Below, in pieces: positions 1-37,246 of a stretch of 37,246 nucleotides of DNA. How positions within the stretch are numbered: the stretch's first letter is position 1; each line of letters starts with the position of its first letter. The notes under the pieces are model-generated. The model ran no database searches. It was given only the letters and a program-made list of their open reading frames with translations, and had not been told where the DNA came from. This DNA is from an uncultured Eubacteriales bacterium (GTDB taxonomy: Bacteria > Bacillota > Clostridia > Peptostreptococcales > Anaerovoracaceae), in contig OMXT01000012.1 of assembly GCA_900315125.1 (NCBI GenBank), positions 1 through 37,246 of the forward strand, written 5' to 3'. Position numbers and translations under genes: made by a program.

Positions 1-87
1 CAAGAAATCCCCTATGCTAATCCCTATGCAAGAAGATACCCACCGAGGATTGTCAACAAAAAACTCCCTAACAACTTGACACTATCT
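1..87. repeat. Left copy of an 87-bp perfect terminal inverted repeat
   Basis: Bases 1-87 are the exact reverse complement of 37160-37246; identity stops abruptly at base 88. The inner edge ends in TTGACACTATCT, which carries an inward-facing TTGACA (76-81) like the -35 boxes often found at insertion sequence ends. No transposase coding sequence lies inside the window, so any element would extend outward. The two copies may be ends of two insertions of one element in opposite orientation, or the shared overlap left by an assembler at a repeat. The element family is not recognised. Confidence 0.9.
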
Positions 88-102
88 AAAATGTGATTTG
101 CA

Positions 103-131
103 TTGACCAAAGCAGGCGGCTGGAATAAAAT
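103..131 (+). promoter_or_regulatory. Predicted sigma-A promoter of the threonine aldolase gene
   Basis: TTGACC (103-108), a 17-base spacer and TAAAAT (126-131) form a near-consensus promoter about 80 bases before the aldolase start. It lies just inside the terminal repeat and does not depend on it. Confidence 0.6.
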
Positions 132-212
132 AGTGGCGTGAGTGAAATATGTTTTCTTCGAGGATATGGATGTGAACAGACCGGCCCTCGGAGGATCAGG
201 GAGGTAACATAC

Positions 213-1238
213 ATGATTCAATTTAACTGCGATTATATGGTGGGCGCCCACCCGGCGATACTCGAGAAAATGACAGAGACGAACATGGAGAAGACAGAGG
301 GCTACGGGTTTGATCCCTACTGTGACAGCGCCAGAGCGAAGATCCGGGAAGTATGCGGCTGTCCCGATGCGGAAGTGGAATTTCTTATGGGCGGGACTCA
401 GACCAACGCCACGGTGATCAAGGCTATGCTTCGGCCTTACGAGGGAGTCATTGCAGCGTCGACGGGACACGTGAACTGCCACGAGGCAGGCGCGATAGAA
501 ATGGGCGGGCACAAAGTCCTGGCTCTGCCGGAGCAGAACGGCAAGATCACTGCGGAGCAGATTCGGGAGTGCTGCTGGCTCTATTATAAAGACGCCAGCC
601 GGGATCACATGGTCATGCCCGGTATGGTTTATATATCCCATCCGACGGAATACGGTACTCTTTATACGCTGAAAGAAATGGAAGACATCCGCAGGATGTG
701 CGATGAATATCATCTGTCCCTGTTCGTGGACGGAGCACGGCTGGGGTACGCCCTTGGTTCCGCGGAAAATGAAGTGACACTGAAGGATCTGGCCCGGATC
801 GCGGATGTATTCTATATCGGCGGTACCAAATGCGGGGCGCTGTTTGGCGAAGCCGTCGTCGTGCCCGACCCGGAGCGGATTCCTCACTTTTTCATGATCA
901 TGAAGCAGCAGGGAGCAGTGCTCGCCAAGGGAAGACTGCTTGGCATCCAGTTCGACACGCTGTTTACCGGCGGCCTGTACGAGGAGATCTGCGGCAATGG
1001 AGTCCGCCAGGCCATGAAGATCAAGGCGGCGCTGAAGGAGAAAAACTACCGGTTCTATAACGATTCTCCCACGAACCAGCAGTTTGTCATTATCTCTGAT
1101 GAACAGGAGAAGGAACTCTCAGAGTGGCTCGCTGTGGAGATGATGGATACCTATGATGAGAACCACATTATTATGAGGATCTGCACAAGCTGGGCTACGT
1201 CTGACGAGGAGACAGAGGAGCTGATCAGGCGGCTGTAG
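213..1238 (+). CDS. ltaE: Low-specificity L-threonine aldolase (PLP-dependent)
   Basis: This 341-residue protein belongs to the threonine aldolase/beta-eliminating lyase family of fold-type I PLP enzymes, which cleave L-threonine or allo-threonine to glycine and acetaldehyde in the cytoplasm. The PLP lysine is K206 in a GGTKCGA context, and the upstream LFVDGARLG segment supplies the aspartate expected to hold the PLP ring nitrogen. The ATG at 213 is chosen because GGAGGT (199-204) sits just before it; an in-frame upstream start at 138 has no such site and would add a tail foreign to the family. Length is normal for the family. The gene stands alone with its own promoter and could feed glycine and acetaldehyde into amino-acid fermentation. 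Substrate preference cannot be read from the sequence. Confidence 0.88.
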   Translation: MIQFNCDYMVGAHPAILEKMTETNMEKTEGYGFDPYCDSARAKIREVCGCPDAEVEFLMGGTQTNATVIKAMLRPYEGVIAASTGHVNCHEAGAIEMGGHKVLALPEQNGKITAEQIRECCWLYYKDASRDHMVMPGMVYISHPTEYGTLYTLKEMEDIRRMCDEYHLSLFVDGARLGYALGSAENEVTLKDLARIADVFYIGGTKCGALFGEAVVVPDPERIPHFFMIMKQQGAVLAKGRLLGIQFDTLFTGGLYEEICGNGVRQAMKIKAALKEKNYRFYNDSPTNQQFVIISDEQEKELSEWLAVEMMDTYDENHIIMRICTSWATSDEETEELIRRL

Positions 1239-1295
1239 GCTGCAGCAGGAAACAATTGAAGCGGCGGACACGCTTCATAATATGGAAATAACGAA

Positions 1296-1350
1296 GGATG
1301 GGTATATCCCGCAGGGCTGTTCTGGCTTCGGGACGAGCCCATCCTGTTAT
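1296..1350 (+). terminator. Weak hairpin after the threonine aldolase gene
   Basis: GGATGGG (1296-1302) can pair with CCCATCC (1338-1344). The following stretch is T-rich but interrupted (TGTTATTATATT), so termination may be inefficient. Confidence 0.4.
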
Positions 1351-1381
1351 TATATTAATAGTTTGAATATTAACGGGGGTA

Positions 1382-1410
1382 TTGACAAATGGGGTTAGAC
1401 CAGTTAAACT
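1382..1410 (+). promoter_or_regulatory. Predicted promoter of the feo operon
   Basis: TTGACA (1382-1387) is separated by exactly 17 bases from TAAACT (1405-1410). The first GTTAG/CTAAC pair overlaps the spacer and the -10 box, and three more dyads follow downstream, so the promoter is placed for repression. Confidence 0.65.
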
Positions 1411-1488
1411 AACAATTGGTTAGAGACTTCTAACCTATTATTTAATCTGAAAGTTAGATGAGGCTAACAAAAGTTAGCCGCAGCTAAC
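1394..1488. promoter_or_regulatory. Cluster of GTTAG/CTAAC dyads, candidate metal-regulator operator of feo
   Basis: Three perfect dyads of the form GTTAG-N6-CTAAC lie at 1419-1434 (extended to GGTTAG/CTAACC at 1418-1435), 1453-1468 and 1473-1488. A looser pair with a 10-base spacer lies at 1394-1413 over the -10 box. In the last two dyads the half-sites start at 1453, 1464, 1473 and 1484, about one helical turn apart. The half-site resembles the core of DtxR/IdeR iron boxes, but those have a spacer of about one base, so this is not a textbook IdeR box. An iron-responsive repressor is inferred from position before feoAAB. Confidence 0.6.
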
Positions 1489-1532
1489 ACACGCGGATAT
1501 GTGCTGTATATGAACTGAAGGAGGTGACATAC

Positions 1533-1742
1533 ATGCCGATCACAATGGCTAAGTCAGGAGAAACGGTTACGATCCGAAAGATCACAGGAGATGATAAAAT
1601 CAGGCAGCATCTTGCAGAACTTGGATTTGTCGTAGATTCTCAGGTTACTGTGGTAAACGAGATAGCCGGAAACTTGATCCTTCAGGTCAAGGACAGCCGG
1701 ATCGCACTGGATAAGACCATGGCGAACAGAATATTGATCTAA
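1533..1742 (+). CDS. feoA: FeoA-domain protein, first copy
   Basis: A 69-residue protein consisting of one FeoA/SH3-like beta-barrel domain, the small cytoplasmic partner of the FeoB ferrous iron transporter. Typical FeoA features are the N-terminal GETVTIRKI strand, the HLAELGFV turn and the closing DSRIALDKTMANRI segment. The ATG at 1533 is chosen because the strong GGAGGTG site (1520-1526) lies seven bases before it; a GTG at 1524 lies inside that site and is too close. It is followed within 40 bases by a second, diverged FeoA and then feoB. FeoA proteins modulate FeoB by contact, but the exact role of this copy cannot be told from sequence. Confidence 0.88.
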   Translation: MPITMAKSGETVTIRKITGDDKIRQHLAELGFVVDSQVTVVNEIAGNLILQVKDSRIALDKTMANRILI

Positions 1743-1779
1743 ACCAGAAAGAATACGTATATTGAAAGGAAGTGCTGTC

Positions 1780-2001
1780 ATGCGAACGCTGAATCAGGTA
1801 AACGTTGGCGAAACCGTCACCATCACGAAAGTTAACGGCAAGGGTCCGCTGAAGAGAAGGATCATGGACATGGGCCTGACTAAGGGTACGGAACTCTTCG
1901 TCAGGAAGGTCGCTCCTCTGGGCGATCCTATCGAACTCCATGTAAGAGGATTCGAGCTCAGTGTCCGGAAACTGGAAGCGGAGCAGATCGAAGTAGAATA
2001 A
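1780..2001 (+). CDS. feoA: FeoA-domain protein, second copy
   Basis: A 73-residue FeoA domain protein, clearly different in sequence from the copy just upstream. The conserved pattern is NVGETVTITKV, then KRRIMDMGLTKGTEL, then the DPIELHVRGFELSVRK strand typical of FeoA. ATG at 1780 follows AAAGGA (1765-1770); an in-frame TTG at 1762 is rejected because it lies ahead of the ribosome site. The gene is 44 bases before feoB in the same orientation. Paired FeoA genes before feoB are common in Clostridia; this copy fits the usual FeoA pattern better and may be the main FeoB partner. Confidence 0.9.
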   Translation: MRTLNQVNVGETVTITKVNGKGPLKRRIMDMGLTKGTELFVRKVAPLGDPIELHVRGFELSVRKLEAEQIEVE

Positions 2002-2045
2002 CGTAAAGTCAAGTCTTTGTTATAGAAAGGAAAGGAGTCAGCATA

Positions 2046-4208
2046 ATGGCTATAAAGATTGCTCTGGCGGGCAACCCGAACTGCGGTAAGACCACATTGT
2101 TCAATGATCTTACCGGAAGCAATCAGTATGTGGGAAACTGGCCAGGTGTAACAGTTGAGAAGAAGGACGGAAAACTGAAGGGAAATAAGGACGTCATCAT
2201 CCAGGACCTTCCCGGAATCTATTCCCTGTCCCCCTACACACTGGAGGAAGTAGTATCCAGAAGATATCTGATCAATGAGAGACCGGACGCAATTATCAAT
2301 ATTATCGACGGTACAAACATCGAGCGTAATCTCTATCTTACAACACAGCTCCTTGAGCTGAACATTCCGGTCGTCATTGCTCTCAACATGATGGATCTGG
2401 TCAAGAAAAGCGGCGACCGCATTGACATCGCCAAACTCAGCAAGGAACTGGGCTGCAGCATCGTTCCCATCAGCGCGCTGAAGGGCGAAGGCGGCGAGGA
2501 GCTTGTGAACAAAGCCATCGACGCTGCCCGTTCACGCAGACTGGCAGAGGCGCCCCATGTATTTACAGGCAGTGTGGAGCATGCCATCGCTCACATTGAG
2601 GAATCTATTGCTCCTTATGTGGATGAAAAGAACATCCGCTGGTATGCGATCAAGCTCTTTGAAAGAGATGAAAAGGTCCAGGAAGCTCTCCATCTTGACG
2701 CATCTTTGCTGAAACACATCGACCAGCACATCCAGGACTGCGAAAAGGAAATGGATGACGACTCCGAGAGTATCATTACAAACCAGAGATATGAATACAT
2801 CAATACAGTCGTAACCCGGTCAATCAAGAAGGCCAGAAACATGGGCGAGCTGTCCACATCGGACAAGATCGACCGCGTCGTTACGAACCGTGTTCTGGCT
2901 CTTCCGATCTTCGCGGTCGTCATGTTCCTCGTTTACTATATTTCAGTAACGACCATCGGTACCATCGTTACCGACTTCACCAATGACACGCTGTTCGGCG
3001 AGTGGATACAGCCGGCAGTGCAGAATCTCCTGGAAGGTGCGGGAGCATCGGACTGGGTCGTATCCCTCGTCGTTGACGGTATCATCGGCGGCTTGGCTGC
3101 GCCGATCGGATTCGCGCCTCAGATGGCCATCGTATTCCTCTTCCTTTCATTGCTTGAGGACTGCGGTTATATGGCAAGAGTCGCGTTTATCATGGACCGT
3201 ATTTTCCGCCGTTTCGGACTGTCTGGAAAGAGCTTTATTCCTTTCCTGATCTCCTCTGGATGCGGCGTTCCGGGAATCATGTCCACTCGTACCATTGAAA
3301 ACGAAAAAGACCGCCGCATGACGATGATGACGACAACGTTTATCCCCTGCGGCGCCAAGCTCCCTGTTATCGCCACCATCGGCGGATTCATCATGGGAGG
3401 CGCATGGTGGGTTGCACCGACCATGTATTTCGCAGGCATCATCCTCGTTATCGTATCCTGCATCATCCTGAAGAAGAGCAGATGGTTCAGCGGCGATCCG
3501 GCTCCCTTCGTTATGGAGCTGCCTCAGTACCATGTTCCTTCCGTTAAGGGCGTCCTGCTCCACGTTTGGGAGCGTGTATGGGCATTCCTGAAGAAGGCTG
3601 GAACGATCCTGTTCCTCTGCTGCGTAGTAATGTGGTTCCTGTCCAGCTTCGGTGTAAAGAACGGCGTATTCGGCCTTGTTGATTCCGAGGATTCTCTCAT
3701 GGCTATGATTGGCGGCGCTATCGCGTTCCTGTTCGTTCCTCTGGGATTCGGAACATGGCAGGCAGTTGCTTCCTCCATCAGCGGATTCGTTGCCAAGGAA
3801 GGTATCGTTTCCACCATGGGTGTTCTGTCCGGACTTGGTGAGATCGAGGAGTATGACGCAAGCTTCCATGCACAGTTTGCCGCATTCTTCCCCACAACGA
3901 TCTCTGCAGTATCCTTCCTGTTCTTCAACCTGTTTGACTCTCCGTGCCTGGCAGCGATCTCTACCGTTGCCAAGGAGATGGGAAACAGAAAGTACTTCTG
4001 GTTCACGATCCTGTTCCAGAACGTGCTGTCCTACTGCGTAGCGCTGGTAGTATATCAGCTGGGCGGACTGGCTGTCGGTCAGGTAGCCTTTGGACCGGCT
4101 ACTGTCGTTGCACTGGCTATTCTCGCAGCAGTGATCTACCTGCTCTTCCGGCCGGATCCGAACAAGAAAGTCCGTCTGGAAGCTCACGAGGCTGGATCTG
4201 CAGCATAA
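2046..4208 (+). CDS. feoB: Ferrous iron transport protein B (FeoB)
   Basis: A 720-residue inner-membrane ferrous iron transporter with a cytoplasmic N-terminal G domain. Visible GTPase motifs are G1 GNPNCGKT (9-16), the switch I threonine in NWPGVTVE (31-38), G3 DLPG (54-57), G4 NMMD (114-117) and a G5-like SALKGEG near 147. A helical spacer follows to about 280, then the transmembrane part with the repeated Gate signatures, including SGCGVPGIMSTR and the later GTWQAVASSISGFVAKE segment, with cysteines in the positions usual for the family. It ends with a hydrophobic helix and a short basic tail. The start follows AAAGGAG. It is co-transcribed with the two FeoA genes and followed by the Cys-rich Feo-associated protein, so the whole unit is an Fe(II) uptake operon suited to anoxic habitats. 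Confidence 0.96.
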   Translation: MAIKIALAGNPNCGKTTLFNDLTGSNQYVGNWPGVTVEKKDGKLKGNKDVIIQDLPGIYSLSPYTLEEVVSRRYLINERPDAIINIIDGTNIERNLYLTTQLLELNIPVVIALNMMDLVKKSGDRIDIAKLSKELGCSIVPISALKGEGGEELVNKAIDAARSRRLAEAPHVFTGSVEHAIAHIEESIAPYVDEKNIRWYAIKLFERDEKVQEALHLDASLLKHIDQHIQDCEKEMDDDSESIITNQRYEYINTVVTRSIKKARNMGELSTSDKIDRVVTNRVLALPIFAVVMFLVYYISVTTIGTIVTDFTNDTLFGEWIQPAVQNLLEGAGASDWVVSLVVDGIIGGLAAPIGFAPQMAIVFLFLSLLEDCGYMARVAFIMDRIFRRFGLSGKSFIPFLISSGCGVPGIMSTRTIENEKDRRMTMMTTTFIPCGAKLPVIATIGGFIMGGAWWVAPTMYFAGIILVIVSCIILKKSRWFSGDPAPFVMELPQYHVPSVKGVLLHVWERVWAFLKKAGTILFLCCVVMWFLSSFGVKNGVFGLVDSEDSLMAMIGGAIAFLFVPLGFGTWQAVASSISGFVAKEGIVSTMGVLSGLGEIEEYDASFHAQFAAFFPTTISAVSFLFFNLFDSPCLAAISTVAKEMGNRKYFWFTILFQNVLSYCVALVVYQLGGLAVGQVAFGPATVVALAILAAVIYLLFRPDPNKKVRLEAHEAGSAA

Positions 4209-4227
4209 ACAAGAGCGTATAACAAAG

Positions 4228-4260
4228 CCCGCACCGGCTGTCAGAAGCGGCAGGTGCGGG
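4228..4260 (+). other. GC-rich hairpin between feoB and the Cys-rich protein gene
   Basis: CCCGCACC (4228-4235) pairs perfectly with GGTGCGGG (4253-4260). No T-run follows, so it is more likely a processing or stability element, or a partial attenuator, than a full terminator. Confidence 0.45.
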
Positions 4261-4296
4261 GTATAAAACCGCTGCGGTAAACAAAAGGAGGCAATT

Positions 4297-4497
4297 ATGT
4301 TCCGAACAGCAGATATCATTGTTTGTCTGATTATTGCAGCGCTGGTGATCTTGGTGGTCACCTATCTGATCCGTCAGCGCAAGTCAGGACACAAATCCTG
4401 CGGCGGTGACTGTTCAACATGCATGAGCTGCAATAACTGCTCCATACTGGAAGCAGAAAAGCTGGCAAAAAAGAAACATGCAGGCGCCGTGCGCTGA
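4297..4497 (+). CDS. FeoB-associated Cys-rich membrane protein
   Basis: A 66-residue protein with one N-terminal transmembrane helix (about 6-25), a short basic stretch, then a cysteine cluster CGGDCSTCMSCNNC near 40-53 and a lysine-rich tail. This layout matches the small FeoB-associated Cys-rich family encoded just after feoB in many Firmicutes. The ATG follows AAAAGGAGG directly. The cysteine cluster facing the cytoplasm could bind Fe(II) or an Fe-S cluster and act like FeoC, but its function is not established and is inferred from position. Transcription ends at the palindromic terminator at 4561. Confidence 0.85.
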   Translation: MFRTADIIVCLIIAALVILVVTYLIRQRKSGHKSCGGDCSTCMSCNNCSILEAEKLAKKKHAGAVR

Positions 4498-4560
4498 GAT
4501 GCGCGGATAGCAGCAAATACCACAAAACCAGCTCACCAGGGGCCGATTCTGCAAAGTAAA

Positions 4561-4590
4561 AGAAGCGATCAGCTGATCGCTTCTCTTTTT
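4561..4590. terminator. Bidirectional terminator between convergent genes
   Basis: Bases 4561-4584 form a perfect 24-base palindrome (AGAAGCGATCAG and its complement). It is followed by CTTTTT on the plus strand and preceded by A-rich sequence that gives a T-run on the minus strand. The last codons and stop of the minus-strand metal-binding protein lie inside the palindrome. Confidence 0.85.
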
Positions 4591-4985
4591 ACATTCAGAA
4601 CTCTGTAGCCGGCTTTGCCGATGGATGCTTCTATTTCAGAATCATCGATATCTTTGTCAGTCAGGATCACCGTCGTTCCTTGTATATGGGAAGAGCGGAC
4701 CTTTTTGACATTAAAGTCCCGGCGGATCATGTCATTTACGTTAGCCTCGCACATGCCGCAGTGCATGCCGTCCACGTTTACCGTAAGGCGGATGAGACCG
4801 GGATGAAGGGGATTGTTTTCTGATGCCGCCGGTTCGGTTCCGGATGTGCTGTTCTTCCGGCGGCTTTCCTTCGGCCTTGGCGTTCGAAAGAATCCAATCA
4901 CGATGCGAACGGCAAAGGCGCAAAGCAGCATGATCAGTATCAGTGTCACAATATCCGCGGTGTTAAGCGAAAGATTGGTGCTCAT
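4569..4985 (-). CDS. Membrane-anchored heavy-metal-associated (HMA) domain protein
   Basis: A 138-residue protein with one N-terminal transmembrane helix (about 10-33), a polar linker rich in Ser, Pro and basic residues (34-62) and a C-terminal HMA domain (about 65-134). The metal motif GMHCGMC (73-79) is the GMxCxxC signature of copper chaperones and the N-terminal domains of P-type ATPases. ATG at 4985 is chosen because AGGAGG lies eight bases before it; an upstream in-frame start lacks a site. It is convergent with the feo operon and its promoter region carries a CsoR-like palindrome, pointing to Cu(I) or another soft metal rather than iron. A membrane-tethered chaperone or sensor is inferred; no ATPase is encoded in the window. 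Confidence 0.8.
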   Translation of the reverse strand: MSTNLSLNTADIVTLILIMLLCAFAVRIVIGFFRTPRPKESRRKNSTSGTEPAASENNPLHPGLIRLTVNVDGMHCGMCEANVNDMIRRDFNVKKVRSSHIQGTTVILTDKDIDDSEIEASIGKAGYRVLNVKREAIS

Positions 4986-5031
4986 ATTAAGTTTCCTCCT
5001 GCAAGTTAGATACATCTTACCTCTGATATGA

Positions 5032-5050
5032 TATACCCCCAGGGGGTATA
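5032..5050. promoter_or_regulatory. CsoR-like palindromic operator
   Basis: TATACCCCCAGGGGGTATA is a perfect 19-base palindrome around a central A at 5041. It resembles the TACCC...GGGGGTA operators of copper-sensing CsoR repressors. It lies about 47 bases before the HMA protein start on the minus strand, about 54 bases ahead of the SMR gene's promoter on the plus strand, and most likely controls the HMA gene. Confidence 0.65.
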
Positions 5051-5103
5051 AATCAACTACTTTTTGAAGGAATTTTATCCAGGGACTGATTCGCTAAAAA
5101 GAG

Positions 5104-5132
5104 TTGACAGCGATTCCCGGTGCAGGTATCAT
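5104..5132 (+). promoter_or_regulatory. Predicted promoter of the SMR exporter gene
   Basis: TTGACA (5104-5109), a 17-base spacer and TATCAT (5127-5132). Transcription would begin near 5139 and give a leader of about 125 bases. Confidence 0.7.
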
Positions 5133-5138
5133 TAGTTA

Positions 5139-5250
5139 CGATATAGCAAAAGCAAAGCTTGCTTTCCGGCCGCCGGGTCGGAGGTTACAGGCGTCGGACC
5201 TTCTGTCGTTAGGCCTTAGAAGACAGAAGCGTGCCGGCGTTTTATTTTTC
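5139..5250 (+). promoter_or_regulatory. Structured leader with a terminator, candidate guanidine riboswitch
   Basis: The leader ends in a long intrinsic terminator just before the ribosome site: CGTCGG (5192-5197) pairs with CCGGCG (5234-5239, one G-U pair), CTTCTGTC (5200-5207) pairs with GACAGAAG (5222-5229), and TTTTATTTTT (5240-5249) follows. An upstream CGCCGG (5171-5176) can also pair with CCGGCG, giving a possible alternative fold. Since the gene is a guanidinium-type SMR exporter, a guanidine-sensing riboswitch is likely. It lacks the class I (ykkC) landmarks I know; class IV would fit a terminator-controlled Clostridial leader, but this was not verified. Confidence 0.6.
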
Positions 5251-5264
5251 GGAGGTAATTTTTT

Positions 5265-5582
5265 ATGAAGTGGATCATTCTGGCTGCGGCAGGCGGTCTG
5301 GAAGTGGAGTGGGCGGTAGCCATGAAGTATTCGGAGGGCTTTACCCGGCCTCTGCCGACGATTCTGACGATCATCGGTTATATTGCCAGCGCAGTCTTCC
5401 TCTCCATGGCCCTGCGTCATCTGCCACTGGGAACGGCTTATGCAATCTGGACAGGCATCGGGATCCTGGGAACGACGATTCTGGGGACACTGCTATTTCG
5501 GGAGAGTCTCAGCCTGCCTCAGGTAATATGCGTACTGATGATCCTGGCAGGCATTGCCGGGCTGCGGATCATGTCAAAGTGA
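5265..5582 (+). CDS. gdx: SMR family transporter, Gdx/SugE-type guanidinium exporter
   Basis: A 105-residue four-helix small multidrug resistance protein of the SugE/Gdx branch. The essential membrane glutamate is E13 in a GGLEVEWAVAMKYS context, and the following GFTRPLP resembles Gdx proteins more than EmrE. The later segment LPLGTAYAIWTGIG is the conserved second half of helix 3. Gdx proteins work as dual-topology homodimers that exchange guanidinium for protons. Only one SMR gene is present, consistent with a homodimer. GGAGG (5251-5255) precedes the ATG. The terminator-bearing leader directly upstream suggests ligand-controlled expression. Substrate is inferred from subfamily and leader, not proven. 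Confidence 0.86.
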   Translation: MKWIILAAAGGLEVEWAVAMKYSEGFTRPLPTILTIIGYIASAVFLSMALRHLPLGTAYAIWTGIGILGTTILGTLLFRESLSLPQVICVLMILAGIAGLRIMSK

Positions 5583-5630
5583 CAGGGAGTTCAGGAAGTC
5601 ATATGGCGGATAAAAGGCAGAGCCATGGCT

Positions 5631-5659
5631 TTGACCCAATACATAAACTATGATATCAT
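5631..5659 (+). promoter_or_regulatory. Predicted promoter of the B3/B4 domain gene
   Basis: TTGACC (5631-5636), a 17-base spacer and TATCAT (5654-5659), some 36 bases before the start codon at 5695. Confidence 0.6.
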
Positions 5660-5694
5660 TATTGAAAATGCAATACACGTGAGGAGGTATTCTA

Positions 5695-6414
5695 ATGGCA
5701 AGATTTATCGCAGACCAGTCTTTCTGGGAACTGTTTCCGGATGCGGAGATCGGCGTGATCGTCCTGAACAATGTGAACAATTCTCAGGATGTCTATAAGG
5801 CTCATGAGGTGATTATAGACGACCTGGCGGCGGCGAACGACGCTGCAATCAAGTGGATCCCGGAGCAGCCCCTGAGCAAGAACCCGGTGGTGGGCGTCTG
5901 GAGAGAGGCCTTTAAGAAGTTTAAGAAAAAGAAGAGCAATCGTTCTTCCATCGAGGCGCTTCTGACCCGCGTATCCAAGGGTAATTACGTGGGCAAGATC
6001 AATCCGCTGGTAGATATCTATAACACGGCGTCCCTGACGTATGCTCTGCCTGTAGGCGGAGAGAACGCGGATGCGTTCCAGGGCGATCTGAGGCTGACCA
6101 TTACGGAGGGCGGCGATGAGTTCCTGGCACTTGGTGACGAGGAGAACAATCCCACACTGCCCGGCGAGCTCTGCTATCTGGATGATCAGGGAGCGGTCTG
6201 CCGCTGCTGGAACTGGCGGGACGGTCAGCGGACCATGCTCACAGAGGAGACGAAAAACGCCTTTCTGATCATAGAGAGCGTCGATCCCTCCCGTCATGAG
6301 GATCTGATGAAGATTATGGATTATATCGTAGAAAAATCCGAGGAGTATCTCGGGGCGAAGCTCTTTGCGAAAGATCTTATAACAAAGGCTAATCCGCAGA
6401 TCGCTTTCAAATAG
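5695..6414 (+). CDS. B3/B4 tRNA-binding domain protein
   Basis: A 239-residue soluble protein that matches the free-standing B3/B4 domain family, related to the B3/B4 part of the phenylalanyl-tRNA synthetase beta subunit. Recognisable stretches are NPVVGVWREAFKKF, then SSIEALLTRVSKG, then INPLVDIYNTASLTYALPVGG and the LCYLDDQGAVCRCWNWRDG strand region. Stand-alone members have been suggested to act on tRNA or aminoacyl-tRNA, for instance in editing, but a role for this one is not established. GAGGAGG lies just before the ATG. The gene has its own promoter and a strong terminator, so it is a single-gene unit between an exporter and a phosphoesterase with no obvious link to either. Confidence 0.8.
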   Translation: MARFIADQSFWELFPDAEIGVIVLNNVNNSQDVYKAHEVIIDDLAAANDAAIKWIPEQPLSKNPVVGVWREAFKKFKKKKSNRSSIEALLTRVSKGNYVGKINPLVDIYNTASLTYALPVGGENADAFQGDLRLTITEGGDEFLALGDEENNPTLPGELCYLDDQGAVCRCWNWRDGQRTMLTEETKNAFLIIESVDPSRHEDLMKIMDYIVEKSEEYLGAKLFAKDLITKANPQIAFK

Positions 6415-6425
6415 GAAAATAAAAT

Positions 6426-6470
6426 ACAGCCGGCTTCGGTGAGTAAAAGACCGGAGCATCGGCTGTTTTT
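6426..6470 (+). terminator. Intrinsic terminator after the B3/B4 gene
   Basis: ACAGCCG (6426-6432) pairs with CGGCTGT (6460-6466) around an inner TTCGGT/ACCGGA stem, followed by a T-run to 6470. Confidence 0.85.
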
Positions 6471-6481
6471 AGTTGTTGATA

Positions 6482-7666
6482 TCAGTATTTCAGATCGATG
6501 ATCGCTACTTCTGAATGAGTGCCTATGCGGATCGGCGGACCGTAGAAGCCCACGCCGGATGTGACGATGGACTTGACGCCCTCGATCGGTTTGTATCCGT
6601 AGACGTTCTTATACATCAGGGCGCTGATCAGGTTCCCAGGGAAGATCTGTCCGCCGTGGGTATGGCCGCTGAGAACAAGATCGGCTCCGGCGGTGCGGAG
6701 GGCGTTAAAGTCCAGAGGCTCGTGTTCCAGAACGATCACGGGCATGGCCATATCGCAGGAGGACAGCAGTTTGGACGCGCTGCTGCGGTAGCGTTTATCT
6801 GTACCAGTCACCTCGCCGTCCTGCCGTCCGGCGATCTGGACGCCGTCGAAATAAACGGTCTTATCATCGAGGATGTTGATATTCGCCTTCTTCAGGAACT
6901 GTTCCATCTCCGTACTTCGGAATTGTTTATTTACCGGCGTGAGATTGAATCCGCATAATATTTTGGATTCCACATCGTGATTGCCGTAAACAGCGTAGAC
7001 ACCGTCCCGGCTGTGGATCCCTTTCAGGATCTCAGCATACTGATCCGGGTTCCGGATCTCATCATAGCTGCCTGAGAAGAAATCTCCCGCGATCAGGACA
7101 ATATCCGGTTTGGAAGCATTGATCGTCCGGACCATTGTTTTATATAATGCCGGTTTGCTGTTCGATGAGAAATGAAGGTCGGACACGAGAGCGATGCGGA
7201 CGCTTCCGTGTTCGGAAACTTTCTTATCCAGTGTCACCGTATAATTCGTTTTCCATACATCATTGCCAATAGCGAATCCATAGATGTTCGCTGACAGGGC
7301 AATAAAAATGCAGAGCAGCAGAGCGAAGCCCGATGTAAGGGCGCTGCGCTTCTTGCGTTTCTCCGGATCTCGCAAGGGATAGCTGACGATCCGTATGATA
7401 TGAAGGATGAGGAGAAGTCCGGTGAAGAAAGCAAAGAACCCGAGCCATACATTGCCGAAACGGATCATGTTGTTTCGGAAGGTTTGTGAAGCCGGGACGG
7501 GAAGATATGCGCCAAGAAGGGGCATAAGAGACGCGAGAATGAAAATGATGTCGAGAATAAACCGCGGAGCCTTGTGCTTAAACAGGGCCTTTACCCAATG
7601 ATCAAGCTGCGTCAGGGCATAGAAAACTACAAGGGTATAAACGGCTGTGATAATATATCCATTCAT
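6482..7666 (-). CDS. Membrane metallophosphoesterase
   Basis: A 394-residue protein with four predicted transmembrane helices in the first 135 residues, then a calcineurin-like metallophosphoesterase domain. All the di-metal motifs are present: DLH (163-165), GDFF (194-197), GNHD (228-231), a later LEHEP and the closing SGHTHGG. The domain order matches the YkuE/YkoQ-type membrane phosphoesterases of Firmicutes; some relatives act on UDP-sugars, lipids or cell-wall precursors, but the substrate here is unknown. The ATG at 7666 follows GAGAGG. The gene is transcribed away from purC. There is no sign of damage: helices, linker and catalytic domain are all intact. Confidence 0.87.
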   Translation of the reverse strand: MNGYIITAVYTLVVFYALTQLDHWVKALFKHKAPRFILDIIFILASLMPLLGAYLPVPASQTFRNNMIRFGNVWLGFFAFFTGLLLILHIIRIVSYPLRDPEKRKKRSALTSGFALLLCIFIALSANIYGFAIGNDVWKTNYTVTLDKKVSEHGSVRIALVSDLHFSSNSKPALYKTMVRTINASKPDIVLIAGDFFSGSYDEIRNPDQYAEILKGIHSRDGVYAVYGNHDVESKILCGFNLTPVNKQFRSTEMEQFLKKANINILDDKTVYFDGVQIAGRQDGEVTGTDKRYRSSASKLLSSCDMAMPVIVLEHEPLDFNALRTAGADLVLSGHTHGGQIFPGNLISALMYKNVYGYKPIEGVKSIVTSGVGFYGPPIRIGTHSEVAIIDLKY

Positions 7667-7922
7667 TATGTTGACCTCTCTGATATTCGGATTTTATATA
7701 TAGTAAAATGTAACCAGTACATATATCTTCTGTATTCTGTCCTTTCGCGGACAGTGATTCAAATATTATTTTACAAAAAATCTGCTGTAAATACAATGTT
7801 AAATCCCAGAGTTATGGTATAATATAAGACGCTGATTCGGTTTCGGAGCGGCTGGAAAGCGGATATACAGCGGGAAAGAACGGAAGCTGAAGAAAAATAT
7901 TTTTATATAGAAGGAGAATGAC
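7667..7922. other. Divergent intergenic region before purC
   Basis: It holds a TATAAT at 7818-7823 that may serve purC, although no good -35 lies at the right distance. A small perfect hairpin CTGTCC-TTTCGC-GGACAG lies at 7737-7754, and the rest is AT-rich. I see no purine riboswitch or clear regulator site. Confidence 0.45.
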
Positions 7923-8798
7923 ATGAAAGAATTTCAGCCAATCAAAGAAGGAAAAGTCCGGGAGATTTATGACAACGGCGACAGCCTCATCATGGTTGCC
8001 ACAGACCGGATCTCTGCTTTCGACCACATTCTGAAGAACAAGATCACCAGCAAGGGTGCGATCCTGACGCAGATGTCCAGGTTCTGGTTCGACATGACCG
8101 GGGATATCGTCAGGAATCATATGATTTCTGTGGATGTGAAGGATATGCCGGAATTTTTCCAGCAGGAGAAGTTTGACGGTAACAGCATGATGTGCCGCAA
8201 GCTGACCATGCTCCCTATTGAGTGCATCGTGAGAGGATATATCACTGGAAGCGGCTGGGCGAGCTACCAGGAGAACGGGACCGTCTGCGGCATTAAACTC
8301 CCGGAAGGTCTTAAGGAATCACAGCAGCTGCCGGAGCCGATCTATACACCGAGCACCAAGGCGGAGCTTGGAGAGCACGACGAGAACATTTCCTATGAGA
8401 AGAGCATCGACGTCCTGGAGAAGCAGTTCCCGGGACACGGGGAAGAATATGCTGCGAAGCTGAGAGATTATACGATCGCCCTGTATAAGAAATGCGCGGA
8501 TTATGCCCGCACCAGAGGAATCATCATCGCTGATACCAAGTTTGAATTTGGTCTGGATGAAAATGGTGAGGTCGTTCTTGGCGATGAGATGCTGACACCG
8601 GACAGCTCCCGTTTCTGGCCTCTGGAGGGTTACGAGCCGGGCAAGTCACAGCCTTCCTATGACAAGCAGTTCGTCCGTGACTGGCTGAAGGCTAATCCGG
8701 ACAGTGACTACCTGCTGCCCCAGGATGTTATTGATAAGACGATCGAGAAGTATAAGGAAGCTTATAAGCTCCTGACGGGAACGGAGTTTGACCGTTAA
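7923..8798 (+). CDS. purC: Phosphoribosylaminoimidazole-succinocarboxamide (SAICAR) synthase
   Basis: A 291-residue cytoplasmic enzyme of purine synthesis that joins CAIR and aspartate using ATP to form SAICAR. Hallmarks are KEGKVREIY near the start (nucleotide-binding), VATDRISAFDHIL, the RKLTMLPIECIVRGYITGSG core, and GIIIADTKFEFGL followed by LGDEMLTPDSSRFW, which bind metal and substrate. The length is that of the longer form also seen in fungi and many Firmicutes, against about 240 residues in enteric bacteria. GAAGGAGAATGAC precedes the ATG. It is not followed by other pur genes, so it appears as a lone purine gene with a terminator hairpin after it. Confidence 0.96.
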   Translation: MKEFQPIKEGKVREIYDNGDSLIMVATDRISAFDHILKNKITSKGAILTQMSRFWFDMTGDIVRNHMISVDVKDMPEFFQQEKFDGNSMMCRKLTMLPIECIVRGYITGSGWASYQENGTVCGIKLPEGLKESQQLPEPIYTPSTKAELGEHDENISYEKSIDVLEKQFPGHGEEYAAKLRDYTIALYKKCADYARTRGIIIADTKFEFGLDENGEVVLGDEMLTPDSSRFWPLEGYEPGKSQPSYDKQFVRDWLKANPDSDYLLPQDVIDKTIEKYKEAYKLLTGTEFDR

Positions 8799-8814
8799 TA
8801 TCGTATCTTCTTTG

Positions 8815-8850
8815 GGAGGCTGCTGCGGCAATGCAGCAGCCTCCTTGTAT
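8815..8850 (+). terminator. Hairpin terminator after purC
   Basis: GGAGGCTGCTGC (8815-8826) pairs perfectly with GCAGCAGCCTCC (8833-8844) around a six-base loop. The tail TTGTAT is only moderately T-rich. Confidence 0.7.
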
Positions 8851-8890
8851 ATCTGGGTATTTATAGCAGGAAAGCGGGGAGGGTTTGCCG

Positions 8891-9529
8891 GTGGATCTCA
8901 GCGCGGTGAGCAGGTCACGGATCTTTAAGGGTCTCAGTGAGGAGGAAAGTATCCGGGTCATTTCGGATCTTGACCCCAGGATCAGGCGGTTCAGAAGAGG
9001 GGAATTTATCATCATGGCAGGCGACATTGTGAAGAATGTCGGCATTGTGATGGAGGGAAGCGTCAGCGTCTGCAGAGATGATTACTGGGGCAACCGGAAC
9101 ATCGTCGGGCGGATTGGTCCCGGGGATACCTTTGCTGAGAGCTATGCCCTGGCAGGGGGCAGGACGATCGACGTCAGCGTCCAGGCGGCGGCGGACTGCC
9201 AGGTATGCTCCCTGTCTGCAGAGGCGATGCTCAGTGAGCCGAAACTGACACGCAGCCTGCTGAACCTCCTGGCAAACAAGAATTTGTACCTGAATAATAA
9301 GCTGACCCATGTTACGCAGCGGAGCACGCGGGAGAAGCTGCTGTCTTACTTATCTCAGGTGGCGCAGCAGGAAAGGAGTTCTGACTTCGTCATCCCCTTC
9401 AACAGGCAGGAGCTGGCAGATTACCTGGCCGTGGACCGCAGCGCTATGTCCAGCGAACTGGGGCGGATGAGAGATGAAGGGATCCTGGATTTTCATCGTG
9501 CCCATTTCGTTCTTCACGATATCAAGTGA
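8891..9529 (+). CDS. Crp/Fnr family transcriptional regulator
   Basis: A 212-residue regulator with an N-terminal cyclic-nucleotide-binding-like beta-roll (about 8-120, with RRGEFIIMAGD and a GDTFAESYAL turn), a dimer helix and a C-terminal winged helix with NRQELADYLAVDRSAMSSEL as the helix-turn-helix. No N-terminal cysteine cluster of the Fnr [4Fe-4S] type is present, so the effector is probably a small molecule. The GTG at 8891 fits the GGGGAGGG site (8876-8883) better than the in-frame TTG at 8885, which would lie only about two bases from it. It is followed in the same direction by two unrecognised genes, which may be its targets. Confidence 0.87.
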   Translation: MDLSAVSRSRIFKGLSEEESIRVISDLDPRIRRFRRGEFIIMAGDIVKNVGIVMEGSVSVCRDDYWGNRNIVGRIGPGDTFAESYALAGGRTIDVSVQAAADCQVCSLSAEAMLSEPKLTRSLLNLLANKNLYLNNKLTHVTQRSTREKLLSYLSQVAQQERSSDFVIPFNRQELADYLAVDRSAMSSELGRMRDEGILDFHRAHFVLHDIK

Positions 9530-9532
9530 GGG

Positions 9533-9561
9533 TTCACCCAGCGTTTCCCTTGTGATAGAAT
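9533..9561 (+). promoter_or_regulatory. Possible promoter before the first unrecognised gene
   Basis: TTCACC (9533-9538), a 17-base spacer and TAGAAT (9556-9561). The -35 box is poor, so this is a weak or activated promoter at best. Activation by the adjacent Crp/Fnr protein is possible but no dyad was recognised. Confidence 0.35.
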
Positions 9562-9598
9562 AGAATATAATTATTAAGAATGAAAGGCGGATTATATT

Positions 9599-10483
9599 AT
9601 GAATCGTTATGAACTGGAGCATACGGAAATACCAGCGCAGTTCTTCCGCTCATGCAGGGAATTCATGGAGGAGGCGGAGAGCCGCGGAAGCGATATGTTC
9701 TGGGGGCTTTACCAGCAGCTGGAGGACAGCAGTCAGTTTAAGAAAGAGGAATTCGACGCGGGGCTGCTGGAGATGGACAGCGATGAGGTCAGCATCTGCC
9801 GGGTCTTCGTGCCTGGAGCATCCCGTCCGGCAGAATGCGCTATCCTCTACGTGCTCTATAACAGCGACTATGAGCCGCTGCGTTACCTGACGGTGGAAGT
9901 GCTCCCGGAGGGCGGATACGGACTGCTTATCTGGGATTCGTCCCTGAATTATATCATGCAGGGCGCCTTTGAGTGGCAGCACGAACGCCAGATGCTGGAG
10001 ACCGTTGTGGAGGGGATCCTCCATCCGGAGGAGGAGTTCAGCACCGGCCGCTACGGCGAGATGCGAGGGCTCTTGGAAAAATATCACGTGCCCTTTTATG
10101 AGGATGAGGTATCCGATTATATCCGGATGTTTGATGTCATAGAGGAGCTGATTCTCGGCTGCCTGACCCGGGAGCAGATCGTGTCTACATTTGCTTCCAT
10201 GCTGGATATCATGGAGGATGATGAACTGGTGACCAGCCGGGATAAGATGCGGGCCATGTATGAGAAAATGGACGAACTTCCGGATTCGAAGGGGAAGATG
10301 GACCGCAAGGCGCGCCTCTTCTTCGGATTCAGCGTCTATGCTGCCCATAATGTCATATCCGAAAACGATGACAAAAAACACCACTTTATGGGGCTTCCGG
10401 AGTTCCAGTCCGCGGATTATATCAAGTATAAGATGGAAGAGTACTGGGCGATGGATCCATATATGTTCACATTCGCGTTCTGA
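9599..10483 (+). CDS. Hypothetical acidic protein
   Basis: A 294-residue soluble protein that I do not recognise. It has no signal peptide or membrane helix, is acidic, and has the look of a mixed alpha/beta N-terminal half (strands such as AILYVLYNS and YLTVEVLPEGGYGLLIW) followed by a mostly helical C-terminal half with EEL and MLDIMEDDELV segments. AAAGGCGG lies before the ATG. A real gene is supported by its length, the ribosome site, codon use like the neighbours and tight spacing to the next gene (60 bases). It sits between a Crp/Fnr regulator and a second unknown acidic protein, so the two may work together. No function is assigned. Confidence 0.75.
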   Translation: MNRYELEHTEIPAQFFRSCREFMEEAESRGSDMFWGLYQQLEDSSQFKKEEFDAGLLEMDSDEVSICRVFVPGASRPAECAILYVLYNSDYEPLRYLTVEVLPEGGYGLLIWDSSLNYIMQGAFEWQHERQMLETVVEGILHPEEEFSTGRYGEMRGLLEKYHVPFYEDEVSDYIRMFDVIEELILGCLTREQIVSTFASMLDIMEDDELVTSRDKMRAMYEKMDELPDSKGKMDRKARLFFGFSVYAAHNVISENDDKKHHFMGLPEFQSADYIKYKMEEYWAMDPYMFTFAF

Positions 10484-10543
10484 CTGTCCGGAAGGAGCGG
10501 CAGGCGGATCCGCGGCTTAGAATAAGGGGAGAGAGGAGATTAT

Positions 10544-11050
10544 ATGAACAAACAGACCACATTATCGACGCAGGCGGCCTTCGGCGGAGCACAGCTGGCC
10601 TGGAATGAGACAGAGACTGTTACGGTAAAGGATCTCAACGGTGATCCGGTCAATATCACTGTGAGGGCGGGCATGCCCCTGACAGACATATTTGACTTTG
10701 TAATGGAAACGGCCGTCGCCAGTACAGCAGAAGGCCATTATAACAAGCTTTTCGGCGATATGATCATGGCTCAGGCGATCATTGACCACCTGACAGATCT
10801 TCCGCTGCTGGACAATCCGGAGCAGATGGATATCGACCAGTGCTATGAGCTGGTATTTGGCTACCATGGGATCATCAGAAAACTTGACCCTAATGGGCCG
10901 GCAAGATTCCTGATCGCCCGGATCCAGGATTATGTCAGCGATCTTATAGAAATGATCAATAACGATCCGGACATTTTTGACGATGCGGATGATGAGGGCA
11001 TTGGAGATATCATGGATCTGGAGGACCTCCGGTCCATGAGAAGAAACTGA
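10544..11050 (+). CDS. Hypothetical acidic protein
   Basis: A 168-residue soluble protein of unknown function. The first 45 residues look like beta strands (ETVTVKDLNGDPVNITVRAG), the middle is helical (DIFDFVMETAV, then MIMAQAIIDHL), and the tail is very rich in Asp and Glu (NNDPDIFDDADDEGIGD). Size and layout recall small phage tail-assembly proteins, but there are no other phage genes here, so I do not claim this. GAGAGGAG precedes the ATG. It follows the 294-residue unknown gene by 60 bases and ends at a strong hairpin, so the two probably form one transcript. Confidence 0.72.
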   Translation: MNKQTTLSTQAAFGGAQLAWNETETVTVKDLNGDPVNITVRAGMPLTDIFDFVMETAVASTAEGHYNKLFGDMIMAQAIIDHLTDLPLLDNPEQMDIDQCYELVFGYHGIIRKLDPNGPARFLIARIQDYVSDLIEMINNDPDIFDDADDEGIGDIMDLEDLRSMRRN

Positions 11051-11061
11051 GAGGAATAATG

Positions 11062-11095
11062 GGGGATCGGGTCCGGACGGACCCGGTCCCTGTTT
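11062..11095 (+). terminator. Strong terminator before the AmmeMemoRadiSam gene
   Basis: A 13-base arm (11062-11074) pairs with 11077-11089 with a single G-U pair, followed by TGTTTT. It ends the unknown-gene transcript or partly attenuates the next gene, whose ribosome site begins at 11101. Confidence 0.75.
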
Positions 11096-11115
11096 TGCAG
11101 AAAGGAGAAGTTACC

Positions 11116-12522
11116 ATGGGAATTATTGCAGGCTATGCCGTGCCCCATCCGCCGATGATCCTGCCGGAGATCGGAAGAGGGGAAGAAAAGACGATTCAGC
11201 CGACGATAGACGCATACCGGGCAGTCGCCGCTGAGATCGCAGCGCTGGATCCGGAGACCATTGTTGTGACAACACCCCATTCTGTGATGTATTCGGACTA
11301 CTTCCATATATCGCCGGGGCGGGGAGCCTATGGCGACATGAGCCAGTTTGGGGCTGGATCAGTACAGGTGAATGTCGCTTACGATGAGGAAATGGTATCG
11401 CTGCTGTGTGAACTGGCAGAGCGGTCAGGCCTCAGGGCGGGGACCCTTGGCGAACGGGATAAGCATATCGATCACGGAACGATGATCCCGCTGCGTTTTA
11501 TAGAGCAGGCTTACCGGGAGGCAGGGAAGAAGCCGGATTACCGGGTCATCCGCATCGGACTGTCCGGACTGCCGCTTCTGGATCACTATGCCCTGGGCAT
11601 ACTGGTCCAGAAGGCGGCAGATGACCTGGGCAGGCGGACGGTCATGGCCGCCAGCGGCGATCTGTCCCATTACCTGAAAGAGACCGGCCCCTATGGTTTT
11701 CACGAAGAAGGGCCCGTTTATGACGAAAGGATCATGGACACATTTCGGAGAGGGGCATTCAATGAGCTGCTCCGCTATCCCGCAGCGCTGCTGGAGGGAG
11801 CAGGCGAGTGCGGGCACCGGTCCTTTACAATCATGGCAGGCGCCATGGACTGTACTGCCGTGGAGACCTGTGTATTTTCCCACCAGGATGTGACAGGCGT
11901 GGGATACGGCGTATGCTCCGTTCACCCGACGGGCTATGACGCTTCCCGCAATTTCGGGGAGCAGTATGTGGAGGAGCACGACAGATACCTTGCGGAGAAG
12001 AAAGCGGCGGAGGATCCCTATGTGCAGCTTGCCCGCATGGCGGTGGAGAAATATGTAAAGGAGAAAAAACAGCTGGATGAAGTGCCCGACAGTTTTCCTG
12101 ACGAACTGTTCGACAGGAAGGCGGGCGTCTTCGTCTCCCTGCATCTGGACGGAAATCTTAGAGGATGTATCGGGACGATTGCGCCGGTACAGGACTGCAT
12201 CGCCGAAGAGATCGTATCGAACGGCATCAGTGCGTGCTCCCGCGACCCGCGCTTTGATGCGGTGACGGAAGATGAACTTCCCTACCTGGAATACAGTGTG
12301 GATGTGATGGGAGAACCGGAACCGGTGGAATCGAAGGATCAGCTGGATGTAAAACGGTACGGCGTAATCGTCACGTCGGGAGCACGGAGAGGCCTGCTGC
12401 TCCCGAATCTGGATGGTGTTAAGACTGTGGACCAGCAGATCGATATCGCCAGGAAGAAAGCGGGAATTGGACCGAAAGAGAAGATCCGCCTGGAACGTTT
12501 TGAGGCAGTCCGCCATTATTGA
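11116..12522 (+). CDS. AmmeMemoRadiSam system protein B-A fusion (MEMO-like/LigB plus AMMECR1)
   Basis: A 468-residue two-domain protein. The N-terminal part (about 1-285) is a MEMO/LigB-type class III extradiol dioxygenase-like domain, with GYAVPHPPMILPEIG at the start, TTPHSVMY, a KHIDHGTMIPL segment and ASGDLSHYLKE; its histidines are those expected to bind a metal. The C-terminal part (about 300-468) is an AMMECR1 domain with NLRGCIGTI and RDPRFDAVTEDELPYLEYSVDVM. These two domains plus a radical SAM enzyme form the AmmeMemoRadiSam set, whose biochemical role is unknown. ATG at 11116 follows AAAGGAG; an in-frame start at 11059 would read through the terminator hairpin and is rejected. The radical SAM partner lies convergently, only 26 bases away. 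Confidence 0.9.
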   Translation: MGIIAGYAVPHPPMILPEIGRGEEKTIQPTIDAYRAVAAEIAALDPETIVVTTPHSVMYSDYFHISPGRGAYGDMSQFGAGSVQVNVAYDEEMVSLLCELAERSGLRAGTLGERDKHIDHGTMIPLRFIEQAYREAGKKPDYRVIRIGLSGLPLLDHYALGILVQKAADDLGRRTVMAASGDLSHYLKETGPYGFHEEGPVYDERIMDTFRRGAFNELLRYPAALLEGAGECGHRSFTIMAGAMDCTAVETCVFSHQDVTGVGYGVCSVHPTGYDASRNFGEQYVEEHDRYLAEKKAAEDPYVQLARMAVEKYVKEKKQLDEVPDSFPDELFDRKAGVFVSLHLDGNLRGCIGTIAPVQDCIAEEIVSNGISACSRDPRFDAVTEDELPYLEYSVDVMGEPEPVESKDQLDVKRYGVIVTSGARRGLLLPNLDGVKTVDQQIDIARKKAGIGPKEKIRLERFEAVRHY

Positions 12523-12548
12523 TGGACCGGCAGATCGGGCTTTGTTAT

Positions 12549-13406
12549 TCAGCAGTTCCCGATAAAAACATGGGAAAGATGCTCCCGGGCGACAGCTGCG
12601 ATTTTTCGGATCAGCGCCGTGTCTGTGGCAGGACAGTCGTAATGATACCGGGGAAAGTATCTTGTAATATGGAGCGGTATTTCAGGATCCAGAGAGGCGA
12701 TCCATGCAGCCTCCCGCTCCATATCCTCCGGGCGGTCTGAAATGTCTGGAACGATTAGTGTCGTAATCTCAAGGTGCGCGGAAGACGATGCCGCGGTCTC
12801 AAGAAAATCCATGACCATGGAAAGGCTGCCGCCCAGCGTGCGGTACCCCGATTCCGTAAATGTCTTAAGGTCTATGTTCATCGCATCCATAAGCGGGATG
12901 ATTCTGCGGGCAGCGGCAGGCGATACGCAGCCGTTGCTGACAAGAACGGCGTCCATGTTTCTGTCATGGAGAAGCTGTGCCGTATCCGCAGCATATTCCC
13001 AGCTGACGAGGGGTTCATTATATGTAAAGGCGACACCGATATTGCCTTCTGTGCGGAGACTGCAGGCCATGTCTGCCAGCTGCTCCGGGCTGACGTATTC
13101 CCAGGGAATATCTTCAGGGCCCGCCATGGAAATGGCGCTGTTCTGGCAGAATGGACAATCCATGCTGCATCCGAAGGAGCCGACAGAAAGGATCATGGAG
13201 CCCGGCCGGTACATGGCAAGGGGCTTTTTCTCTATGGGATCCAGAGCCATGGACGTCAGACAGCCATAATTGCTGCAGAGAATCTCGCCGCCATGCCTTC
13301 TGCGGGCACGGCAGAAACCGGTCTGTCCGTCAGCGAGAGAACACTGGCGGGAGCACAGGCTGCAGGTGATCCGGTCTGTGTCTGGTACGGTATTATTTTC
13401 GTTCAT
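12549..13406 (-). CDS. amrS: AmmeMemoRadiSam system radical SAM enzyme
   Basis: A 285-residue radical SAM protein, the third member of the AmmeMemoRadiSam set. The radical SAM motif is CSMDCPFC (C80, C84, C87). Ahead of it a Cys pattern (C15, C18, C22, C32) suggests a small metal-binding knuckle. Other family stretches are MYRPGSMILSVGSFGC, FTYNEPLVSWEY and NIDLKTF. The protein stops right after HVFIGNC; relatives I recall from other groups continue with a further CxxC-containing tail, so this is a short form. ATG at 13406 follows GGAGGTG; an upstream ATG at 13421 overlaps that site. It is convergent with the B-A fusion. The radical reaction and substrate are not known. Confidence 0.9.
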   Translation of the reverse strand: MNENNTVPDTDRITCSLCSRQCSLADGQTGFCRARRRHGGEILCSNYGCLTSMALDPIEKKPLAMYRPGSMILSVGSFGCSMDCPFCQNSAISMAGPEDIPWEYVSPEQLADMACSLRTEGNIGVAFTYNEPLVSWEYAADTAQLLHDRNMDAVLVSNGCVSPAAARRIIPLMDAMNIDLKTFTESGYRTLGGSLSMVMDFLETAASSSAHLEITTLIVPDISDRPEDMEREAAWIASLDPEIPLHITRYFPRYHYDCPATDTALIRKIAAVAREHLSHVFIGNC

Positions 13407-13430
13407 AAAGCACACCTCCATGTTACTGAT

Positions 13431-13469
13431 ATTTTAACCGGAAGATATAGGACATGCAACCGAATGTCC
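13431..13469 (-). promoter_or_regulatory. Promoter of the radical SAM gene with an overlapping dyad
   Basis: On the minus strand TTGCAT (13454-13459) and TAAAAT (13431-13436) are 17 bases apart. The inverted repeat GGACAT-N8-ATGTCC (13450-13469) covers the -35 box, a placement typical of a repressor site. The regulator is unknown. Confidence 0.5.
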
Positions 13470-13510
13470 TGATCAAAATCGGCAGTTGATATAATTACCT
13501 ACTAAAACGG

Positions 13511-13539
13511 TTGATTAATAGAGTAAATTGTGCTACTAT
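13511..13539 (+). promoter_or_regulatory. Predicted promoter of the Rrf2 gene
   Basis: TTGATT (13511-13516), a 17-base spacer and TACTAT (13534-13539). A CTGCAG repeat pair that could fold into a small hairpin lies just before the ribosome site. Confidence 0.5.
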
Positions 13540-13636
13540 TTACTGAGAACAAAAAAGAACGAAGTAATCGCAGATTCATGTGACAGCGGCGAAATAAGCT
13601 GCAGCCCATAGCTGCAGAGGAAAGAAAGGATGAATT

Positions 13637-14074
13637 ATGGCGCTTAAGATTTCGACCAGGGGCCGTTATGCACTCCGCGTTCTTATAGATCTGGCGGAGC
13701 ATAACAGCGGAGAATTTATTCCGCTGAAAGAGATTGCCGCACGGCAGGAAATATCAGAGAAATATCTGGAAAGTATTATTGTTGTTCTGTCCAAGGCGGG
13801 CTATGTGCAGGGACAGCGGGGCAAAGGCGGAGGATATCGCCTTTCCAGGGAACCTCAGCTCTATACAGTCGGCAGTGTGCTCCGGCTGATCGAAGGCAGC
13901 CTGGCGCCTGTTGCCTGTCTGGAAGGAGACCATAACACATGTCCCCGCGCAGCGGCCTGCAAGACGCTGGATATGTGGACGAGGTTCTACGATATGACCA
14001 ATGAGTTTTTCGACGGCATTACCCTGGATGAGCTGGCAGCGCGGGGCGACGCCGGAGATGATTATATGATCTGA
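13637..14074 (+). CDS. Rrf2 family transcriptional regulator
   Basis: A 145-residue Rrf2 protein with the N-terminal winged helix (STRGRYALRVLIDLAEH, then GRGKGGGYRLS-like wing at 60-70). Three cysteines sit in the ligand region, C94-x7-C102-x5-C108, close to the three-cysteine [2Fe-2S] site of IscR, so Fe-S or redox sensing is possible. Relatives include IscR (Fe-S assembly) and CymR (cysteine metabolism). A sulfur role is suggested by the LysR gene and O-acetylhomoserine sulfhydrylase just downstream, but each has its own signals and no Rrf2 site was identified. AGAAAGGATG precedes the ATG. Confidence 0.88.
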   Translation: MALKISTRGRYALRVLIDLAEHNSGEFIPLKEIAARQEISEKYLESIIVVLSKAGYVQGQRGKGGGYRLSREPQLYTVGSVLRLIEGSLAPVACLEGDHNTCPRAAACKTLDMWTRFYDMTNEFFDGITLDELAARGDAGDDYMI

Positions 14075-14082
14075 TTTACTGT

Positions 14083-14118
14083 ATGCGGGCGGCCGGAAGA
14101 GGCAGCCCGCATATTTTC
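14083..14118 (+). terminator. Terminator after the Rrf2 gene
   Basis: ATGCGGGC (14083-14090) pairs with GCCCGCAT (14105-14112), followed by ATTTTCT. Confidence 0.7.
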
Positions 14119-14138
14119 TGAGACGGAGTGTGACAGGT

Positions 14139-15056
14139 ATGACTTTACAGCAGATTCATTACGCGCTGACGATAGCGGAAGCAGGATCCATGAACCGGGC
14201 GGCGGAGAGGCTCTTCGTGTCCCAGCCCTCGCTGACCAGCGCCATACGGGAACTGGAGGCGGAAACAGGGATACAGATCTTTCTGCGAACAAACCGAGGC
14301 GTGCAGGTTACAGCGGAGGGAGCGGACTTCCTTACTTACGCAAGACAGCTGTATCAGCAGTATGAGCTTATAAATGAAAAATATTCTTCTAATAAGGATT
14401 ATAAAAGAAAGTTCTCTGTTTCGACCCAGCACTATTCCTTTGCGGTCAAGGCCTTTGTTGAGACAGTGAAACATTTCGATCCCAGGGATTATGAGTTTGC
14501 TATTTATGAGACAATGACCCGCAGCGTCATAGAGGATGTGGGGGGCATGCGCAGTGAGATCGGCGTGATCTACCTCAGCAGCTATAACCGCAAGGCTATA
14601 GGAAAGATGCTCCGGGAGCATGAGCTGGAATTCCACGAGCTTACCCGAGTCAGCGCCTGTGTCTATATGTGGCGGGGCCATCCGCTTGCCGCCGAGGAAT
14701 CTGTTACGATGAAGCAGCTGGCCGACTATCCCTGCCTCATGTTCCGCCAGGGTGACCAGGGTTCTTTTTATCTGGCGGAGGAGATCCTTGCGGAGAAAGA
14801 TTATCCGAGGATCATCCATGTAAATGACCGGGCAACAAATCTGAATCTTATGGTGGGACTGAACGGATATACCCTTTGTTCCGGAATCATAAACGAAGAA
14901 CTCAACGGCAGCGATTACGTTGCGGTCCCCTTCCGTGAGGACAGGGAGCACCACAACGCAGTCATGGAGATCGGATATATTACGAAGAAGCGCAGCATCC
15001 TCAGCGAGATCGGAAAAACGTATGTCGAAGAAATGAAGAAAGTGCTCTCGGTATAA
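14139..15056 (+). CDS. LysR family transcriptional regulator
   Basis: A 305-residue LysR-type regulator with the N-terminal helix-turn-helix (QIHYALTIAEAGSMNRAAERLF, SQPSLTSAIRELE) and a periplasmic-binding-protein-like effector domain from about 90 on. The ATG at 14139 is preferred over the in-frame GTG at 14130, which nearly abuts the GGAG at 14125-14128. It lies 139 bases before the O-acetylhomoserine sulfhydrylase gene in the same direction. LysR proteins controlling sulfur amino acid synthesis (CysL, YtlI, CysB) are common, so this one probably controls the downstream gene in response to a precursor such as O-acetylserine or O-acetylhomoserine. That is inference from position. Confidence 0.88.
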   Translation: MTLQQIHYALTIAEAGSMNRAAERLFVSQPSLTSAIRELEAETGIQIFLRTNRGVQVTAEGADFLTYARQLYQQYELINEKYSSNKDYKRKFSVSTQHYSFAVKAFVETVKHFDPRDYEFAIYETMTRSVIEDVGGMRSEIGVIYLSSYNRKAIGKMLREHELEFHELTRVSACVYMWRGHPLAAEESVTMKQLADYPCLMFRQGDQGSFYLAEEILAEKDYPRIIHVNDRATNLNLMVGLNGYTLCSGIINEELNGSDYVAVPFREDREHHNAVMEIGYITKKRSILSEIGKTYVEEMKKVLSV

Positions 15057-15090
15057 ATTGAACTTATAACAGGCAATAGATTATATAGAT

Positions 15091-15119
15091 TTTACAAAGT
15101 CCTGACCGGGTGCTATAGT
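15091..15119 (+). promoter_or_regulatory. Predicted promoter of the sulfhydrylase gene
   Basis: TTTACA (15091-15096), a 17-base spacer and TATAGT (15114-15119). The leader of about 70 bases is too short for a SAM riboswitch or T-box. AT-rich sequence just upstream (15062-15090) is a reasonable place for LysR binding. Confidence 0.65.
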
Positions 15120-15195
15120 ATAAACATACCAAGTAAACAGGTTAAAGAAACCCATTAAAATAAAGCACATTGAAACATTTCAGGAGGTAGAAACA

Positions 15196-16485
15196 ATGGC
15201 AGATAAGAAATACAGATTTGAGACTTTACAGCTTCATGTAGGACAGGAGCAGGCGGATCCGGTATCCGATTCCAGAGCAGTGCCCATCTACATGACTTCA
15301 TCCTATGTATTCCATGATTCCCAGCATGCGGCAGACCGCTTCGGCCTGAGAGATCCGGGAAACATCTACGGCAGACTGACAAACTCAACACAGGATGTCT
15401 TTGAGAGAAGGATCGCTGCACTGGAGGGCGGCGTGGCGGCGCTGGCAACAGCATCCGGCGCAGCGGCTGTAACATACGCTGTGGAAGCGCTGGCGAAGCA
15501 GGGCGAAAACATCGTCGCCTCCAAGTACATCTACGGCGGAACATACAACCTGCTGGAGCATACACTGAAGAACTTCGGCATCACCGCAAAGTGGGTAGAT
15601 ATCTATAACACAGAAGAAGTTGAAGCAGCGATCGATGAGAATACAAAGGCGATCCTGGCTGAGACGCTTGGAAATCCCCTGGGTAATGTATCAGACATTG
15701 AGGGGCTGGCAGCCATCGCCCACAAACACAATATCCCGCTGGCCATCGACAATACATTCGCAACACCTTATCTTGTACGCCCGATCGAGTACGGCGCGGA
15801 CATAGTTATCCACAGCGCCACCAAGTTCATCGGCGGTCACGGAACGGCCATCGGCGGCGTTGTAGTAGACGGCGGAACATTCGACTGGAAGGCATCCGGA
15901 AGATACCCCTGGCTGTCTGATCCGAACCCGTCATACCATGGAGTAAGTTTCGTAGAGGCAGCAGGCCCTGCAGCCTTTGCAACATATATCAGAGCGATCC
16001 TCCTGAGGGATACAGGCGCAACTATTTCGCCATTTAACGCCTTCCTGTTCCTGCAGGGCCTGGAAACCCTCTCTCTGAGAGTCGAAAGACATGTGGAGAA
16101 CGCGCTGAAGATCGTTGATTACCTGAAAAATAATCTGCAGGTAGAGGAGGTTCATCATCCGTCTCTCGAGGGTGAGCTGGGCCATGAGTATTACGACAAG
16201 TACTTCCCGAACGGCGGCGGTTCTATCTTCACATTCGAGATCAAAGGTGATGAGGAAACGGCGAAGAAGTGGATCGATAACCTGCCGATCTTCTCTCTGC
16301 TGGCTAACGTTGCTGACGTGAAGTCCCTTGTCATCCATCCGGCTTCCACCACTCATTCTCAGCTGACGGAAGAAGAGCTGACGAATCAGGGAATCAAACC
16401 GAACACGATCCGTCTGTCCATCGGTACAGAAAATATTCAGGATCTGATCGAAGCACTGGACGAGGCTTTCGCCGCAGTAAAGTAA
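15196..16485 (+). CDS. metY: O-acetylhomoserine sulfhydrylase (Cys/Met metabolism PLP enzyme)
   Basis: A 429-residue enzyme of the cystathionine gamma-synthase family, matching O-acetylhomoserine aminocarboxypropyltransferase, which makes homocysteine from O-acetylhomoserine and sulfide. The PLP lysine is K210 in SATKFIGGHGTAIGG, preceded by the IDNTFATPYLVRPIE aspartate strand. The N-terminal FETLQLHVGQE and the C-terminal RLSIGTENIQDLIEALDEAF are typical. The 425-430 length separates it from the 380-residue cystathionine synthases and lyases. It also could act on O-acetylserine. AGGAGGT precedes the ATG. A LysR regulator lies directly upstream, suggesting control by sulfur status. Confidence 0.92.
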   Translation: MADKKYRFETLQLHVGQEQADPVSDSRAVPIYMTSSYVFHDSQHAADRFGLRDPGNIYGRLTNSTQDVFERRIAALEGGVAALATASGAAAVTYAVEALAKQGENIVASKYIYGGTYNLLEHTLKNFGITAKWVDIYNTEEVEAAIDENTKAILAETLGNPLGNVSDIEGLAAIAHKHNIPLAIDNTFATPYLVRPIEYGADIVIHSATKFIGGHGTAIGGVVVDGGTFDWKASGRYPWLSDPNPSYHGVSFVEAAGPAAFATYIRAILLRDTGATISPFNAFLFLQGLETLSLRVERHVENALKIVDYLKNNLQVEEVHHPSLEGELGHEYYDKYFPNGGGSIFTFEIKGDEETAKKWIDNLPIFSLLANVADVKSLVIHPASTTHSQLTEEELTNQGIKPNTIRLSIGTENIQDLIEALDEAFAAVK

Positions 16486-16518
16486 AACGCTCATAAATAA
16501 TAACGAATCCTTAATACA

Positions 16519-16555
16519 AAAAGAGGAGCGCCTGCTGAAGGAACGCTCCTCTTTT
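16519..16555. terminator. Bidirectional terminator between metY and the SDR gene
   Basis: AAAAGAGGAGCG (16519-16530) pairs with CGCTCCTCTTTT (16544-16555). The stem supplies a T-run at either end, serving both convergent genes. Confidence 0.85.
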
Positions 16556-16587
16556 ATGTGTTTTACTGCATGTACGAAGCGGAGAAA

Positions 16588-17310
16588 TCAGATGATCCCT
16601 CCGTCCACGCCGATCACCTGTGCTGTTACGAAGGACGCTCGGTCCGAGCAGAGAAATTCTATGACTTCTGCCACTTCAGAGGGACGGCCGATGCGGCAGA
16701 GGGGCGTCTCCTCCGCCAGTTCCCTCAATGTCTCCTCGGTCAAGTCCCGGTTCATTTCTGTGTCAATTACGCCGGGGCAGACACAGTTCACACGGATCCC
16801 TGAGGGCCCCAGTTCCCGGGCCAGGCTTTTTCCCAGTCCTATGAGGCCGGCTTTGGAGGCGGAATATCCTGCTTCACAGGAGGCGCCTGTCCGCCCCCAC
16901 ATAGAGGAGACCAGCACGATGCTTCCTCTTTTGGCGGAAACCATGGGAGGAATCACGGCCTGGAGCAGATGGACAGCACCGTCGAGATTGACGCTTCGCA
17001 GGTGATCCCACTGATTTTTGTCCATGTCTGTAAAAAGGCCGATGAGGCTGATACCGGCGTTATAGACCACACAGTCAAATGTGCGGATGCCTGTTACAGA
17101 CTGGATCTTCTTGAGCGCCTCCGATATGCTGTCCGGTGAGCCCAGATCACAGCGGAAGGGCAGCGCACTCGTCTGGGAAGCAAGCTGTTCTGCTTCTTCA
17201 TGGTGCTCCCGGTAAAGGAAGACGGGGCGGCATCCAGTTTCGGCAAATTTTCTGACGGCGGCTGCCCCGATGCCCCGGGAGCCGCCGGCAATGAGTATAT
17301 TTCGGCTCAT
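16588..17310 (-). CDS. SDR oxidoreductase, EF-P 5-aminopentanone reductase-like
   Basis: A 240-residue short-chain dehydrogenase/reductase. The nucleotide motif is GGSRGIG (9-15), NAG is at 84-86, and the catalytic set is S135 or S136, Y149 and K153 in YSASKAG. It ends with the VDGG motif common to FabG-like enzymes. The segment SSMWG followed by GASCE before the YSASK motif resembles the Firmicutes reductases (YmfI type) that finish the 5-aminopentanol modification on translation factor EF-P, so I prefer that over a fatty-acid FabG; no fatty-acid genes are nearby. ATG at 17310 follows AAAGGAAC; the longer in-frame extension to 17394 adds a tail foreign to the family. The EF-P assignment needs a tree to be firm. 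Confidence 0.8.
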   Translation of the reverse strand: MSRNILIAGGSRGIGAAAVRKFAETGCRPVFLYREHHEEAEQLASQTSALPFRCDLGSPDSISEALKKIQSVTGIRTFDCVVYNAGISLIGLFTDMDKNQWDHLRSVNLDGAVHLLQAVIPPMVSAKRGSIVLVSSMWGRTGASCEAGYSASKAGLIGLGKSLARELGPSGIRVNCVCPGVIDTEMNRDLTEETLRELAEETPLCRIGRPSEVAEVIEFLCSDRASFVTAQVIGVDGGII

Positions 17311-17421
17311 AGAAAGACCGTTCCTTTCGTTAATAATGTTGAAAAACCGCCCGGTCAGGGCTTTGTTGTAATATATATATTCTGACTTCCCCAAAGATAT
17401 GTGTCAATGTCTTTTTATGCC

Positions 17422-17450
17422 TTGCAAGGCAGGGCGTTTCCTGATAAAAT
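17422..17450 (+). promoter_or_regulatory. Predicted promoter of the GAPDH gene
   Basis: TTGCAA (17422-17427), a 17-base spacer and TAAAAT (17445-17450), leaving a leader of about 84 bases. A short palindrome CCTAATTAGG lies just before the ribosome site. Confidence 0.6.
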
Positions 17451-17540
17451 GTCTCCGTAAGAATGATTCCTATTGTTAGATCGGATTTTTACCGGTCAGT
17501 AGTCTATAGCGCCTAATTAGGTGAAAAGGAGGAACTCAGA

Positions 17541-18557
17541 ATGAGTATTAAGTTAGCGATCAATGGTTTTGGCCGTATCGGAAGACTTGCATTCAGAAAG
17601 GTCTTTGATGACAAGGAATTCGACGTTGTTGCCATCAACGATCTGACAAGCCCCAAGATGCTGGCATATCTGCTCAAGTATGATACAGTTCAGGGCGGAT
17701 ATCACGGTCACACCGTAGATTACAGCGATACGTCCATCACAGTTGACGGTAAGGAAATCACTATTTATAAGGAAGCTGATGCTCATAACCTTCCCTGGGG
17801 AGATCTGGGTGTAGATGTCGTTCTGGAGTGCACAGGTTTCTATACATCTAAGGATAAGGCTCAGGCTCATATCGATGCCGGCGCCAAGAAGGTCCTGATC
17901 TCCGCACCTGCAGGCAGCGATGTTCCGACCATCGTTTACGGAACAAACCACGAGGTACTGAAACCGGAGGATAAGATCGCTTCCGGAGCTTCCTGCACCA
18001 CAAACTGCCTTGCACCTATGGCCAAGGCGCTGAATGGATACAAGGAGATCCTCAAGGGCTTCATGACAACGATCCACGCATACACCGGCGATCAGATGAT
18101 CCTGGACGGACCGCAGAGGAAGGGCAACTTCCGCCGTTCCAGAGCCGGCGCTCAGAACATCGTTCCTACTTCTTCCGGCGCTGCCAAGGCGATCGGCCTT
18201 GTTATCCCTGAGCTGGACGGAAAACTGAAGGGTTCTGCACAGAGAGTTCCTGTACCCAGCGGTTCTCTGACACTGCTGGATGCTGTTGTTAAAGATGATA
18301 CAGACACCATCTCTGTTGAGGGCATCAACGCAGCCATGAAGGCAGCGGCAACCGATTCCTTCGGCTACACTGAGGATGAGGTCGTTTCCAGCGATACGAT
18401 CGGCATGAGCTATGGTTCTCTGTTCGATGGAACCCAGACTGTCGTAGAGGCATGCGGAGATCACCTGTATCTCGTACGTGTGGTATCCTGGTACGACAAC
18501 GAGATGAGCTATGTGAGCCAGCTGGTAAGAACACTGGGATATATGGCTGAGCTGTAA
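17541..18557 (+). CDS. gap: Glyceraldehyde-3-phosphate dehydrogenase, type I
   Basis: A 338-residue phosphorylating GAPDH that converts glyceraldehyde-3-phosphate, NAD+ and phosphate to 1,3-bisphosphoglycerate in glycolysis. The Rossmann motif is NGFGRIGR (8-15); the catalytic cysteine is C152 in ASCTTNC; the partner histidine lies in [10 protein letters not shown]. The C-terminal SWYDNEMSY is the family signature. Length is standard. AAAAGGAGG precedes the ATG. The codon choice is strongly biased, as expected for an abundant enzyme. It is a single-gene unit with its own promoter and terminator rather than part of a gap-pgk-tpi operon. Confidence 0.98.
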
Positions 18558-18580
18558 TTACATACAGGACGAATTTCAGA

Positions 18581-18606
18581 GGAGGTCCGGCGCGGCCTCC
18601 TTTTTT
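18581..18606 (+). terminator. Terminator after gap
   Basis: GGAGGTC (18581-18587) pairs with GGCCTCC (18594-18600, one G-U pair), followed by TTTTTT (18601-18606). Confidence 0.85.
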
Positions 18607-18651
18607 ATGTCCCGGTATATTATATGTCCCGTCATAAGTTCATGGCCCTGG

Positions 18652-18681
18652 TTGGCAATGCCGGCGCATTTGTGGTATTAT
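18652..18681 (+). promoter_or_regulatory. Predicted promoter of the cell-wall operon
   Basis: TTGGCA (18652-18657), an 18-base spacer and TATTAT (18676-18681), 22 bases before the start at 18704. Confidence 0.5.
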
Positions 18682-18703
18682 TTAACGCAGGAGTGTTTTA
18701 TAT

Positions 18704-20485
18704 ATGGAAATCATAACTGGAATACTGAGTCTGCTGGGAGGATTCGTTTCCGCCATTTTCGGCGGGATCGGCAGCGTGTTCAGTTCAGACGCGTCCCTCG
18801 GACAGACATATACAACTGTGGCGAGATATGTATTCATAGCCCTGGCTTTGTTTATCCTGCTGCGATCCATCGTATCCCTGATCCGCAGCAAGAACCCGTC
18901 GGAGGTCTGGGCTTATCTTCACATCAACGAGGATCAGAATCTTCCGCTGACCCACTGGGAGAATGTACTGGGCAGGACACGGAGCAGCGATATACGGATC
19001 GACGATATGAGCGTATCCCGCAACCACGGGACACTGACCCGGGACAACGACGGTATGTGGAAATACATGGATCTGGGATCTAAAAACGGCGCGCTGCTCA
19101 ACGGCAGGAGGATCCGGCCGACGGCGATCGTCCGGGTCAGGATCGGCGATGTGCTGCAGCTTGGCGCGTCAACGCTGACGCTGCTGCCGATCAGCCTGGA
19201 GGAGAAGAGGAACAACCAGATCATCCGTGAGGAATATACGGTCATTCCTCTGCCCTGGCTGTCGCTGCTGGCGATCACTGTTTTTCAGATCATGACTGTG
19301 ATCCAGCTGCATATTTCGCTGGGAGATAAATACGTTCCGGGAATCACATACGCGTTTCTCGGCATGTGTATTCTTATGTGGGTCTATGTCCTTGCTGTAA
19401 GGTCTGTTGGGCAGAGGGCTTTCGAGATGGAGATCATCGCGTTCTTCCTGTCGACCCTGAGCCTGGCTGTTACGGCGACATGTCTGCCGAACCAGACGCT
19501 GAAACAGTTTGCCGCCATTGCCATCGGCGTGCTGCTGTTCTTCTTCATGTGCACATATCTGAGGGATCTGGAACGGACGATCTCTCTCAAGCCGCTGATG
19601 TATCTGGCTGCGACGATCCTTCTTCTGGCAAACCTCATCTTCGGAACCACTAAGAACGGCGCTTCGAACTGGGTGCAGATCGGGACATTCTCCATGCAGC
19701 CCTCAGAGATCGTTAAACTTGCCTTTATCTGGGTGGGCGCCGCTTCCATGAATGAGCTGTTCAACCGCAGGAATTCACTGGTGTTTACCGGGTTCAGCCT
19801 GTTCTGTTTCGTGTGTCTTGCTCTTATGGGCGACTTCGGTACAGCGATCATATTCTTCGCCACATTTCTGATCATTTCCTTTCTGCGGTCCGGCGACTTT
19901 ACCAAGCTCATCGTCATTGCCGGCGTTGCTCTTGTAGGCGGACTGATGGTGATCCGGTTCTACGGGTATGTCGCGAACCGTTTCGCGGCGTGGAATCACG
20001 TCTGGGATGCGGATATGATGAATGCGGGAGGATATCAGCAGACGAGGACTATGACCGCATCCGCCAGCGGCGGTTTCGTGGGACTGGGCGCCGGGAACGG
20101 ATGGCTCCGAAATGAGTTCGCGTCGGAGACAGACCTGGTGTTCGGGATACTTACGGAAGAATGGGGACTGATCATAGCAGTCATGACGGTGCTCGCCATT
20201 ATTACGCTTTCTATATTTGCGTTTCGTTCGATCTATGCGGGACGATCCACTTATTATACGATCGCGGCATGCTCGGCGATGACGATTTTCCTTCTGCAGA
20301 CCAGTCTGAATGTTCTGGGCTCTGTTGATCTGCTGCCCCTGACGGGCGTTGCGCTGCCCTTTGTATCCTACGGAGGTACGGCGATGATCGCGTCCTGGGG
20401 CCTGCTGGCTTTTCTGAAAGCGGCAGATACGAGGCAGAACGCCAGCATAGCTGTCAGCCAGAAGGATGAGGGAGAGGTGGTTTAA
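18704..20485 (+). CDS. FHA domain-RodA/FtsW fusion (SEDS peptidoglycan polymerase)
   Basis: A 593-residue membrane protein. Residues 1-62 contain a hydrophobic segment (about 40-62) that anchors the N-terminus. Residues 86-162 form a forkhead-associated (FHA) domain, with the GR turn (90-91), SRNH (105-108) and the following NG, which bind phosphothreonine in this fold. From about 184 to 580 lies a SEDS glycosyltransferase of the RodA/FtsW/SpoVE type with about ten helices, including the GTTKNGASNWVQIG region and the late LPFVSYGGTAM signature. SEDS proteins polymerise glycan strands with a partner class B PBP, here encoded one base downstream. The FHA domain implies control by a Ser/Thr kinase, which is not in the window. 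Confidence 0.9.
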   Translation: MEIITGILSLLGGFVSAIFGGIGSVFSSDASLGQTYTTVARYVFIALALFILLRSIVSLIRSKNPSEVWAYLHINEDQNLPLTHWENVLGRTRSSDIRIDDMSVSRNHGTLTRDNDGMWKYMDLGSKNGALLNGRRIRPTAIVRVRIGDVLQLGASTLTLLPISLEEKRNNQIIREEYTVIPLPWLSLLAITVFQIMTVIQLHISLGDKYVPGITYAFLGMCILMWVYVLAVRSVGQRAFEMEIIAFFLSTLSLAVTATCLPNQTLKQFAAIAIGVLLFFFMCTYLRDLERTISLKPLMYLAATILLLANLIFGTTKNGASNWVQIGTFSMQPSEIVKLAFIWVGAASMNELFNRRNSLVFTGFSLFCFVCLALMGDFGTAIIFFATFLIISFLRSGDFTKLIVIAGVALVGGLMVIRFYGYVANRFAAWNHVWDADMMNAGGYQQTRTMTASASGGFVGLGAGNGWLRNEFASETDLVFGILTEEWGLIIAVMTVLAIITLSIFAFRSIYAGRSTYYTIAACSAMTIFLLQTSLNVLGSVDLLPLTGVALPFVSYGGTAMIASWGLLAFLKAADTRQNASIAVSQKDEGEVV

Positions 20486-20486
20486 G

Positions 20487-21836
20487 ATGAAGAAAATGGA
20501 ACATCGGGCGATCCTGTGCCTGATCCTTGCCGCCCTTCTCTTTGCGGGACTTGCGGTCTACGTATTTCGCTTTACCACCCAGGGTCATGAATGGGCGACG
20601 TATTACTTCAACAAACACATATTCTCAGAGGGTCATCTGGCCACGGGGAATGTCTACGACGTCAACGGAACGCTGCTGGCAGGGAACAGGAATGGAGGCA
20701 TCCGTTATTACAAAGGCTATTACACCCGCCGGGCGACGGCCCACGCCGTGGGCGACCCGGATGGAGCAGTGTCCACATCCGCGGAATCTGCCTTCCGCGA
20801 CAAACTGGTGGGATACAATCTGCTCACGGGGACGTATAAAGCGGCGAGTCACGGAAACGATGTTACCCTGACCATCGATAAAGATATCTGCCTCGAGGCC
20901 TATCAGGCGATGGCGGGACGGGACGGATGCGTCGGCGTCTATAACTATAAGACCGGCGAGATCATCTGCATGGTCAGCACGCCCACATTCGATCCGGCGG
21001 ACCCGCCTAAAATGAGCGAGGCTAAATCAGGAACGTTTATGAACAAATTCCTGCTCGGCACCATGACCCCGGGTTCGATCTTTAAACTGGTCACATCGGC
21101 AGCCGCCATAGAAACATACGACGGTCTCGGTTCCTGGTCCTATAACTGCACTGGATCCAGGACATACGGCAATGAGAAGATCACCTGCGTTTCCGCCCAT
21201 GGAAAGGAGAACTTCCGTCAGGCTCTGGCTAATTCCTGCAACTGCGGATTCGCAGACCTGACCGAGAAGGTCGGAGCGGGAAAAATGAGAAAATACACGA
21301 AGAAGGCGGGCTTGACCACTTCTTACGATATCGACGGGATCCATAATGCGGAAGGGACGTTTCAATTTCCGTCCTACGCGCCCATGAGCCTTGCCTGGGC
21401 CGGCATCGGTCAGTGGAAGGATCAGTTGAATCCCTGCTCCATGCTTGTCTATGTCAGCGCGATCGCTACTGACGGCAGCGGGACCGTGCCTCACATCATC
21501 CACAGTTCCATGAACGATGGTGACAAGACAGACCAGATGATTGACGAAAGCACAGCGAAGCGGCTGCGCAGGATGATGAGAAATAATGTGGAGTCCGAAT
21601 ATGGTCAGTACAATTTCCCCGGCCTTAAGCTCTATGCCAAATCCGGTACGGCGGAACTGGGGAACGGGCTCTCCAATGTGTGGTTCACGGGATTTATTAA
21701 GAACAAGAACTACCCCTATGCTTTTATTGTTTGTGTAGAAAACAGCACCGGATCCGGTGCGAGTGTGGCAGGGCCGGTCGCGAACAAGGTCCTTCAGAGA
21801 CTGGTACTTACGGATTCTGCTGCAACGCAGGAGTAA
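20487..21836 (+). CDS. Class B penicillin-binding protein (PbpA-type transpeptidase)
   Basis: A 449-residue transpeptidase with one N-terminal transmembrane helix (about 8-28). The catalytic motifs are SIFK (S197 to K200), SCN (250-252) and KSGT (385-388). The N-terminal part before the catalytic domain is short, as in the PbpA group of actinobacteria, rather than the long dimerisation domain of enteric PBP2. It starts one base after the FHA-SEDS gene, so the two should be translated together and act as the polymerase-crosslinking pair. ATG at 20487 follows GAGAGGTGG; an earlier in-frame start at 20466 would overlap the upstream gene and is less likely. Confidence 0.9.
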   Translation: MKKMEHRAILCLILAALLFAGLAVYVFRFTTQGHEWATYYFNKHIFSEGHLATGNVYDVNGTLLAGNRNGGIRYYKGYYTRRATAHAVGDPDGAVSTSAESAFRDKLVGYNLLTGTYKAASHGNDVTLTIDKDICLEAYQAMAGRDGCVGVYNYKTGEIICMVSTPTFDPADPPKMSEAKSGTFMNKFLLGTMTPGSIFKLVTSAAAIETYDGLGSWSYNCTGSRTYGNEKITCVSAHGKENFRQALANSCNCGFADLTEKVGAGKMRKYTKKAGLTTSYDIDGIHNAEGTFQFPSYAPMSLAWAGIGQWKDQLNPCSMLVYVSAIATDGSGTVPHIIHSSMNDGDKTDQMIDESTAKRLRRMMRNNVESEYGQYNFPGLKLYAKSGTAELGNGLSNVWFTGFIKNKNYPYAFIVCVENSTGSGASVAGPVANKVLQRLVLTDSAATQE

Positions 21837-21837
21837 T

Positions 21838-22638
21838 ATGAGAGAAGATAAAAAGAAAAATAATAATGGACAGCCCAGTCTCGCCGGCCTGATAGCGGTC
21901 AGGGCAGGGCTGATCCTGAATGCGGCAGCCGTGCTGTGCCTTCTGCCGGCTTTTCTTATGGAGACTGGTTCCGCAATGGACGCTGCGGCGGATACGCTGA
22001 GGGAAGGGAAAATCTTTGGGGGAGGCATGTTTTCCCTTATCGTCCTGGCGGCAGGGGCAGCGGGCTGCATACTGATCATGATCGGGCTGTCGCTGTGTCT
22101 GCGTCTGTCCGAACGGTTCCGGAAGGCGCGTCTTAATTATGCCGGACTTACGCTGCTCTGGATCCTCTGGATATTCCTGCTGAGCCGGGGGTGGAATGCA
22201 CTGGCGGCGGTATCTGCCCGGGGCGGCGCCATGAACCGGAAAATGGTCCTTCTGGCTGCATTGTCCGCTTTGGTTCTTCTCCTGCTGCTGATTTTTTCTG
22301 TGATTGCAAGGCGCAATCTTATGAGCGGCTGCGCCGTAACGGCTGGGAAGAGAGGAAATAAAAAGGTCATGAACCGGTGCATACGCGCGTGGATGGAATA
22401 TCTGGTCGCTGCCCTTGCGGTGATCGTCCCCCTGCCTGTGATCGCCATTAAAGGCCGGTCTTCCTTTATTCATGTCCTGGAGCTCAGCGGCGGCACCATC
22501 GATTCCCTGAACGCCTTTCACGGGCAGTTCAGCGGCCTGACATTTTGGATGCTCATTCTGGCAGCGGCGCTGATATTCCTTATCGCGATTCAGATCGTGA
22601 TGATCATTCGCGTAGGTCAGACGCGGAGAGTGGAGTGA
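21838..22638 (+). CDS. Unrecognised polytopic membrane protein
   Basis: A 266-residue membrane protein with about six hydrophobic segments, a basic N-terminus (MREDKKKNNNG) and no domain I recognise. ATG at 21838 follows AGGAG at 21829-21833 and sits one base after the stop of the PBP gene, so it is the third gene of the cell-wall operon. The longer in-frame extension to 21757 would overlap the PBP and has no ribosome site. A part in cell-wall synthesis or in holding the SEDS-PBP pair is inferred only from the operon. Confidence 0.7.
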   Translation: MREDKKKNNNGQPSLAGLIAVRAGLILNAAAVLCLLPAFLMETGSAMDAAADTLREGKIFGGGMFSLIVLAAGAAGCILIMIGLSLCLRLSERFRKARLNYAGLTLLWILWIFLLSRGWNALAAVSARGGAMNRKMVLLAALSALVLLLLLIFSVIARRNLMSGCAVTAGKRGNKKVMNRCIRAWMEYLVAALAVIVPLPVIAIKGRSSFIHVLELSGGTIDSLNAFHGQFSGLTFWMLILAAALIFLIAIQIVMIIRVGQTRRVE

Positions 22639-22683
22639 TACAGGACGGCATGCTGCGTCGGCACGAATAAGATTCCAGACTAT

Positions 22684-22706
22684 AAGAGCCTCAGGGCTCT
22701 TTTTTA
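22684..22706 (+). terminator. Terminator of the cell-wall operon
   Basis: AGAGCC (22685-22690) pairs with GGCTCT (22695-22700), followed by a run of Ts to 22706. Confidence 0.85.
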
Positions 22707-22836
22707 TTTGTACTGAGAAAGAGAATTTACTGCATTAAATCGTAAAAGCAAACATTCAACGAACACACCGTTTTTTTAGGTATATTGCGGAAATTTTGTG
22801 CGGAAAAACAAATTATTAAAGGAAGTATTAAAGGAA

Positions 22837-22866
22837 TTGACAGAAGACTGGAACAAAATATATAAT
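22837..22866 (+). promoter_or_regulatory. Strong predicted promoter of the symporter gene
   Basis: Perfect TTGACA (22837-22842) and TATAAT (22861-22866) boxes with an 18-base spacer, giving a leader of about 85 bases. Confidence 0.75.
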
Positions 22867-22958
22867 TCATTTATAATTATTTTCTGTTATTTTATAAAGC
22901 ATCAACCGGATGAGGGGCATCCGCGATATGCTTGAGACAAATTGGAGAGGGACAACAA

Positions 22959-24362
22959 ATGAATGAACAGAGTTCTAAGGGCCAGTGGGGAAGCCGGTTC
23001 GGTTTTTTCGCTGCCGCTGTAGGATCCGCCGTCGGCCTCGGTAATTTATGGGGCTTCCCATATAAGATGGGGAATAACGGCGGGTTCGCTTTTCTATTAA
23101 TTTACCTGATACTTTTCGCCTTTGTAGGCGTTGTCATGATGCTGACAGAGCTTACCCTTGGAAGAAAGACCGGAAAGGGCGTAATACAGGCTTATGCCAC
23201 CATCGGAAAGAAATACTCTTTCATCGGCTGGCTGGGCTGGCTGTCGCCGTTTCTCATCCTGGCGTTTTACAACGTTCTGGGCGGTTACTGCATGAAGTAC
23301 ATGGTCGCTAATTTCGGCGATATATTCCATACCTCCTGGGGCGTCAATGGAGCGGACAGCGCTGCATATTTCGCATCTTTTTATTCGGACCAGGTCCAGA
23401 GCGTCATCTATACTGTAATATTCCTGGCACTTTCTGTATTCGTCGTTGCGAAGGGCGTCTCTTCCGGCATAGAGAAGGTCTCCACTATAGCGATGCCTGC
23501 GCTGTTCGTGATGCTGCTCATCGTCATCATCCGGGCGTGTACGCTGCCGGGAGCAGGAGCGGGCCTCGAGTATGTATTTAAGCCGAATTTCGAGGTATTC
23601 ACAGGGAAAGGCTGGATCAGTGTTCTGGCTTCCGCAGGCGGGCAGCTGTTCTTCTCGCTGTCCCTTGCCATGGGCATAATGATCACATACGGTTCTTATA
23701 TGCCGAAGAATGAGGATCTTCAGCAGAGCGCCATCGTTATCCCCTTCGCGGATACCATCGTTGCGGTCATGGCAGCTATGGCGACCATGCCGGCTGTATT
23801 CGCCGCCGGACTGGATCCGGGGCAGGGTCCGGGCATGCTGTTTGTTACACTGCAGACGGTATTCCAGGCTATGGGAGCAGCAGGTCCGTTCTTTGGATTC
23901 CTGTTCTATGTGCTTGTATTTATCGCGGCGTTCACATCGTGTATTTCTATCTTTGAGGCAGCAAGCGCTGCCGTTATGGATTACCATATTGAGAAGGGAC
24001 ACAGCGCGGAGCGCGTCCGCTCCGTGCTCCTGATCGGTTTTCTGGCACTCATCGAGGCAGTCTTTGTTGCCCTGGACGGACTGGGCTCCAATGGATTTCC
24101 CCAGATCTTCGGACAGAGCACATGGCTTGACTCCTTCGACCTTTTGGCAGAGGGCATCATGATGCCTCTGGGAGCAGCGCTGACAGCGATCCTGTTTGGA
24201 TGGATCAAGAGCGGCTGGGTCGATGACGAGATCGAGCTTGAGGGCCACCGCTTCTGGATGAAAGGATTCTACCGGTTCTGTATCCGGTTTATCGCGCCGG
24301 TCATGATGCTGCTGGTCCTTCTGGGGCAGATCAGCAATTTCTTCGGACTGGGCTGGTTCTAA
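22959..24362 (+). CDS. Sodium:neurotransmitter symporter family amino acid transporter
   Basis: A 467-residue LeuT-fold transporter of the SNF/NSS family with about 11-12 helices. The signature of helix 1, GSAVGLGNLWGFPYKMGNNGG, is present; its unwound part binds sodium and the substrate. Family members move amino acids such as leucine, tryptophan or tyrosine (Tyt1) into the cell with sodium. The start at 22959 follows GGAGAGG; an in-frame extension to 22932 is unlikely because it lies ahead of this site. It stands alone with a strong promoter and terminator. An aromatic substrate would fit the IorAB and aminotransferase genes further along, but this is inference. Confidence 0.9.
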   Translation: MNEQSSKGQWGSRFGFFAAAVGSAVGLGNLWGFPYKMGNNGGFAFLLIYLILFAFVGVVMMLTELTLGRKTGKGVIQAYATIGKKYSFIGWLGWLSPFLILAFYNVLGGYCMKYMVANFGDIFHTSWGVNGADSAAYFASFYSDQVQSVIYTVIFLALSVFVVAKGVSSGIEKVSTIAMPALFVMLLIVIIRACTLPGAGAGLEYVFKPNFEVFTGKGWISVLASAGGQLFFSLSLAMGIMITYGSYMPKNEDLQQSAIVIPFADTIVAVMAAMATMPAVFAAGLDPGQGPGMLFVTLQTVFQAMGAAGPFFGFLFYVLVFIAAFTSCISIFEAASAAVMDYHIEKGHSAERVRSVLLIGFLALIEAVFVALDGLGSNGFPQIFGQSTWLDSFDLLAEGIMMPLGAALTAILFGWIKSGWVDDEIELEGHRFWMKGFYRFCIRFIAPVMMLLVLLGQISNFFGLGWF

Positions 24363-24370
24363 CGAAAAAT

Positions 24371-24420
24371 AAGGCACCTGTTTCTGGCTATTGGCTCAGA
24401 CGGGTGCTTTATTGCTTTTC
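24371..24420 (+). terminator. Terminator after the symporter gene
   Basis: GCACC near 24377 pairs with GGTGC near 24403, extended by CTG/CAG pairs, then a T-rich tail. Confidence 0.65.
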
Positions 24421-24485
24421 ACGGAACTTTCTTTCTGTTTACGAAAAAATACACTGAGACAGGCTCCAAAAGTCCCCCGTATTTG

Positions 24486-24514
24486 TTGACTTTAGGGGAA
24501 AGCAAGAGTAAACT
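24486..24514 (+). promoter_or_regulatory. Predicted promoter of the ferredoxin-PFOR-Nfn operon
   Basis: TTGACT (24486-24491), a 17-base spacer and TAAACT (24509-24514). It leaves a leader of about 125 bases. Confidence 0.65.
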
Positions 24515-24523
24515 TTAAATAGT

Positions 24524-24535
24524 CTTGTATACAAG
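24524..24535. promoter_or_regulatory. Palindrome at the predicted start site, candidate operator
   Basis: CTTGTATACAAG is a perfect 12-base palindrome lying at about +1 to +14 of the promoter above. The inner TTGTATACAA fits the general FadR-type GntR pattern (GT...AC). The regulator is not in the window. Confidence 0.5.
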
Positions 24536-24646
24536 AAATCGCCACAATTGCTTTGTTTATAGGGCTGTGATTTGTTTTTATCCCGGTAACATCTGTATTG
24601 GGAAAAATGATAGATCAACTATCAAGTAAAGGAGGAGTTAGTAGTT

Positions 24647-25762
24647 ATGAGTACTAATCAAGGCGGAACAGCTGCACCAAACATGGATCTCATTGCTTAT
24701 GTTTTCTGCAGCGGCGATGCTGCGGGCAAGGAGAGATTCGCAAGCTGCAGTTCCTGCAAGGAAGCTGTTGAATCAGGCTTTCAGCGCGGGGAATGCAAGA
24801 GCGGATGTGTAGGCGTAGGGTCCTGCATCCAGTCCTGCACCAGAGATGCGATGAAACTGGTTGACGGAAAGATCGTAATCGATCCTGAGAAGTGCGACGG
24901 CTGCGGCGACTGCGCCAAGGAAGACGTATGTCCCCAGGCTCTGATCAGGATGATCCCGAGAGATGCCACGAACTTTATCCCCTGTTCTTCTAAGGAAGAG
25001 GATGAGGAGAAGGTCAGAGCCACATGCGGCTATGGATGTATTGCCTGCAGTGACTGCGTCAGAGCATGTCCTGAAGGGGCAATCGAGATCGTTGACAATC
25101 ATGCTGTCATCGACTATGAGAAGTGCGTTGGATGTGTATCCTGCACCGTTAAGTGCAAGAAGAAGATCATCGTAGATACACAGCATGATCTGACCGCACT
25201 GAAAGAGAATGTTGCATTCGTAAGATGCAGCGGCGGATTCAAACCGAACAAGAAATATGAAGAACTGGGCTACACCACCTGCAAGGATGTAGTAGAGAAT
25301 GTAGATCCCAAGGAATATGACCTGTGCACCACAGGATGCACTGGTATGGGCGACTGCACCAGAGTATGCCGTTATGACGCAATCCACGTTGTAAACGGAA
25401 CAGCATATGTAGATGCAGAGAAGTGCGTCGGCTGCAGAGACTGCACCTATGCATGTCCTAAGAAGCTGATCACCATCGTTCCTTATCAGGGAATGAAACT
25501 GGTTCCCTGCTCTTCAACAGCAGATTACGAGGACAAGGCAGCGGTCTGCGACAGCGGATGCATTGCCTGCGAGGACTGCGTAAACAACTGCCCGAACGGA
25601 GCAATCTACATGGAGAAGAAGCATGCGGTCATCGATCCGGAGATCTGCGAGGACTGCAATGTATGTGAAGGTATGTGCGCAAGACTGGTTATCCGCGGAC
25701 AGGAAGTTCCGGAGTATAACTTCCTCCAGAGAGAAGCCCTTGGTCTGACGGAAGGAGAGTGA
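24647..25762 (+). CDS. Octa-[4Fe-4S] ferredoxin-like protein, tandem RnfB-type modules
   Basis: A 371-residue soluble protein with about 40 cysteines. It consists of two copies of a module of about 175 residues that resembles the C-terminal ferredoxin part of RnfB. Module 1 has cluster motifs C50-C54-C60-C64, C83-C86-C89-C95, C131-C134-C137-C141 and C160-C163-C166-C170. Module 2 repeats them at C227-C231-C237-C241, C260-C263-C266-C270, C305-C308-C311-C315 and C334-C337-C340-C344. Extra paired cysteines (21/194, 37/212, 113/288, 127/301) also match between modules. Eight [4Fe-4S] clusters are predicted. There is no membrane helix or flavin site. Start ATG follows AAAGGAGG. It is the first gene of a tight operon with PFOR and NfnAB, so it probably carries electrons between them. 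Confidence 0.88.
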   Translation: MSTNQGGTAAPNMDLIAYVFCSGDAAGKERFASCSSCKEAVESGFQRGECKSGCVGVGSCIQSCTRDAMKLVDGKIVIDPEKCDGCGDCAKEDVCPQALIRMIPRDATNFIPCSSKEEDEEKVRATCGYGCIACSDCVRACPEGAIEIVDNHAVIDYEKCVGCVSCTVKCKKKIIVDTQHDLTALKENVAFVRCSGGFKPNKKYEELGYTTCKDVVENVDPKEYDLCTTGCTGMGDCTRVCRYDAIHVVNGTAYVDAEKCVGCRDCTYACPKKLITIVPYQGMKLVPCSSTADYEDKAAVCDSGCIACEDCVNNCPNGAIYMEKKHAVIDPEICEDCNVCEGMCARLVIRGQEVPEYNFLQREALGLTEGE

Positions 25763-25767
25763 ACACT

Positions 25768-28700
25768 GTGAGAAAACTTAAGACAATGGACGGAAACGCA
25801 GCGGCCGCTCACGTAGCATATGCATTCTCTGAAGTTGCTGCTATTTATCCTATCACGCCGTCTTCTCCGATGGCTGAGAATATGGATGAATGGGTTTCCC
25901 AGGACAGAACAAATATTTTCGGTGAAAAAGTAAAGATCGTTGAGATGGAATCAGAGGGAGGCGCAGCAGGCGCTGTCCACGGTTCAGTAACAGCAGGTTC
26001 CTACACCTCCACATTTACTGCTTCCCAGGGACTCCTTCTGATGATCCCCAACATGTATAAACTGGCTGCAGAGATGACGCCGACCGTATTCCACGTAGCA
26101 GCAAGAGCCATCACGACTCATGCACTGTCTATCTTCGGCGATCATTCCGACGTTATGGCAACCCGTCAGACCGGATTCGCCATGATGTGCTCCAACAGCG
26201 TTCAGCAGGTCATGGACCTGGCAGCTGTTGCTCACCTGGCAACCATCGACGGCAACCTGCCGATGCTCCACTTCTTCGACGGATTCCGTACATCCCACGA
26301 GTATCAGAAGATCGAGACTTGGGATTATGATGATCTGAAGGAAATGGTGAACTGGGACGCAGTCCGCAAGTTCCGTGAGCATGCGCTGAACCCCAACAGA
26401 CCTCACGCCATGGGTTCTGCTGAGCAGCCGGAAGCATTTTTCCAGCACAGCGAGGCTGCAAACACCCTGGTTGACGAGACACCGGACATCATCAATAAAT
26501 ACATGGAGAAGGTCAATGCCAAGATTGGCACGGACTATAAGCCTTTCAACTATTACGGAGCACCGGACGCGAAGCACATCATCGTAGCCATGGGTTCTGT
26601 ATGTGAAGCAGCAGAAGAGCTGATCGACCACATGACGGCCAAGGGTGAGAAGGTCGGACTCGTTGAGGTTCACCTCTATCGTCCGTTTTCCACCAAATAT
26701 CTCCTGAACGTCATGCCGGAGACAGCGGAGTCTATTTCCGTACTTGACAGATGCAAGGAGCCGGGTTCCATCGGAGAGCCGCTGTACCTGGACGTATGCG
26801 CTGCTCTTAAGGGAACTAAGTTTGAGAACTGCAAGATGTACAGAGGACGTTACGGACTGGGTTCCAAGGACGTTCAGCCGGGAGACATCCTTGCTGTTTA
26901 TGAGAATATGGATGCTGCTGAGGGCAAGCCGGAGTTCACTCTGTCCATCAACGACGACGTAACCCACCTGTCCCTGACACCCAGCGAATATCCTGATACT
27001 GTTCCTGCAGGAACCAAAGCCTGCAAGTTCTGGGGACTGGGTGCTGACGGAACAGTCGGCGCCAACAAGAACAGCGTTAAGATCATCGGTGACCATACCG
27101 ATAAGAAAGTACAGGCTTACTTCCAGTATGACTCCAAGAAGTCAGGCGGCGTAACCATTTCCCACCTGCGTTTCGGAGACAAGCCGATCCAGTCTACATA
27201 TTATGTAAAACAGGCTGACTTCGTAGCATGCCATAACGCTGCATACCTTGCCAAGTATGACATGGTAGAGGACGTTAAGCCCGGCGGATTCTTCCTGCTG
27301 AACTGCCCGTGGAGCGACGAGGAACTGGAAGAGCACGTTCCCGGCAAGGTCAAGAGATACATTGCCAAGAACAACGTTCAGTTCTACACATGCGACGCAG
27401 TCAAGATCGCCAAGGAGATCGGACTCGGCGCCAAGAGGACCAATTCCGTACTTCAGGCTGCATTCTTCAAGCTTGCAGACATCATTCCCATCGAGGATGC
27501 TGAGAAGTACATGAAGGAAATGATCAAGAAGACCTACGGCAAGAAGGGTCAGAACATCGTAGACATGAACTGCGCTGCTGTAGACGCAGGTCTGAATAAC
27601 GCACACAAGGTAGAGGTACCGGCATCCTGGGCTGACGCACCGGATGACGCACCGGCAGCTAAATTAGTAGGCCGCACACCGGAGATGTCCACATTCCTGA
27701 ACGATATCCTGGTACCGATGGCTACCATGAACGGAGACAAGATCCCCGTATCTGCATACCTGACATCCGTTGACGGCGCTGAGCCTTCCGGAACAGCTGC
27801 ATTTGAGAAGAGAGGCATCGCTACCGACGTACCGGTATGGAACAAGGCAAACTGCATGCAGTGCAACCTGTGCTCCTATGTATGCCCCCACGGAGCGATC
27901 CGTCCCTTCGTACTGGACGAGTCCGAGGCTGCTGAGCTGAAGGGCGACTACCAGAAGATGAAGGGCATGAAGGACAAGTTCTTCACCATCGCAATCTCCA
28001 CAATGGACTGCACAGGATGCGGTTCCTGCGCTGAGGTATGCCCGTCCAGAAAGAAAGCTCTGGAAATGCATACTGCTGATGATGAGATCGTTCAGCCGAG
28101 CCAGGCTAAGTTCGACTACTGCTTCAGCGATGTTGAACAGAAAGAAGTACCCTTCAAGCCGTCTACCGTTAAGGGATCCCAGTTCCTGCAGCCGCTGCTT
28201 GAGTTCTCAGGCGCATGCCCGGGATGCGGAGAATCTCCTTACGCTAAGCTGATCACTCAGCTGTTCGGTGACAGGATGTACATCGCTAACGCAACAGGAT
28301 GTACATCTATTTGGGGACACAGCGCTCCGAGCACACCGTACACTGTTAATAAAGATGGCCACGGACCGGCATGGGCGAACTCCCTGTTCGAGGACAACGC
28401 TGAGTTTGGTCTTGGTATGACTATCTCCGTACAATCCCGCCGCAACGAGCTGAAATCTGCCGTTGAGAGACTGGTAGACGTAGTAGGCGTTCCTGCCAAG
28501 GCATGGCTGGCAACCATGGATGACGCGGATTCCGCTAAGGAGACCGGAGACATCCTGCTGGCTGAGTGCGAGAAGATCGCTTCCACCAATGCTGATGCGC
28601 AGTGGGTCGTTGACAACCAGGATATGCTGGGCAAACCGTCCATGTGGATCTTCGGAGGAGACGGCTGGGCATATGATATCGGCTACGGCGGACTAGACCA

Positions 28701-29292
28701 CGTCATTGCTTCCGGAAACAATGTAAACGTCATGGTATTCGATACCGAGGTTTACTCCAACACAGGCGGACAGTCCTCCAAGTCCACTCCGACCGGTGCT
28801 GTTGCCAAGTTCGCTGCTTCCGGTAAGGAAGTAAAGAAGAAGGATCTGGCACAGATCGCCATGGCTTACGGCTATGTATATGTAGCCAAGATCGCTATGG
28901 GCGCCAATCCGGAACAGGCTCTGAGAGCCCTGAGAGAAGCAGAAGCTTACGATGGACCTTCTCTGATCATCGCATATGCTCCCTGCATCAACCACGGCAT
29001 CAAGAAGGGCATGAACAAGTCCATGCTCGAGATGAAGGAAGCCGTAAGATCCGGTTACTGGAACCTGATGAGATACAATCCTGACCTGGCTGCTGCCGGC
29101 AAGAACCCGCTGTCCGTAGACAGCTACAGACCGACAGAAAGCTACAGAGACTTCCTGATGGGAGAGGTTCGTTACAATTCACTGAAGCTGAAGTTCCCTG
29201 AGAGAGCAGAGAAGCTGTTCAACCAGGCAGAGCAGGAAGCAACAGACAGATATAACAACCTGGTACACCAGAAGAAGAGCTTTGATAACTAG
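25768..29292 (+). CDS. nifJ: Pyruvate:ferredoxin (flavodoxin) oxidoreductase
   Basis: A 1174-residue single-chain PFOR that oxidises pyruvate and CoA to acetyl-CoA and CO2, passing two electrons to ferredoxin. YPITPSSPMAE (27-37) begins the pyrimidine-binding domain. The ferredoxin domain has C696-C699-C702-C706 and C748-C751-C754-C758. The proximal cluster cysteines are C817, C820, C845 and C1073, the same spacing as in the well-studied Desulfovibrio enzyme. The thiamine-diphosphate site is GGDGWAYDIG (963-972) with NTGGQ (998-1002). GTG at 25768 is chosen since GAAGGAG (25751-25757) is ten bases ahead; the GTG at 25759 overlaps the upstream stop and is too close. Operon neighbours are the octa-cluster ferredoxin and NfnAB. 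Confidence 0.97.
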   Translation: MRKLKTMDGNAAAAHVAYAFSEVAAIYPITPSSPMAENMDEWVSQDRTNIFGEKVKIVEMESEGGAAGAVHGSVTAGSYTSTFTASQGLLLMIPNMYKLAAEMTPTVFHVAARAITTHALSIFGDHSDVMATRQTGFAMMCSNSVQQVMDLAAVAHLATIDGNLPMLHFFDGFRTSHEYQKIETWDYDDLKEMVNWDAVRKFREHALNPNRPHAMGSAEQPEAFFQHSEAANTLVDETPDIINKYMEKVNAKIGTDYKPFNYYGAPDAKHIIVAMGSVCEAAEELIDHMTAKGEKVGLVEVHLYRPFSTKYLLNVMPETAESISVLDRCKEPGSIGEPLYLDVCAALKGTKFENCKMYRGRYGLGSKDVQPGDILAVYENMDAAEGKPEFTLSINDDVTHLSLTPSEYPDTVPAGTKACKFWGLGADGTVGANKNSVKIIGDHTDKKVQAYFQYDSKKSGGVTISHLRFGDKPIQSTYYVKQADFVACHNAAYLAKYDMVEDVKPGGFFLLNCPWSDEELEEHVPGKVKRYIAKNNVQFYTCDAVKIAKEIGLGAKRTNSVLQAAFFKLADIIPIEDAEKYMKEMIKKTYGKKGQNIVDMNCAAVDAGLNNAHKVEVPASWADAPDDAPAAKLVGRTPEMSTFLNDILVPMATMNGDKIPVSAYLTSVDGAEPSGTAAFEKRGIATDVPVWNKANCMQCNLCSYVCPHGAIRPFVLDESEAAELKGDYQKMKGMKDKFFTIAISTMDCTGCGSCAEVCPSRKKALEMHTADDEIVQPSQAKFDYCFSDVEQKEVPFKPSTVKGSQFLQPLLEFSGACPGCGESPYAKLITQLFGDRMYIANATGCTSIWGHSAPSTPYTVNKDGHGPAWANSLFEDNAEFGLGMTISVQSRRNELKSAVERLVDVVGVPAKAWLATMDDADSAKETGDILLAECEKIASTNADAQWVVDNQDMLGKPSMWIFGGDGWAYDIGYGGLDHVIASGNNVNVMVFDTEVYSNTGGQSSKSTPTGAVAKFAASGKEVKKKDLAQIAMAYGYVYVAKIAMGANPEQALRALREAEAYDGPSLIIAYAPCINHGIKKGMNKSMLEMKEAVRSGYWNLMRYNPDLAAAGKNPLSVDSYRPTESYRDFLMGEVRYNSLKLKFPERAEKLFNQAEQEATDRYNNLVHQKKSFDN

Positions 29293-29309
29293 GAAAGGAG
29301 GATTGAACG

Positions 29310-30164
29310 ATGAAAAGGTTTGAGATTTTAAGCAAAAGAAAACTTAATGATAACATCACCTGGCTCGTTATCAGCGCACCGCTGGTAGCTCGCAAGGCAA
29401 GACCGGGTCAGTTCATCATCCTTCGTACCGACGAATATGGTGAGAGAATTCCTCTCACCATGGCCGGACACGATTCTGAAAAGGGAACGATCGACCTGAT
29501 CTACGCTGCAGTAGGCAGAACCACCATGCTCATGGACCAGATGGAAGTAGGAGACTGCTTCGCAGATATCGTAGGGCCTCTGGGCAAGCCGACCAACATG
29601 GAAGGCCTGAAGAAGGTCTGCGTTGTCGGAGGAGGAACAGGAAATGCCCTGGCTTATCCTCTGGCTGTAGGTATGCATGACCACGGCATCCACGTAGACA
29701 TGATCACAGGATTCAAGAACAAAGACCTGGTCATCCTGCAGGACGAGTTTGCTGCCGGAACAGACCGTCTGTTCCTCGTAACCGATGACGGCTCCGCCGG
29801 AGAGAAGATGTTCACCACCCAGAAGCTGGAAGAACTGATCAACGGCGGCGAGGAATATGATGAGATCGTTGCGATCGGACCTCCGATCATGATGAAGTTC
29901 ACCTGCCAGATCGCTGAGAAATATGGAATCAAGTCCATCGCATCACTGACTGCATACATGATCGATGGAACCGGAATGTGCGGCGGATGCCGCTGCAACA
30001 TCGGCGGAGAAGACAAGTTCGTCTGCGTCGACGGACCGGAATTCGACGGATCTTTGGTTGACTGGGACGAACTGATCCAGAGAAGCGCATACTACTCCGA
30101 GCAGGAGAAGTATGACAGGGAGCACGTTTGTCGCCTGACAGGAGGTGTACGTTACAATGATTAA
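29310..30164 (+). CDS. nfnA: NfnA-like ferredoxin:NADP+ oxidoreductase alpha subunit
   Basis: A 284-residue FAD- and NAD-binding protein of the dihydroorotate dehydrogenase electron-transfer/SudB type. RIPLTM (46-51) is the FAD motif, GGGTGNA (107-113) the NAD-binding loop, and C224, C227 and C239 around CGGCRC bind the [2Fe-2S] cluster; in the NfnA/SudB family an Asp often serves as fourth ligand. C229 is an extra cysteine next to this site. With the NfnB-like product it would form the electron-bifurcating NADH-dependent reduced ferredoxin:NADP+ oxidoreductase; sulfide dehydrogenase (SudAB) is the main alternative. AAAGGAGG precedes the ATG, 17 bases after nifJ. Confidence 0.9.
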   Translation: MKRFEILSKRKLNDNITWLVISAPLVARKARPGQFIILRTDEYGERIPLTMAGHDSEKGTIDLIYAAVGRTTMLMDQMEVGDCFADIVGPLGKPTNMEGLKKVCVVGGGTGNALAYPLAVGMHDHGIHVDMITGFKNKDLVILQDEFAAGTDRLFLVTDDGSAGEKMFTTQKLEELINGGEEYDEIVAIGPPIMMKFTCQIAEKYGIKSIASLTAYMIDGTGMCGGCRCNIGGEDKFVCVDGPEFDGSLVDWDELIQRSAYYSEQEKYDREHVCRLTGGVRYND

Positions 30165-31548
30165 TCTGAGAAGCACTAAGAATCCCATGCCGGAGCAGGA
30201 TCCTAATGTTCGTAATAAGAACTTCCTGGAAGTAACCCTTGGATATACTCCTGAAATGGCAGTAAGTGAAGCAATGCGCTGTGTCAAGTGCCGGAAGAAG
30301 CCCTGCATGAGCGGCTGCCCGGTAATGATCAAGATTCCTGATTTCGTAGCTAAGGTTGCTGAAGGCGACTTTGAGGCTGCATATCAGATCATCAGCGAGG
30401 ACAGCTCTCTGCCTGCAATCTGCGGCCGTGTATGCCCGCAGGAGAACCAGTGCGAAGGACAGTGCGTCCGCGGCGTGAAGGGCGAGCCCGTATCCATCGG
30501 ACGTCTGGAGCGTTTCGTCGCTGACTGGCACGCTGCAAACTACGGCGATGAGGAGATCAAACCTGCTGAGGGCAACGGCCACAAGGTTGCCATCGTAGGA
30601 GCAGGCCCTGCAGGACTTGCCTGCGCAGGCGACCTGATTAACAAGGGATATGAGGTTACCGTATTTGAATCTCTCCATAAGACCGGCGGCGTTCTGGTCT
30701 ATGGTATCCCCCAGTTCCGTCTCCCCAAGGAGATCGTAGCTGCTGAAGTTGCCAAGCTGGAGAAGAAGGGCGTTAAGTTCATCACCGACGCGATCATCGG
30801 AAGAGCCATCACCGTTGACGAGCTGATCAAGGATGAGGGATTTGAGTCTGTATTCGTAGGAACAGGCGCAGGACTTCCTTCCTTCATGCATATCCCCGGC
30901 GAGAATCTGCTGGGCGTTGTATCCGCCAATGAGTACCTGACCAGAATCAACCTGATGAAGGCTTATAAGGACGAATACGACACACCGATCATGCATGCGA
31001 AGAAGATCGCTGTCGTAGGCGGCGGAAACGTAGCGATGGACGCTGCAAGATGCGCCAAGAGAATGGGCGCAGATGACGTTTACGTCATTTACCGCCGTTC
31101 CGCAGCGGAGATCCCTGCAAGAGCAGAAGAGATCCACCATGCCGTAGAGGAAGGAATCATCTTCCACTATCTGACCAACCCGGTTCAGATCCTCGGCGAT
31201 GACAAGGGTAATGTTACAGGAATCGAGTGTGTCAAGATGGAACTGGGCGCTCCCGATGCTTCCGGCAGACGCCGTCCTGTAGCTATTGAAGGATCCAACT
31301 TCGTAGAGGATGTAGATTACGTTATCATGGCTATCGGAACCAAGCTGAACAAGCTGATCCTCGACACGACCGAGAATCTGGCTGCCAATGAGCGCGGCGG
31401 AATCGGAACTGACGAGAAGGCAAACACAAACCGTCCGGAGATCTTTGCAGGCGGAGACGCTGTAACAGGCGCAGCCACTGTAATCAAGGCAATGGGCGCA
31501 GGTAAGGTTGCCGCTGCCGGAATCGACGAGTATCTGCAGTCTAAATAA
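30157..31548 (+). CDS. nfnB: NfnB-like ferredoxin:NADP+ oxidoreductase beta subunit (GltD-like)
   Basis: A 463-residue flavoprotein of the glutamate synthase small subunit/NfnB family. The N-terminal Fe-S part has C42-C45-C50-C54 and C89-C93-C99-C103, binding two [4Fe-4S] clusters. GAGPAG (148-153) begins the FAD domain and GGGNVAMDAAR marks the NADPH domain. No glutamate synthase large subunit is near, so NADPH formation rather than glutamate synthesis is likely. ATG at 30157 overlaps the last eight bases of the alpha gene and follows GGAGGTG, a sign of coupled translation. Together the two subunits use reduced ferredoxin and NADH to make NADPH. Confidence 0.92.
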   Translation: MINLRSTKNPMPEQDPNVRNKNFLEVTLGYTPEMAVSEAMRCVKCRKKPCMSGCPVMIKIPDFVAKVAEGDFEAAYQIISEDSSLPAICGRVCPQENQCEGQCVRGVKGEPVSIGRLERFVADWHAANYGDEEIKPAEGNGHKVAIVGAGPAGLACAGDLINKGYEVTVFESLHKTGGVLVYGIPQFRLPKEIVAAEVAKLEKKGVKFITDAIIGRAITVDELIKDEGFESVFVGTGAGLPSFMHIPGENLLGVVSANEYLTRINLMKAYKDEYDTPIMHAKKIAVVGGGNVAMDAARCAKRMGADDVYVIYRRSAAEIPARAEEIHHAVEEGIIFHYLTNPVQILGDDKGNVTGIECVKMELGAPDASGRRRPVAIEGSNFVEDVDYVIMAIGTKLNKLILDTTENLAANERGGIGTDEKANTNRPEIFAGGDAVTGAATVIKAMGAGKVAAAGIDEYLQSK

Positions 31549-31571
31549 ACAGGCAAATATCGCATAATAAA

Positions 31572-31614
31572 AGCACCTGCTTCAGGATCACGTCCCGGAG
31601 CAGGTGCTCTTTTT
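31572..31614 (+). terminator. Terminator of the ferredoxin-PFOR-Nfn operon
   Basis: AGCACCTGCT (31572-31581) pairs perfectly with AGCAGGTGCT (31599-31608), followed by CTTTTT. Confidence 0.9.
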
Positions 31615-31646
31615 CTGGTGCAGTGATGATGTTCCGGTCGAGAGGG

Positions 31647-32273
31647 TCAGCGGGTACCTTTTACGACGATTTTCTGACCGTCATCGCCAATGGTAACTGT
31701 AATATCCCGAAATCCGGCGTCCGCCAGGAAGCCTGTCAGCTCCTCCGGACGATATATGGTAAGTTTTACCTCAGTCTCCGGCCAGTCCACCCCATCCGGA
31801 TCGCAGGCGTCGTTGAGGATGACTGCCATTCCTCCCGGTTTCAGCACCCTGCGCATTTCAGTAAGCGCGGCAGGCAGATCCGGCCAGAAATATACGGTTT
31901 CTACCGCGGTGATCAGGTCGAATGTACCGTCGTCATAGGGCAGGTCACCGGCGTCCCCCTGCCGGACGTCTACCCGGGTGCCCAGAAATTCTCTGTTTGT
32001 CTCGGACGTGGTATCTACGCTGGTCTGCTGGTAGTCAATGCCGCTGACGACGCTGCCTGCTGAGAGATCCAGCATTTCCCGAATGGCTGCGCCGCCGCCG
32101 CATCCGATGTCCAGGATGCGCATGCCGGGCTGCCAGTCGATATATGGGAATCCCCAGTCCCGCAGCGCCTGGTGGGAATGGTTCATGCGCTTCAGCATCT
32201 GCTTTCCAGCTTCGCCTTCCGGTTTGGAGGGATCGCCCTGGGGGACAGCCGGCTGATATATATTTTCTGTCAT
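31647..32273 (-). CDS. Class I SAM-dependent methyltransferase
   Basis: A 208-residue methyltransferase of the UbiE/type 11 group. The SAM motif I is ILDIGCGGG with the acidic end of the second strand at GIDYQQ; LPYDDGTFDLITAVETVYFWPDLPAAL is the motif II/III region and RRVLKPGGMAVI the post-III strand. The N-terminal KQMLKRMNHSHQALRDWGF stretch is typical of a group found widely in Clostridia with unknown substrate. ATG at 32273 follows AAAGGAG; an in-frame start at 32303 is less likely. It is divergent from an XRE regulator that may control it through the dyads between them. Confidence 0.87.
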   Translation of the reverse strand: MTENIYQPAVPQGDPSKPEGEAGKQMLKRMNHSHQALRDWGFPYIDWQPGMRILDIGCGGGAAIREMLDLSAGSVVSGIDYQQTSVDTTSETNREFLGTRVDVRQGDAGDLPYDDGTFDLITAVETVYFWPDLPAALTEMRRVLKPGGMAVILNDACDPDGVDWPETEVKLTIYRPEELTGFLADAGFRDITVTIGDDGQKIVVKGTR

Positions 32274-32301
32274 TGATGGCTCCTTTCTGTCTTCTTCTGC
32301 C

Positions 32302-32350
32302 ATTATACCTCAGGGCGAGGTGCAATTCTACCTCTGAGGGGTGGTAAAAT
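32302..32350. promoter_or_regulatory. Divergent promoter region with CCTC/GAGG dyads
   Basis: On the minus strand TATAAT (32302-32307) serves the methyltransferase; on the plus strand TAAAAT (32345-32350) serves the XRE gene. Directly behind each -10 box lies a dyad: ACCTC-N5-GAGGT (32307-32321) and CCTC-T-GAGG (32331-32339). Neither promoter has a good -35 box, consistent with regulated promoters. Confidence 0.5.
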
Positions 32351-32406
32351 CCGATAAGTTCCGATAGACTGAAACTGAACACAGAAGGATGAGAGAGGTG
32401 AGCAAG

Positions 32407-33300
32407 ATGGATCAGACAAAAATCGGAAAATATATCGCAGGCAAGCGGAAGGAACGGGGCATGACCCAGGCAGAACTTGCGGAGCTGGTAGGGGTCAGCG
32501 ATAAATCTGTCTCCAAATGGGAGCGTGGCGTCTGTCTCCCCGATGTCTCTAACTATACGGAGCTGTGCCGGGTTCTGGGCATCACGCTGAATGAATTTTT
32601 CGCAGGGGAGGACCTGACGCCGGAGAAGATCCCGGTACAGGCCGAAGATAATATCCTGGGAGTAATAAGAAACAGCAGGAAAGGCGCGAAACGGCTGAAA
32701 AAGGTCATTGCGGTCCTCCTCATACTGCTTCTTGCGGCGGGCAGCTTCTCTGTCTGGATGATGTACAGGGAAGGGTATTTTTATCATAACAAAGTCATGT
32801 CCTACGGGAAAATCAATAAGACAGCAGCAGATATGCTGACGTCTTATGGAAGCAATACCCATCTTGTCTGGTATAAGGTGGACAGCGATTATAAAATAGC
32901 AGAAATTACAGTAAGAGAATACCGCAGGGGAAAGTATGTAACAAAAAAATCCAGCGGAAATGTTGACATAATTACAGGGGCAAAAGGCGGTCTCCTCGGC
33001 ATTCGTCCGGATCTGGGTAATGGTACTTTTGAAACAATATGGGAGATCGAAGGTGGTACGGCAACAGGCAGAATTGATATCCCCAGTATCAAGACCTGGA
33101 AGCGGGAGAGATACGCCTTTACGGTTTCTGAGTTAGAGAAAAAGCAATCGATTCAAAAAGGCAAAGAAATCTACATCGCGGCAGTGATGGCAGGGCGGAA
33201 AGGAATCGGCGGGTTTTCTCTGAATGATATTGTAAAGAATCCGTCCTATGTCCTTTCGGATACGGACTCCTGTTATCTGGTATCGGTAACTTTTCGGTAG
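32407..33300 (+). CDS. XRE-type regulator with a membrane anchor and extracytoplasmic domain
   Basis: A 297-residue protein. The N-terminal helix-turn-helix (about 6-62) reads GKYIAGKRKERGMTQAELAE, then VSDKSVSKWERG, typical of the XRE/Cro family. A basic linker leads to one transmembrane helix (about 102-120, VIAVLLILLLAAGSFSVWMM) and a C-terminal domain of about 175 residues, predicted outside the membrane, that I do not recognise. The layout suggests a one-component membrane regulator that senses an external or envelope signal. ATG at 32407 follows GAGAGGTG. It is divergent from the methyltransferase gene. The promoter between 33301 and 33404 separates it from iorA. Confidence 0.85.
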   Translation: MDQTKIGKYIAGKRKERGMTQAELAELVGVSDKSVSKWERGVCLPDVSNYTELCRVLGITLNEFFAGEDLTPEKIPVQAEDNILGVIRNSRKGAKRLKKVIAVLLILLLAAGSFSVWMMYREGYFYHNKVMSYGKINKTAADMLTSYGSNTHLVWYKVDSDYKIAEITVREYRRGKYVTKKSSGNVDIITGAKGGLLGIRPDLGNGTFETIWEIEGGTATGRIDIPSIKTWKRERYAFTVSELEKKQSIQKGKEIYIAAVMAGRKGIGGFSLNDIVKNPSYVLSDTDSCYLVSVTFR

Positions 33301-33404
33301 TGATATTAGAATAATCTTCAGTTAAGCCTTTGTTTTCTGTGGCGCTCGGAGAAGAATTGTCGTAAAATAGTATACGGAATATTTTTTTCAGAGAGGTGAA
33401 ATGA

Positions 33405-35204
33405 ATGAAACAATTACTGACAGGCGACGAGGCTATCGCGAGAGGCGCCTATGAGGCGGGCGTACGTCACGCCGCCGCGTATCCCGGTACCCCGAGCACG
33501 GAGATCCTGGAGAATATAGCGAAATACGATGAGATCTACTCAGAGTGGGCGCCTAACGAGAAGGTCGCCATGGAGTCTGCCATCGGCGCGTCCATGGCAG
33601 GAGCCCGTTCCATGGCTTCCATGAAGCACGTGGGCGTCAACGTTGCGGCAGATCCTCTGATGACATTTGCATATATGGGCGTAAATGGAGGCGCGGTCAT
33701 CGTCACAGCCGATGAACCGGGCATGTTTTCGTCCCAGAATGAGCAGGACAACAGAAATTATGCCAAGATGGGCAAGTTTCCCATGCTGGAGCCGGCGGAC
33801 AGCCAGGACTGCCTGGACATGGTCAAGGCAGCCTATGAGATGTCGGAGAAATACAACGTGATCTTCATGGTCCGCATGGTAACCAGGGTCTGCCACTCCA
33901 AGTCCCTGGTGGAAGTAGGGGAGAGGGCAGACGTTCCTGTTAAGGAATGGCATCCCGATCCTATGAAGTACGTGGCTCTGCCGGCTCATTCCCGCGTCCT
34001 CCGGGTGCAGATCGAGGACCGCACGAAGAAGCTGGAAGAAGCCAGCGAGAATTCCCCCTTCAACTTCGCCGCATATACAGATAAAACGCTGGATGGTGAG
34101 AAGGTGGGCGTCATTGCTTCCGGCGTCAGCTATTATTATGCACAGGAAGTATTCGGCGAGAATGCGTCTTATCTCAAGCTGGGATTCACCAACCCCATGC
34201 CGAAGAATCTGATCACAGAATTCTGCAGCAAAATGGATAAGGTCTATATCGTTGAAGAGGATGATCCATATATTGAGGAATACTGCCAGCGCCTGGGATT
34301 TACCGTCCACGGCAAGGACACATTCCCGCCCTACGGCGAGATGACGCCGGACGTGCTCAGAAAGAGCCTGACTGGATCCACCCTTCCAGAAGTGGAGTAC
34401 GACCACAGCCTGGTGAACCAGCGGCCGCCTTCACTCTGCGCGGGATGTCCCCACAGGGGCCTGTTCTACCGCCTGGGCAAGCGGAAGGATATCATGATCT
34501 CCGGCGACATCGGATGCTACACCCTGGCTGCGGGCGCGCCCTATAATGCCATGAATTCTACGGTATGCATGGGAGCATCCATCTCTGTGGGCCACGGCGC
34601 CCAGCAGGTATTCAACCGGGCAGGGATCAAGAGGAAGGTCGTTACCGTACTGGGTGACTCCACATTCTTCCATACCGGCGTGGAATCCCTGATCAACACG
34701 GTTTATAACAACAGCAATACCATAAACATTATCCTGGATAACCGGATCACGGGAATGACCGGCCATCAGCAGAACCCTGGAACGGGATTCACGGTCAAGA
34801 TGGAGCCGGCTCATATGATCAATATCGAGGAGCTGGTGAAGGCCATCGGCATCAAGCATGTGAAGGTGATCGACCCCAACGACCTGAAGGCGGTAGATGA
34901 GGCACTGGACGCGTTTATGGACCTGGAAGAGCCTTCTGTCATCATCACTCGTTGGCCCTGCGTCCTGAAGAAATTCTCCCAGGCAGACCTGGATGAGTTT
35001 GAGAACCTGTTCGCGACCAGGGACATCGTAGACGCGGATAAGTGCATCGGCTGCAAGAAGTGCCAGCAGACTGGCTGCCCGGCCCTGAACTACAATGCAG
35101 AGACGAAGAAGATCACGATAAACAGGGCAGACTGCGTAGGCTGCGACGTCTGCATGCAGGTGTGCCCCACAGGCGCGATCATCAAGGAAGGCGAGGTGAA
35201 GTAG
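33405..35204 (+). CDS. iorA: Indolepyruvate:ferredoxin oxidoreductase alpha subunit
   Basis: A 599-residue thiamine-diphosphate enzyme that decarboxylates aryl-2-oxo acids (indolepyruvate, phenylpyruvate, hydroxyphenylpyruvate) to aryl-acetyl-CoA with ferredoxin as acceptor. YPGTPSTEILE near residue 27 opens the pyrimidine domain. The thiamine-diphosphate region is SGDIGCYTLAAG and LDNRITGMTGHQQNPGTG. Two [4Fe-4S] sites close the protein: C547-C550-C553-C558 and C577-C580-C583-C587. GAGAGGTG precedes the ATG at 33405; a second ATG four bases earlier is in another frame. The beta gene follows two bases after its stop. Confidence 0.95.
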   Translation: MKQLLTGDEAIARGAYEAGVRHAAAYPGTPSTEILENIAKYDEIYSEWAPNEKVAMESAIGASMAGARSMASMKHVGVNVAADPLMTFAYMGVNGGAVIVTADEPGMFSSQNEQDNRNYAKMGKFPMLEPADSQDCLDMVKAAYEMSEKYNVIFMVRMVTRVCHSKSLVEVGERADVPVKEWHPDPMKYVALPAHSRVLRVQIEDRTKKLEEASENSPFNFAAYTDKTLDGEKVGVIASGVSYYYAQEVFGENASYLKLGFTNPMPKNLITEFCSKMDKVYIVEEDDPYIEEYCQRLGFTVHGKDTFPPYGEMTPDVLRKSLTGSTLPEVEYDHSLVNQRPPSLCAGCPHRGLFYRLGKRKDIMISGDIGCYTLAAGAPYNAMNSTVCMGASISVGHGAQQVFNRAGIKRKVVTVLGDSTFFHTGVESLINTVYNNSNTINIILDNRITGMTGHQQNPGTGFTVKMEPAHMINIEELVKAIGIKHVKVIDPNDLKAVDEALDAFMDLEEPSVIITRWPCVLKKFSQADLDEFENLFATRDIVDADKCIGCKKCQQTGCPALNYNAETKKITINRADCVGCDVCMQVCPTGAIIKEGEVK

Positions 35205-35206
35205 TC

Positions 35207-35788
35207 ATGACGAAGAATATACTTTTGACCGGTGTAGGCGGTCAGGGAACGATCCTCGCGGCCAAGATGCTTACCATCGGGCTGATGGAATCCGGTTACG
35301 ATGTTAAGATGAGTGAGATCCACGGCATGAGCCAGAGGGGCGGCAGTGTAACGTCCCAGGTCCGGTACAGCAAAGAACGGGTCTACAGCCCTGTTATAGA
35401 AAAGGGCACGGCAGACATCATCGTTTCCTTTGAGAAAATGGAAGCGCTGCGGAGCCTGGAATACCTCAAGCCGGAAGGCGGCGTTGTAGTCGTCAACAAC
35501 GTGGAGATCCCCTCCATGTCAGTCATGACCGGGGCGGAAACGTACACCCAGGGCATAGAGGAAATCATCGGAAAGGCTGCCGGTAAGGTCATCGCCATAG
35601 ACGCCAGCAGGAAGGCTGAGGAGCTGGGCAGCGTCAAGGCAGCCAATGTCATCCTTCTGGGAACGCTGGTGAAGTCCATGGGACTGGACGATATCGACTG
35701 GGATGAGATCATCCGGAAGACCGTCAAGGAGAAGTTCATCGACCTGAACCTCGAGGCGATCAGGGTCGGCATGGAGCTGGCGGAATAG
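35207..35788 (+). CDS. iorB: Indolepyruvate:ferredoxin oxidoreductase beta subunit
   Basis: A 193-residue protein of the 2-oxoacid:ferredoxin oxidoreductase gamma-like domain family that pairs with IorA. Typical stretches are LLTGVGGQGTILAAKML near the start and SEIHGMSQRGGSVTSQVRYS. It holds no cofactor of its own but completes the dimer interface and CoA region. ATG at 35207 follows GAGGTG inside the end of iorA and is two bases after its stop, so translation is coupled. A longer in-frame reading from 35042 would overlap the iorA ferredoxin domain and is a shadow. Confidence 0.95.
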   Translation: MTKNILLTGVGGQGTILAAKMLTIGLMESGYDVKMSEIHGMSQRGGSVTSQVRYSKERVYSPVIEKGTADIIVSFEKMEALRSLEYLKPEGGVVVVNNVEIPSMSVMTGAETYTQGIEEIIGKAAGKVIAIDASRKAEELGSVKAANVILLGTLVKSMGLDDIDWDEIIRKTVKEKFIDLNLEAIRVGMELAE

Positions 35789-35828
35789 AAGGGGCAGAGG
35801 TGCCTCGGAAAAGAAGAGCGCAATAAAC

Positions 35829-35871
35829 AAAGACCGGATCGTCTGATAAACAGGCGGTCCGGTCTTTGTTT
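35829..35871. terminator. Bidirectional terminator between iorB and the aminotransferase
   Basis: AAAGACCGGA (35829-35838) pairs with TCCGGTCTTT (35858-35867), with an inner CGTCTG/CAGGCG stem, followed by GTTT. On the minus strand the A-rich flank gives the T-run. Confidence 0.85.
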
Positions 35872-35877
35872 AATAAG

Positions 35878-37068
35878 CTATTTAAAGTATTTCTGGGCTA
35901 CGGCGAGGAATCCCGGCATGGAGTTCAGGATGGTCTCGTGAGCCACGCAGTAGGATATGCGGATGTACCCGGGGCCTGCGAAGGCGCTGCCCGGCGTGAC
36001 GAGGATGTTGTGCTCTTTCAGCTCCTCCGCGAAGGCGCTGTCGTCCTCTATGGGCGTCTTGACCCAGAGGTAGAAGGCGCCGGAAGGTTTGACGCATTCA
36101 TACCCGGCTGAAGTCAGTCCGTTGTAAAGATCCGTTCCGTTTTTCTCATAAAAGGCGATGTTTGCCTTGGCGTCTGTGCAGCGGGCGATGGCCAGCTGGA
36201 TCAGGGACGGCGCGTTGACGATGCCGCTGATGCGGTTTGCGATGGTAACGGCGTCAATAAACTCCGCTGATTCGTCGGACTGGGGCGGTACCAGCACATA
36301 GCCGATCCGCTCGCCGGGCAGGGAAAGGGATTTACTGTAGGAATAACCGATGATTGTATCGTCGTAGTAATTCGGAACGTGAGGCACGGAGGCGCCGCCG
36401 TAAACCAGCTCACGGTAGGGCTCGTCGCAGATAATGTATATGACCGTACCCAGCTCCTGCTCCCTGGCCTTCAGCGCGTCAGCCAGCTCCTGGATGACCG
36501 GCTCCGGATAAACGGCGCCCGTCGGGTTGTTCGGGTTGTTTATGATCACCGCCTTCGTTTGGGGCGTGATTTTCTCCTTCATCTCGGCGATATTCGGCAT
36601 AAATCCGCTTTCCGGGTCGGGGCTGACTACGACGGGCACGCCGCCGTAATTGGAGATATAGTTGTTGTATTCTACGAAATAAGGAGCAAATACCAGCACC
36701 TCATCCCCGGGATCCAGAATAGTCTTCAGCGTGATGTTCAGGGACGATCCGGCCCCTGCGGTCATGATGACATTTTCCCATTTATAATCCGTACCGAACC
36801 GGCGGTTCAGGTCGTCAGCTATAGCCTGACGGGTCTCTTCAAACCCGGCGTTGGACATGTAGCCATGCACTTTGACGGGATCTTCGCTGTTAAGAATATC
36901 GATGATGGCGTCTTTCAGTTCCTCCGGGGCGGGCACATTGGGATTGCCCAGGCTGAAGTCATACACATTCTCCGCGCCATAGATCTTAGCAAGGCGCTTG
37001 CCCTCCTCGAACATCTGGCGGATCACGGAATTATTGGCGACTCTTGGTTCCATAAACTTGGAAATCAT
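35878..37068 (-). CDS. PLP-dependent class I/II aminotransferase
   Basis: A 396-residue fold-type I aminotransferase of the aspartate/aromatic aminotransferase group. The N-terminal YDFSLGNPNVPAPEEL, the INNPNNPTGAVYP substrate loop, the CDEPYRELVYGG aspartate strand and the PLP lysine in YSYSKSLSLPGERIGY are all present, as is the late arginine in YIRISYC that binds the substrate carboxylate. It is convergent with iorAB, and transamination of aromatic amino acids would produce the arylpyruvates used by Ior. An alanine or aspartate preference cannot be excluded. AAAGGAG lies eight bases before the ATG at 37068. Confidence 0.88.
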   Translation of the reverse strand: MISKFMEPRVANNSVIRQMFEEGKRLAKIYGAENVYDFSLGNPNVPAPEELKDAIIDILNSEDPVKVHGYMSNAGFEETRQAIADDLNRRFGTDYKWENVIMTAGAGSSLNITLKTILDPGDEVLVFAPYFVEYNNYISNYGGVPVVVSPDPESGFMPNIAEMKEKITPQTKAVIINNPNNPTGAVYPEPVIQELADALKAREQELGTVIYIICDEPYRELVYGGASVPHVPNYYDDTIIGYSYSKSLSLPGERIGYVLVPPQSDESAEFIDAVTIANRISGIVNAPSLIQLAIARCTDAKANIAFYEKNGTDLYNGLTSAGYECVKPSGAFYLWVKTPIEDDSAFAEELKEHNILVTPGSAFAGPGYIRISYCVAHETILNSMPGFLAVAQKYFK

Positions 37069-37115
37069 TAGAATTGCTCCTTTCTGATTGTAATTTTCTG
37101 TCTGTGTTCATTTCT

Positions 37116-37143
37116 ATTTTATACCGGGGAGGAACAAAGTCAA
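37116..37143 (-). promoter_or_regulatory. Predicted promoter of the aminotransferase gene
   Basis: On the minus strand TTGACT (37143-37138), a 16-base spacer and TAAAAT (37121-37116). Confidence 0.55.
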
Positions 37144-37159
37144 GTTCGGCGGGCTTTCG

Positions 37160-37246
37160 AGATAGTGTCAAGTTGTTAGGGAGTTTTTTGTTGACAATCC
37201 TCGGTGGGTATCTTCTTGCATAGGGATTAGCATAGGGGATTTCTTG
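37160..37246. repeat. Right copy of the 87-bp perfect terminal inverted repeat
   Basis: Exact reverse complement of 1-87, with no mismatch and an abrupt end at 37160. The flanking unique bases differ from those at the left end. See the left copy for interpretation. Confidence 0.9.

Follow-up and report, generated by a model that had tools for sequence, protein, structure and literature searches.

An operon that joins the gene of a soluble multi-cluster ferredoxin, with a predicted ten or more iron-sulfur clusters, to those of the pyruvate-oxidising enzyme PFOR and an NADP reductase is kept in many gut and rumen Lachnospiraceae. In all 74 loci that could be assessed, the multi-cluster gene is followed by PFOR, and in all 63 complete loci bearing it NfnB comes after PFOR, counting unrepaired the broken frames of NfnB in L054 and L157 and of PFOR in L156 and L167 (which length filters excluded from the trees of those genes). 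The gene order, which an earlier note on this DNA had named as something to check beyond this genome, is thus conserved. NfnA is present in 44 of the 63 complete loci, and the other 19 hold NfnB without NfnA. The NfnB-only form is carried by, for example, Lachnospiraceae bacterium AC2029 (locus L045). The conserved unit is therefore the multi-cluster protein, PFOR and the NADP reductase; NADH, which the note had included, is an optional input and no part of that unit. In G152 and G042, the only two NfnB-only genomes of the family sample, no close NfnA was found anywhere at E<=1e-60. Of 247 genomes sampled in the family, 56 carry the multi-cluster gene, as do 4 of 391 sampled across the class.

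The copy studied here lies in a window of 37,246 nucleotides (the whole stretch of DNA that was analysed), with the following features:

24486..24514, + strand: promoter-like site TTGACT-17-TAAACT, found by a scan, with similar sites in relatives
24524..24535, no strand: palindrome CTTGTATACAAG, a possible operator, just 3' of the expected transcription start
24630..24637, + strand: ribosome-binding site AGGAGGAG, read directly from the sequence
24647..25762, + strand: multi-cluster ferredoxin, 371 aa, with two RnfB FdII+III modules at about residues 14-186 and 187-356
25768..29292, + strand: single-chain PFOR, 1174 aa, GTG start (TIGR02176, 1730 bits; 6cin_A, 1509 bits)
29310..30164, + strand: NfnA-type FAD/[2Fe-2S] NAD(H) subunit, 284 aa (NF004862; 5jca_S, 4ylf_A)
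30157..31548, + strand: NfnB-type FAD/2[4Fe-4S] NADP(H) subunit, 463 aa (TIGR01316; 4ylf_B, 5jca_L)
31572..31614, + strand: intrinsic terminator, hairpin at 31572-31608 followed by a T run

The coordinates of the four + strand reading frames bear out the intergenic gaps (5 and 17 bases) and the 8-base overlap described previously, the shared bases being those of nfnA and nfnB. An alternative PFOR start, the GTG at 25759, would overlap the first gene. The terminator was rightly called strong, its hairpin having a folding energy of -26.5 kcal/mol (z -5.7) that was equalled in 0 of 200 shuffles. As to the promoter, the scan by itself showed no excess over chance, with 7 sites against 7.5 expected, but a like site recurs in relatives. 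TTGACT and then a stretch of the AGTAA/AGTAG type, the arrangement seen at 24486-24514, precede the operon in two of the three same-genus relatives that were aligned (the stretch of the third starts inside the gene) and precede PFOR in three relatives without the first gene. GTATAC occurs at most 400 bases upstream of the assigned first-gene start in 30 of 71 loci, compared with about 7.5% of random 400-base stretches from the same loci; these distances rest on the assigned start, the true start lies further upstream in many loci, and label B in this comparison also includes loci in which no third gene can be seen.

RnfB is the closest relative of the multi-cluster protein by sequence and fold. 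Its second half aligns with RnfB, all 20 cysteines being in register with 7zc6_B, and its first half aligns with the second, which bears out the description of a doubled RnfB-type module without the membrane part. No N-terminal membrane helix of the RnfB kind is present in the window protein: only 14 residues of the chain precede the module, the pLDDT of the structural model is below 50 over residues 1-10, and a strand at 15-19 is the first structural element. The alignment of 63 relatives shows 40 invariant cysteines, 20 in each half of the protein. According to the report on the C. tetanomorphum RnfB structure, the FdII+III module with 20 cysteines has five clusters, arranged in a semicircle with a spacing of 9-10.5 A (PMC9588780). 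Since each half matches this module in its cysteines, ten [4Fe-4S] clusters are predicted for the window protein, and the count of eight given in the earlier note was rejected as too low. The protein stays below the curated cut-offs for RnfB (NF005503, 192 bits vs 252; NF041836, 146 vs 445) and for the VhuB polyferredoxin (NF045874, 73 bits vs 600). No clear difference in simple charge was seen between the halves.

Many relatives have an extra N-terminal domain that resembles FdI of RnfB, itself a proposed mobile shuttle, and the lineage of the window would manage without it. Of 71 readable relatives, 44 have this FdI-like domain ahead of the two modules (43 recognized by pattern and L156 by eye), distributed as 33 of 43 NfnA-containing loci, 4 of 17 NfnB-only loci and 7 of 11 loci with no third gene in view, L156 included. 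Five cysteines of the stretch are present in 43 of 43 rows, and PF04060 was found in seven of eight scanned relatives bearing the motif, every match being below its cut-off. A search of the window protein for the FeS domain (PF04060) gave nothing at E values up to 0.1, and no FdI remnant was seen in three frames over 100 codons upstream of its gene. The choice of start for the first gene affects neither the counts of core cysteines (40), nor the gene order, nor the trees of the halves.

The assignment of PFOR and of both NfnAB-like subunits was confirmed by the NCBIfam models TIGR02176, NF004862 and TIGR01316, all over cut-off, and by agreeing Pfam domains. The match of the single-chain PFOR to TIGR02176 covers residues 4-1167 and compares with a cut-off of 911 bits. 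In NfnA, the Asp and three Cys of the [2Fe-2S] site align with 5jca_S and 4ylf_A, Asp(Cys)3 reportedly being the ligand set of this site. NfnB has eight invariant Cys in its N-terminal domain and a YRR...PA motif (34 rows), which we take to bind NADP; the window subunit scores 556 bits against 4ylf_B and also matches 5jca_L. Both subunits in the window carry the cofactor motifs that mark NfnAB, and bifurcation by the pair is a putative activity. A charge difference between NfnB types was looked for, with no clear outcome. The 1558-aa open frame of G036 and G111, a candidate fusion of the multi-cluster protein with PFOR, turned out to be both genes in frame with TAG between them, and no genuine fusion was found among the loci examined. 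PADLOC returned nothing, and plasmid records gave only RnfB-like partial matches.

The multi-cluster protein tends to occur only where NfnB adjoins PFOR. Among closely related PFORs without the multi-cluster gene, 26 of 29 loci have no adjoining NfnA or close NfnB. L207 and L210 were labelled PFOR alone with just ~0.2 kb past PFOR readable; in their near relatives L208 and L209 a longer stretch can be read and holds no NfnA or NfnB. The trait is strongly clustered on the tree, with only 4 to 5 changes, and raw counts therefore overstate independence. Corrected for the tree, the association is right in direction and consistent with this tendency, and too small for significance (three supported independent pairs, median p 0.25; trees thinned by dropping 8 near-copies in one and by choosing 37 rows for the other). 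A PFOR clade exclusive to the multi-cluster gene proved to be a sampling effect of an earlier tree, which these two analyses replaced.

Three genomes of the same genus (G004, G093 and G218) keep PFOR-NfnA-NfnB without the multi-cluster gene, so that the protein is dispensable within one genus. Their NfnB groups with non-linked NfnB, and forcing it to the genus mates was not rejected (AU p 0.054; 29 rows dropped from this tree; L188 and L191 skipped for want of a clean frame). NfnA of two of the three lies inside the linked clade (AU p 0.30), that of the third, L174, not having been extracted; from that tree 14 rows were dropped and six (L174 and L188-L192) skipped for the same reason. We therefore do not claim that a different NfnAB was swapped into these genomes.

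In the reading that we consider modestly probable, electrons from pyruvate would move from PFOR into the multi-cluster protein and from there to NfnB and NADP+, docking and transfer being inferred. Enzymes of the PFOR family convert pyruvate to acetyl-CoA and CO2, as the window enzyme presumably does. Its surface clusters would reduce one half of the soluble ten-cluster protein, from which electrons would cross to the other half and then to NfnB, entering at its distal cluster, and the FAD of NfnB would reduce NADP+. With NfnA, as in the window, NADH would contribute the pair's second electron through Nfn confurcation, a known reaction; without NfnA, NfnB would work as a plain ferredoxin:NADP+ reductase, like CAC0764 of C. 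acetobutylicum. The scheme supposes that the clusters are loaded, that electrons flow in this direction, that the protein docks on PFOR and NfnB, and that it is preferred over free small ferredoxin. It is tempting to go further and picture the multi-cluster protein in a stable complex with PFOR and NfnB, joined by NfnA or not, that channels pyruvate electrons to NADP+ and bypasses the free ferredoxin pool, an extension that we regard as possible and rather doubtful.

All 29 genomes checked also have an ordinary gene for small ferredoxin, and a role of the multi-cluster protein as its replacement was discarded on this ground. To speak of a dedicated wire, as the earlier note did, is too strong in view of this count and of the three genomes without the protein. 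Against the proposed route stand the enzyme pairing in those three genomes, which shows that the protein is not essential to it, and the small ferredoxin, which PFOR and NfnB could still use. Delivery to Rnf could likewise take place: the Rnf membrane subunit occurs in 48 of 56 carriers of the multi-cluster gene, a count that also led us to reject the protein as an Rnf replacement. The co-occurrence of small ferredoxin, Rnf and [FeFe]-hydrogenase (the last in 190 of 247 family genomes) would suit a general electron store, a high-capacity ferredoxin that PFOR reduces and that buffers hydrogenase, Rnf and NfnB alike, and whose place in the operon reflects only that PFOR is the main donor. The multi-cluster gene indeed adjoins PFOR wherever this is readable; however, the tie is to NfnB beside PFOR rather than to PFOR alone, 26 of the 29 closely related PFOR loci that lack the protein having neither NfnA nor a close NfnB, and we think such a store unlikely.

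The kinship with RnfB, the FdI-like domain kept by many members and the frequency of Rnf among carriers might instead point to an adaptor that binds to the Rnf complex and hands electrons from pyruvate to the Rnf pump. Yet no Rnf membrane subunit was seen in 8 of the 56 carriers (some genomes being incomplete), most non-carriers have Rnf as well (129 of 191, by subtraction), and the multi-cluster gene is found with NfnB in every complete locus, which makes an adaptor to Rnf quite improbable. Since either enzyme, Nfn or PFOR, can in principle work in both directions, electrons could also run backwards, NfnB(A) oxidising NADPH and the wire supplying low-potential electrons to PFOR as a pyruvate synthase. 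NfnB-only loci, if CAC0764-like, could not lift NADPH electrons to the required potential by bifurcation, however, and the hydrogenase count indicates fermentation; we give reverse flow very little credence.

The route from PFOR to NADP+ via the multi-cluster protein would have the same net reaction as the pyruvate:NADP+ oxidoreductase of Euglena and Cryptosporidium, in which one fused chain takes pyruvate to NADPH, whereas the operon has separate proteins and another flavoprotein. With RnfB (C. tetanomorphum 7zc6_B, A. woodii 9eri_B) the protein shares the FdII+III module of 20 conserved cysteines and five clusters and, in the relatives noted above, the FdI-like domain; it differs in its tandem modules, its lack of a membrane helix, the missing FdI of the window copy and the grouping of its gene with PFOR and NfnB. 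MvhB of methanogens is described as a soluble wire of 12 [4Fe-4S] clusters joining redox enzymes (PMC12350162). The multi-cluster protein is likewise soluble, with many predicted [4Fe-4S] clusters, but has other partners and matches MvhB (9sw6_G) at just E 2e-16, best over residues 76-158. A figure legend of a review already includes PFOR in its list of genes depicted in the vicinity of nfn for certain microbes, and the nfn section of that review mentions no multi-cluster protein (PMC6405883); the loci without NfnA set the operon further apart from NfnAB. CAC0764, a stand-alone NfnB homologue that acts as ferredoxin:NADP+ reductase with no bifurcation, serves as model for the NfnB-only loci, from which it differs in being monocistronic, with no neighbouring PFOR or multi-cluster gene described in the available part of the paper (PMC9365771). 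A full-text search of a collection with few subscription journals, judged by titles and abstract openings, found no description of the multi-cluster/PFOR/NfnB gene set.

Anaerobes are usually drawn with a single small-ferredoxin pool common to all enzymes. A private wire between PFOR and the NADP reductase, if real, would assign some pyruvate electrons to NADPH by hardware, and a complex of these proteins would be a bacterial pyruvate:NADP+ oxidoreductase of separate subunits in which the soluble part of RnfB is reused as the wire. Relatives within one genus differ naturally in having the whole set, the set minus the wire or only PFOR, so that the idea can be tested directly. Given that no G6PDH was found among the 247 sampled family genomes, the operon may be a main source of NADPH in common gut and rumen bacteria.

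The genome containing the window (2.3 Mb in 101 contigs, 98% complete) carries four plus-strand genes at the positions proposed in the earlier note, with the gaps and the overlap described there. Their products are an iron-sulfur protein of 371 residues, a complete single-chain PFOR and proteins of the NfnA and NfnB types. The strong terminator postulated 3' of the operon was borne out as well. The proposed promoter is only weakly indicated by the window site itself and gains weight from similar sites in relatives: promoter-like sites of this kind precede the operon in members of the same genus, and precede the PFOR gene where the first gene is missing.

24647-25762, plus strand: first gene, multi-cluster protein with two RnfB FdII+III modules and ten predicted [4Fe-4S] clusters
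24647-31548, plus strand: operon, in the order multi-cluster protein, PFOR, NfnA, NfnB
33405-35204, about 1.9 kb past the operon end: gene that we read as indolepyruvate ferredoxin oxidoreductase alpha subunit-like (POR_N, TPP_enzyme_C and 4Fe-4S domains)

The same gene order, which the earlier note had suggested looking for elsewhere, is kept well beyond the window's genome. Of 247 sampled family genomes, 56 (19 of 92 genera) encode the multi-cluster protein; across the class it is found in 4 of 391 sampled genomes, two of them outside the family. Among the best 80 loci of a species-genome scan, 24 matched strongly; the titles of some name Lachnospiraceae, Eubacterium, Ruminiclostridium or Oscillospiraceae, and one names Aeromonadales. 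Removal of five duplicates and two contig-end fragments from 82 loci left 75. PFOR follows the first gene in 70 of these by tblastn and in four more by contig-end reading, the 75th locus being cut inside the first gene. In all 63 loci that are long enough NfnB comes next after PFOR, in 44 with NfnA and in 19 without, and the NfnA/NfnB overlap is eight bases in 44/44. The Aeromonadales-titled locus L053 (CACZLZ010000027.1) has the NfnB-only form and lies inside the Clostridia clade, reflecting either transfer or mis-binning. Broken or split frames in L156 and L167 (PFOR) and in L054/L157 (NfnB) are due either to sequencing error or to decay.

The frame of the first gene runs further upstream in 44 of the 71 relatives that could be read (43 recognised by pattern, one by eye), adding some 50-60 residues that include five conserved cysteines. 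Judged from its sequence, this extension looks like the FdI domain of RnfB; Pfam FeS (PF04060) matched it in seven of eight relatives scanned, with E values between 9e-5 and 9e-3 that fall short of the curated cut-off. With this domain the protein would be predicted to hold eleven clusters. FdI of RnfB has been proposed to act as a swinging carrier (PMC9588780), and the family thus resembles the soluble portion of RnfB in which the main module has been duplicated. The domain is absent from the window, G230 and G174 and present in their genus mate G142 after the same conserved start context, so that the swinging part appears to have been lost in the window's lineage. Within this one genus it is found in one genome (L120, from G142) and missing in three (window, L118 and L119); several other lineages also lack it.

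Directly after the expected transcription start lies a perfect palindrome, CTTGTATACAAG (24524-24535), which we take to resemble the Bacillus subtilis GntR operator. Upstream of the operon GTATAC is over-represented (30 of 71 loci, counted over the 400 bases before the assigned start, versus about 7.5% of random stretches), and is also found upstream of several stand-alone PFORs.

Relatives also provide natural deletions of the first gene. Among the PFORs listed at 63% identity or more, 31 had no detected first gene; two (G203, G163) are cut by a contig end. In 26 of the remaining 29, neither NfnA nor a close NfnB adjoins, although L213 has a 39% NfnB-like stretch 2.7 kb off and L207 and L210 are readable only about 0.2 kb downstream of PFOR. 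The other three (G004, G093, G218) are PFOR-NfnA-NfnB operons; the multi-cluster protein is therefore dispensable. Wire-less forms fall at several places within the clade in PFOR trees. G201, of the window's genus, is nested in the window's PFOR group (100/98), lacks the first gene and NfnAB together, and has a promoter-like stretch of the window-operon type before its PFOR. On the tree, the first gene and the adjacency of NfnB each change four to five times. Both changed in the same direction in about 2.6 to 2.7 of three supported independent pairs and never in opposite directions; three such pairs are too few for the association to reach significance (median p 0.25). The NfnA stem of L175 and L176 (G093, G218) is longer than that of genus mates (0.51 vs 0.14), which may reflect partner loss.

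From gene order and joint presence we think that the multi-cluster protein is a private wire from PFOR to NfnB. PFOR would reduce one end, the other end would reduce NfnB, and NfnB, once reduced, would make NADPH. In docking studies ferredoxin comes to lie close to the distal NfnB cluster (PMC6405883). Polyferredoxin wires likewise join redox enzymes in methanogens, such as the 12-cluster MvhB, which was observed in association with HdrA at a cluster spacing of about 9.8 A (PMC12350162). A search of titles and abstract openings retrieved no description of the wire-PFOR-Nfn gene set. PFOR beside nfn is in itself not new, as a review figure legend includes it among nfn-neighbouring genes (PMC6405883).

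Ferredoxin genes above the curated cut-off were present in 29/29 genomes checked, and the Rnf membrane subunit in 177 of 247 family genomes (48 of 56 wire carriers by our count). Of the 247, 190 have [FeFe]-hydrogenase, for which the window's genome gives two matches. No G6PDH family match was obtained in the 247 sampled family genomes, with controls positive in 9 of 14 genomes; the sampled family thus seems to lack entry to NADPH by the oxidative pentose phosphate pathway.

NADH, which the earlier note had made part of the route, fares less well, as the 19 NfnB-only loci among the 63 indicate. NfnA is the variable member of the linked loci, and in G152 and G042, the two genomes of the family sample with NfnB only, no close NfnA was found elsewhere (E<=1e-60). 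The stand-alone NfnB of these loci retains the eight cysteines of its N-terminal part together with the NADP-type motif, and a stand-alone NfnB homologue of C. acetobutylicum is a true ferredoxin:NADP+ reductase (PMC9365771). The feature common to all linked loci is therefore NADP+ reduction, not NADH use.
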